Shown here piece by piece: positions 1-40,382 of a stretch of 40,382 nt of DNA (position 1 is the stretch's first letter; the number at the start of each line of letters is the position of its first letter). Under the pieces are notes generated by a model. That model made no database searches, had not been told where the DNA came from, and saw only the letters and a list, made by a program, of their open reading frames with translations. Origin of the DNA: a virus. The position numbers and the translations under genes were made by a program. Location: positions 1-40,382 of IMG/VR virus record IMGVR_UViG_3300025168_000203, one strand, 5' to 3'.

Positions 1-1
1 A

Positions 2-1084
2 CGCCTCCTCGCAGAGGTTTACGATATGGACATGAGAGACATTGACCAAATTGCCGATAAGGTAGTTGAGTTTGGCCGCGCCCGTTCCATGGAAGCTATG
101 GTAACTCAGGCCGCTGATTACCTTGAGCAGGATAAGCCCGTAGATAACATATGGGAGCTATTTGACCGGGGCCGTCAGACTACATCGTTCTCTGGTGACG
201 AGTTGAACATTAAAGATCAACTTATGACTATTGAAGATTTGATTGACGAAGATGACCTTTACAACCCTGAAAAGAAGATACCCACTAGAATCCTTAGCCT
301 AGATGGTTTTATGGGTGGTGGGCTAGCTCGTAGAGAAGTTGGAGTCGTACTTGGCTATACCGGTACAGGTAAGTCTACCTTTCTTATCAATATGGGCGCA
401 GCTGCTTTTCTTCAAGGGAACACGGTTGTTCATTTTACGGTGAACGAGCTTGAGACAGTGGACTTGGCAGTTCGTTACGCTTCGAGACTTTCTGGGGTTC
501 CTACGGCAATGATTGCCAGCCGTAGCGTTGGTGCCGCTTATAAGGAGAAGATGCAACGAGTCATGGCCGAAGTAGGTGAAGCTGATCTCGTTTCGCAGTA
601 CGTGAGTCCGGGCACTTCGGTGTCAGCTTTACGCTCCTTTCTTTCTCGACAGATGTACAAAAAGGGCAAGGCACCATCGGTCGTTTGTATTGATAATGCC
701 GACGACTTGTCCAGTGCTCGCCGTGAGGGTGAGTCTTACGTGGAGAAAGGTCTTGTCTATACTGAGTTGAAAGCTCTTGCCCATGACTTCGGGGTCGCGG
801 TTTGGACTGATACCCAGACCAACCGAAGTGCATCTAAAGGGGAACACACCGGACTAGATATGATCAGCGATTCGCACAAGAAGGCTTGTAAAGCTGATGT
901 TGTGGTTGCGATATCTCAGACAATGGAAGAGTACACAGACGGGATTTGTCGATTGAAGCTCGTTAAATGCAGACGTACAGGTAAGGGTGGCGAGATTAAG
1001 TGTTCGATGCAATCTGCGCGAATGCTTATACAGGAGCACGCGGGAGGGGTTTCGCCAGTTTCCTTGGCACAGGCAGCTAGCTGA
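2..1084 (+). CDS. DnaB-family replicative DNA helicase (5' end probably outside the window)
   Basis: This is a RecA-fold hexameric helicase that would unwind DNA at the phage replication fork with the primase encoded next. Counting from the ATG at 26, a Walker A motif GYTGTGKST lies at residues 110-118 and a Walker B strand VVCIDN at about 219-224. These are followed by a TDTQTNR segment and a basic KCRRTGKGGEI segment, as in the C-terminal half of DnaB and T7 gp4. The frame is open from base 2 and no ribosome-binding site precedes the ATG at 26, so the gene probably starts upstream and the N-terminal domain is cut off here. It ends 8 nt before the primase start. The family assignment is solid; the exact start is not visible. 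Confidence 0.88.
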   Translation, partial: RLLAEVYDMDMRDIDQIADKVVEFGRARSMEAMVTQAADYLEQDKPVDNIWELFDRGRQTTSFSGDELNIKDQLMTIEDLIDEDDLYNPEKKIPTRILSLDGFMGGGLARREVGVVLGYTGTGKSTFLINMGAAAFLQGNTVVHFTVNELETVDLAVRYASRLSGVPTAMIASRSVGAAYKEKMQRVMAEVGEADLVSQYVSPGTSVSALRSFLSRQMYKKGKAPSVVCIDNADDLSSARREGESYVEKGLVYTELKALAHDFGVAVWTDTQTNRSASKGEHTGLDMISDSHKKACKADVVVAISQTMEEYTDGICRLKLVKCRRTGKGGEIKCSMQSARMLIQEHAGGVSPVSLAQAAS

Positions 1085-1092
1085 GTTCGTAG

Positions 1093-2034
1093 GTGGCAAC
1101 TTTAGATTACTCCCCGGTGTCCGAGTTAGGGTTGGATGCTGGAGAGGGCCAGTTGTTGTCGAATGGGCAAAACATCGCCCTGAATTGCGCTAAGTGTGTG
1201 AGCCGTGGAGAGCCTTCTCCCGACACAAAGTACAGGCTTCATGTTTGTGTTGACCGCGAGAGTAAAAAGTTCGGTTACTATCATTGCTTTCGCTGTGGTT
1301 TTAAAGGCAGGCCAAAAGAAAAGGGCGGCATTAATTTAGCTTATTTGGATCTTTACAGGAGCAAACGTAAAAAATTAAACAACCCTGAGCCAGAGAAATT
1401 AGAAGTTAAATCTATTTCTTTACCAGAAGACTTTTCACTAATTAAAGAAGGTATGGCTGCTTGGGATTACTTGACCGAAAGAGGTCTGACCCAAGAAGAT
1501 ATAGATTACTACGACGTAGGTATTGGGGATGGCCGAGTAGTGTTCCCTGATTATAATGAGAGTGGCGATCTTTGTTACTGGGTAGGTAGAGCCTATGACG
1601 GTAGATTGCCTAGGTATAAGAACTGCTCAGCAACGCAGAGTGCTAGGTCGAGCCAGATCTATAATCTTGGCCGTTTTAAAAGAGAGGGTGGCCGAGTAGC
1701 TACTTTGTGTGAAGGTCCAATATCTGCTATTGCAGCTGGGAGGAGTGGCATAGCTACTTACGGTAAGCAGTTGTCGGAACCGCAGCTTCGTATCCTACAG
1801 TCTTTGGGGCTTTCTAAATTGTACCTAGCATTAGACCCAGACGCGAAGAGAGAGGCTTTAGAACTTGCTCGAAAATTAACTCATCACGTTGGTAGTCTTT
1901 ATTTGATATCTATGCCGATGGGTGAAGATCCAGCTTCATTGGGTCGAGAGAAGTTCTCTGAGTATAGGGCTTCAGCAGTTCGATACGGGCTTGGTGCTAA
2001 AGTAAGATTTTTGATGGATACTAATGTTGTTTGA
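1093..2034 (+). CDS. DNA primase with CHC2-type zinc finger and Toprim domain
   Basis: The product would synthesise RNA primers for the phage fork. The N-terminus has a zinc-finger layout with C32, C35, H50 or C52, C65 and C68. The Toprim domain shows the acidic turn CEGP at 206-209 and the DPD motif at 248-250, which chelate catalytic metal in DnaG/T7-type primases. At 313 aa it is short and lacks a helicase domain, which the preceding gene supplies. GTG is the likely start because it directly follows the helicase gene. The stop codon abuts the first possible polymerase start, so the genes are cotranscribed. Confidence 0.85.
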   Translation: MATLDYSPVSELGLDAGEGQLLSNGQNIALNCAKCVSRGEPSPDTKYRLHVCVDRESKKFGYYHCFRCGFKGRPKEKGGINLAYLDLYRSKRKKLNNPEPEKLEVKSISLPEDFSLIKEGMAAWDYLTERGLTQEDIDYYDVGIGDGRVVFPDYNESGDLCYWVGRAYDGRLPRYKNCSATQSARSSQIYNLGRFKREGGRVATLCEGPISAIAAGRSGIATYGKQLSEPQLRILQSLGLSKLYLALDPDAKREALELARKLTHHVGSLYLISMPMGEDPASLGREKFSEYRASAVRYGLGAKVRFLMDTNVV

Positions 2035-2049
2035 TTGGGGTGGTTTAAA

Positions 2050-5000
2050 TTGTCAGTGTTAACTCAAGCTGAATTACGTGCAGCTAATCCGAAATGGGGT
2101 GACGATGAGATAGCCACGGCCTGCGCTTCTCGGCAGAAGTGTACTTATTGTCCACATTTTCTTGAAGACCCTATAAATGGTCAGATCCTAGTTAAGAGCC
2201 GAGGATCTACAACCCCACGTATAATGGTAGTAGGGGAGGCTCCGGGTACAGAGGAGAACCAAAAGGGTGTTAGCTTTATTGGTCCCGCAGCTAGTCATGG
2301 AGAGACTTTACTCAGTAGAGCCGGGATACCAATAGATGATGTGATCTTTACTAACTTGGTTAAATGTTACCCACATAATCAAGACCGTTCTCCAAGGAAT
2401 CCTACAGAACAAGAGGTTTCATCCTGCATGAGCTACGTGCTAGATGAGATCGAGCGGTATACTCCAGAAGTTATCATTACGCTTGGTAATATAGCTACTC
2501 GATCACTTACTGGTATTTACTCTGCATCTATTACCTCGATGGCCGGAAAATTTTACCGCATACCGATACGTGGTAAAGAGTACCTGATAGTGCCATCGGT
2601 ACACCCTTCTGCGGATCTACACTCCAGAGGTAGATTTGAGTCTTCTATCCTCCGTTCAGGTTCTTTGGCTTGGGGGCTTATAAATCAAGTCGAGGTTCCT
2701 GTACAGACAGAAATCCTTAATTCTAATTGGAGCGCCGAGGGTTACTTAAAAGGGCTACTGAAGCAGTATCGAGATGGCGACATTACCGAAGTCGCATTTG
2801 ACTTAGAATATGACACATCGATGTCCGATAAACGCTCTGAGTCTAATAGGCTTGGAAATCTTGATTTATTTGATTCGGAGAAGCAGTTGGTCGCGGCTTC
2901 TTTTGCTACTGACAGTTCTGCTGGCGTAAGTATCCCCCTCCACCACTTTGAGTCTAAAGTGGATGTGGAAAAGATAGCGCCATTGCTTTGTCAGGTTTTA
3001 ACCGAGATACCTACGGTTGTTCATGGGTTCCTAAAAGCTGAAGGGCCGTGGACTCGCGAAAAGCTAGGAGTGATCCCTAATATGCATAGGGACACAATGT
3101 TAATGAGCTACGCGATCCACATGTCTACTAGGGGTCATGGTCTAAAACCCCTAGCACAGGAATTTCTGGGGTGGGGAAACTGGTCTATACCGGGAGATGC
3201 TTGGTTTAACGAACAACCAGCAGCAAAGCGTTCTTATAAGTACATGCCCATCGAAATGATGGGGAGGTACAGTGCGATAGACCCAGCAGCAACAAAAGCC
3301 CTGAAGGATGTTTTTGAAAAGAAGTTAGAGGAAGAAGGGCTTTGGGGGGCATACAATAGAAGGCATGAGTTGGCATACACTCTTTTAGATATTGAAGAGA
3401 GAGGTGCCTTAGTAGACATGGAGATGCTCCAAAGGCTGCGCGGAGAGTACCCTAAGATAGCGGATGCGGCCTTGCATAGGTTGCAGCAATTTGATGAGGT
3501 AAAGAGCCTTTACGATGGTAATTTTAATCCGAGGTCTTCGGCACAGTTAGTAAATGTATTATTTGGTAATTTTGGTGCGCCAGTACTAAGTATGAACCCA
3601 GTTCTCCGAAGAGGGGAGAAGCCAGCAAACATAAAAATACCTTACAACTTAAAGGCTGGGGCTACTTCTATACCGCATGCAATAAGCGTTGCTACTCCCG
3701 CTGCTTGGCTAGGTTCTCTTGATGGCGAGACAGGTGCTGAAAAAGTAGAAATTTTGCACGACGACTCCATCGACGCTTTAAACTTAAAAAAGCCTTTAAA
3801 GTATGACCACGCTGCACCCGTTTACTTAAATCCGGGTTCTCCTTCGGCCAGTGACTCTGTGATTGTTAAGCTACTTAACGATCCTGCGGTTAAGAAGAAT
3901 GAGACTCTCTATTCATTTCTCAGCGAATTGCGTCTTTACAAGAAAGTAAAGAAGCTCTCCAATGATTATTTTGAAACTATCCCTAAGAACATTGTCCCAG
4001 ACACTAACCGCCTTACGATTAATTACTTGGCACACGTCACGGAAACGGGTCGTTTAGCTGCAAGGAATATGAACATCCACTCCTTTCCGGCTTCGAGTGA
4101 TGTTCGCAGGTTACTTGTTTCAAGGTGGCAATCCTCCGGTGGTTTAGTTTCCCAGATGGATCAATCTCAACTTGAGATGCGCGTTCTGGCAGCGCTCACC
4201 GAAGATGAGCACTTTATAAGTGTTTATTACAGTTGCCCTAAATGCGAGTACGTTGGTAACCCTGAGGATAATGGTATCTGTCCTAAATGCATGGTCGTTT
4301 TAGGGGGAGACCTTCACAGCATGACCGCAAGCCAGATTTTCAATAAAGATCAAGATAGTGTTACGAAAAACGAAAGACGTTACGCCAAGACGATTTCCTT
4401 TGGTATTGTTTACGGCGCTTCGGCATTTCTGATTGCGGATCAAACCGGGTTGAGCGTCTCAGAGTCTGACCAAATGATTAAACGTTTCATGAAGCGATTT
4501 TCTAGGGTAGCAGCGTGGATTGGCGAACAGCACAAGAACTTTGAGGCTAAGGGGTGGGCAAAGTCGCCTTTAGGTACTAAGTTATTCTTTGAGAATTTCA
4601 ATTCAGAGAAGCGCTCTGAGCGAGAACGCGGGAAAAGGCAGTCACAAAACTACATTGTACAGTCTGCCGCTGCCGAGATGGTGATTGATAGTTTAACTTT
4701 GGTAAATAATGAGATGAAGTCCATGCAGTCTCATCCGTGGGAGACGACCCATGACTCTATTGTATTTGATCTGCACCCAGACGAAATAATGAAGGCACTA
4801 AAGTTAGGGAAGTCCTGCATGGAGGAGAAGATACTGGCCATGCACGACTGGATGACTGTACCCTTGGTTGCTGATGTTAACCTTGGCGTTCGTTGGGATG
4901 GTGATCTCGTAGTAAACTCGTTCGATGGTGACCACTTACATGTCAAAGGTAACGGAGCTTATTACGAAGAGACATTAGAGGCTCTACGTAAAAATTACGA

Positions 5001-5121
5001 AGTTAAAGAGGAGATTGTGTCTACCTATGAAGAGGGCGTGAATGATACAATCACTACTAAGACCGGGTATGCCGGTGGTTCGACTCGAAAAGACGGTGTA
5101 GAGGCTATATGGAGAATTTAA
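2050..5121 (+). CDS. Fusion protein: family-4 uracil-DNA glycosylase, 3'-5' exonuclease and family A DNA polymerase
   Basis: This is the phage replicative polymerase with a fused base-excision domain. Residue numbers count from the TTG at 2035. The UDG-like domain (about 30-200) has GEAPG at 67-71, HP at 190-191 and cysteines 36, 39, 111 and 131, the spacing of the 4Fe-4S ligands of family-4 enzymes. A DEDD exonuclease follows, with AFDLEYD at 254-260. The polymerase has motif A MDQSQLEMR (708-716), motif B RRYAKTISFGIVYG (781-794) and motif C THDS (905-908). A CxxC...CxxC zinc-ribbon-like insert (C734, C737, C749, C752) sits between motifs A and B. I prefer the TTG at 2050, preceded by GGGGTGG, over the TTG at 2035, which has no ribosome-binding site. 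Confidence 0.9.
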   Translation: MSVLTQAELRAANPKWGDDEIATACASRQKCTYCPHFLEDPINGQILVKSRGSTTPRIMVVGEAPGTEENQKGVSFIGPAASHGETLLSRAGIPIDDVIFTNLVKCYPHNQDRSPRNPTEQEVSSCMSYVLDEIERYTPEVIITLGNIATRSLTGIYSASITSMAGKFYRIPIRGKEYLIVPSVHPSADLHSRGRFESSILRSGSLAWGLINQVEVPVQTEILNSNWSAEGYLKGLLKQYRDGDITEVAFDLEYDTSMSDKRSESNRLGNLDLFDSEKQLVAASFATDSSAGVSIPLHHFESKVDVEKIAPLLCQVLTEIPTVVHGFLKAEGPWTREKLGVIPNMHRDTMLMSYAIHMSTRGHGLKPLAQEFLGWGNWSIPGDAWFNEQPAAKRSYKYMPIEMMGRYSAIDPAATKALKDVFEKKLEEEGLWGAYNRRHELAYTLLDIEERGALVDMEMLQRLRGEYPKIADAALHRLQQFDEVKSLYDGNFNPRSSAQLVNVLFGNFGAPVLSMNPVLRRGEKPANIKIPYNLKAGATSIPHAISVATPAAWLGSLDGETGAEKVEILHDDSIDALNLKKPLKYDHAAPVYLNPGSPSASDSVIVKLLNDPAVKKNETLYSFLSELRLYKKVKKLSNDYFETIPKNIVPDTNRLTINYLAHVTETGRLAARNMNIHSFPASSDVRRLLVSRWQSSGGLVSQMDQSQLEMRVLAALTEDEHFISVYYSCPKCEYVGNPEDNGICPKCMVVLGGDLHSMTASQIFNKDQDSVTKNERRYAKTISFGIVYGASAFLIADQTGLSVSESDQMIKRFMKRFSRVAAWIGEQHKNFEAKGWAKSPLGTKLFFENFNSEKRSERERGKRQSQNYIVQSAAAEMVIDSLTLVNNEMKSMQSHPWETTHDSIVFDLHPDEIMKALKLGKSCMEEKILAMHDWMTVPLVADVNLGVRWDGDLVVNSFDGDHLHVKGNGAYYEETLEALRKNYEVKEEIVSTYEEGVNDTITTKTGYAGGSTRKDGVEAIWRI

Positions 5122-5122
5122 A

Positions 5123-5782
5123 TTGAGAGTTCTCTTAATAGTAGTTTTACTAGTATGCACCTCGTGCACTGCTTCACGATGGTCAGTCCGCGAAACGCCC
5201 CCAGCAGTATCTTATGAGACTTCGTTGATCGAGAAGTATAAAGATGGCTATGTGCCTGAAGCGGCAAGTAAAACCGCCGAGGGGCGAAATTTTTTCATGG
5301 CCGAGATAATTTATTTATCTAATGTTGCTTTCGATGACTACGAGCAATCATTATATAAAGCCTCTAGTACATTTGAGATAGTCACTGATCTTTTAATTTT
5401 AGGCCTCACAAGCTCTTCGGCATTAGCGTCTGGCAATGTAGTTAAGACTGTACTAGCAGCAACCGCTGCTGCTGTTACAGGTGCAAAGACATCGGTAGAT
5501 CGTGCATACTTCAAAGAGCAGTCTAGATTAGCTCTTTTGGCAAAAATGAGAGAGATGCGGAAAAGGCGGTTAGTGCTAATAAGGTCTTCTATGGAGTTGC
5601 CGATAGGTGCTTATCCTCTCACGGATGCAATGTTAGACCTCCAATATTACAATGGGGCAGGGAGTATGGTTGCTGCGCTTCAACGGATCACAGAAGAAGC
5701 AAGTATGGGGCTGAGAATCGCAGATCAAGAATTATTGCATTTGAGAGAGCAAAATTCGATTAACGGGCCTCTTTTTAAGTAG
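5123..5782 (+). CDS. Putative exported or lipoprotein-like protein, helical, function unknown
   Basis: I do not recognise the family. The 219-aa product opens with a hydrophobic signal-like segment, MRVLLIVVLLVCTSCTAS, ending in cysteines at about positions 12 and 15. This resembles a lipoprotein signal, though the lipobox is imperfect (C-T-S-C rather than L-x-x-C). The rest is mostly helical with an alanine-rich central segment and a basic stretch near 140-155. The start is TTG, one base after the polymerase stop codon. A membrane-anchored protein inside a replication operon is unexpected; it could act at the envelope, but nothing in the sequence shows how. Confidence 0.6.
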   Translation: MRVLLIVVLLVCTSCTASRWSVRETPPAVSYETSLIEKYKDGYVPEAASKTAEGRNFFMAEIIYLSNVAFDDYEQSLYKASSTFEIVTDLLILGLTSSSALASGNVVKTVLAATAAAVTGAKTSVDRAYFKEQSRLALLAKMREMRKRRLVLIRSSMELPIGAYPLTDAMLDLQYYNGAGSMVAALQRITEEASMGLRIADQELLHLREQNSINGPLFK

Positions 5783-5797
5783 GGGGATTAAATCCTC
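5783..5797 (+). promoter_or_regulatory. Small intergenic hairpin downstream of the lipoprotein-like gene
   Basis: Arms GGGGAT and ATCCTC (one G-T pair) enclose a 3-nt loop directly after the stop codon. No T-run follows, so it is more likely an mRNA-processing or stability hairpin than a terminator. Confidence 0.3.
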
Positions 5798-5829
5798 GTA
5801 AAACAAGAAATTTACAACTAGGAGTTTAA

Positions 5830-6327
5830 ATGAGTGAAAACAATTTAAGTACAGAAATAAGAGTTTTTTTGGAATCGTGCGATTTTGTTACCGATGAAGA
5901 CAAAGTTAGCATACCTAGGATTAGCGAAGAGCTTGACGCCCAGATAATTAATGTCTCCGAGGCAACAGATCGACACATGTCTATTGCAGTTGAATTATCT
6001 TGGACAGCGTCACATTACGCGGCTGTGGCAAAAGAAGCGAAGTTTCGTTTTAGTCGAAATGAAGCGCTGAAGAAGCTTGCCGTGCGTAGGGAGTCCGAAC
6101 GTCGGAAGCAAGAAGGCAGTAAGGGATCGGCTGTGCCAGAGTGGGTGGCCGACGCGATAACCATGTCAGATTCTGAATACGAGGATTTACATGCTGAGAT
6201 GATTACGACAGAAAGACTTTCTAGTTTTTTAAACGAGTTACAATTCACGTTGAGTCAGCGGGCACGTCTTTTAGACAATATGGCTCGCGAAAGAGATAGA
6301 GTACTTAACTCAGGTAATGACTACTAA
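5830..6327 (+). CDS. Helical basic protein, possible UvsY-like recombination mediator
   Basis: No family is recognised with certainty. The 165-aa product is almost all helix: a lysine- and arginine-rich central stretch (about 75-97), a short loop, then a helix ending in an LSQRARLLDNMARERDR segment. This layout resembles T4 UvsY, which loads the UvsX recombinase onto gp32-coated ssDNA. The gene sits directly before a gp32-like protein and near a RecA/UvsX homologue, so a mediator role is a reasonable but unproven inference. The start has a clear ribosome-binding site (TAGGAG). Confidence 0.6.
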   Translation: MSENNLSTEIRVFLESCDFVTDEDKVSIPRISEELDAQIINVSEATDRHMSIAVELSWTASHYAAVAKEAKFRFSRNEALKKLAVRRESERRKQEGSKGSAVPEWVADAITMSDSEYEDLHAEMITTERLSSFLNELQFTLSQRARLLDNMARERDRVLNSGNDY

Positions 6328-6339
6328 GGAGAAATAAGA

Positions 6340-7380
6340 GTGAAACTTAATATGGATTCGCTGCTTCAAGAGGAGCAGGAAAATAAGCTAAAGCAAGAGC
6401 GCCGTGCGAACGGTGGTCGTAAAAAATTTAATCGTGATGAGAATATTTGGTACAACCTTACGGAAGGTTCTCACCAGCTACGTATCCTGCCACCGGGCTA
6501 TGGTGATGAGTTGTTCGTCCCTAACGGTGGATTCGGAATGGTTGTTTATGATCACTGGAATCCACCGGGTTTTAAGGGCGAGGCTAGAGATGGGAAGTTT
6601 CGTTGCCCCGCTAGAAGTTTTCCAGAGAGTGGTATTGAGTGCCCAATATGCATTGCGATGTCTAAGCTCTATGACCATTGCGATGATAACAATATTGGTG
6701 ACGCAGAAAAGAAGCGCCTGATTGGCCGTCATGGGCTTCGTGGGCGTGCTTATGTGAATGCAATTGTTCGCGACTCAAATGAGCAGATGAATGTTGATTT
6801 TAAGGGTGAGACTGTTTCGGTACCAAAGATCTGGTCGGTAGGCCTCCCTATGAGTGTTTATGGTTTTATCAGAGAGAGCGCGGTTCGGAAGAACGCTAAA
6901 GGAAACTTCCTAATCGGGGACTTCACTGATATTGAGAAGGGGTATGACGTTATTGTTAGTCGTACAGGTGAGGGACTTGATACCAAATATGACGTTATGT
7001 TCGACCCAGAGGGGAAAAGTCCTCTTCTTGACGATGAAAACCTCTCAGAGGCAGTTCAGAGTTCGGGACACAACTTCGGTAAAATGTTCAAGCGCCCTAC
7101 AGATGAAGACCTCCAGCGTGGCAAGACTCTTGCGGACGGTATCATCGGCCTACTCGCGAGGAATGGCGATTTTTTTGAAGATCGCGGCTCAGAAGTAGCT
7201 TCAGCACAGCCGAAAGCTACTTTTACTGGGTCGCGTCCCGAATGTTTTGGTTTCCATGTAGCAGCCTTAAAGAAGTGTATGATTTGTCCCGTCGAGGTGA
7301 ATTGCCAGCACGATGAGTCAACCACTGGGCGTACTATTGAAGAGCGCCAACAAAAGCACGAAGACGCAGTGCCGTTCTGA
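6340..7380 (+). CDS. Single-stranded DNA-binding protein, T4 gp32-like
   Basis: The protein would coat ssDNA during replication and recombination. A basic N-terminus (about 15-33) precedes an OB-fold core with a zinc site made of H72, C89, C101 and C104, matching the His-Cys-x-Cys-xx-Cys arrangement of T4 gp32. The length (346 aa) is also in the gp32 range. Unusually, the C-terminus holds a second cysteine cluster (about 302-322, with CMIC inside) instead of only an acidic tail. The GTG start is chosen because AAGGAGA lies 7 nt upstream. Helicase, primase, mediator candidate and recombinase genes surround it. Confidence 0.8.
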   Translation: MKLNMDSLLQEEQENKLKQERRANGGRKKFNRDENIWYNLTEGSHQLRILPPGYGDELFVPNGGFGMVVYDHWNPPGFKGEARDGKFRCPARSFPESGIECPICIAMSKLYDHCDDNNIGDAEKKRLIGRHGLRGRAYVNAIVRDSNEQMNVDFKGETVSVPKIWSVGLPMSVYGFIRESAVRKNAKGNFLIGDFTDIEKGYDVIVSRTGEGLDTKYDVMFDPEGKSPLLDDENLSEAVQSSGHNFGKMFKRPTDEDLQRGKTLADGIIGLLARNGDFFEDRGSEVASAQPKATFTGSRPECFGFHVAALKKCMICPVEVNCQHDESTTGRTIEERQQKHEDAVPF

Positions 7381-7383
7381 TAA

Positions 7384-8337
7384 ATGTTTGTCGTCGTAGA
7401 TGGTAATCATACGCTCCACAGGATTTTGCGGGTGCCGTATTTGACATCAGGCGACAAAGGCGTGAGTGAGAAGTTTGGTGGAGTTTCAGGGTTTCTCAAA
7501 AGTCTGCAATGGCTTTTGAGGAACTCCGCACCAAAGCGTTGCATTGTTGTTTGGGACAGCGGCTTATCTAGTCGAAGACTTTCTCTCTACCCAAACTACA
7601 AAGGCAGGGAAAATAAAAAACCTTTAGACGAAGAAGCTGATCTTTATCTACAAAACTTTGCCTTGCAGCGTTCTTATTTAAATAGATTATTACCTTTACT
7701 TCGGGTTAACGTTATTGAATTGCCCTGCGCTGAAGGGGACGACTTAATTTACGAGTGCGTTAAAGTAGGGCGCTCTTCTGGGTTTGGGAAGTGTGTAATT
7801 GTTTCTGAAGATAAAGATTTCATGCAGCTTATAGATCCTGATGTTTCTCTGTATCGACCAGTTAAACGTGACTACGTTAACGCTTCTAATTTTCTAGACG
7901 TTGCTGGTGTGAGTAAAGAATCCTTTCTTTTATACCGGGCAATTTGTGGGGATGCTTCAGATAAGATCTACGGAGTTAAAGGTGTAGGGGATAAAACCGC
8001 AAAAAAAGCCTTAGAAGAAAGTGGTTCTCTAGACCCTTCTTCACTTTGTCTTTGGGCAAGTGAACAAAAAGAAGCTCGTGTAAAAAAGATATCTTCCGAA
8101 GAAATTACTCTTGATAGAAACCTTCAATTAATGAGACTTGGGTTAGAGTTGTTTGATGAAGACGTGCTGCGCTCTATAGGCGACAAAATTAGGTGTGAAC
8201 TAAAGTCAGGCTTTGAAGATGCGCTGGGTATTTTAGTAGACATGGAGTTTAGATCGATAACTCGGCAGTATGATGCTTGGATTACCCCGTTTGTTCGCAT
8301 AGGTGCAAATCGAAGGCCTTCCAATAGGAGAAATTAA
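7384..8337 (+). CDS. FEN-type 5'-3' exonuclease / flap endonuclease (T4 RNase H or T5 D15 type)
   Basis: The enzyme would remove RNA primers and flaps during lagging-strand synthesis, a role separated here from the polymerase. The PIN-like domain shows VVVDGNH at the start, a YKGRENKK basic clamp segment, CAEGDDLI near 118-125 and SEDKDFMQL near 141-149, which carry metal-binding acidic residues. A helix-three-turn motif follows: the GDASDKIYGVKGVGDKTAKKAL segment near 196-217. At 317 aa it is typical for phage FENs. It starts 3 nt after the SSB gene and abuts the recombinase gene. Confidence 0.88.
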   Translation: MFVVVDGNHTLHRILRVPYLTSGDKGVSEKFGGVSGFLKSLQWLLRNSAPKRCIVVWDSGLSSRRLSLYPNYKGRENKKPLDEEADLYLQNFALQRSYLNRLLPLLRVNVIELPCAEGDDLIYECVKVGRSSGFGKCVIVSEDKDFMQLIDPDVSLYRPVKRDYVNASNFLDVAGVSKESFLLYRAICGDASDKIYGVKGVGDKTAKKALEESGSLDPSSLCLWASEQKEARVKKISSEEITLDRNLQLMRLGLELFDEDVLRSIGDKIRCELKSGFEDALGILVDMEFRSITRQYDAWITPFVRIGANRRPSNRRN

Positions 8338-9495
8338 GTGGCTAAGAAGCGATCTACAAGTACCGCCGCAGGGCTGGACGCTCGAATGGAAACATTACGC
8401 TCAGTTGTTGGCGAAATAAATAAAGAGTTTAAACAAAGTGTAGCTAGTTTAGCTCATGATGGGCTAAGGGGGGACGTGCAAGGTTTTGTCCCTACCGGAT
8501 TGTTGATGCTGGATTTGATGCTGCATGGTGGCGTCCCCTTAGGCAGAATGATTGAGATTAGCGGGCGACCGGGAATGGGTAAGTCTACCTTAGCGGCCCA
8601 CATCTTAGCTAACTGTCAGAAGATGGGTGGTACAGCAATTGTGCTTGACTCGGAAAACTCTTGGACGACGGAAAGAGTTAGAGACCTTGGCTTAGATGCA
8701 AGTGCTTTAATTCAGTTTGAAGCGAACACTGTTGAGGAAGGCTTTTCTTTAATTAATGCGACTTTGCAGAAGTTAGAGCGTCTTCAGACCAAAGGCGAGG
8801 AAAAGCCCCCAGTAATAATTATTTGGGATACTATCGCAGCCTCCCCTTGTGCAAGGGATATTGATCCAGACAAAGCAGGTACTGCTATGGACAAGCCAAG
8901 GGCTATCCATATTGGGATTAAAAAAATCTACAATACCTTAAGAGACAGCAGAGCATCCTTAGTCTTTATCAACCAAATTATTACTAGGATGTCTAGCTTT
9001 GGCGGGCCTACGGATGAGACGCCCGGAGGGTGGGGGATTAAGTTTGGAGTGTCTCAGCAAATTCGCTTAGGTACAGTTGCTCAAGGTAAGATTGTTGTTG
9101 CCGGTGAGTTAGTTGGTAACGTGATCAGAGCAAGAATCACTAAAAACAAGATTCCGGGTGAGCGAGCAAAAGATTTTGAAGCTCGTATCCCATTGCTTTT
9201 TGATGGTGGTTTCAATGACGACATAGCTAATTTAATGTTTCTGGCCGAAGGTCAAACCATGTCTGGCAGCAGTAGTAAGAAGCTTGGTGGTGACTGCGAT
9301 CAACTTCAAAAAGGCAAAGCCGGTATATACTCAGCTGTTTTCAACGAAGAAGAGTTGAAGTTTAGAGTGTTAGGTTTTCCTGCTGTGTTAGATATGCACG
9401 ATGGCATGAGGGAGTGGTTGATTGAGATGGTTAAGGAGCGCTTTCTTAAGCCAGTCAAACCCATTGTGGAAGTAACCTCTTCGGAGATTTCGTGA
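8338..9495 (+). CDS. RecA/UvsX-family recombinase
   Basis: This ATP-dependent strand-exchange protein would drive recombination and possibly recombination-dependent replication. It shows Walker A GRPGMGKST (76-84), Walker B VIIIWDT (159-165) and an FINQ segment followed by an ETPGGWG stretch that matches the L2 DNA-binding region. The 385-aa length and early P-loop position fit UvsX better than bacterial RecA. The GTG start lies directly at the end of the FEN gene, and the stop overlaps the next start as GTGA. Confidence 0.9.
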   Translation: MAKKRSTSTAAGLDARMETLRSVVGEINKEFKQSVASLAHDGLRGDVQGFVPTGLLMLDLMLHGGVPLGRMIEISGRPGMGKSTLAAHILANCQKMGGTAIVLDSENSWTTERVRDLGLDASALIQFEANTVEEGFSLINATLQKLERLQTKGEEKPPVIIIWDTIAASPCARDIDPDKAGTAMDKPRAIHIGIKKIYNTLRDSRASLVFINQIITRMSSFGGPTDETPGGWGIKFGVSQQIRLGTVAQGKIVVAGELVGNVIRARITKNKIPGERAKDFEARIPLLFDGGFNDDIANLMFLAEGQTMSGSSSKKLGGDCDQLQKGKAGIYSAVFNEEELKFRVLGFPAVLDMHDGMREWLIEMVKERFLKPVKPIVEVTSSEIS

Positions 9496-10610
9496 TTGAG
9501 TCTTTGACTCTAAAGAATTTCCAAAGCCACTCACAGAGTCATTTAGACTTTTCCTCTGGGGTCAATGTAATTCTTGGAGATACAGATAGCGGTAAGACAG
9601 CTATCCTGAGAGCGATAAATTGGGTTGTTACTAACCGTCCACGGGGAAATTCTTTTATCAGAAAAGGTAAGAAGTCCTGTAGTGTTGGGATACAAACAAA
9701 TTCAGGGGTAGTTGAAAGACAAAAAAAACCTTCGTTTAATGGTTATAAAATTAAATCCACAGAAAGCCAAGGGTCTTTTACCGAAGTCGGTACCAGCGTC
9801 CCTCCAGAAATTATACCGGTGCTTTGTCTAGGCGATATAAATACCCAAAGCCAACTCTCTTCTCATTTCCTTGTTGGTCTGTCGGCAGGTAATATTTCTA
9901 AATCTTTGTCCGAACTTTTAGGTTTTGAGTTTGCGGACGGCTTAGCTTCTCTCGTAAAAAGTGGGGGCGCTCAAGTTTCAAAAGATGTCTCACGTTTATC
10001 TGAAGAAACAATGGCACTCGACTTTAAGTTAAACATTTTAAAGAAAAAGCTCGATGCTAAAAATAAAGTTGAAGAGTCTAAGATCTTGTTTAACAAATTA
10101 AGGTTAATTTTAGTAGATGCGTCTACTCTAGAGATGCTTTTAAATACCCATAAGGTCGCAAAGTCTAAGCTTGAAAAAGCACAGTCAATTCTTTCCAAGG
10201 CAGCGCCAGTAGATTTAATATTAGATAAGTTTGATACTTTAAGTTCGTCGTCTGATGAGCTTGATAATTACGGTGCCTTGTTCAATAAAGCAAAAAATTA
10301 TAATTTTTACTTAAGCTCAAATAAAATCAAACTTTCAAACTTTATTGCTGTAGATAAAGTTCCTGAAAAGATTAATGAGTTAAGTTTTTTTATTTATAAA
10401 TTTAGTGAATTGTTGAAGTCAGTTAAGGCGTTGAAAGTTTACTCGGACAGTTTAAGTAAAACTAGTCAACTTTCTACTCAAGCCGATTATGATTTTAATT
10501 CAGGATTAAAAGTTTTAGAGGACTTGGTTGATTCTCTTGACTATTGCAAAGAGTGCTTAAGAGAATTTACAGACTCTGATAGAGCCGCAGCTAAGAGTCT
10601 AGGGCAATGA
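9492..10610 (+). CDS. Rad50/SbcC-like ATPase, N-terminal lobe (split protein)
   Basis: This is the first half of an SMC/Rad50-type ATPase. It begins with IESLTLKNFQSHSQ, has a Walker A GDTDSGKT at 29-36, and a Q-loop-like NTQSQLSSHF segment near 116-125. A coiled-coil-like region fills the rest. The signature motif and Walker B are missing; both are encoded at about 12.3-12.45 kb, so the ATPase must be assembled from two polypeptides. The Mre11-type nuclease follows with a 4-nt overlap. In T4 (gp46) and bacterial SbcC the two lobes are on one chain. Confidence 0.85.
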   Translation: MIESLTLKNFQSHSQSHLDFSSGVNVILGDTDSGKTAILRAINWVVTNRPRGNSFIRKGKKSCSVGIQTNSGVVERQKKPSFNGYKIKSTESQGSFTEVGTSVPPEIIPVLCLGDINTQSQLSSHFLVGLSAGNISKSLSELLGFEFADGLASLVKSGGAQVSKDVSRLSEETMALDFKLNILKKKLDAKNKVEESKILFNKLRLILVDASTLEMLLNTHKVAKSKLEKAQSILSKAAPVDLILDKFDTLSSSSDELDNYGALFNKAKNYNFYLSSNKIKLSNFIAVDKVPEKINELSFFIYKFSELLKSVKALKVYSDSLSKTSQLSTQADYDFNSGLKVLEDLVDSLDYCKECLREFTDSDRAAAKSLGQ

Positions 10611-11533
10611 AGTTTGTATTGGTTGGCGATGCTCATCTGAGAGATACCGCACCTGCTCGTCGCGTGGATGACTTCGTGTCCGCGCAAGAATCAAAGTTAA
10701 GGGCTGCTTTTTCGATTGGTTTAGAAAACAAAGCGCCAATAATTATGACCGGGGATGTTTTTGACTCCCACGACGCTGCGCTTGGTACTTTGGTCAAGTA
10801 CTTGCCGATATTTCAGTCTTACCCTTATGGGGTTTATTCTCCTCCGGGTAACCATGACCTCTACGGGGCTTCTTTAAGTACGATAGGTCGTTCGGCTTTG
10901 GGAGTAGCAGTCGCCTCCAATGCAATACGCTTACTAAGTCATGAGCCAGTAATAGTTGGTGATTTTGCATTGTTTGGTCACAGCTATATGCACAAGGGTA
11001 AACCTTTGCCATTAGATGGTCGTCGTAATATTTTAGTCACGCATGAGATGGTGCTTATGGACAAGCTCTGGAAAGAGCAAGAAGATTTCTTATTCGCAGA
11101 TGACTATCTTAGGAAGTCTTTGGGTTGGGAATTAATAGTTTGTGGCCATTACCACTACTCTTTTATAAAAGAGCGTGGAAGTAGAAAGATTATAAATCCG
11201 GGTGCTTTAGTTAGGATAAAAGCTTCTAAGGGGGATATGGCATTGAAGCCGGGGGTAGTGGTTTATGACACAGAAAATAAATCCGCAAACCGTATTTCCT
11301 TTGATGTTGAGCCTTCCTCGAAAGTATTTAAGCCAGCACCTAAAAAACTTAAACCGTCTGAAGATTTGGTGGAGTTTGCTGGAATTTTAGCTCAACAAAA
11401 TTTATCTAAATCGGCAGAGGTTCCTAGGTTTGATTCTGTTTTGCTTGATGTAGTTAGTCAGTCCGGTTGTTCAGAAGAAACAAAAAAATTACTTATTAAA
11501 TATAGTGCTGATCTGGAGGGTGACAGTGGTTGA
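10607..11533 (+). CDS. Mre11/SbcD-like nuclease (calcineurin-like phosphoesterase)
   Basis: This is the nuclease partner of the Rad50-like ATPase and would process DNA ends for recombination. The metallophosphoesterase motifs are complete and in order: GDAH (D8, H10), GD (D50), GNHD (81-84), a THE motif and GHYH, and it resembles T4 gp47. The ATG overlaps the stop of the N-lobe gene by 4 nt. The C-terminal tail of about 90 aa probably contacts the ATPase coiled coil; that is inference from the family. Confidence 0.88.
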   Translation: MKFVLVGDAHLRDTAPARRVDDFVSAQESKLRAAFSIGLENKAPIIMTGDVFDSHDAALGTLVKYLPIFQSYPYGVYSPPGNHDLYGASLSTIGRSALGVAVASNAIRLLSHEPVIVGDFALFGHSYMHKGKPLPLDGRRNILVTHEMVLMDKLWKEQEDFLFADDYLRKSLGWELIVCGHYHYSFIKERGSRKIINPGALVRIKASKGDMALKPGVVVYDTENKSANRISFDVEPSSKVFKPAPKKLKPSEDLVEFAGILAQQNLSKSAEVPRFDSVLLDVVSQSGCSEETKKLLIKYSADLEGDSG

Positions 11534-11786
11534 GACGGGGTCTTTAGAATCGTTGCGGGGCAGGGTTAGCAAACTTCAAGAAGCGAAGTTAGAGGCTGAA
11601 AAAGTTGTCTTACAACATCAAGCTTCCTTTGATGCGGCGTTGGATAATTTAAAAGAAATGTTCAACGTGTCTAGTTTAGAAGAGGGAGAGATGCGTTTAA
11701 GCGAGTTAAAAATAAAAGTTTCAGAGCTTAGTAAAGAAGTTGAAGCTTTAATTGCAGCGGCTGAAAGTGCCATAAGTGAAGACTAA
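11526..11786 (+). CDS. Small coiled-coil protein between the two Rad50 halves
   Basis: The product of about 86 aa is predicted almost entirely as coiled coil, with heptad-like leucines through VSKLQEAKLEAEKV and ELKIKVSELSKEVEAL. I see no catalytic motif. I choose the GTG at 11526 because GGAGGG lies 5 nt upstream, inside the end of the nuclease gene. Its position inside the split Mre11/Rad50 cluster suggests it supplies part of the missing Rad50 coiled-coil arm or bridges the two lobes. That is inference. Confidence 0.65.
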   Translation: MVETGSLESLRGRVSKLQEAKLEAEKVVLQHQASFDAALDNLKEMFNVSSLEEGEMRLSELKIKVSELSKEVEALIAAAESAISED

Positions 11787-12028
11787 TGGATATATCAGGA
11801 TTAAAAGAAAGGGTTAAATTAGTTGTAAATGATGACCCTAGGCTTTTTGCTACGGATGCCAACATAAGCTTGTCTGCGCTTTATTCTTATATGAGTGGTC
11901 GGCGCATGCCATCGACGGTAGTTTTGTATCAAATCTCGAAAGCTTCAGGGCGTCCCATGGAATGGTTTTTAATTGGTGGTGGACTTAAAAGTGGAAGAGC
12001 TAGAGAGACGAATTTTAACCATAGATAA
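11786..12028 (+). CDS. Small helix-turn-helix (XRE/Cro-like) protein
   Basis: The 80-aa product has a helix-turn-helix segment, DANISLSALYSYMSGRRMPS, followed by a helix and a SGRPMEWFLIGG ending, as in short Cro/C1-type DNA-binding proteins. The start overlaps the previous stop as TAATG, so it is translated as part of the recombination operon. A regulator between the two Rad50 lobe genes is odd: it could be an autoregulator of the operon or a structural DNA-binding subunit. Confidence 0.65.
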   Translation: MDISGLKERVKLVVNDDPRLFATDANISLSALYSYMSGRRMPSTVVLYQISKASGRPMEWFLIGGGLKSGRARETNFNHR

Positions 12029-12620
12029 TTACTTGGCTAAAGCGGAAGGGGCGTACGAGCTTGTTGAATTAGAGCTAAATGAAAAGTTGTCTCAATTATC
12101 TAAAGCTAAGATAAGTCAAAATTCTCATTTAGAAGCATTGCCTATTTCCATACAAGTTGGCCAAGCGTATCGAGAGTTAGCCCTAAAGGAAGTTCAAAGT
12201 TTAGTTTCGCAAGCTCTGACTGCTGTCTTTGAAAGGCCGTATGAATGCAAATTAACTCAAGTTGTTAAACGCGGACAAACGGAAGTGTCTATTACTGTAA
12301 TTGATGGTGATCTAGAGATGGACCCGGTTACTTCAATGGGTGGCGGGATACTAGATGTTATATCGCTTGCACTTAGAGTAGTTGTGTGGACTTTAATGCC
12401 CAACAGAACCGATGGAGTGATAATTTTAGACGAGCCTGCTAGGCTTGTTAATTCAGAGACATCGGTAAAAAACTTGGGGTCTTTGTTGAATTTGTTAAGT
12501 GAGTCATTGTCCGTTCAATTCATAGTTGTAACTAATCGACCTGCTTTGAGCTTAGGGGCGTCTAGAGTATTTGAAGTGAGTAAAGAGGGAAATGAGTCAA
12601 GAGTCAGAAAAAGAAGCTAA
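11973..12620 (+). CDS. Rad50/SbcC-like ATPase, C-terminal lobe (split protein)
   Basis: This supplies the second half of the SMC/Rad50 ATPase. A coiled-coil-like N-terminus (about 1-80) leads to a degenerate signature SMGGGILD (121-128) and a Walker B with D-loop, VIILDEPARLVNSE (149-162). There is no Walker A, which is encoded at 9576-9599. Several starts are possible (TTG 11973, GTG 11976, 11979 or 11991); GTG 11991, preceded by GGTGGT, is attractive. The gene overlaps the HTH gene by up to 56 nt. The signature has G where C-motif serine is usual, a point to check structurally. Confidence 0.82.
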   Translation: MVVDLKVEELERRILTIDNYLAKAEGAYELVELELNEKLSQLSKAKISQNSHLEALPISIQVGQAYRELALKEVQSLVSQALTAVFERPYECKLTQVVKRGQTEVSITVIDGDLEMDPVTSMGGGILDVISLALRVVVWTLMPNRTDGVIILDEPARLVNSETSVKNLGSLLNLLSESLSVQFIVVTNRPALSLGASRVFEVSKEGNESRVRKRS

Positions 12621-13392
12621 CCCCCTCCACATCAGACTTGAGTCGGCTGGTGTTTTGGATTCCTTCAATTTGCTTTTTTCAAAGCACAAGATTGATAAAG
12701 AGCTACGTTTGGAGGTTGAGGGTGTTTTAAGTGAGCACGCGCCTCTTTCTAAAAAGTACCATCAAGGATTAATTGACATCCAGAGGTGTCATCGCATTTC
12801 GCCGGATTTCGTTTCGAGTTTAGGTGATTTACTTGGTGGTGTTAAGACAAAGACAAAAGTTACGAGCAAGAAAGCGGCTAACAAGAAGGTGAAGAGTAAA
12901 AAATTAGTTAGTAAGAAAATTAAAAAAGAGCAACTTCCTGTAAACATTGTTGCGGAAGTAGCTGGCCCAACAAAGGAAGGACTTGTGTTAAAGGTTGTTA
13001 TTCCTTGGTCAGAGATAGTATCTAATTTTCCTCCCGAGTTGTTGAGTTCTATCGCCAACTCTGAAAAATCGCCCTCATCAGGCATTACCGATGCTCTTTC
13101 TAAAAGTACTGGTATTGACACGGGTAAAGGTTTTTCTAAGCCCGAGATTTCCGAATCCGAGGTTTTAGAGCGTTACCAGTCTGCGGTGCTTGACCCTTCT
13201 CCCGAGTCTATGTGGGACCAAGTTTTGCATTTAGTTACAGGTTCGGAAAAAGTTTCTTTAGACAGAGTGGCTGAACGACTTGGTTCGGACAAAGAAACCA
13301 TCCGAGATTTTGTACAGACTGCATATGGTGACATTAAAAAGTACGTTGAGATTAGGTTAGAGGGTGACCATGTCTCGGCAACTTACAAATAA
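12592..13392 (+). CDS. Unknown protein with lysine-rich linker and HTH-like C-terminus
   Basis: No family is recognised. The 266-aa product has three parts: a helical N-terminus (1-85), a strongly basic linker of about 35 residues rich in KK and SK repeats (85-120), and a C-terminal region containing VSLDRVAERLGSDKETIRDF, which looks like a helix-turn-helix. The basic linker suggests DNA or RNA contact. It overlaps the Rad50 C-lobe gene by 29 nt and the HNH gene by 23 nt, so it belongs to the same transcript. Confidence 0.6.
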   Translation: MSQESEKEANPLHIRLESAGVLDSFNLLFSKHKIDKELRLEVEGVLSEHAPLSKKYHQGLIDIQRCHRISPDFVSSLGDLLGGVKTKTKVTSKKAANKKVKSKKLVSKKIKKEQLPVNIVAEVAGPTKEGLVLKVVIPWSEIVSNFPPELLSSIANSEKSPSSGITDALSKSTGIDTGKGFSKPEISESEVLERYQSAVLDPSPESMWDQVLHLVTGSEKVSLDRVAERLGSDKETIRDFVQTAYGDIKKYVEIRLEGDHVSATYK

Positions 13393-14272
13393 ATTTAATG
13401 AGGGTGGGGATAATAAGTGGCATATTGCTTCTTTATCTTGGACATCCTCAGAGATTAAACTTTTAAAGTCTTTTTTAGCTGAAGGTTTGGAGCTTGACGT
13501 AATTGCGTCAAAGCTGGGTAGGACTTACCTTGGAACCGCCCATAAAGCGGCTGCTGTTCTAACCTTAGGTGAAAGAGGTGGTAAGCCTTTAAAGGTACCT
13601 AGAGGGAAAGGTCTTAGTAAGAAAGAGACTATTAAACTCTGGGAGGCCGTTAAAGTTTGGGATAAGACTTGGTCTGGGTTTTGTAGGCTCCACAAAATCG
13701 ACGTAGTTCTAGCGGCTTCTGCTATGGACCTTTACTTTCCAGATGAGTGGCCTGCGGAAGCTTCTCGATTAGGCCTCGAAAAGGCCTCCTGTCGCGGCTG
13801 TGCGTCCTTTTTCTACCGCTCTAAGGTCAAGGGCAGGGCCACATGCTCAAATCGCTGTACGGGGCGAATACGACGCGATTCTGAGTATTTTGACGGCATG
13901 CGCATGGATGCTGTCGGTATGGCCGAAGGTGTGTGTCAAGTTTGTATGGTTAAGCCTAAGAGAGGGCTTTCTGCACACCACGTTATAGGTAAGGGTAACG
14001 ACCCTGAAAATAAACTGATGGTGGCACTGTGTGTTGGCTGTCACCAGTTAGTTACGGATTTATCTCTACGAGGGTTCCTTTTTGATGCGAACGCTTGGGT
14101 TAGGCTTATAAAGCTCGTGCTTATGCGTAAATATATTAACTTGGAAGATTTTAATAAAAACGCTTCATTTTCTATTGATGTTAGTTGGAATCCTTTATCC
14201 TTGTTAGAATATTGTGAATCCGAGGGTATTGACCCTGAAGATTTTGAAAATGTGACGGAGGACATAAAATGA
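13370..14272 (+). CDS. HNH-motif protein with Myb-like N-terminus and two zinc-binding clusters
   Basis: The C-terminal half carries an HNH nuclease-like core: CQVC, then a SAHHVIGKGNDPENK segment, then CVGCHQ. An additional CRGC...CSNRC zinc ribbon lies just before it. The N-terminal WTSSEIKLLKSFLAEG segment resembles a SANT/Myb or HTH DNA-binding module. I choose the ATG at 13370 over the GTG at 13364 because GAGGGT lies 4 nt upstream. It could be a free-standing homing-type endonuclease, or an HNH protein that assists packaging, since it lies just upstream of the terminase module. The sequence cannot separate these. Confidence 0.7.
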   Translation: MSRQLTNKFNEGGDNKWHIASLSWTSSEIKLLKSFLAEGLELDVIASKLGRTYLGTAHKAAAVLTLGERGGKPLKVPRGKGLSKKETIKLWEAVKVWDKTWSGFCRLHKIDVVLAASAMDLYFPDEWPAEASRLGLEKASCRGCASFFYRSKVKGRATCSNRCTGRIRRDSEYFDGMRMDAVGMAEGVCQVCMVKPKRGLSAHHVIGKGNDPENKLMVALCVGCHQLVTDLSLRGFLFDANAWVRLIKLVLMRKYINLEDFNKNASFSIDVSWNPLSLLEYCESEGIDPEDFENVTEDIK

Positions 14273-14433
14273 AAAATAATATTGAGATTTTAGAGGTTTC
14301 GGAGGTAAGCACGCCCTCTCCAAATAGCTCGATGCGGGCTTATAAGTGCCCAAGGTGTGATAAGCTTTTTAGTAGTTCTGGTTTGGCCGAGGATTGCCTT
14401 AAAGGACACGTAATGACAATCACCGAGGATTAG
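14269..14433 (+). CDS. Small zinc-finger-like protein
   Basis: A 54-aa ORF starts with an ATG that overlaps the HNH stop region. It contains YKCPRC followed 14 residues later by C and then by H (CLKGH), a CxxC...CxxxH single zinc finger. Its size and tight spacing support a real gene. The role is unknown; it may be an adaptor or regulator. Confidence 0.55.
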   Translation: MKNNIEILEVSEVSTPSPNSSMRAYKCPRCDKLFSSSGLAEDCLKGHVMTITED

Positions 14434-14453
14434 TCTTGAGGTTTTAAATAAAA

Positions 14454-15209
14454 ATGGGCGTATCAGTCGAAGGACCGGTTGACGATTTAGTTAGATTGGC
14501 CTTTGAAGACTTCGACAGTAAGGCTGCTTATAAGGCTTATCATAGGCACCTTACTTACGGATCTAAAAATTCAATAGAACGGGCTTTTCGGGCATTGATG
14601 CCTTTATTTGGCGTTATGCATCGACAGGGTAAGTTCCATAGGCATGAAAGTCCAAGGGTAATAGATTTTGTAAATTACGCTTCTTTTTCCATTTTTTCGG
14701 AGCTAAGGCGCACAAGGCAAAATTTATACGGTGTCTCGATGTCTAATTTTATTATTCATTTTAGACGTGTTATTCGCGGCGGCGTCTACCATCAAGTAAT
14801 TTCCACGGAAACTACTAGGATCGTGGATTTTGGATATAACTGCAAAACTTACACCTGCGGCTCATTAATTACACATGCAGATGTAGAGGCGAAAATGATG
14901 CTAGAATCAATACCTTCGATTCTCTGGCATCAGGTGTGCGAAGATTGTCGGTTTGAGGATGCTTTTCGTCGCCGTGTGTGTGCTTATATTTTAGGTAGGT
15001 TCGTGCATGGTAAAAAACCAGTACCGAAAGTGTTGAAGAGTCATTTTGGGTTAAGTAAAGAAAAGTCTCAGTTTTTTGAAGACTACGTCACAGTGTCTGC
15101 CCGCCGTGTTTTAGTTAAGATGCGCCCTAGTGTGTTACGTTCTAACGAGGACGCGGCTTTTTTAATTGGGGGTGGCCCTCTCGACTACTCTCAAGGAGCG
15201 GCGGCGTAG
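14454..15209 (+). CDS. Unknown protein, weakly sigma-factor-like (possible late transcription factor)
   Basis: The assignment is tentative. In the 251-aa product, the segment around residues 65-90 (VIDFVNYASFSIFSELRRTR) resembles sigma-70 region 2, where a conserved F..Y....I..E.RR helix follows a short basic stretch, as also seen in phage late sigma factors such as T4 gp55. A later segment (HFGLSKEKSQFFEDYV) could be a helix-turn-helix. It is followed by a Mor-like regulator and lies directly before the terminase block, where a late-gene activator would make sense. A small terminase or an unrelated DNA-binding protein are alternatives. Confidence 0.5.
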   Translation: MGVSVEGPVDDLVRLAFEDFDSKAAYKAYHRHLTYGSKNSIERAFRALMPLFGVMHRQGKFHRHESPRVIDFVNYASFSIFSELRRTRQNLYGVSMSNFIIHFRRVIRGGVYHQVISTETTRIVDFGYNCKTYTCGSLITHADVEAKMMLESIPSILWHQVCEDCRFEDAFRRRVCAYILGRFVHGKKPVPKVLKSHFGLSKEKSQFFEDYVTVSARRVLVKMRPSVLRSNEDAAFLIGGGPLDYSQGAAA

Positions 15210-15216
15210 TTTTAAA

Positions 15217-15606
15217 ATGGAAGATGATTTACATTTACTAGACAAAGATATTGAGCCTTACGTTGATGTTTTTGTTCCTTTACTTTTAAAAGAGTGTGAA
15301 GAGACTCTTTTACCTGAGCTTATTTCTGTATTTGGTGAAAGTGAGCTTTTAAAGTTTCTTGACGTTTTTGCTGGGACTACGTTTGAAGTCCCTGATAGGT
15401 CTCTTATCGTCAGGCTTGCTAGAGACGCTAGAATTTACGTAGCATTAACAAACACCGATATAACTTATGCCGAGTTAAGCTCTGAGTATGACTTAAAAGA
15501 AGAAAGCATCCGTAAGTGCTACAATAGGGTAGAAGCTATTCTTAAATCAGTAGGTGCAAATGTCTCAGGACGAAAGAAAAAAAGCAGAAGAAATAAATCT
15601 AGGTGA
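15217..15606 (+). CDS. Mor/C-family-like transcription activator
   Basis: The product (about 129 aa from ATG 15217; a TTG at 15166 is also possible) matches the layout of Mu Mor and C activators. These have a helical N-terminus, a short beta segment with FAGTTFEVPDR, then LARDARIYVAL leading into a helix-turn-helix (TYAELSSEYDLKEESIRKCYNRV) and a basic tail ending RKKKSRRNKSR. Mor-family dimers activate middle or late phage promoters with host RNA polymerase. The position before the terminase suggests control of late genes, though small terminase subunits can also have HTH domains. Confidence 0.55.
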   Translation: MEDDLHLLDKDIEPYVDVFVPLLLKECEETLLPELISVFGESELLKFLDVFAGTTFEVPDRSLIVRLARDARIYVALTNTDITYAELSSEYDLKEESIRKCYNRVEAILKSVGANVSGRKKKSRRNKSR

Positions 15607-16246
15607 ATTTGACCCATTGAGCGTACTTGATGGTGCTGAAGAGCCTGAAGAGGAGTTTTCTGTATCTAGGGCACGTGAGTCTCTTAGAGTAATTTCTGGA
15701 ATTGCGGCTTCTGGGAAAAGAGAAGATTCTTTAGATTCTCGGACGGAGCAAGGAGCTTTAGAGAATTACCAAGATGATTTAAAATCTTCTCAAGTTGCTT
15801 ATGCTCGTTATCAGGCTTGGAGGCGCGACCAAGCACTTGATATGCTTGGGCGTGTTGAAAATAAACTATTTTCTCCGGGCAGGCCTCTTTCTAATCAAGA
15901 CCTGTTAAGGCTTAGAGAATCCTTGAGTAAGGAAGTTAACGACTCTACTCAAAATATTGATCGAGTTATTGATGGGCCTCCAGTAGTTGTTGATAACAGG
16001 AGTATTAACGTTACCGTTGAGGGGGCGTCTAAAGAAGATAGAGCTTCCCGTGCGGCGATGTTAGACTTGCTTCAAGCAATTGACATAGAGCTATCTTCAA
16101 TAATTTCTACTCCAGTGGGCGAAGAAGAAAAAGAAACCCCCGTTGAACCTGCGGAACTAATTGCCCCGAACGAAGGTTCTGAGACTATTGAGGAGGGGGT
16201 TATTTTAGATGAGCGAACAGAATCAAAATCTACCAGCCCTAAGTGA
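15560..16246 (+). CDS. Acidic protein upstream of the large terminase, possible small terminase subunit
   Basis: I see no diagnostic motif. The 228-aa product is acidic and helical, with a central helical segment (about 75-150) and an acidic, proline- and glutamate-rich C-terminus. Its location, overlapping the large terminase by 38 nt, is where many tailed phages encode the small terminase, but no DNA-binding HTH is evident. A scaffold or adaptor role is equally possible. ATG 15560 is preferred to GTG 15554; AGGTG lies 5 nt upstream. Confidence 0.5.
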   Translation: MSQDERKKAEEINLGEFDPLSVLDGAEEPEEEFSVSRARESLRVISGIAASGKREDSLDSRTEQGALENYQDDLKSSQVAYARYQAWRRDQALDMLGRVENKLFSPGRPLSNQDLLRLRESLSKEVNDSTQNIDRVIDGPPVVVDNRSINVTVEGASKEDRASRAAMLDLLQAIDIELSSIISTPVGEEEKETPVEPAELIAPNEGSETIEEGVILDERTESKSTSPK

Positions 16247-18302
16247 CGAGGATAACGCCCGCTTCGACGCGCTAGTTAGAGCGTTACTACAAGACCAAAA
16301 AAGAGTAGATCTTTTAGACCAGCTTAACCCTAAGGATAGAGAGTACTTATTCGGGCTACTTAAAGGTCGCTTAAGTGGGGACTTGGAGAGCCAAAGAAAT
16401 CTTGAGAAAGATGCTTGGGATTCTGTATATCTAAGGAAACCAGTAACAATAGAAGAGTTTATTGATTCTGAATTTTTTGTAGGGAAGTGGTACAGAGAAA
16501 ACCTTTACGACTGCTGGAAAGAAGACATCTGTAAAGTAATTAACTCAGGAGCAATTGAGTGGGTACTTTCTGGTGCAATTGGTATTGGTAAGACGAGCGC
16601 TGCAATGCTTGCAACTATGTACAAGCTTTACCAAGTCACCTGCATGCGAGACCCTTGTGGATTTTACGGATGTACTAATATTGTATTCGGCCTCTTCTCC
16701 GTTAGCTTAAACCTAGCGCAGGACGTTGAGGCTAACATGCTCATAACTCGATTAAAGGAGTCAGAGTACTTTCGTCAAGTAGTTGGGGTATCAGAAGACG
16801 CAATTGGTGGGAGGAGCGCCCGTGGCACAATCCTTAGATTCCCTAACAACATAAAGTTCTCTTTTGGTTCTCAAGGTAGTCACGCATTAGGTCAAGACGT
16901 TTTCTCAGCCATTGTGGATGAGATAGCATTCTCGAAGTCGGTAGGAGCTAAACAGGTAAGAGACTTGTACAACTCTGTTAAGACCCGACTTGAGTCTCGA
17001 TTTATGACAAACAAGGGGCGCGTTCCGGGCCTCCTCTGTATTGCTTCTTCGGCCAATGCTGAAGGCGACTTCTTGGATGAGCATTTAAAAAATTCAACTT
17101 TAAAAGATAAAGTTCATATATCGTCTTTTTCTTTGTACCAAGTCAAAAGTTACCCCGGTCAGCGATTTCGTGTGCTAATTGGTAATAAGTTTCACACTTC
17201 TAGGTTGCTGGATAAAGTTGAGCGTAAGGATGATGGTCGGTATAAAGTAACCCCTATCGGAGGAGACGTTCCTGAGGACGTTAGAGTCGAGGAAGTCCCC
17301 ATAGCTTGGTATGAGCGTTACAATGAGGATCTAGAGAGATCTATTAGGGACATCTCAGGTATAGCTCTTTACGCCGCATCGCCTTTCTTTGGTAATAGAG
17401 AAAGACTCCATACGTCTATTGACCCAGATCGAGACCATCCGTTTACGATAGATCAGCCAACTTTATCAATTAAAGATGATGATATGACGTTAGAGTCTAT
17501 ATTTAAAAGAGACAGCGTCTTTGAAGAGGTTGATTCTTTTAGGCATACTTATCGCCCAAAAATAAATCCGGGTTCTCCTCGTTTTATACACGCTGATTTG
17601 GCTTTAAAGCACGACTGTGTCGGACTTGTTTGCTCTCATTTATATGGATTTAAACAAGTAGAGAGACCTGACATGCAAGGCGTTCCGCAGAAAACAACGT
17701 TGCCGGTCATTTATGTTGACTTTATGGTGAAGATAAAGCCACCTAAAGGTTCTGAGATTGACTTCACAAAAATAACCAGTTTTATTTTTTATTTACAGAA
17801 ACTTGGGATGCCTATAGGCGCAGTTACTTTTGATAAGTTCCAATCTAACTACCATCAACAGATTTTTAAAAAGTCAGGTTTTGAGTCTTTTGAAATTTCT
17901 ATGGATAGGACGCCTACGGCGTATCAAACACTCAAAGCTGGGTTCATGGCAGGCTGTATTAATTACTATATGTACAGACCTCTCATGGATGAACTAACAT
18001 CGCTTCAAGTTGTTCACAGTAAAACCTCAAATAGGATGAAGATTGACCATCCACCTAACAGTGGTAAAGACGTTGCAGATGCTTTGGCCGGTAGCCACTA
18101 CGCTGTCGTCACCTCCAAGTACACAGAAAACCAACTTACTGAGAATACTATACTTGAGGCCCAGTTGAAAAAATCAAATGAGCCTGTGCCCGCAACAGAC
18201 GTTGCGTCAATAATTGGTACTGATTGGTTAATGTCGGACTACGATGAAGCTGAAAGAATAACAGGTATAATTGGTGACAAAACTGATATATCGGGTTGGT
18301 AG
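16209..18302 (+). CDS. terL: Terminase large subunit (TerL)
   Basis: This is the ATP-driven DNA packaging motor and headful or cos nuclease. The ATPase domain has Walker A GAIGIGKTS at 122-130 and a Walker B-like FSAIVDEIAF near 232-241. The RNase H-like nuclease domain shows HADLALKHDCVGLV near 460-473, a FDKFQSN segment and the terminal KDVADALAGSHY acidic motif. At 697 aa it is a long member of the family. GGAGGGGG precedes the ATG. The portal gene follows one gene later, the usual order. Confidence 0.92.
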   Translation: MSEQNQNLPALSDEDNARFDALVRALLQDQKRVDLLDQLNPKDREYLFGLLKGRLSGDLESQRNLEKDAWDSVYLRKPVTIEEFIDSEFFVGKWYRENLYDCWKEDICKVINSGAIEWVLSGAIGIGKTSAAMLATMYKLYQVTCMRDPCGFYGCTNIVFGLFSVSLNLAQDVEANMLITRLKESEYFRQVVGVSEDAIGGRSARGTILRFPNNIKFSFGSQGSHALGQDVFSAIVDEIAFSKSVGAKQVRDLYNSVKTRLESRFMTNKGRVPGLLCIASSANAEGDFLDEHLKNSTLKDKVHISSFSLYQVKSYPGQRFRVLIGNKFHTSRLLDKVERKDDGRYKVTPIGGDVPEDVRVEEVPIAWYERYNEDLERSIRDISGIALYAASPFFGNRERLHTSIDPDRDHPFTIDQPTLSIKDDDMTLESIFKRDSVFEEVDSFRHTYRPKINPGSPRFIHADLALKHDCVGLVCSHLYGFKQVERPDMQGVPQKTTLPVIYVDFMVKIKPPKGSEIDFTKITSFIFYLQKLGMPIGAVTFDKFQSNYHQQIFKKSGFESFEISMDRTPTAYQTLKAGFMAGCINYYMYRPLMDELTSLQVVHSKTSNRMKIDHPPNSGKDVADALAGSHYAVVTSKYTENQLTENTILEAQLKKSNEPVPATDVASIIGTDWLMSDYDEAERITGIIGDKTDISGW

Positions 18303-18344
18303 AGTTAATGGTTAGTGCTAAGCTACTGTTTGTGGGGTTTTTTC

Positions 18345-18641
18345 GTGACTAAGAGAGAGGTAGCTAGAAAAGCTGCGACAAATCTTGGTCTTCCACAGAA
18401 CAAGTTCGAGAAGCAGATGAACGAGTTTTTTAGGGTTGCCGCTGATGCCTTAATTGATGGTGACGAGATTTGGATGGCACCCTTCGGAAGACTATACGTG
18501 CGAAAATATGGTGGTCGTGAGGGTAAGGAGCGTTTGTGGCTTAAACCTTCGGTGGCTTTTAATAAGGTTTTAAGGGCGTCTCCTTTAGAGGCTCCTGCTT
18601 TTTACGCTGATATAATGGATTCACTTTTAAATGAGGATTGA
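18345..18641 (+). CDS. HU/IHF-like DNA-bending protein
   Basis: The 98-aa product follows the HU/IHF plan: an N-terminal helical pair (REVARKAATNLGLPQNKFEKQ), a dimerisation core with MAPFGRLYVRK, a basic beta-arm region (GGREGKERLWLKPS) and a final helix. GTG 18345 aligns with the usual HU start and removes an unlikely hydrophobic extension from the TTG at 18315. Between terminase and portal, a DNA-bending protein could help packaging initiation, as IHF does for lambda, or compact DNA. That role is inferred. Confidence 0.7.
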   Translation: MTKREVARKAATNLGLPQNKFEKQMNEFFRVAADALIDGDEIWMAPFGRLYVRKYGGREGKERLWLKPSVAFNKVLRASPLEAPAFYADIMDSLLNED

Positions 18642-18644
18642 ATA

Positions 18645-20252
18645 GTGGCAAATCGATTTCAAGATGCAATGCAAAGGCTCTTTGCTCGCCCAGAGATAAC
18701 TGAGCCGGGTGCCCCTATCGGAGACCAAGCTGCTCAGTTTTCTCCTATGGCTTCTTATTATCGTTCGAGGATGGAGTTATCTTCTACTCGTATTAAGAAG
18801 TACAAAGACTACCGAGACATGGGAGAAGATACTTTAATCTCTGGTGCGCTTGACATCTACGCTGACGAAGCTTGCCAAATGAGTCCTATCCACCACTCTT
18901 CGTGTTGGGTGAACTCCCGCAACCAAAAAGTATCAGTAGAGCTAACTCGTATGTTAGATCGAGTGGACATTGAAGATTACATATTTGGTATAGCACGTTA
19001 CTTAGCGCAATTCGGTGACAACTTTATTCGGCCATTGGCTAGCCCGGACAAAGGTGTGGTTGGAATTGAGTTCATGGAAGCAGAAGACGTTGAGCGCCTA
19101 GTCGATAAATACTCAAGGTTGACTGGTTTTAGGGTTGCTCCTTTTGGCGATAGACCATTTGCTCCATGGGACATGGTTCAATTTAGAATCATGTCGCGTA
19201 CGCAAACCGTGAGGCAAGGAGGTTCTGTTTACGGAACTTCCATGCTTGAAAATGGTAGGCGAACTTGGAGGCAGTTGACTCTTCTAGAGGATGTTTTAGT
19301 TATTTACCGGTTAGAGATAGCTGGGCGGCACAGAATTTTTTATATCGATGTGGGTGGCGTGAGCCACGATCAAGCCTTAGCACTGACCCGCCGCTACCAG
19401 AGGTACTTCGGCAAAAAGCAATATTTTAACCCCGAGTCAGGTGATTGGACTTCAAGGTTTAATCCTTTGAACTTAACGGCAGATATATTTTGGCCTATAA
19501 GGAAAGACTCAAACAGTCGCATTGATTATCTTGGCGTAGACCCTAACGTCACCGGAGTCGTTGATATTGAGTACTTCCGTGACAAACTTTTTGCTGCCCT
19601 GAAGATTCCCAAAGCTTACATAGGACTCGACGCATATTCTTCTGTAAAATACGGCCTTGCCCAGATTGATGTTACATTTGGTCGTGCGGTGAAAAGACTT
19701 CAGCGTGCTGTTATTAATGGTCTTACAAGATTATGCCAAATTCACTTGGCGCTTATTGGGATAGACCCGCTTCGGCCTGAAAATCAATTTACGTTGCAAA
19801 TGATGTCTCCGTCCACCTTAGATGAACAACAACGCATGGAGGCTATGGACCTCTCGCTTAACTTAGCTCAAAAGCTCCAAGAGATGGGTCAAATTCTTGG
19901 AGTAGAGCAAGAAGCTATGCAGTCTTATATTGTTAGGAATATTTTAGGACTAACTCCATTTGATTTAAGGCCTATCCTTGAGCCTGAAAGTGAAGTCGCA
20001 GTGGATGCAAGTTTAGCGGACTCGGTTGATACTGACTCCATCGATGACTTATTTAGCGACGAAGCTCTAACCTCTTTAGTTGAAGGCATAATAAAAGAGA
20101 AGAACATTGATCTGACTTCATTAAAAGAAGGTATGGGTATTGGTGAAGGTTCCGAGGGTGAGGGCGTCGAACCAGTCATGGGAGAAATGACAGAAGAAGA
20201 GTTTGAAAGCGTTCGTTCTTCTTTGAAGTCAGCGAAGCCTCAAAAGAAGTGA
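18645..20252 (+). CDS. Portal protein, T4 gp20-like
   Basis: The dodecameric portal forms the DNA channel at the capsid vertex. The 535-aa sequence begins with the usual flexible N-terminus and shows the DTLISGALDIYADEA helix, the VEFMEAEDVERLV-type wing region, and a YFRDKLFAALKIPKAYIGL segment typical of T4-type portals near 308-326. A glycine- and glutamate-rich tail follows. The GTG start has GAGG upstream. Terminase before it and head morphogenesis after it confirm the context. Confidence 0.88.
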   Translation: MANRFQDAMQRLFARPEITEPGAPIGDQAAQFSPMASYYRSRMELSSTRIKKYKDYRDMGEDTLISGALDIYADEACQMSPIHHSSCWVNSRNQKVSVELTRMLDRVDIEDYIFGIARYLAQFGDNFIRPLASPDKGVVGIEFMEAEDVERLVDKYSRLTGFRVAPFGDRPFAPWDMVQFRIMSRTQTVRQGGSVYGTSMLENGRRTWRQLTLLEDVLVIYRLEIAGRHRIFYIDVGGVSHDQALALTRRYQRYFGKKQYFNPESGDWTSRFNPLNLTADIFWPIRKDSNSRIDYLGVDPNVTGVVDIEYFRDKLFAALKIPKAYIGLDAYSSVKYGLAQIDVTFGRAVKRLQRAVINGLTRLCQIHLALIGIDPLRPENQFTLQMMSPSTLDEQQRMEAMDLSLNLAQKLQEMGQILGVEQEAMQSYIVRNILGLTPFDLRPILEPESEVAVDASLADSVDTDSIDDLFSDEALTSLVEGIIKEKNIDLTSLKEGMGIGEGSEGEGVEPVMGEMTEEEFESVRSSLKSAKPQKK

Positions 20253-20264
20253 TTAGGTGTTTCA

Positions 20265-21161
20265 GTGGCAAAGGGTCGTATAGATTTAGCAAGTAGGCTA
20301 TTAGAGGTATTAGACAAAGACCCTAAAGCTCTAATTGATTTAATTGAAGCCAAGCATTTAGCTAATCACGGTGGCGCACCTCACCGTGATTTATGGGTTA
20401 AAAAGCACCATATTAGATACCCGGAAAATAAAGCTGAAAAAGAAAAAAAGAATACCAAGCAATCATATTTAGCTTCAGCCGCGCTTGCTTCTTTAATTGC
20501 TTTAATTAATAAAAGATTGCTTGCTAATTTTTTTAATGCAGGGCAGATCCTTAAACGGATAAAACAAGCAGACGCTAATCAACAAGCAAAATTAAAAGCC
20601 CGCTTAAATGCTGAAGTCGCTGCCAGTAAGAAGTTTCTTACAGATGCGTATCGAAAGAGTTATCTTTACGGTCTACAGTCCACGGGTATGCCAGTTCGTT
20701 TTGGTGTAACTAAATCTTTATCTAACAAAGAAAAACTTTGGCTCGAAGACGGTTTGAAACAAGAGTTAAAGTTTTTTGATGGGTTAGTTGGTGAAGTTAA
20801 AAGTGGTCGTGATGTCGCGGCGTTGGTACCAAGAATTAAAATGTACTCCGACGCTCTTTCATCGGCGTACTCAGCGGGGCAGGTAGTGGGTACAGCTACA
20901 GACACTTTAATCCACTGGAAATTAGACCCAAATGCCAGTCATTGTCCTGACTGTATAGAGATTGCAAAAGCATCTCCGTTTACAAAAGACACTTTACCGA
21001 CTCAACCGAAAAGCGGTTGGTGCCAGTGTAAATCTAATTGTAAATGTACGTTATCTTTTGAGCCTGCTAGTAAAGAGACAGTTGATCGAGTTAAAAAAAC
21101 ATCCCTTCCCATGGGTTACTGGCGATCTCGGTTGGTGGGATTAAAACGAAATACTAGATAA
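20265..21161 (+). CDS. Minor head / head morphogenesis protein (Mu gpF or SPP1 gp7-like)
   Basis: These proteins bind the portal and take part in head assembly or DNA ejection. The 298-aa product has a helical body and, near residues 215-265, the diagnostic C-terminal pattern: a WKLDPNASHCPDC segment, then LPTQP, then a cysteine-rich WCQCKSNCKCTL stretch, as in the phage Mu F-like family. The protein lies directly after the portal gene. The additional CKC cysteines suggest metal binding. Confidence 0.75.
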   Translation: MAKGRIDLASRLLEVLDKDPKALIDLIEAKHLANHGGAPHRDLWVKKHHIRYPENKAEKEKKNTKQSYLASAALASLIALINKRLLANFFNAGQILKRIKQADANQQAKLKARLNAEVAASKKFLTDAYRKSYLYGLQSTGMPVRFGVTKSLSNKEKLWLEDGLKQELKFFDGLVGEVKSGRDVAALVPRIKMYSDALSSAYSAGQVVGTATDTLIHWKLDPNASHCPDCIEIAKASPFTKDTLPTQPKSGWCQCKSNCKCTLSFEPASKETVDRVKKTSLPMGYWRSRLVGLKRNTR

Positions 21162-21181
21162 AATTATTGGGGACTTAACTG

Positions 21182-22399
21182 ATGGTCGATTTTAATAAAA
21201 ATAAAAAATTCGCCTCGTCTGAGGGAGATATAAAAAGCAATGGAGAGGACTCATTGCCTATCCTAGCTTTAGAAGACTATGACGTACCGGAGGATGAAGA
21301 AGAGGAAGTTGAGAACACTGTAGGTGGCTCCGTACGTTACGCTTTTGTAGGTAGTGGTCAGGGTGGCGGTAGGCTGGCCGAAGCTTTTTACTCACTTGGC
21401 TATAACAAGACGATTTGTGTTAATACTTCGCCTCAAGATCTTCATGGTATTCGTGTCCCAAGTAACCAAAAAATACTTTTAGAGGCCGGGGCTGGCGGTG
21501 CTGGAAAAGACATGGTGGCGGGTGAAGATGCCGTGGTTAAAAATCAGCAGCATGTTTACAACGCCATGAAGCAGGTATTTGGTAAACATGTAGACCACTT
21601 AATAATTTGTGCTGGCGCGGGTGGTGGCAGTGGGGGCGGCAGTCTAATCCCTTTAATTATGATTGCAAAGAAGTATTTGCAGTACTGCGGCTACGTTGAA
21701 GATGTAGACTCAAGGGTTGGCGTGTTAATGACACTGCCTACTAATGGTGAGGCCACTTCAGTTAAGGTTGCTACGAACTCTTACACCCTCGCGAGCAAGG
21801 TTTCTGATCTCGCAGAAGCAAACTCTATTTCACCTTTACTTGTCTTAGATAACGACCGGACACAAAAGCTTTACGGGAACAGCAAGAAGCTTACGATGAA
21901 GAACTTCTGGCCGACCATAAATGCCAATGTAGCTACGTTGTTTGATATCTTTAATCGAGTTAGTTCAAAACACTCGGACTACACTTCGTTTGACCCTGCG
22001 GATTACCAAACTATTACTAAAGCGGGGGGTCACACAATTATGGGCGTTACAAGTATACGGCCAGAAAAGCTCAATGATGAGACTGAGGTTTTTAAGCAGT
22101 TAAAAGAATCCTTAAGCAAGACATTACTTGCTGATGGTTTTGATTTAACTACCGCAACCTGTGCCTCGGCTATCATTGTGGGCGGTAAAGACACCTTTGA
22201 GAGCGTAGAAGGTTTACCAAATATAATTGACTATGCGTTTGATATGTTGGCCACTATGACTGGTGCGGCTACTGTGCATAGAGGCGTATATGAAGATGAT
22301 CGGGCAGGCTTACGGATCTACACAATTATAAGTGGACTAAAGCGCCCAATCGCTCGTTATAGAAAGCTCGAAGCTCTTTCTATTGAGAGGTACCCTTGA
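21182..22399 (+). CDS. Tubulin/FtsZ-family GTPase encoded in the head module
   Basis: This is a polymer-forming GTPase homologue. An acidic leader (1-50) precedes the fold. The T1 loop VGSGQGGG is at 56-63, T2 NTSPQD at 81-86, T3 GAGGAGKD near 103-110, the tubulin signature GAGGGSGGGS at 145-154, T5 TLPTNGE at 184-190 and a DNDR sugar-binding region at 223-226. The T7-loop segment SFDPADYQTI (269-278) aligns with the FtsZ VDFADV catalytic loop and supplies D271 and D274. The GTPase site is therefore probably active. The gene sits among structural genes and overlaps the next gene, unlike PhuZ of nucleus-forming jumbo phages. Confidence 0.85.
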   Translation: MVDFNKNKKFASSEGDIKSNGEDSLPILALEDYDVPEDEEEEVENTVGGSVRYAFVGSGQGGGRLAEAFYSLGYNKTICVNTSPQDLHGIRVPSNQKILLEAGAGGAGKDMVAGEDAVVKNQQHVYNAMKQVFGKHVDHLIICAGAGGGSGGGSLIPLIMIAKKYLQYCGYVEDVDSRVGVLMTLPTNGEATSVKVATNSYTLASKVSDLAEANSISPLLVLDNDRTQKLYGNSKKLTMKNFWPTINANVATLFDIFNRVSSKHSDYTSFDPADYQTITKAGGHTIMGVTSIRPEKLNDETEVFKQLKESLSKTLLADGFDLTTATCASAIIVGGKDTFESVEGLPNIIDYAFDMLATMTGAATVHRGVYEDDRAGLRIYTIISGLKRPIARYRKLEALSIERYP

Positions 22400-22698
22400 C
22401 ACCAGCACAAGCAGAGAATTTCGTTAAAACTGCCCTCTCTCAGTCACGTAACATTATAGAGGTTACTGCCGTTGGATCTACCAGTGTAAGAGTTACCGTA
22501 GATTTTAGGCATAGAGATACGGCAATTCAAGAGAAGTTACATATAACTGAGGTTAGCCTAAAGAGCGCTTCAAATGGCGCATTTGGGCTATCTGTTATAC
22601 CGTACTTAGGTGTTCAGGTTGTTGAGTCTAATTTAGGCGTTCCAAAGTCTTCTCCAATGCGCGTGGTTACTGCGATAGGTTCAAACCCCCCCAACTAA
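22396..22698 (+). CDS. Small unknown protein cotranslated with the tubulin-like GTPase
   Basis: The 100-aa product looks like an alpha/beta domain (helix, then strands VTAVGSTSVRVTVDF and a beta-rich C-terminus). I do not recognise it. The TTG start overlaps the GTPase stop as TTGA, so it is probably translated by coupling and may be a partner of the filament protein. No zinc or catalytic motif is visible. Confidence 0.6.
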   Translation: MTPAQAENFVKTALSQSRNIIEVTAVGSTSVRVTVDFRHRDTAIQEKLHITEVSLKSASNGAFGLSVIPYLGVQVVESNLGVPKSSPMRVVTAIGSNPPN

Positions 22699-22699
22699 A

Positions 22700-23206
22700 A
22701 TGTCTTTCATGGATGACTTTGATAAAAGAATCCCCGACGAAAAGCGCGATCTGTATCTTAAAATGCGCGGGGTTACTTCTTCTAATGAAAATCTTTCCTT
22801 GAACAACGAGGTAGACCCTAATTTACCTAGACTAGATATAAGTTGGAAAGAGTACATAGAAGACTTAGAGGAGTTAGCAAACCGAGTAGGGCAACTTGGT
22901 GCATTTTCTTCATTGTACGGACTGTCGCCCCATGGCGTGTTCCCTGCGATGTACCTTTCTTACCAATTGAGCAAAAGGTTAATTGTTGGCGCAGAAGTTA
23001 TAATGGAGTTGAACGAGAACCCAGATTCTCTTTTAGTTGTTGATGGTACGTGTGCCTCTGGGACTGCCTTGTTGCCTTACAGGGTTAAGTCAAAAACAGC
23101 TGTTCTTTATCTAGAGCCATCAAGATTTAGAGCATGCACGCCCGAAATAGCTGTCCTAGAGGTTTCTGGTTTAGTTAAATTCCCTTATGAGAAGAAAGTG
23201 ACATAA
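22700..23206 (+). CDS. Phosphoribosyltransferase-fold protein with altered PRPP motif
   Basis: The 168-aa product follows a type I phosphoribosyltransferase layout: a helix ISWKEYIEDLEELANRV, a segment GLSPHGVFPAMYLSYQLSKR that matches the usual GG-helix, and LLVVDGTCASGTAL in place of the PRPP-binding (V/L)DD(V/I)xxTG loop. The second acidic residue of the DD pair is replaced by G, so catalysis on PRPP is doubtful. It may bind a nucleotide as a sensor. It directly follows the GTPase cluster. Confidence 0.6.
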   Translation: MSFMDDFDKRIPDEKRDLYLKMRGVTSSNENLSLNNEVDPNLPRLDISWKEYIEDLEELANRVGQLGAFSSLYGLSPHGVFPAMYLSYQLSKRLIVGAEVIMELNENPDSLLVVDGTCASGTALLPYRVKSKTAVLYLEPSRFRACTPEIAVLEVSGLVKFPYEKKVT

Positions 23207-23207
23207 A

Positions 23208-23387
23208 GTGCGAATCCTTAACTTTTTTGATGAGGATGCCATAAGATCACGGCGTTTAATTAGGTTAGAAAAATCTTTAAAAAAGCTTGGCTACAGGTCT
23301 TTAGACATTTCTTGGGAAGAGCATACGGGACAACCCCCTAAGCAAGACAAAACTATTCGCGTAACAAGGGTTATGCTGATAGATTAG
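23208..23387 (+). CDS. Small unknown basic protein
   Basis: A 59-aa ORF starts at GTG 23208, right after the phosphoribosyltransferase-like stop, and ends at TAG. It begins MRILNFFDEDAIRSRRLIRL and is rich in R and K. The tight spacing and the absence of any other reading in this gap support a real gene; there is no functional clue. Confidence 0.5.
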   Translation: MRILNFFDEDAIRSRRLIRLEKSLKKLGYRSLDISWEEHTGQPPKQDKTIRVTRVMLID

Positions 23388-23412
23388 TTTTACCTAGTTA
23401 GGGGGTCTCGAT

Positions 23413-24462
23413 ATGTTGGCTTTGGTTTTAGCGTTTGCTTTGTCTGTTAGCCCGGTTGGTTTAAATGAACCAATATTAGAATCTCCTAAAGTCGTTGGTG
23501 GCTATCCTTACGAATCAGACCCCCCAGAATGGTTGGTGAGGATAGACGGGGAAGTCGGCCCTTGCTCAGCTTTTTTAGTAGCGCCCTCTTGGTTAGTTAC
23601 GGCAGCGCATTGCAAAAGGGCAGCAGAGACGGCTCAAGTAGGTATCGCTTTTAGAGGCGACGGTACGCCCACCCACACCATAGTCGAGTGGCTAGAGTAC
23701 CCCGACTGGGATGATTGTTATTTTTGCAGGGCACATGATTTAGCGTTAGCTAAAATAGATCCACCAGTTTGGGGCGTGCAGCTTCTCTCTATTGCAGATG
23801 ACCCACCGATATTTGGCCCATGGGAAGGTACAGTAGGTGGGTGGGGAAATTACGAGTTTTCCATCGACAATATAGATATTGACGTTGATGCGCCGCGCTG
23901 GAAAGAAGTTAAAGAGATAGTAGAGTGTGAGCACTTTTTAGACACTACAGCGGTTTGTCTAACTCTCGAAGACGCTTCTGTATGCCACGGGGATTCAGGC
24001 TCTCCACTTTTGGGTAAAGACAATTTAGCTTATGGGATAGCATCTAGAGGTGATGGGAGATGTGGTTTAGGTTCTGTTGCTATCTATACAGACCTTACAC
24101 GAAAAGACCACAGAAATTGGATCAAATCGGTTGTCGCAGGAGGTATCATCGCCAATATGGAATGGCCAAGTGCCGAAGCTACAGGGATTGGTTTAGTTGG
24201 AGGATGGGCATTTTCTACTACAGGGGTTATCGACCCTTTAGTTTCAATGTGGGTAGATGGTGAGTACGCAATTTCTTTACCCTGCTGCTATGACAGAGGC
24301 GACGTACGTAGAGAGTTCCCAGAAGCTGATTTACTCTCTGGTTTCGCTGGCCTTTACAATTGGACAGGCCTAGCAGGTTCAGGGAAGAAGTCCGTTACTT
24401 TTATAGTTCAAGATTCCAATGGTAATGAACTACGGCTTGATCGAGAAGTGGAAGTGGACTAA
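23413..24462 (+). CDS. Secreted trypsin-like (S1 family) serine protease
   Basis: The 349-aa product has a hydrophobic N-terminal signal peptide, a VVGG zymogen-type junction at 27-30 and the full catalytic triad: H66 in TAAHC, D109 in HDLALAKI and S195 in CHGDSGS. The residue at the S1-pocket position is serine (S189), which suggests chymotrypsin-like rather than trypsin-like specificity. A further domain of about 100 aa follows the protease (from about 252), perhaps Ig-like. S1 proteases are rare in phages. Here it is the last plus-strand gene of the structural block, with a GGGGG ribosome-binding site. It might act on the host envelope or on virion proteins. Confidence 0.85.
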   Translation: MLALVLAFALSVSPVGLNEPILESPKVVGGYPYESDPPEWLVRIDGEVGPCSAFLVAPSWLVTAAHCKRAAETAQVGIAFRGDGTPTHTIVEWLEYPDWDDCYFCRAHDLALAKIDPPVWGVQLLSIADDPPIFGPWEGTVGGWGNYEFSIDNIDIDVDAPRWKEVKEIVECEHFLDTTAVCLTLEDASVCHGDSGSPLLGKDNLAYGIASRGDGRCGLGSVAIYTDLTRKDHRNWIKSVVAGGIIANMEWPSAEATGIGLVGGWAFSTTGVIDPLVSMWVDGEYAISLPCCYDRGDVRREFPEADLLSGFAGLYNWTGLAGSGKKSVTFIVQDSNGNELRLDREVEVD

Positions 24463-24590
24463 CTTTCTTTACTGGACTGCTTTTCAAGAAGTTTTTCTAG
24501 CCTCTCAAGTATTTCAGCTATTTTAACCAGAGAACTAGCTATCTGTCCTGCGTACTGTAGAGGCTTATTGCCTAACGAAAACAAATCCAT
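24459..24590 (-). CDS. Very small helical protein (43 aa), minus strand
   Basis: The ORF begins MDLFSLGNKPLQYAGQIASS and ends in an amphipathic helix rich in L, E and K (ILERLEKLLEKQS). It converges on the protease gene with a 4-nt overlap of stop codons. The upstream AAGGGTAATAT initiation region is almost identical to that of the gene at 25046, which supports a real gene. Function unknown. Confidence 0.5.
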   Translation of the reverse strand: MDLFSLGNKPLQYAGQIASSLVKIAEILERLEKLLEKQSSKES

Positions 24591-24595
24591 TTATA

Positions 24596-24868
24596 TTACC
24601 CTTTAGACGCTATTTCTTCCTCCCACTTCTTAACCAGTTTAGGGACATCGGAAGATCGTAACCAGCACTGGAAGTAATTTCCAGACTCTAATCCAAGTTC
24701 GATTGAGCTTGCGTCTTCTCCACTTATCTTACCCCTTTTCTCAATACTTAGGGTAACAACAGAAGCCCACTTAACTCTTACCTCCTTTACGGTTTCGCCG
24801 TTTTTGGTTTTCTTAGCTTTGACGCTGTTAGATTTTGATATCGTTTCTTTTAACTGCAACATGGTCAT
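24596..24868 (-). CDS. Small unknown protein, minus strand
   Basis: The product is about 90 aa if it starts at ATG 24868, preceded by AGAGGGG; a longer form could start at 24916. It has a basic region (SVKAKKTKNGETVKEVRVKW) and a beta-rich body, ending in a KLVKKWEEEI helix. It overlaps the 3' end of the neighbouring minus-strand gene, consistent with a small operon. No family recognised. Confidence 0.5.
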   Translation of the reverse strand: MTMLQLKETISKSNSVKAKKTKNGETVKEVRVKWASVVTLSIEKRGKISGEDASSIELGLESGNYFQCWLRSSDVPKLVKKWEEEIASKG

Positions 24869-25046
24869 TGTTAGAATCCCCTCTAAGAGGTCTTGCCGAG
24901 TATTTCTTAAAAGCAACCTTTTTATCTTTTACTCCTAAAGCTTTGGCTGCGTCTGTAATGGCATCCGAAGAAGTCGCGCCTTTCCAAGCGGCGACAATTT
25001 CTTCGTCTTCTTTTTTAAAGATTTCCCAATATTTTTCTTTTATCAC
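24828..25046 (-). CDS. Small helical protein, minus strand
   Basis: The 72-aa product is helical and charged (KYWEIFKKEDEEIVAAWKG, then DAAKALGVKDKKVAFKKY). It may be HTH-like, in the pattern of short DNA-binding proteins, but I see no defining motif. The GTG start lies 5 nt after AGGGTAATATT-type spacing, the same leader as the gene starting at 24590. Function unknown. Confidence 0.5.
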   Translation of the reverse strand: MIKEKYWEIFKKEDEEIVAAWKGATSSDAITDAAKALGVKDKKVAFKKYSARPLRGDSNNDHVAVKRNDIKI

Positions 25047-25050
25047 AATA

Positions 25051-25245
25051 TTACCCTTCAGCTAAAAAGAGATTTATTTTAGAGTTAGGATTCTTAGTGA
25101 GGTAGATTGCGAGCTTAGCTCCCAACCTCGCAATCTCGTCAGCAAACTTGTAGGACAAGTGGTCGCTGACGTTCTCGTGTGAGTACTCGTGCAGGAGTAG
25201 TTCTACAACCCCCGCATCGATTTTATTAAAGAACTTCTTCCCCAA
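25051..25245 (-). CDS. Small HEXXH-containing protein or remnant, minus strand
   Basis: The 64-aa product contains LLLHEYSHENVSDHLSYKF, an HEXXH zincin-type zinc motif, followed by a helix ending RLGAKLAIYL. At 64 aa it is too small for a full metallopeptidase. The only start (TTG) is poorly placed relative to AGGTGG, so it may be a remnant of a longer protein whose C-terminus carries this motif. Four small genes on this strand share a divergent promoter region at 25250-25340. Confidence 0.45.
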   Translation of the reverse strand: MGKKFFNKIDAGVVELLLHEYSHENVSDHLSYKFADEIARLGAKLAIYLTKNPNSKINLFLAEG

Positions 25246-25261
25246 TCCACCTAACTTTTTT

Positions 25262-25290
25262 TATTTAACACGCAGCATGCAAGATTGAAA
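25262..25290 (-). promoter_or_regulatory. Candidate promoter for the minus-strand island
   Basis: On the minus strand, TTTCAA (positions 25290-25285) and TAAATA (25267-25262) are spaced by 17 bp. The -10 is the same sequence as in the plus-strand promoter at 25337, so the two promoters are divergent across 24 bp. The -35 match is weak. Confidence 0.35.
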
Positions 25291-25313
25291 CTATGCCTTG
25301 ATAACATTGCTAG

Positions 25314-25376
25314 TTGACTTAGACTGACCTGTTTGTTAAATAATAATCTTAAGGTGGTTGGGCACCTTAAGGAGGT
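25314..25376 (+). promoter_or_regulatory. Promoter plus 5' stem-loop leader, copy A
   Basis: TTGACT (25314-25319), 17 bp, TAAATA (25337-25342). About 6 nt later a perfect 9-bp stem has arms CTTAAGGTG and CACCTTAAG (25348-25371) around loop GTTGGG. The stem ends in the ribosome-binding site AAGGAGGT, so folding could affect initiation of the gene at 25383. Transcription would start at or just before the stem, placing it at the mRNA 5' end. Confidence 0.7.
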
Positions 25377-25382
25377 AGAGAA

Positions 25383-26270
25383 GTGAGTGTAGATTTTTTA
25401 AGTATTGATTTTGATTTCTTTGTTTGGAATGGGGTGGAAGCCAAAGAAAGAGACGTAAGTTTTCTTTCAAAGCAAACAGGTAAAGAAGAGACTATACCTA
25501 GCGTATATTTGTTTGATTGGGGTCACTCGGAAAGTTTTTCTTCGGAAGTCCAAGATTTTATTTGGCAGACCCGTTACGACGCTTTTGCGACAGTAGGTGT
25601 TGACCCAGTTAAGGTTTGTGACGCTCATGCGTATAAAGATACAGTCAGCGTCGATAGCTTTTTAAATTCAATTAACAAAAGGTTCTACTTTGCTGGGGAT
25701 TATGAGTTTTTTTATGCCGACTCTCATGCCCACGGGTATTCCGCGCTCCAAGAGGCATATTGTGGTGATCCTTTAAATGTTGTTCACTTCGATGCTCACG
25801 GGGATTTGGGCTATGATTCCAGTGTCGTAGCTAATGAGAAGAAAAAGGGAGTTCTTGATTGCGGCTCATGGCTTTATCACGGCATCTCCGCTGGTTTAGT
25901 AAAAAGTGCTACCATTGTTTACCCTGATTGGAAGGGTTTGGCCGAGTTCTCGCCGGATGGTAATTGGGAGCCGCCTGAGCATATTGTCGCGCTGGAGTCG
26001 TGCGGTAGTGTGAATTTTACTTGTTGGAGCGATTGGGTATCTAAGGAACCTGAAAGGTCTCGCGTAAGTACAGTATTCTCCTGCCGGTCTTCGGCTTGGA
26101 CTCCCCCTTGGATGGATTTTCAGGCAGAAGCCCTTTTTGAGGGGTTATCTGGTGGTGAGGGCGTTTGTCTAGATTGCAACGAGGGTTACCAAAAAATAGG
26201 TGGTCACGATGCTTGTAAAAAGAGACCCTTTTACCCGTCACCCAATTTAATGGTTGCAAACAACACTTAG
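25383..26270 (+). CDS. Arginase/deacetylase-fold protein, UPF0489-like
   Basis: The 295-aa product has SIDFDFF near the N-terminus (7-13) and VVHFDAHGD at 133-141. Together with HSHAHGY-type histidines these look like the metal-binding motifs of the ureohydrolase/histone-deacetylase superfamily, closest in style to UPF0489 proteins. It could hydrolyse an amide bond or deacetylate a polyamine or protein, but the substrate cannot be read from the sequence. A CLDC...C cysteine pattern lies near the C-terminus. The GTG start follows AAGGAGGT, 6 nt upstream. Confidence 0.6.
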   Translation: MSVDFLSIDFDFFVWNGVEAKERDVSFLSKQTGKEETIPSVYLFDWGHSESFSSEVQDFIWQTRYDAFATVGVDPVKVCDAHAYKDTVSVDSFLNSINKRFYFAGDYEFFYADSHAHGYSALQEAYCGDPLNVVHFDAHGDLGYDSSVVANEKKKGVLDCGSWLYHGISAGLVKSATIVYPDWKGLAEFSPDGNWEPPEHIVALESCGSVNFTCWSDWVSKEPERSRVSTVFSCRSSAWTPPWMDFQAEALFEGLSGGEGVCLDCNEGYQKIGGHDACKKRPFYPSPNLMVANNT

Positions 26271-26307
26271 TTGTGTTTAAAGAGTGTTGGCGGTCGGGAG
26301 AACTGCC
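26254..26307 (+). promoter_or_regulatory. Promoter plus 5' stem-loop leader, copy B
   Basis: TTGCAA (26254-26259), 18 bp, TAAAGA (26278-26283), beginning inside the end of the upstream gene. Arms GGCGGT and ACTGCC (26289-26294, 26302-26307; one G-T pair) enclose loop CGGGAGA. An AAAGGTTGAGAG ribosome-binding region then leads to the ATG of the AAA+ gene at 26324. Confidence 0.6.
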
Positions 26308-26323
26308 GGAAAGGTTGAGAGAA

Positions 26324-27826
26324 ATGAATATTGTTGAGAGAGTGAAGGGTGCACGTCGAGTTAGCACTCCTATTATAGCGATTCGCACCCCCGACCCTGC
26401 GTCAACTATGCAGGGTATTTCGGTTGGGGTGAACGGCGGGAGTCCTAAAGTTCGATGGGATGCTGCCTCTGGATTCAGTGCGGTTAACGAAGAAGGCTTG
26501 GCGGTTTTGGAGAACGCCCTAGATGGCGCGGAACCTTCCACGGTCTCTTCTCCAGCCGATGCTCTTGCCTACGCTAAGGCATTCCCTAATAAGACAGTCT
26601 TCTTTGCGATCAATCTGCACCGTTATTTCCAAAGCGGGGGCGGGAATGATAGCTTAGCTGCCCTCGTCACTCAGGCCATCTGGAATCTCCGAGATGAGTT
26701 CAAATCGAATCAGCGCACCTTGATTATCTTGTGCCCTGACTGCGACCTACCGGCTGAGATCGTGCAGGACGTAATGGTTCTGGACGAGGAGTTGCCGAGT
26801 GAAGAAGCATTGCGTGGCATCATTCTCGAACTTCATGAAGCCGCAGAACTCGACGCCCCAGACGCTGACACTGAGGCTCGTGCGGTCGATGCTCTTCGTG
26901 GTCTCGCGGCATTCGCAGCGGAGCAAGCTGCTGCCCAGTCGCTAACGAAGGACGGGCTGGATCTGGACATTCTCTGGGAACGTAAACGTAGACTCGTTGA
27001 GCAGACTCCGGGTGTCTCCGTTTATGGTGGCCCTGACTCCTTTGACTCCATTGGTGGTTGCGAAGCAGTCAAAGAGTTTTTGAACAATTTGATCGCTGGT
27101 AAGCGTCCTCCGAAGGCCGTAGTATTTATCGATGAGATTGAGAAAGGTCTTTCTGGGGCCACGAATGGTACCGGAGACTCTTCTGGCGTATCTCAGGCTC
27201 TCCACGGGGGACTATTGGGTTTTATGGAAGACAAGAAGGCTCGCGGCGTTATCTTTGTTGGCCCTCCGGGGGCGGCTAAGTCTGCTGTAGCTAAGGCTTT
27301 GGGTAATGAGGCTAAGGTTCCTACCGTTCAGCTTGACCTGAGTGGACTGAAAGGCTCTCTAGTTGGTCAGAGTGAGCAGAACCTACGCTCTGCGCTCAAG
27401 GTAATCGAAGCAGTTGGCGAGGAGGACGTGTTCTTCGTTGCTACGTGCAACCGTGAAGCCGATCTCTCCCCTGAGATCAAACGACGATTCTCTTACGGTA
27501 CGTGGTTTTTCGACCTTCCCAACAAGGAAGAGCGAGAGAAGATTTGGCCTATCCATAAGAAGGCGTACGGAATCGAAGACAAGAAGGTTCCTCTCGATGA
27601 GGAGCTTACCGGAGCGGAGATTCGTAACGCCTGCGACCTCGCGTACTCGCTGGATATCCCTCTGAAGGCTGCTGTTGGTTATCTTGTCCCCGTAGCGGTA
27701 TCTGGGGCTTCTCAGATCGAGGCTCTTCGGAAGCAGGCCACCGGTAGGTTCCTTTCCGCTTCGGTTAAGGGTGTTTATCGACCGAGTATTAACAAGAGCG
27801 CTAAACGCCGCTCTGTGGAGGTGTGA
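26324..27826 (+). CDS. Ycf46-like AAA+ ATPase with Walker B preceding Walker A
   Basis: Residue numbers count from ATG 26324 (500 aa). The N-terminal part (about 75-175) has a Ycf46-like pattern: TVFFAINLHRYF, IWNLRDEF, TLIILCPDCDLPAEI, VMVLDEELPSEEAL. The AAA+ module then shows FDSIGG (240-245), Walker B AVVFIDE (265-271), Walker A GPPGAAKS (313-320), sensor-1 ATCN (373-376) and RRF (387-389). Walker B normally follows Walker A; here the block is moved in front, a circular-permutation-like arrangement. Downstream genes resemble the DUF1257 and DUF2997 proteins that accompany Ycf46 in cyanobacteria. A motor or remodelling role is likely; the substrate is unknown. Confidence 0.82.
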   Translation: MNIVERVKGARRVSTPIIAIRTPDPASTMQGISVGVNGGSPKVRWDAASGFSAVNEEGLAVLENALDGAEPSTVSSPADALAYAKAFPNKTVFFAINLHRYFQSGGGNDSLAALVTQAIWNLRDEFKSNQRTLIILCPDCDLPAEIVQDVMVLDEELPSEEALRGIILELHEAAELDAPDADTEARAVDALRGLAAFAAEQAAAQSLTKDGLDLDILWERKRRLVEQTPGVSVYGGPDSFDSIGGCEAVKEFLNNLIAGKRPPKAVVFIDEIEKGLSGATNGTGDSSGVSQALHGGLLGFMEDKKARGVIFVGPPGAAKSAVAKALGNEAKVPTVQLDLSGLKGSLVGQSEQNLRSALKVIEAVGEEDVFFVATCNREADLSPEIKRRFSYGTWFFDLPNKEEREKIWPIHKKAYGIEDKKVPLDEELTGAEIRNACDLAYSLDIPLKAAVGYLVPVAVSGASQIEALRKQATGRFLSASVKGVYRPSINKSAKRRSVEV

Positions 27827-27827
27827 A

Positions 27828-28301
27828 GTGTATAACGAAAGTGATTTGGATCTTTCGTTGCAAGCAAACAAGCTTATTGAGTTAGCTTCTAAAAACATGC
27901 AACGCGATGGTTATTTGATCCCGGCTGGAGTGATTTACCGTGCCGATGGTGAGGCTATGGTATGTGGGCTTCCGTTCGCTTCCACAAAGGATAAGCAAAA
28001 ATGCTTTCAATCTTTCCGATCCACAGCGAAAGCTCAAAACGCTGTGGCTGTGGCCTTTGTTTCTGAGGCTTGGGTCTCTTGGAAGAATACAGACATACAG
28101 TCAATGGAACTGGCCCCCAATGGCGATGGAAGAGAAGAGGTGATTGTAGCCACGGTCATTACTCCCACGGAGAGCGTAGTTCGCATGGCTACCGTGCTCC
28201 GGGTGAATGAAGAGGTTGAGGGGGTAGGGGAGATTCGTTCAGAAGGTAATGTCTTAGATGCAGAATTTTCTCGTGGTATTTGGGAGAAGACCCTACACTA
28301 A
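27828..28301 (+). CDS. Unknown protein in the AAA+ cassette
   Basis: The 157-aa product has a helical N-terminus and a beta-rich central domain (LIPAGVIYRADGEAMVCGLPF, VAVAFVSEAWVSW, EEVIVATVITP). It is not recognised. GTG 27828 is chosen because GGAGG lies 6 nt upstream, and this leaves a natural operon junction just after the AAA+ gene. Cassette position suggests a partner or substrate adaptor of the ATPase. Confidence 0.6.
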   Translation: MYNESDLDLSLQANKLIELASKNMQRDGYLIPAGVIYRADGEAMVCGLPFASTKDKQKCFQSFRSTAKAQNAVAVAFVSEAWVSWKNTDIQSMELAPNGDGREEVIVATVITPTESVVRMATVLRVNEEVEGVGEIRSEGNVLDAEFSRGIWEKTLH

Positions 28302-28303
28302 GG

Positions 28304-28355
28304 TTGCGGTCAACTCTACTAGATGTTAAAGATAATTTGTCGGTGGGAGACCGGC
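28304..28355 (+). promoter_or_regulatory. Promoter plus 5' stem-loop leader, copy C
   Basis: TTGCGG (28304-28309), 17 bp, TAAAGA (28327-28332). Arms GTCGGT and ACCGGC (28339-28344, 28350-28355) enclose loop GGGAG. An AAAGGGAGAGAAG ribosome-binding region leads to the ATG at 28371. The promoter lies just after the previous stop codon. Confidence 0.7.
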
Positions 28356-28370
28356 AGAAAGGGAGAGAAG

Positions 28371-28700
28371 ATGCCATGTTATTCAATTAGTACCGCTTCC
28401 ATTAAGCTCAAAGCGGAAAACGTCGATTTGCTTAGGAGTGCTTTGGGAAACGACACTGTCGAAGGGTTGTCCGTTCGTCATGAAAGCCCTGAAAGTATTC
28501 TAGGTAACTACGATGGTTACTCTTACGAAATTAATAGGTCTGGTGAAGTCATTACTGAAAGTTCAGTCGCTACCAAAGTGGCGAACGCAATTAATAGGGC
28601 TTATTCAAGAGAGGTTATTAGAAAAACAAGTCGTAAGTTCGGTTGGACCTTGAAGTCTGAAAACGATTCTTCTTTTGTTGCAGTAAAGCGGGGGATTTAA
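28371..28700 (+). CDS. DUF1257 (Ycf35)-like protein
   Basis: The 109-aa product begins MPCYSISTASIKLKAENVDL and has the size and pattern of DUF1257/Ycf35 proteins: an S-x-I/S-T strand, a helix with LLRSAL, a YSYEINRSG-like strand, and a C-terminal helix-strand ending in FVAVKRG. In cyanobacteria, DUF1257 genes neighbour Ycf46-type ATPases; here the ATPase is 0.5 kb upstream. The assignment is by pattern and needs a profile search. Confidence 0.55.
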   Translation: MPCYSISTASIKLKAENVDLLRSALGNDTVEGLSVRHESPESILGNYDGYSYEINRSGEVITESSVATKVANAINRAYSREVIRKTSRKFGWTLKSENDSSFVAVKRGI

Positions 28701-28701
28701 A

Positions 28702-28911
28702 ATGGACAATATCGAATTTGAGGTTCTTGAGGACGGCACCATTACTACACGTATTGGTGGCGCAGTTTCAGACGCTAATCATTTGAGTGCAGACAAGCTC
28801 TTGAGGCAAATTGAGACTCTCGCAGGTGGTGAGGTTTCGCGGGAGAAAATCGCCAAGGGTCACAGTCACATTCATCAAGGTAATCACACACACACAAAGG
28901 CAGGAGCATAA
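28702..28911 (+). CDS. DUF2997-like protein with histidine-rich tail
   Basis: The 69-aa product has a DUF2997-like core (EFEVLEDGTITTRIGG, then a helix with LLRQIETLAGG). Its end is a histidine-rich tail, GHSHIHQGNHTHT, which could bind Ni or Zn. It follows the DUF1257-like gene with 1 nt spacing. DUF2997, DUF1257 and a Ycf46-like ATPase form a known genomic association, and here the set appears in a phage. The histidine tail is not part of the family as I know it. Confidence 0.5.
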   Translation: MDNIEFEVLEDGTITTRIGGAVSDANHLSADKLLRQIETLAGGEVSREKIAKGHSHIHQGNHTHTKAGA

Positions 28912-28913
28912 TT

Positions 28914-29294
28914 ATGTGGATATGCACACAAGACGGTTTTTTCAGTATTACAAGAATCCCCTCTACACCAGACAAATCCCAGATTCGGGCTAGGTCAGAG
29001 CGGCATCTCATGAACTTGAAGGCAACAGTACGTTCGGCCTACGGCGTAGTAGATCGAGCAGTTTCTGATGAGATCGATAAAGCCGAGATCATTCAGAAGC
29101 CACACGGTGATTACAAGCATCGTATTCTAGTTACGCCCGAGGCAGTTTCGCAAATAACAAACCTTTACGGCCAGCTTGCAACTTATGATAACTTTAAGGA
29201 CGCTGTTTCTGGATCACAACAATCCAGCGACGATGATGCATATTACACTTTTCTTAACTCGGTTTGGTCTTTAGGTTTTGGTATGGAAGATTAG
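28914..29294 (+). CDS. Conserved phage protein of unknown function
   Basis: The 126-aa product opens MWICTQDGFFSITRIPS and continues with an RARSERHLMNL segment. I recognise this opening as a recurring phage hypothetical protein pattern (MWxxTxxGFxSI...RAR), but I know no function. It lies in the AAA+ cassette, 2 nt after the DUF2997-like gene. Confidence 0.6.
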   Translation: MWICTQDGFFSITRIPSTPDKSQIRARSERHLMNLKATVRSAYGVVDRAVSDEIDKAEIIQKPHGDYKHRILVTPEAVSQITNLYGQLATYDNFKDAVSGSQQSSDDDAYYTFLNSVWSLGFGMED

Positions 29295-29297
29295 CGG

Positions 29298-29351
29298 TTG
29301 ACAATAGTTAACAGTTGAGCTAAACAAAGCAGTGTCGCGATTGGGCGCGGC
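29298..29351 (+). promoter_or_regulatory. Promoter plus 5' stem-loop leader, copy D
   Basis: TTGACA (29298-29303, a perfect -35), 17 bp, TAAACA (29321-29326). Arms GTCGCG and CGCGGC (29334-29339, 29346-29351; one T-G pair) enclose loop ATTGGG. AAGGGAGAGAG follows, before the GTG at 29370. Confidence 0.72.
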
Positions 29352-29369
29352 GTTTGAAGGGAGAGAGTT

Positions 29370-30320
29370 GTGGAAGATCTACAAGAGCAGAAAGCGGAAG
29401 TTGAAAAACTTTTGACTCCGGGGTCCAAGGTTGGTGAGATAACGCTTGCCGAAAAAACGGTCGTCCTTAGCGTTCGCACTTCTATTGTCGGGATGCAGCG
29501 TAAAGTTTCTACCGACGAAATCGAGGCTCAAGCCGACAAGGAAAGCCTTAACGTTCAAAAGATTCTTATGAAGAGCAAAAGCCTTGATAAGCTGAAAAGT
29601 ATTAGAGGCTTGGTTAATCGAGAGGTCGGTCGCATCGCAGTCCCGGTTTCTCACTTCCGGCGAGGTACCTACCTTCTTCCCGTACAGTTGGTGGAACTCA
29701 TGGAGAAGCGTCTTAACAAGATGTCTTTGGATTGGGACCGCAATGTTGGCGAGTTCATGGCTGAGTATCCGCAAGTTATTGATGAGGCTCGTGACCGCTT
29801 GGATGGTCTTTTCAACTCTGACGACTATGCTTCAGTTGAGGCGTTGCGAAACAACTTTCGTTTTGAGTGGAACTATTCGGTCGCGCAGACTCCGCAGTCT
29901 CTTCAAGGTATATCTAAGAGTCTTTTTGAGCGGGAACAGTCTCGTGCTGCACAGCAATGGCAATCGGCAGAACGCGAGATTCGAGTTGCTTTGCGTGAAG
30001 GCTTCTCTGGATTGGTCGAGCACTTTGTAGAAAGACTTACGCCTGACGAAGACGGTAAGAAGAAGGTTTTCCGATCTTCTTTTGTTGAAGGTTTTCGAGA
30101 TTTCTTGGAGACCTTCGATGGGAGAAATCTCACTGATGATAAAAGCCTCAACGAGTTGGTAGAGAAGGCCAAGAAAGTTATGGCTGGTGTGGATGTTGAT
30201 TCTCTTAGAAAAGACGACAACATTCGGGATAGAGTCCTTGGTTCTTTTGAAAACTTGAAAGATTCGACTGCTGAACTCGTTGTGAAAAAATCTCGTGCTA
30301 TTTCTTTTGACGAAGATTGA
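29370..30320 (+). CDS. DUF3150-like helical protein in the AAA+ cassette
   Basis: The 316-aa product is helical. The segment from about 95 to 175 (YLLPVQLVELMEKRL, then EFMAEYPQVIDEARDRLDGLF and NSDDYASVEALRNNFRFEW) matches the pattern of DUF3150-like proteins found beside MoxR-type or phage AAA+ ATPases. GTG 29370 is chosen; a TTG two bases upstream is out of frame. It has its own promoter and stem-loop leader (copy D), so it can be expressed apart from the ATPase. It may be the ATPase's partner, an inference from location. Confidence 0.55.
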   Translation: MEDLQEQKAEVEKLLTPGSKVGEITLAEKTVVLSVRTSIVGMQRKVSTDEIEAQADKESLNVQKILMKSKSLDKLKSIRGLVNREVGRIAVPVSHFRRGTYLLPVQLVELMEKRLNKMSLDWDRNVGEFMAEYPQVIDEARDRLDGLFNSDDYASVEALRNNFRFEWNYSVAQTPQSLQGISKSLFEREQSRAAQQWQSAEREIRVALREGFSGLVEHFVERLTPDEDGKKKVFRSSFVEGFRDFLETFDGRNLTDDKSLNELVEKAKKVMAGVDVDSLRKDDNIRDRVLGSFENLKDSTAELVVKKSRAISFDED

Positions 30321-30344
30321 TTTAAAACTTATCTGGGAGACAAG

Positions 30345-30638
30345 ATGCAATTTTATAATAAAAACACAAACCACACCGTAACTGCCGAAATGCCATGGCT
30401 CTGGGCGTTTCTTTTCGGGGCTTTTTATTTCATGTTCCACGGAGTTTGGACCCATGTAGCCATTTACGCTGGAGCGGTTGTTATCACAGGTGGGATGGCC
30501 GCACCCTTCCTCTGGATTGGCTATTCCATTGCCGCAAAGTCAGTGATCGAAAGCCACTATCTTTCTAAGGGTTACAAGGTGGTTACTAATCTAACGCCAT
30601 CGGAAGTTGATGAAAGTGCCAGTAGCTCAGTTGGATAG
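30345..30638 (+). CDS. Small membrane protein (two TM segments), DUF2628-like pattern
   Basis: The 97-aa product has two hydrophobic helices (LWAFLFGAFYFMFHG and VAIYAGAVVITGGMAAPFLWIGY) separated by a short polar turn. The FLFG-x-F-Y-x-x-x-x-G pattern resembles DUF2628-like inner-membrane proteins. Its 3' end runs 23 nt into the tRNA-Arg gene, so its last residues and stop codon are encoded by tRNA sequence. It might alter the host envelope. Confidence 0.6.
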   Translation: MQFYNKNTNHTVTAEMPWLWAFLFGAFYFMFHGVWTHVAIYAGAVVITGGMAAPFLWIGYSIAAKSVIESHYLSKGYKVVTNLTPSEVDESASSSVG

Positions 30639-30689
30639 AGCAATGGCCTCCTAAGCCATAGGTCGCAGGTTCAATCCCTGTCTGGCACA
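30616..30689 (+). tRNA. tRNA-Arg (anticodon CCU)
   Basis: The cloverleaf is complete: acceptor GTGCCAG pairs CTGGCAC, anticodon stem ATGGC/GCCAT holds loop CTCCTAA with anticodon CCT, and the T-loop reads GGTTCAATCC. No 3' CCA is encoded (ACTT follows). A rare-arginine-codon (AGG) tRNA is typical of large phages. The 5' end overlaps the preceding CDS. Confidence 0.93.
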
Positions 30690-30692
30690 CTT

Positions 30693-30766
30693 GGACCCTT
30701 AGCTCAGTTGGTTAGAGCAACCCGCTCATAACGGGTCGGTCGAAGGTTCAAGTCCTTCAGGGTCCA
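30693..30766 (+). tRNA. tRNA with CAU anticodon (elongator Met or tRNA-Ile2)
   Basis: Acceptor GGACCCT pairs AGGGTCC; anticodon stem ACCCG/CGGGT surrounds CTCATAA with anticodon CAT; the T-loop is GGTTCAAGTCC. It lies 3 nt after tRNA-Arg. Whether it is elongator tRNA-Met or tRNA-Ile whose C34 becomes lysidine cannot be decided from the bases alone, though the variable region and T-arm look Ile2-like. Confidence 0.9.
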
Positions 30767-30770
30767 TAGA

Positions 30771-31104
30771 ACGCCCCGCTTGGCTAGCGGGTAGTGAGGT
30801 TAAATGGTTCCTCATGAAGAAGGGTGATAGCTCACTTGAAAAAAACCTGCTGACCCCGCTAGGGGTCGGTCGGTAGGCCCGTAAGTCGGTAAGGTGGAGC
30901 AGGAGAAGATGTCCGTGACTGAGGTGTAGGTAAACCTATATCCGTTCGCCGGTATTGGATGCATGGAAGCTGAGCCGACACTACCTTTTCTTTTGGGAGG
31001 AGAAAATGGTTGACGAATGGGCAGCGCGGGCCTCAGTCGGGTGAGTGGGTTGCCACGCTCAGGTCTTGGCGACGGGATCATGTGAAGGGGCCAGAGGATG
31101 CCCC
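30771..31104 (+). ncRNA. Candidate structured RNA between the tRNAs and a small gene
   Basis: This stretch of about 370 nt without a long ORF is dense with helices. CCCGCT/AGCGGG (30775-30791), TGAGG/CCTCA (30795-30814), GTGA/TCAC (30824-30835), GACCCC/GGGGTC with a GCTA loop (30852-30867), CCTGCT/AGCAGG (30846-30851 with 30898-30903), TGTAGG/CCTATA (30925-30940) and GGGGC/GCCCC (31087-31104) all pair; the GACCCC hairpin is nested inside the CCTGCT helix. I do not recognise an RNA family. The placement right after tRNAs resembles where phages carry large structured RNAs (for example GOLLD or ROOL), but the length and sequence are not identified. Confidence 0.4.
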
Positions 31105-31134
31105 GTTTGTTCCAAGTACAAGGAGGTTAAGGAA

Positions 31135-31311
31135 ATGAAGAGAGTAACGATCCAGATATCTGACTGCCCTTATAAGTATGTACAGACTGGTTTCCACCAC
31201 AAAGTCTACGATAAAGATGGTAAAGAGATTAATTTCTTAGACCGTGAGTCTGCCATCAATTGGATGGATTCATGGAGGGAGCTTTTCGGTGTCAGCGGCA
31301 AAAAGGGCTAA
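31135..31311 (+). CDS. Small unknown protein
   Basis: A 58-aa ORF starts MKRVTIQISDCPYKYVQTGFH and follows a strong AAGGAGGT ribosome-binding site. It looks like an alpha/beta mini-domain (strands, then the helix AINWMDSWRELFG). Function unknown. It overlaps the next ORF. Confidence 0.6.
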   Translation: MKRVTIQISDCPYKYVQTGFHHKVYDKDGKEINFLDRESAINWMDSWRELFGVSGKKG

Positions 31312-31603
31312 TTCTCGTAAAGGTCGTTTGAAGCGAGCCTCTCGCGAGCAGGTTTGGGACTTTGTTCGCTGTGAGAGGGTTGCTCGTGTTTCTATTTATA
31401 GTGGCAATGAGCGCAATAGGTCGCTATGTTTTGGAGGCCATATTAAAAATAAACCTCGAAGAAAGCTAGAAAGGTTTCTTAATGCTTGTGCTCGAAACCT
31501 GCTTTGGGGTTCTTTGTCTGTACAGGAAAAGTTAAGGTCTCTTGATTTGAGATATGGCGATTCGGTTAAAGAAAGGTCTAAACTAAATGGACGCTCCTGC
31601 TGA
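31289..31603 (+). CDS. Small basic protein, unknown
   Basis: The 104-aa product from GTG 31289 is strongly basic (KRANSRKGRLKRASREQ at the start) and continues with WDFVRCERVARVSIYSG and a helical tail. The charge suggests nucleic-acid binding. It overlaps both neighbours (by 23 and 17 nt), consistent with compact phage coding. No family is recognised; coding status is moderately certain. Confidence 0.45.
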   Translation: MSAAKRANSRKGRLKRASREQVWDFVRCERVARVSIYSGNERNRSLCFGGHIKNKPRRKLERFLNACARNLLWGSLSVQEKLRSLDLRYGDSVKERSKLNGRSC

Positions 31604-31865
31604 GAAAGAAATTAAAGAGATATGTTCACTGGTGGAGTCAACGCTGCTTGAAAAGAATAAAAAGTACGGCAATTCAGCTTTGCAGCCACTAAATTGTTTT
31701 GCTCGCACAACAAACGCTCTTGATCAGCTTTATGTTCAGATAGACCACAAGTTAGCTAGAATTGCGCGAGGTGACGTGAATCGAGAGGACGAAGATGTTC
31801 TTCTCGATCTTGTCGGGTATTTGGTTTTAGCTATGATCGCTCGAAGGAGTAAAGATGCCACGTGA
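31587..31865 (+). CDS. DUF1599-like protein (nucleotide-modification-associated domain)
   Basis: The 92-aa product has LEKNKKYGNSALQPL followed by LDQLYVQIDHKLARIARGD and EDEDVLLDLVGYLVLAMI. This is the pattern of DUF1599 (nucleotide-modification-associated domain 1) proteins, which sit near nucleotide or DNA modification genes in phages. The conserved YG, H/K-A-R-I and D-L-V-G-Y residues are present. A role in nucleotide metabolism is inferred from the family name and is not demonstrated. Confidence 0.65.
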   Translation: MDAPAEKEIKEICSLVESTLLEKNKKYGNSALQPLNCFARTTNALDQLYVQIDHKLARIARGDVNREDEDVLLDLVGYLVLAMIARRSKDAT

Positions 31866-32430
31866 CCCAAACAAGTATGTTGTCGATTCTTACCGTTATG
31901 TTTCCGTCACAGAAGTTTTAAGCTTCTCTGGGTGGGCGCGTTACGACAAGGTTGATCCGGTAGTTCTGAGTCGGGCAGCGGAGCGTGGGAGCTTGGTTCA
32001 CGATGCTACCGAAGAAGTTGATGACGGCACCTTTAATGTGAACGAGTTTAGAGAAGACTTAATCCCATACATTGATGGTTACGAAAAGTTTATGCGAGAA
32101 CACGAGTATGAAGTTCTTGAGTCTGAGATTGTAGTTTTCAATCACAAGTATAAGTACGCAGGCCAGCTAGATAGGATATGCATGCTCGACGGGAAGAAAA
32201 CTCTTCTCGACATTAAGACATCGGCGCAGCGTAAACCTGAATGGGGTTTACAACTGGCAGGCTACGAGATGGCTTACGGTGAAGAGCTAGAGCGTCGAGT
32301 CGCACTTCGAGTAGGTTTGGGATTTTACGAGATAGACAACTATAACAACGACAACGATTACCCGCTGTTTTTAGAGGCTGTTAAAATTGTCAACGATCAG
32401 AGAAACGCAGGAGTTATAGAAATCAAGTAA
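31855..32430 (+). CDS. PD-(D/E)XK nuclease superfamily protein
   Basis: The 191-aa product carries a RecB/Cas4-type layout: AAERGSLVHDATEEV near 40-54, an E-containing strand VLESEIVVF near 82-90, then YAGQLDRICMLDGKKTLLDIKTS with the active-site D and K of the DxK motif near 103-123, and a final WGLQLAGYEMAY helix. It is short, like other stand-alone phage exonucleases. It could process DNA ends; a substrate is not visible. It overlaps the DUF1599-like gene by 11 nt. Confidence 0.75.
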   Translation: MPRDPNKYVVDSYRYVSVTEVLSFSGWARYDKVDPVVLSRAAERGSLVHDATEEVDDGTFNVNEFREDLIPYIDGYEKFMREHEYEVLESEIVVFNHKYKYAGQLDRICMLDGKKTLLDIKTSAQRKPEWGLQLAGYEMAYGEELERRVALRVGLGFYEIDNYNNDNDYPLFLEAVKIVNDQRNAGVIEIK

Positions 32431-32440
32431 TCATCAAACC

Positions 32441-32492
32441 TTGCGGACAGCATCTTCATGTGCTTATATACAAACAGGCCATGGAGAGGGTC
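32441..32492 (+). promoter_or_regulatory. Promoter plus weak 5' stem-loop leader, copy H
   Basis: TTGCGG (32441-32446), 17 bp, TTATAT (32464-32469) or TATATA one base later. A short stem GGCC/GGTC (32477-32480, 32489-32492) encloses an ATGGAGAG loop. AAAGGTAAAGAG then leads to ATG 32507. The stem is only 4 bp, so this is a weaker member of the family. Confidence 0.5.
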
Positions 32493-32506
32493 AGAAAGGT
32501 AAAGAG

Positions 32507-32677
32507 ATGAAATTACTTATTATTGCGATTGCGGTGTTTTTTGCAGGTAATGCAAATGCCCATCATGAAGGTTTGATTTCAACAATTCCGTCGTTGAGCA
32601 TGTCCGCTTATTGGGTTTATGCTTGCATTGCTTGTGTATCTTGGACTGCCCTTAGTTACCTTAAAAAGAACCTTTAA
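32507..32677 (+). CDS. Small membrane or secreted protein
   Basis: The 56-aa product starts with a hydrophobic signal-like stretch (MKLLIIAIAVFFAGNANAHH) with an ANA-H cleavage-like site, then a second hydrophobic segment (YWVYACIACVSWTALSYL) and a KKNL end. It could be a two-pass inner-membrane peptide or a processed peptide. Function unknown. AAAGGTAAAGAG precedes the ATG. Confidence 0.55.
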   Translation: MKLLIIAIAVFFAGNANAHHEGLISTIPSLSMSAYWVYACIACVSWTALSYLKKNL

Positions 32678-32695
32678 GGTTTGCAAAATAAAGGG

Positions 32696-32751
32696 TTGAT
32701 TTTATTTAACAGTATTGCTAAACATAAATCATCGAAGGCATGGGAGCCTTC
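32696..32751 (+). promoter_or_regulatory. Promoter plus 5' stem-loop leader, copy E
   Basis: TTGATT (32696-32701), 17 bp, TAAACA (32719-32724). Arms GAAGGC and GCCTTC (32734-32739, 32746-32751) enclose loop ATGGGA. AGAAAGGTTGAGAAA follows before ATG 32768. Confidence 0.7.
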
Positions 32752-32767
32752 AAGAAAGGTTGAGAAA

Positions 32768-33229
32768 ATGGATAAAAAGATTGTAGAAAGTGCAGCAGCA
32801 GCAGCGGCTAAAGTTCTTTACGCCGAGTTGGTCTCCTGCGGAGAAGAGAAAACTTTCCGAGCGCGTTTAGACTTCGAGGTCGATATGAAACGCGGTGAAT
32901 CTTTCGTCAAGACGAATCCTCAGAAAGCTCGACCTTGGAGCCTTGTTCAAGTTTTGATCAGTAAGTTGAACGCTACGGTCGGTGAGTCTGTAGTGGAGTC
33001 TTGGCTTGAAGAAGGCATTAAAGAAGCTCAACTTTTGAATAGTGTTGAAGAGGCTTCAACGAAGAAGCGCATTAGCTCCGCTATAGAGAAAATTTTACCT
33101 GAGATTCAAGAAGAGCGTAAAGGTAATATCTATATTACTAAGAAGGCTGGCAGAGTTGTCGAAATTCCAGAAGGTTCTGACAAAGACCTCTTGAATAAGA
33201 TTGATTTCCCAGTTAGTCTCGTTAGCTGA
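32768..33229 (+). CDS. Unknown protein
   Basis: The 153-aa product has a helical N-terminus with an alanine run (ESAAAAAAKVLYAEL), an alpha/beta core, and a C-terminal strand segment NIYITKKAGRVVEIP. No family is recognised. It has its own promoter and stem-loop leader, suggesting independent, probably early expression. Confidence 0.65.
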   Translation: MDKKIVESAAAAAAKVLYAELVSCGEEKTFRARLDFEVDMKRGESFVKTNPQKARPWSLVQVLISKLNATVGESVVESWLEEGIKEAQLLNSVEEASTKKRISSAIEKILPEIQEERKGNIYITKKAGRVVEIPEGSDKDLLNKIDFPVSLVS

Positions 33230-33247
33230 GATCCAATAAGGCCAGCG

Positions 33248-33415
33248 ATGCTATACCTTCGTATTGCTTCTCCAAACGGAGATAGGCTTTCGTATCGTAT
33301 TGACGTGTTCTCTCACGTTACCTCTCCGATTCGTTTGTCCGAGGCCCAGACAGGGGTGCGGGGATTGTCGTTCTCTCCCAATCGAGCGACAGTTCCCGCC
33401 CCGTGTTGTTTTTAA
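33248..33415 (+). CDS. Possible small ORF (55 aa) overlapping a large hairpin
   Basis: An ORF starts at ATG 33248 (AAGG upstream) and ends at TAA 33413-33415, giving MLYLRIASPNGDRLSYRIDV and onward with a plausible beta-strand pattern. It also contains the hairpin at 33353-33402, so it may be only a leader or terminator region. It is the only plausible coding content in the 33230-33427 gap. Confidence 0.35.
   Translation: MLYLRIASPNGDRLSYRIDVFSHVTSPIRLSEAQTGVRGLSFSPNRATVPAPCCF
33353..33413 (+). terminator. Long hairpin with T-rich tail, candidate terminator or structured leader
   Basis: GGGG (33353-33356) and CGGG (33359-33362) pair with CCCG and CCCC (33395-33402). An inner stem TGTCG/CGACA (33366-33370, 33387-33391) stacks inside. 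TGTTGTTTTT follows. This fits an intrinsic terminator, or a structured leader for the gene at 33428, whose AAGGAGAG ribosome-binding site starts 5 nt after the T-rich tail. Confidence 0.4.
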
Positions 33416-33427
33416 GAAGGAGAGAAA

Positions 33428-34066
33428 ATGTCAAAAAAAAAGCTAAGTAAAAAATCTATTAGCGTTGCTCTTGGCACATCGCCTAAGTTTTTGTTGTTGA
33501 CTACAAGGGATGTCTCAGGTGAGCAAAACATAGTAAAACTTCAGCCAGACGTAGACTCAGTTTTAAGCCAAGAAATAGATCTTTATGGCCTGACGTTTAT
33601 GCAGACGCTTGATGGTTTTGAAATAGGTTATGAGTCGAACGGTTTTATTTCTTCGGAAGCCTTGCATCGTAAGCTACGAGCACTAATTTGGTTAGAGAGA
33701 AAGTTTAATATTTTGTGTGAGCGGGTGGGAGACCCGTTGAATTTTGGTTCATCAGTTGCGTACTGTGCAGCAGTGTTAGGTGTAGAGGAGATAGTTATTT
33801 CTGGGGATGCCTATCCGATTAGGGAAGCAGTGCGACATTTTTCGGGAGGGGTTTTAAATGGCGAATTATTCTCAGATGGAGGAGAGATTCCTTCAAAAAA
33901 TATCGAAAGAAGAGAAGTCGGGTTGTTGGGTATGGAAGGGGTCAAAGAGGTGGTCGGAGAGGAAGACCGGACCATCGGGGTTGATGTTCAACCCGCTGAT
34001 TCAGAGGCTGGAGGATGCCCATCGGATATCTTGGAAGTTATTTCGGAGTCCGAAGAAGATAGATAA
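33428..34066 (+). CDS. Unknown protein with a 3' end overrun by an endonuclease gene
   Basis: The 212-aa product begins MSKKKLSKKSISVALGTSPKF. Its N-terminal 140 aa look like a real domain (beta strands with FMQTLDGFEIGYESNG and a helix LHRKLRALIWLERKF). From about residue 143 the same DNA encodes the HNH endonuclease in another frame, and the tail here is low-information and acidic. The natural C-terminus was probably displaced by insertion of that gene. Function unknown. Confidence 0.55.
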   Translation: MSKKKLSKKSISVALGTSPKFLLLTTRDVSGEQNIVKLQPDVDSVLSQEIDLYGLTFMQTLDGFEIGYESNGFISSEALHRKLRALIWLERKFNILCERVGDPLNFGSSVAYCAAVLGVEEIVISGDAYPIREAVRHFSGGVLNGELFSDGGEIPSKNIERREVGLLGMEGVKEVVGEEDRTIGVDVQPADSEAGGCPSDILEVISESEEDR

Positions 34067-34454
34067 TAAGTTTATCAGGCAAAGTTGCAATAACAGGCTT
34101 TGCGTAAATCCAGATCATTTGTTTCTAGACGCGGACTATAAGTCAGGGGCAAACCACCCATCGGCTAAATTGTCCGAGGCAGATGTAAAAGAAATTAGAA
34201 GTATAAAGCTTCGTAATGAAAAAAGAAAAACTTTAGATGAGTGCGCTGACCATTTTGGAGTAAGCAGAGAAACAATTCGTAAAATTGTCTTAAAGCGCAC
34301 GTCAGGTGAAGGCAAACTTACTGAAGTCCAAGTAAAGCAAGTAAAAGAAATGTACAAACCAGTAGAAAACTATAAAAAGTTTATTGACTCTGGTGTAAGC
34401 AAGGGTGCTATATCAAGTATCCTAGCTGGCCGTACTTGGAAAGATTTAAAGTGA
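33858..34454 (+). CDS. HNH homing-type endonuclease with C-terminal HTH
   Basis: The 198-aa product has the HNH_3-type pattern CWVWKG, AHRISWKLF and CNNRLCVNPDHLFL, which is typical of free-standing phage homing endonucleases. Two HTH-like DNA-binding repeats follow (TLDECADHFGVSRETIRKIV and the YKKFIDSGVSKGAISSILAG segment). The ATG has GGGAGGGG upstream. It overlaps the preceding gene by 209 nt, the likely scar of invasion. The 3' end overlaps the next gene as GTGA. Confidence 0.82.
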   Translation: MANYSQMEERFLQKISKEEKSGCWVWKGSKRWSERKTGPSGLMFNPLIQRLEDAHRISWKLFRSPKKIDNKFIRQSCNNRLCVNPDHLFLDADYKSGANHPSAKLSEADVKEIRSIKLRNEKRKTLDECADHFGVSRETIRKIVLKRTSGEGKLTEVQVKQVKEMYKPVENYKKFIDSGVSKGAISSILAGRTWKDLK

Positions 34455-34729
34455 GCGTGTTAGATGATGTGAAGTTTGCGTTGCGGAGAGACGGAGTTGT
34501 TCGACGCAGCGATGTAGAGTGGTTAGTTTCTGAGATAGACAAGTTGACACATTCTCTATCGTACTTAGATAATCGGTGTGACAAACTAACGGGAGTCCTT
34601 GAAGAGACTGTAATAGTCCTTGGAGCGCACCCTGAAAATTTAGAGTTAGTTCAAAAAACTAAAAAAGAGTTGTTGGGTGGTGGAGCAGGAGGAGATTTAG
34701 ATAGCCCTATTGATGGGGCTTCTAAATAA
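34451..34729 (+). CDS. Small helical protein, unknown
   Basis: The 92-aa product (GTG 34451, overlapping the HNH stop) is helical with a coiled-coil-like segment (VEWLVSEIDKLTHSLSYLDN). It ends in a glycine-rich GGGAGG stretch. No family recognised. Confidence 0.5.
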   Translation: MSVLDDVKFALRRDGVVRRSDVEWLVSEIDKLTHSLSYLDNRCDKLTGVLEETVIVLGAHPENLELVQKTKKELLGGGAGGDLDSPIDGASK

Positions 34730-34765
34730 TTTTCAGCCATGAAACTTAAAGAGAAAGGAAATAAC

Positions 34766-35284
34766 ATGGCAATTAATAATATTATTGAGGATTTGAAAGT
34801 AAGTCGGGAAAAAGCTGCTGGTGAATTGAGCACAATCAATCAGCACCAAGTGGCGTTGAAGTCGGTAGTGGATCGTTTAGATTCCCTTATCGCAGAGACG
34901 GGTAATGGGGATTCTTCTCACATCAGTAAGCGCACCGTTGGCAAGCGCCGAGGCCGTAAGCCGGGGATTAAGGTTGAGAAGGTACAACTTAAAAAGGTTG
35001 AAACTCTTACTACCGATAGCACTCCTACGGCAGCAAAAGCCCCTCGCAAACGTGCGGCGACTAATGGTCCTACACTGACGCAGGCTGCGGTAGATGTGGT
35101 TCTTTCGGGATCGGGTGAAGTTCAAACTCGTGACGTTATTGATCACCTTGTTTCGCAAAAGCGACTTGATGGTAAGGACCGCAGCGTTGCATACGCAAAA
35201 GTCCACACCGCTCTAAAGCGTCGTTCGACTGGCGACGATGCCCCTCTGAAGTCTGCGGGCAAGGGTCTTTGGATCAAGGCTTGA
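34766..35284 (+). CDS. DNA-binding protein with AT-hook-like motif and winged-helix C-terminus
   Basis: The 172-aa product has a coiled-coil N-terminus (1-45), a basic region with KRRGRKPG (an AT-hook-like core) near 60-70, and a C-terminal domain (from about 110) resembling a winged helix: TQAAVDVVLSGSGEVQTRDV, then VAYAKVHTALKRRS and KGLWIKA. It could be a nucleoid or transcription factor of the phage. ATG 34766 is preferred to 34739 because AAAGGA lies upstream. Confidence 0.65.
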   Translation: MAINNIIEDLKVSREKAAGELSTINQHQVALKSVVDRLDSLIAETGNGDSSHISKRTVGKRRGRKPGIKVEKVQLKKVETLTTDSTPTAAKAPRKRAATNGPTLTQAAVDVVLSGSGEVQTRDVIDHLVSQKRLDGKDRSVAYAKVHTALKRRSTGDDAPLKSAGKGLWIKA

Positions 35285-35297
35285 TTTAGTGCGCCCC

Positions 35298-35347
35298 CTG
35301 ACGGCGACGGGTCATCTGTGTAATAATACGCACAGATGGCCCGTGCG
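35298..35347 (+). promoter_or_regulatory. Candidate promoter overlapped by a long palindrome
   Basis: CTGACG (35298-35303), 17 bp, TAATAA (35321-35326). A 13-bp stem (with G-T pairs), arms 35309-35321 and 35330-35342 around an AT-rich 8-nt loop, covers the -10. From a start at about 35333, only the right arm would be transcribed. A short leader stem CGCAC/GTGCG (35329-35333, 35343-35347) could form. This may be an operator, or an end-of-transcript hairpin for the gene upstream. Confidence 0.4.
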
Positions 35348-35362
35348 GTCTTGGAGTGGCGT

Positions 35363-35731
35363 ATGTCCCTTAACAAAGATGAGCCTTTAGAGTTAGAAGA
35401 TCGATTAGATAAACTAGTCTCTCAACACTGGCTTTCCTTAGCTAATGTTGGCTGGCGAGGCTATAGCGATCATGGCCGGGGCTTTGTGTGTGTTCAGCAA
35501 AACTTAACGTCTAGGCTCTACTGGGAGGGTAGTGTTTCTTACTCAGTAGATCTAGGGGGCTTAGATTCGGATGTACAAGATACTGCTAAGATTGCCGTGT
35601 CGAATTATGAACCCGATGAAGAAATAGTAGTCTGCTTTGAGCCTTTAAATGGAACCCCTAAAATTGTTGCTTTCCGCTCAAAGCTTTCTAGACCTTCGGA
35701 AGCTAAAGCGCGAGAGCTTCTACCCTGCTGA
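35363..35731 (+). CDS. Unknown protein
   Basis: The 122-aa product starts MSLNKDEPLELEDRLDKLV and has a beta-rich body (GWRGYSDHGRGFVCVQQ, LYWEGSVSYSVDL). ATG 35363, preceded by TTGGAG, is preferred to ATG 35336, which lies inside the palindrome. Not recognised. Confidence 0.55.
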   Translation: MSLNKDEPLELEDRLDKLVSQHWLSLANVGWRGYSDHGRGFVCVQQNLTSRLYWEGSVSYSVDLGGLDSDVQDTAKIAVSNYEPDEEIVVCFEPLNGTPKIVAFRSKLSRPSEAKARELLPC

Positions 35732-35757
35732 GTTTTTCAATTATGGTGCATAGGTAA

Positions 35758-36156
35758 TTGCCTGCTGGCAGGCGTATCGTACATAAGTGCGTTTCGCCAA
35801 AAGAGTCCAAATTATTAAACTTTTGGCCTCCATATAGAATTGGTTTCTCAGACTTTAAGTCGGCCTTTCCGTTGATGCGCTTGAGGTTCGATTCCGTTGA
35901 AGCTCTTCGTGAGGTTGGGTTTAGCGGACTTACGTCTAAAGGTTGGCGTATTTATTTTATATCTCATTGGATAGATTCTAATCCTTGGGTAGAGGACTAT
36001 TTTTTATCCCTAGAAGCTTCAGCCGATGACCCTGCTGAAGTATCGATGTGTGAAGTTACAGACACTTGTATTTTCAGCAAAAACTTCGATTCTACTCCTC
36101 GATTGCAGAAACTGAAGAGGGCTATAGACATCGCTAGATATCGTTATATTATGTGA
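35758..36156 (+). CDS. Unknown protein, uncertain start
   Basis: The 132-aa ORF starts at TTG 35758; a palindromic GCCTGC/GCAGGC (35760-35773) covers the start codon region, and no convincing ribosome-binding site precedes it. The body contains FPLMRLRFDSVEALREVGF, GWRIYFISHWIDSNPW and a helical C-terminus. Function unknown. The start could be at a downstream codon. Confidence 0.5.
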   Translation: MPAGRRIVHKCVSPKESKLLNFWPPYRIGFSDFKSAFPLMRLRFDSVEALREVGFSGLTSKGWRIYFISHWIDSNPWVEDYFLSLEASADDPAEVSMCEVTDTCIFSKNFDSTPRLQKLKRAIDIARYRYIM

Positions 36157-36159
36157 GAA

Positions 36160-36516
36160 ATGTCGCGCATAGCTAATGGTGAGACAGGCCCATCTGGAGG
36201 CGGTCACACAGAGATTAAGGGTGAGCATAGGCTGCTAGCTAACATCCTACACCGAGCTTTAGATGATATCTCAAATGAACGCTCCTCAGATGAACTTCGT
36301 AGAAGTGCCCTCGCTTGGATTTATTGCAACAGTTACACTCATGAAAAAGTGCCCAAAGGATTTGATTTTAATTTTGTTTGCGACTATTTACGGCTCGACC
36401 CAGACTGGGTTCGCAAAATCGTAAAAGAAAAAAAATTCAAGTTAAGCTCGCATAACTCTATAAGAGAAGTTCAATCTAGAAAAAGAGGCCCATCAAAAGG
36501 CTTTTTAGACTGTTAA
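36160..36516 (+). CDS. Conserved phage-type protein of unknown function
   Basis: The 118-aa product includes RRSALAWIYCNSY and GFDFNFVCDYLRLDPDWVRKIV, a pattern (ALxWI...F.CexLxLDPxxVR) seen in many phage hypothetical proteins. This is probably an HTH-like region. No function is known to me. It starts 3 nt after the previous stop. Confidence 0.6.
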   Translation: MSRIANGETGPSGGGHTEIKGEHRLLANILHRALDDISNERSSDELRRSALAWIYCNSYTHEKVPKGFDFNFVCDYLRLDPDWVRKIVKEKKFKLSSHNSIREVQSRKRGPSKGFLDC

Positions 36517-36541
36517 TTGTTTACTTTTATAGTTTATCGTA

Positions 36542-36600
36542 TTGCTTACTAAACTCTTTTCTCTTTGATAGTCTAGTGCTGTCTAGCCCTAGTCGGGAGG
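36542..36600 (+). promoter_or_regulatory. Candidate promoter before the metallophosphoesterase gene
   Basis: The intergenic 36517-36606 is AT-rich. TTGCTT (36542-36547), 17 bp, TTGATA (36565-36570) is a fair promoter. A short CTAG/CTAG stem follows (36573-36576, 36583-36586) and GGGAGG precedes the TTG start. It is weaker than the other promoter-leader copies. Confidence 0.35.
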
Positions 36601-36606
36601 TAAAAG

Positions 36607-37371
36607 TTGAGTACAGCAATTCCTTTAGTGCGGTTGTCCAGAACACGGTACTGCCTGCTTTTTAGTGATATCCATATAGGCGCGGCAGAACACGCAGAGA
36701 AGCAATTTGATGAGGCTTTAGCTTGGGCTAAAGAGCATGAAGCCATGATTGTCCTAAATGGCGACATAGTTGAGAATGCCATCATCGAAGGGTCCGCTGC
36801 TGGCGAAAAGATTCTTGGTCAGGCTCAGTTTCCTACAGAGCAGTTTAAAATTGCGCTTGATAAGTTTAAGCCATTCGCAAAACGCGGTAAGATTGCCGGG
36901 ATAACTCTAGGCAACCACGATGCAAGGACAAGGAGAAGTGCACTCTTAGATCTTTGTGACCTCCTGAGCCATGCTTTAGGTGTCCCTTATTGGGGCATCG
37001 GGGGACTCTGCCGATTCATGGCGGGTGATCAGCTTTATCATGGCGCTATTCAACACGGCAGAGGTGGTGGCAAGAACATCTGGAACGAGCTTGATAAACT
37101 TCTCTCTTTATATGCTCAGGCTGAGTTTGCTGCGTTAGGTCATAACCATAGCTTCGCTCATAGAGAAGTGTGCCATTTAGGTGTAGGTAAAAGTGGCGAA
37201 GAAGTTGTAAGCACTCGCCACCAGATAAGGACTGGCTCTTATTTGTACTACCCGTCTTACGTGCGAGAGATGGTTGGACTGCCTCAGCCCATTGGCACGC
37301 CAATACTGCGCTTTGGCAACAAGGTTCACGAGATCGAGGTGGATACCTCAACCTTACGTTGGTACGAGTGA
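36607..37371 (+). CDS. Calcineurin-like metallophosphoesterase
   Basis: The 254-aa product carries the metal-binding motifs in order: SDIHIG, NGDIVEN, LGNHD, HG and GHNHS. It is distinct from the Mre11-like gene at 10.6 kb; there is no nuclease-specific insert visible, so substrate could be a nucleotide, nucleic acid or phosphoprotein. The TTG start has GGGAGG 7 nt upstream. Confidence 0.8.
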   Translation: MSTAIPLVRLSRTRYCLLFSDIHIGAAEHAEKQFDEALAWAKEHEAMIVLNGDIVENAIIEGSAAGEKILGQAQFPTEQFKIALDKFKPFAKRGKIAGITLGNHDARTRRSALLDLCDLLSHALGVPYWGIGGLCRFMAGDQLYHGAIQHGRGGGKNIWNELDKLLSLYAQAEFAALGHNHSFAHREVCHLGVGKSGEEVVSTRHQIRTGSYLYYPSYVREMVGLPQPIGTPILRFGNKVHEIEVDTSTLRWYE

Positions 37372-37380
37372 GATTAGCTC

Positions 37381-37746
37381 GTGGCGCACAAAAAAAGACG
37401 AAAACATAAACTCGATTCCGTACCTATTGAAAGTTACGGTTTGTCTCGCCGTGCTCCAAATAAGCCAAACCCGAAGAGCAACAAATTGCGTCCGGGTTTG
37501 AACGATGCCGTTGCCTCACGAACAACTCAGCGGAACGTTATTGCGGAGTTAAAAGACGGTGGCCGTCCCCCACGTCGGCAAGGTGGTGAGGGTTTAACCT
37601 TCACAGCGAGCTTTACCTTATCCGGCGAGGTTGATGAGATTATTCATGAACTAGCCATCCAGAAAAATGTGTCGCGCTCCGCGATTGTGAGAGTTGCGAT
37701 ACTTCGTTACGCCTTTGACCAAGGACTTCTGGGCGAAGTCGAATGA
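37381..37746 (+). CDS. Ribbon-helix-helix (RHH) DNA-binding protein with basic N-terminus
   Basis: The 121-aa product has a highly basic, probably disordered N-terminus (KKRRKHKLDS and onwards) and a C-terminal RHH: the FTASFTLSGEVDEIIHEL strand-helix, then NVSRSAIVRVAILRYA. RHH dimers bind DNA in the major groove, usually as repressors. The stop overlaps the next gene's start by 4 nt (ATGA). Confidence 0.7.
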   Translation: MAHKKRRKHKLDSVPIESYGLSRRAPNKPNPKSNKLRPGLNDAVASRTTQRNVIAELKDGGRPPRRQGGEGLTFTASFTLSGEVDEIIHELAIQKNVSRSAIVRVAILRYAFDQGLLGEVE

Positions 37747-38102
37747 ATCTAACGATAGGCTCTAAAGTTTGGTCGGTCGAGGTTGTCCCAGACATTCGTG
37801 AAGAGATGCTTCGTGTGGCGGGTTCAAAGCATGAACTCGCGGAGAGAGACCTAGACGGCTGTGTCGATGCTGAACGACTTAGGATTTTAATCTCCGCACA
37901 TTTAAGCGATAGAGATAGAGCATCGACATTGCTGCACGAAGTCTTTCATGTAATATCTCCGAGTTCTTCGGAAAGGCACGTTCGTCGTCTTGAACGTTTG
38001 TTGTTCCCGGTATTATGGAGGCAAGAATGGAGACCGAATCTGATAACGGACCTTCCGAGAGTAAGGAAAAGGAAAACAAGGTCGAAGAAGAAATTGAAGT
38101 AG
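37743..38102 (+). CDS. HEXXH metallopeptidase-like protein
   Basis: The 119-aa product has STLLHEVFHVISP with the HEXXH zinc motif near 61-73, followed by a helix with RHVRRLERLLFPVLW. This fits short phage zincin-like proteins of the SprT or ImmA-type class with few other domains. The C-terminus is very basic (KRKTRSKKKLK). Substrate unknown. Confidence 0.65.
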   Translation: MNLTIGSKVWSVEVVPDIREEMLRVAGSKHELAERDLDGCVDAERLRILISAHLSDRDRASTLLHEVFHVISPSSSERHVRRLERLLFPVLWRQEWRPNLITDLPRVRKRKTRSKKKLK

Positions 38103-38725
38103 TTGGTGCTGATTTTGACTTTGACGATTGTTATGAAGAAGATTTTTACGACGATTTTCTGGGGTCTGAAAAGACCTCACTTTTTAGTGGGTCTCCATTA
38201 TTGTTGATGCATAGTAAAATTAGTTGTGGGGCACCGTCTTCTTGGTGGTTGCCGTTAACCGAGTTTGAACCAGCAGCGTGGGTGCATCTTGCCGTACCGA
38301 GAAGTACCTATGTTTTTCTAGGAGTAGCAGTAGCTCAAGTTTATCTCCGCATGAAAAAAGGCGACGATGACGAAAGTCTAATTCTCTCTAAACAATTAAG
38401 CGAGATTATTGGTAGGGAGTTTGCTCTAATTTGGAAAGAAGACGGACTCCCTGAATCTAATGAAGATAAATTAGAACTTTCTTTTTCCTTAATGGAGTTC
38501 AGTATCGTGTGTGCTTCGATTAGCTGGGCAGTCGAGCACGTCGAGCAGATTGTTTTAGCTGCTGATGATGCTTTCCCTCAATCCGACTGGGAAGCTCACA
38601 CTGATGACTTAGAAGCAATTCTTTTTTCTCTCCGTGAATCCTTAGAGAGGGCAGTAGACAAGCTATGCACTTCTTCGCTTGGGCAGAAAAGCGCAAAGTA
38701 TAGAGACCAAGAGACTTACCACTAA
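38027..38725 (+). CDS. Unknown acidic protein overlapping the HEXXH gene
   Basis: The 232-aa product starts at ATG 38027 (GGAGG 5 nt upstream; ATG 38015 is alternative) and overlaps the HEXXH gene by 76 nt. The N-terminus is strongly acidic (METESDNGPSESKEKENKVE), followed by DFDFDDCYEEDFYDDF and helical body regions. No family is recognised. A compensating basic/acidic pair with the gene before it is possible, since that gene's tail is basic. Confidence 0.55.
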   Translation: METESDNGPSESKEKENKVEEEIEVVGADFDFDDCYEEDFYDDFLGSEKTSLFSGSPLLLMHSKISCGAPSSWWLPLTEFEPAAWVHLAVPRSTYVFLGVAVAQVYLRMKKGDDDESLILSKQLSEIIGREFALIWKEDGLPESNEDKLELSFSLMEFSIVCASISWAVEHVEQIVLAADDAFPQSDWEAHTDDLEAILFSLRESLERAVDKLCTSSLGQKSAKYRDQETYH

Positions 38726-38730
38726 AGATG

Positions 38731-38794
38731 TATACGCTACGTATAGTAAGTACTTCCTAAGCTACCTTGTGTAGTGTATTATACGCTACGTATA
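38731..38794 (+). promoter_or_regulatory. Two identical palindromic operators flanking the XRE gene promoter
   Basis: The 15-bp palindrome TATACG-CTA-CGTATA occurs at 38731-38745 and again at 38780-38794, 49 bp apart; each continues identically as GT (17 bp). A -10-like TATTAT (38777-38782) overlaps the second copy; a -35-like TTCCTA lies 17 bp before it. The second operator ends 14 nt before the ATG of the XRE gene at 38809. This fits autorepression by that gene's product. Confidence 0.65.
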
Positions 38795-38808
38795 GTTAGG
38801 TGAGGCTT

Positions 38809-39036
38809 ATGGCTACGGTTCAAAAAAGTTCGGATATAAAAAATTTACGAGAGCGTCTTGGAATGACTCAGGTTGAGTTCGCTCGACTACTTGGGGTTGC
38901 GCCAAATACCGTTGCGCGTTGGGAACGTGGGGAGCTTGGTCTTTCTCACAGTAGCTTGAAACTATTTTCCGTCCTTAAAGGTTGGAGTTCTCCTAGTGAG
39001 TTGAAGAAGAGACTTCGGGCGGCATCTAAAAAATAA
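38809..39036 (+). CDS. XRE-family HTH transcriptional regulator
   Basis: The 75-aa product is a near-minimal HTH: LRERLGMTQVEFARLLGVAP then NTVARWERGELGLSHSSLKL. The start ATG 38809 follows AGGTGAGG, and the operators at 38731 and 38780 lie directly upstream. It is likely an autoregulator and possibly a switch for the accessory operon. It resembles the HTH/antitoxin class, but no toxin gene is obvious next to it. Confidence 0.8.
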   Translation: MATVQKSSDIKNLRERLGMTQVEFARLLGVAPNTVARWERGELGLSHSSLKLFSVLKGWSSPSELKKRLRAASKK

Positions 39037-39046
39037 GGGAAGTTAA

Positions 39047-39133
39047 ATGAACCGTAGAGAGGTTACTTTAATTCGTATCTTGGCGATGACTCTCTTTGCC
39101 GCTTTTTCCGTCATCCTTTTTTATAACTCTTAA
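39047..39133 (+). CDS. Very small single-TM protein
   Basis: A 28-aa ORF starts at ATG 39047 with GGGA upstream: MNRREVTLIRILAMTLFAAF then SVILFYNS. One transmembrane helix is visible. It may be a membrane micropeptide expressed with the XRE gene. Confidence 0.45.
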   Translation: MNRREVTLIRILAMTLFAAFSVILFYNS

Positions 39134-39180
39134 CTATTCACTCCCGCTCCTTCTTCAGCTAGGTTGGCTTTGAAGCTCAA

Positions 39181-39264
39181 GCCGGAATGGTGGAATTGGT
39201 AGACGCAGGGGACTTAAAATCCCCTGACCGAGAGGTCGTGCGGGTTCGAGTCCCGCTTCCGGTA
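39181..39264 (+). tRNA. tRNA-Leu (anticodon UAA)
   Basis: Class II tRNA with a long variable arm: acceptor GCCGGAA pairs TTCCGGT (first pair G-T), anticodon stem AGGGGA/TCCCCT holds CTTAAAA with anticodon TAA, variable arm TGACCGAGAGGTCG, T-loop GGTTCGAGTCC. No CCA is encoded (C then TTTTT follows, a likely processing or termination T-run). Confidence 0.93.
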
Positions 39265-39305
39265 CTTTTTCGTTACCGAGGCTCACGTTAAGCCCTCACG
39301 CGCCG

Positions 39306-39369
39306 TCTAAGGGCATTTTACGGGGTTCCGCGAAGGAATCCTCGGAGACCGCGACAATCGCCCCTTAGA
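39306..39369 (+). ncRNA. Structured element downstream of tRNA-Leu
   Basis: Arms TCTAAGGGC (39306-39314) and GCCCCTTAGA (39360-39369), with one bulged base, enclose an inner hairpin (GGGTTCC and GGAATCC, loop GCGAA). The enclosed stretch is too short for a gene. With the 39265-39305 stretch, which can also fold, this may be a small RNA or a processing signal. Its family is unknown. Confidence 0.35.
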
Positions 39370-39387
39370 TCGACTTTTGATCTTTTT
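39367..39387 (+). terminator. Weak intrinsic terminator candidate
   Basis: AGATC/GATCT arms (39367-39371, 39379-39383) around a GACTTTT loop are followed by TTTT. The stem is short and AT-rich and shares bases with the RNA element above, so this is only a candidate; it lies right before promoter copy F. Confidence 0.3.
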
Positions 39388-39391
39388 AGGA

Positions 39392-39454
39392 TTAGGGGTT
39401 GCGCGTTGGTGTTTTACGTGTAATATGTACGTTGTCGGCTATGGGAGGTCGGCA
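39392..39454 (+). promoter_or_regulatory. Promoter plus 5' stem-loop leader, copy F
   Basis: TTGCGC (39399-39404), 16 bp, TAATAT (39421-39426). Arms TGTCGGC (39433-39439) and GTCGGCA (39448-39454; two G-T pairs) enclose loop TATGGGAG. The 13-nt TTAGGGGTTGCGC at 39392-39404 is repeated exactly at copy G. AAAGGTAAGAGA leads to ATG 39473. Confidence 0.65.
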
Positions 39455-39472
39455 TTGCAGAAAGGTAAGAGA

Positions 39473-39835
39473 ATGGAAATCGAAAAAATATGTTTCGAGC
39501 CTGAGTTCGAGGCGGGGGATCACGAGATTCCAGCTAGCTGTCGTGGAGCTACTGGTTTGGTTTTCGAGAACGCTCACGTTCACGTAGAGTATGAAGCTCT
39601 GGTCTTGCCGGGTTCGCAGGGTTCTCGCGACGAACCGGATAGCCCCGACGAGTTCGAGGTGAAGGACGTTATCGGTTGGGAAGTCGAATCGACCGGTAAA
39701 GGGTCGGATACTTACTTTACCGACGTTGACGCTCCGAAAGCCTTGCGGGAAGAGATCGACCAGTTGATTTCGGACTATTTAATCGACGGTGAAAACCAAC
39801 CGAAAGACGTGAAAATTAAAAATATGCCTCTTTAG
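39473..39835 (+). CDS. Unknown acidic protein
   Basis: The 120-aa product starts MEIEKICFEPEFEAGDHEIP and is acidic, with a beta-rich core (GLVFENAHVHVEYEALVLPG) and an EFEVKDVIGWEVESTGKG segment. ATG 39473 is chosen because the promoter-leader copy F ends just upstream and AAAGGT is well placed. Base composition is more GC-rich than in the left half. Function unknown. Confidence 0.65.
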   Translation: MEIEKICFEPEFEAGDHEIPASCRGATGLVFENAHVHVEYEALVLPGSQGSRDEPDSPDEFEVKDVIGWEVESTGKGSDTYFTDVDAPKALREEIDQLISDYLIDGENQPKDVKIKNMPL

Positions 39836-39890
39836 GGGTTGCGCCGGGTGCGTTGCTCAGTTAAACCTACGGAGTGGTCGGGAGAACCAC
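39832..39890 (+). promoter_or_regulatory. Promoter plus 5' stem-loop leader, copy G
   Basis: TTGCGC (39839-39844), 17 bp, TAAACC (39862-39867). Arms GTGGT and ACCAC (39874-39878, 39886-39890) enclose loop CGGGAGA, identical to copy B. Upstream 13 nt, TTAGGGGTTGCGC, are identical to copy F and overlap the previous stop codon. GAAGGGAG leads to ATG 39911. Confidence 0.68.
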
Positions 39891-39910
39891 AAAAACGAAG
39901 GGAGATTAAA

Positions 39911-40165
39911 ATGCGACTACCAGAGACAAGTAAGTTCTTGGAGAGCGTGGAGGCCACTGAGGGGTTCTCAGTCAGCTACGATGACCGATGCGGGAGTAGT
40001 CTTTACACGGGCATCGTGACTGTAACTTCTGAAACGGGTGACTCTATTGATATCGGCGTGGGTTGCGCGGTCGGTGAAGGTCTGGTCTACGCCGGTTCGT
40101 ACTCGACGTTTTCGACGCTGGCTGAGTGTCGTGAGTGGTTCGACCGACGAACGAGAGAAGGGTAG
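39911..40165 (+). CDS. Unknown small protein
   Basis: The 84-aa product starts MRLPETSKFLESVEATEGFS and has a beta-sandwich-like core (SLYTGIVTVTSETGDSIDIG) with a terminal helix ECREWFDRRTREG. No family recognised. The ATG at 39911 is preferred over the upstream in-frame TTG at 39839 because GAAGGGAG and the leader hairpin precede it. Confidence 0.6.
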   Translation: MRLPETSKFLESVEATEGFSVSYDDRCGSSLYTGIVTVTSETGDSIDIGVGCAVGEGLVYAGSYSTFSTLAECREWFDRRTREG

Positions 40166-40169
40166 AGCA

Positions 40170-40370
40170 ATGTTGAAGGTGGATCAGATCGAGACGTGTG
40201 AGAGTTGCGGTGAGTACTTCCAGCCGGTGTTGCTGGCTTTCGAGGGTCGCTGGAGACACGGCGGTACTCGCGAGCGAGATGCCTTCCACGCTGCGAACGT
40301 GCAGCGAACGGAGAACTGCCCAGACTGCTTCGAGAAGATACCGATGGCGTGTCGGGCCGAGTGGATTTGA
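40170..40370 (+). CDS. Small zinc-ribbon-like protein
   Basis: A 66-aa ORF starts at ATG 40170 (AGAAGGG upstream) and contains CESCGEYFQPV and CPDCFEKIP, two CxxC pairs that could form a zinc ribbon. The remaining bases to the window end contain GAGGAGAG, a ribosome-binding site for the next gene. Confidence 0.6.
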   Translation: MLKVDQIETCESCGEYFQPVLLAFEGRWRHGGTRERDAFHAANVQRTENCPDCFEKIPMACRAEWI

Positions 40371-40382
40371 GAGGAGAGAAGG

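Follow-up and report, generated by a model that had tools for sequence, protein, structure and literature searches.

A gene for a tubulin-like protein lies among the packaging and head genes of an uncultured phage, and its position raises the question of what a cytoskeletal GTPase does there. The locus belongs to the IMG/VR virus record IMGVR_UViG_3300025168_000203, of which positions 1 to 40,382 (40,382 nucleotides) were analyzed and are referred to below as the window. To our knowledge, work on phage tubulins has dealt almost exclusively with PhuZ of nucleus-forming phages and with the partition protein TubZ.

The gene (21182-22399, plus strand) begins with ATG and encodes 405 amino acids, identified by sequence and fold matches as a TubZ-like GTPase of the tubulin/FtsZ superfamily. 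In the T1 GTP-binding loop, GSGQGGG (residues 57-63; 21350-21370, plus strand), G57, G59 and G61-63 are invariant in 52 of 52 aligned sequences. The T4 tubulin signature loop, GAGGGSGGGS (residues 145-154; 21614-21643, plus strand), has invariant G148, G149 and G151. The family alignment places the T7 catalytic loop at SFDPADY (residues 269-275; 21986-22006, plus strand), with D271 and D274; in the 52-sequence alignment, D271 occurs in 52/52 and position 274 is D or E in 52/52. The original prediction held these loops to be intact: T1 and T4 are as it described, and the T7 pair is D271 and D274, conserved in relatives. The coding sequence is under strong purifying selection, with pN 0.04 against pS 0.78 in comparison with the sister contig L002.

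The protein's Pfam matches, to Tubulin (E 1e-6) and to TubZ-like_C (E 5e-4), fall a little short of the gathering cut-offs; a relative with about 50% identity to it, L082, lies above both. A sequence search of the PDB returned TubZ/RepX (4ei7, E 4e-16) and then FtsZ, and the score against the NCBIfam FtsZ model TIGR00065, 34.5 bits, is below the equivalog cut-off of 295.2. The AlphaFold2 model, built from the 52-sequence alignment, reached pLDDT 87.8 and pTM 0.86, the N-terminal tail (residues 1-32) being the sole part with pLDDT below 50. Foldseek ranked TubZ first among solved structures (E 5e-23, TM 0.70-0.77), followed by CetZ and FtsZ; among viral models, an uncultured-phage 'FtsZ' was first (E 4e-32) and PhuZ came far lower (E 2e-11, TM about 0.5). 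Pfam, the PDB search, the model and Foldseek thus bear out the superfamily originally proposed, and the structural comparison then suggested gives a confident tubulin fold, with TubZ first and PhuZ remote. The two-domain tubulin fold, in the predicted model, and the glycine-rich GTP-binding loops, in the alignment, are both present. Judged by sequence and predicted fold, the product is a real tubulin-like GTPase nearest to TubZ, and it probably forms a GTP-driven filament.

Membership of the FtsZ superfamily also brings to mind a protein that co-polymerizes with or poisons host FtsZ and so blocks division during infection, a block generally known as a common phage strategy. This is decidedly improbable here: the catalytic loop is intact, the protein is closer to TubZ than to FtsZ, and its gene sits with virion genes and not in a region for early host takeover.

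Relatives were collected from IMG/VR with one T1-loop DNA pattern, which gave at least 120 loci; a profile search confirmed 119 of the 120 pattern loci listed, so the family comprises at least 119 IMG/VR loci. Among the matches listed, these form at least 53 clusters at 80% identity, with a median identity to L002 of 33%. The sister contigs of the window are L002 (94%) and L003 (88%). The tree contains two main groups, one with the window and L082 and the other with most of the capsid-linked and PhoH-linked members. When TubZ, PhuZ, phage G and FtsZ were included, a single clade for the family was allowed (p-AU 0.66), in a tree where long branches make the placement of PhuZ unreliable. All members are metagenomic, on fragment contigs of up to 281 kb, and by these sequence searches the family is known here from uncultured phages only. 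In INPHARED, tblastn with four members found no close relative among isolated phages, and a fifth query, L128, gave weak partial matches of about 25-31% identity, some to bacterial FtsZ. Bacillales plasmids carry TubZ at about 25% identity to the family. A scan of bacterial genomes gave no match, a result of little weight as both patterns came from poorly chosen segments.

The best viral structural match, A0A6J5RW92, is annotated 'FtsZ Cell division GTPase' from an uncultured Caudovirales phage (BFVD/UniProt; E 4e-32, 25% identity); it is a likely family member, described by annotation only. Gp138 of Bacillus phage G, a putative FtsZ-like protein, has a tubulin GTPase domain and weakly matches family members (E 0.001 to 0.02); it is encoded among nucleotide-metabolism genes, not head genes, and the tree places it apart from the family. 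No description of the family appeared in the portions of the literature searched; Sun et al. 2025 (BMC Genomics), on phuZ-encoding phages, lies outside that scope, and part of the family may be reported there.

The genes around the tubulin gene are, on the plus strand, those of a virion block. A probable terminase large subunit of 697 amino acids (16209-18302; phrog_2, E 4.5e-4) comes first, then an HU/IHF-like DNA-binding protein (18315-18641; Pfam Bac_DNA_binding, E 7e-6), whose gene sits between those of the probable terminase and the portal. The portal protein is of the T4 Gp20 type (18645-20252; Pfam Portal_T4, E 1e-48). A putative head protein of 298 amino acids follows (20265-21161), called MuF-like by motif. 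The earlier 'Mu F-like' label is only partly sustained: a Cys-rich C-terminal motif can be recognized by eye, but the protein matches only phrog_24776, of unknown function (E 1e-16), and no Pfam model. A MuF search across 21 contigs, run without a positive control, gave no match. The window yielded no major capsid protein of the Gp23 type, and among the neighbour families profiled the portal was the sole one shared by the window's phage. Promoter-like sites were not commoner than in shuffled sequences.

Downstream, the start of a 100-aa ORF (22396-22698, plus strand) overlaps the tubulin stop codon (TTGA). It was the next gene, a possible and weakly matched phosphoribosyltransferase-like gene (168 amino acids; 22700-23206, plus strand; NCBIfam E 0.0024 over residues 45-100), that had been taken for the coupled neighbour; the coupled gene is in fact the 100-aa ORF. 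Other genes lie further along. Immediately after the tubulin gene group comes a gene (23413-24462) for a trypsin-like serine protease (Pfam Trypsin, E 1e-19), unusual cargo for a phage; its N-terminus apparently carries a signal segment. An AAA ATPase (26273-27826) has a relative in Tunturiibacter phage Tunturi_3 (36% over 95%), and with a nearby DUF3150 protein (29370-30320) it forms a pair resembling MoxR-type modules.

The nearest sequence and fold being those of plasmid TubZ proteins, a TubZRC-like partition filament might be expected, segregating or centring the phage genome in a plasmid-like or pseudolysogenic state. The TubZ of phage c-st is a published precedent (cited within PMC7824862), and the third gene upstream of the tubulin gene encodes an HU-like DNA-binding protein. 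TubZ of Bacillus plasmids (TubZRC; PDB 2xka, 4ei7) is also the best solved structural match, alike in its GTPase core and its T7 catalytic pair, and the window protein weakly matches a TubZ-like C-terminal domain. The identity, however, is about 20%, and neither a TubR-like partner nor iterons were found at the window: no repeat cluster resembling a tubC-type iteron centromere occurs near the tubulin gene. The 100-aa ORF was considered as TubR and dropped, its model being alpha-beta rather than winged helix (moderate confidence, from a three-sequence alignment), and a structure search with that model gave no significant match. The gene, moreover, lies in a virion block and not in a replication or maintenance module. 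Partition is accordingly unlikely, and the DNA-positioning role of this kind suggested earlier finds neither an iteron cluster nor a winged-helix partner near the gene.

The association with virion genes extends well beyond the window. Among the matches listed, 56 of 103 full-length members have the tubulin gene in a packaging, head or neck block, in at least five different positions. The commonest order (28 full-length members among the matches listed) is tubulin, secreted protein, two small genes, terminase, portal and prohead protease; in 21 members among those listed, it is scaffold, Gp23 capsid, tubulin, head-tail adaptor, two genes and tail sheath. The order portal, MuF-like gene, tubulin is that of the window, L002 and L003. 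The tubulin gene lies between portal and protease in L168 and L136, and just before scaffold and capsid in L091. L167 has terminase, portal and tubulin in common with the window's phage in a different order, and because it carries the tubulin gene upstream of its 698-aa terminase and its portal, the place of the gene within the block varies. In one contig, G023 (the contig of L095), two tandem Gp23-type major capsid genes were also observed (30193-33532).

Proximity was evaluated in contigs of at least 50 kb with both portal and Gp23. The tubulin gene was within 5 kb of the portal-capsid block in 9 of these 12 contigs, against 2.7 expected (P about 5e-5); this P ignores phylogeny and is only a guide, since G007 and G013 come from a single lineage, as do G010 and G029. 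In G007/G013 and in G008, about 75 kb separate the gene from the head block. Another 18 of the 103 full-length members (among the matches listed) have a PrkA kinase or PhoH gene beside the tubulin gene, so the linkage is recurrent, not universal; 29 of 103, many with short flanks, have no recognized neighbours among the matches listed. On the tree, these contexts interchange at least 10 times. The PrkA-type serine kinase gene itself is clear in L166 (80-2005; Pfam E 2.5e-137) and occurs also in L105, L116, L121, L133, L142 and L179; it forms a conserved cassette with the tubulin gene, PhoH and a small HTH gene similar to sigma region 4.

A gene so placed could encode a structural or internal virion protein, a tubulin fold either incorporated into the head or packaged inside it. 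The window's own gene follows those of the portal and the MuF-like protein, and in about 21 members (among the matches listed) tubulin lies between capsid and neck genes. Yet the whole GTPase site is conserved, which is unexpected for a passive virion component, and the position of the gene changes from phage to phage. Furthermore, at 79 portal loci found with the window's portal as query, tubulin occurred in the flanks of L003 and L004 only, both of the seed clade; as only seed-clade loci had it in the flanks examined, tubulin is best regarded as an accessory gene that recurs in the head block. A virion component is therefore very unlikely.

The N-terminal tail offers a further distinguishing feature. 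It precedes the first strand and is long and acidic, with a median net charge of -11 in 45 residues. Residues 1-20 are variable, while a motif is kept: DDFDFxxxYDDxP..LPEN in one group and (I/L)PxLxLEDYxxP in the group that includes the window. Of 60 tails, 45 contain a triplet of the acid-aromatic-acid type, whereas shuffled sequences lead one to expect 19. In the window protein, the alignment places the conserved acidic/aromatic motif at residues 24-41 (21251-21304, plus strand), SLPILALEDYDVPEDEEE, a candidate docking peptide. The interaction tails of TubZ, PhuZ and FtsZ sit at the C-terminus. In contrast to TubZ, the window's family has its acidic tail at the N-terminus, the window protein's C-terminus is short, and the genes occur in phage head blocks. 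The N-terminal tail may be read as a docking peptide whose partner among the phage proteins is putative.

The other well-known phage tubulin, PhuZ of the phiKZ-like Chimalliviridae, positions the phage nucleus. PhuZ filaments carry and move capsids (PMC13282480). A comparable positioning of a replication compartment could be imagined for the present family, which is also phage-encoded and found in large-genome phages (contigs to 281 kb). PhuZ, however, is only a remote structural match, and its C-terminal Pfam domain, TubZ_C_2, is absent from the window protein. The family's phages have a T4-type portal and capsid, and chimallin was not matched by protein or family search in any of 18 large contigs of relatives (0/18, phiKZ serving as positive control), a search of fragments that lay outside the window's 40-kb record and could miss divergent shells. 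A PhuZ-like compartment role is thus quite unlikely. The N-terminal tail, the lack of a TubR or iteron signal and the lack of a chimallin match in the 18 large contigs would set the family apart from TubZRC systems and from PhuZ and nucleus-forming phages. Comparison with phiKZ also tempers the original contrast between a head-block tubulin and known phage tubulins: the location does recur across divergent phages, but the contrast was drawn too strongly, as the phiKZ PhuZ gene (gp39) is only a few genes from the virion structural genes gp28-gp35. Since that gene, too, has virion genes nearby, closeness by itself is no peculiarity of this family.

Because the linkage recurs, a function at heads or in packaging has the most support, the evidence from gene order being indirect. 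In a tailed phage whose portal is of the T4 type, the protein could form TubZ-type GTP-driven filaments that act on capsids or on packaging; our confidence in this tentative reading falls a little short of even. Monomers would polymerize head to tail, so that each subunit's T7 Asp pair completes the GTPase site of its neighbour, and the resulting filaments would treadmill or grow and shrink. More speculatively, the acidic/aromatic N-terminal tail might dock on a phage head or packaging protein, and docked filaments might collect, place or transport proheads or filled heads in late infection. Such a role resembles the capsid-transport half of the work of PhuZ in phiKZ-like phages, but with no chimallin-type nucleus protein detected in the large contigs searched. 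A possible, rather doubtful extension is a capsid-dedicated assembly line, separate from the phage nucleus, in which TubZ-type filaments of T4-like, non-nucleus phages would use the N-terminal tail to dock on a head or packaging protein and would move proheads, or cluster them, to be filled with DNA.

The recurrent placement in head blocks suggests a phage-made filament for capsid assembly or movement outside the 'phage nucleus' system. If the link of this large family with the capsid and packaging genes of T4-like phages holds, cytoskeletal virion assembly would not be confined to nucleus-forming jumbo phages, and the spatial organization of late phage assembly would become testable with one small, defined protein.
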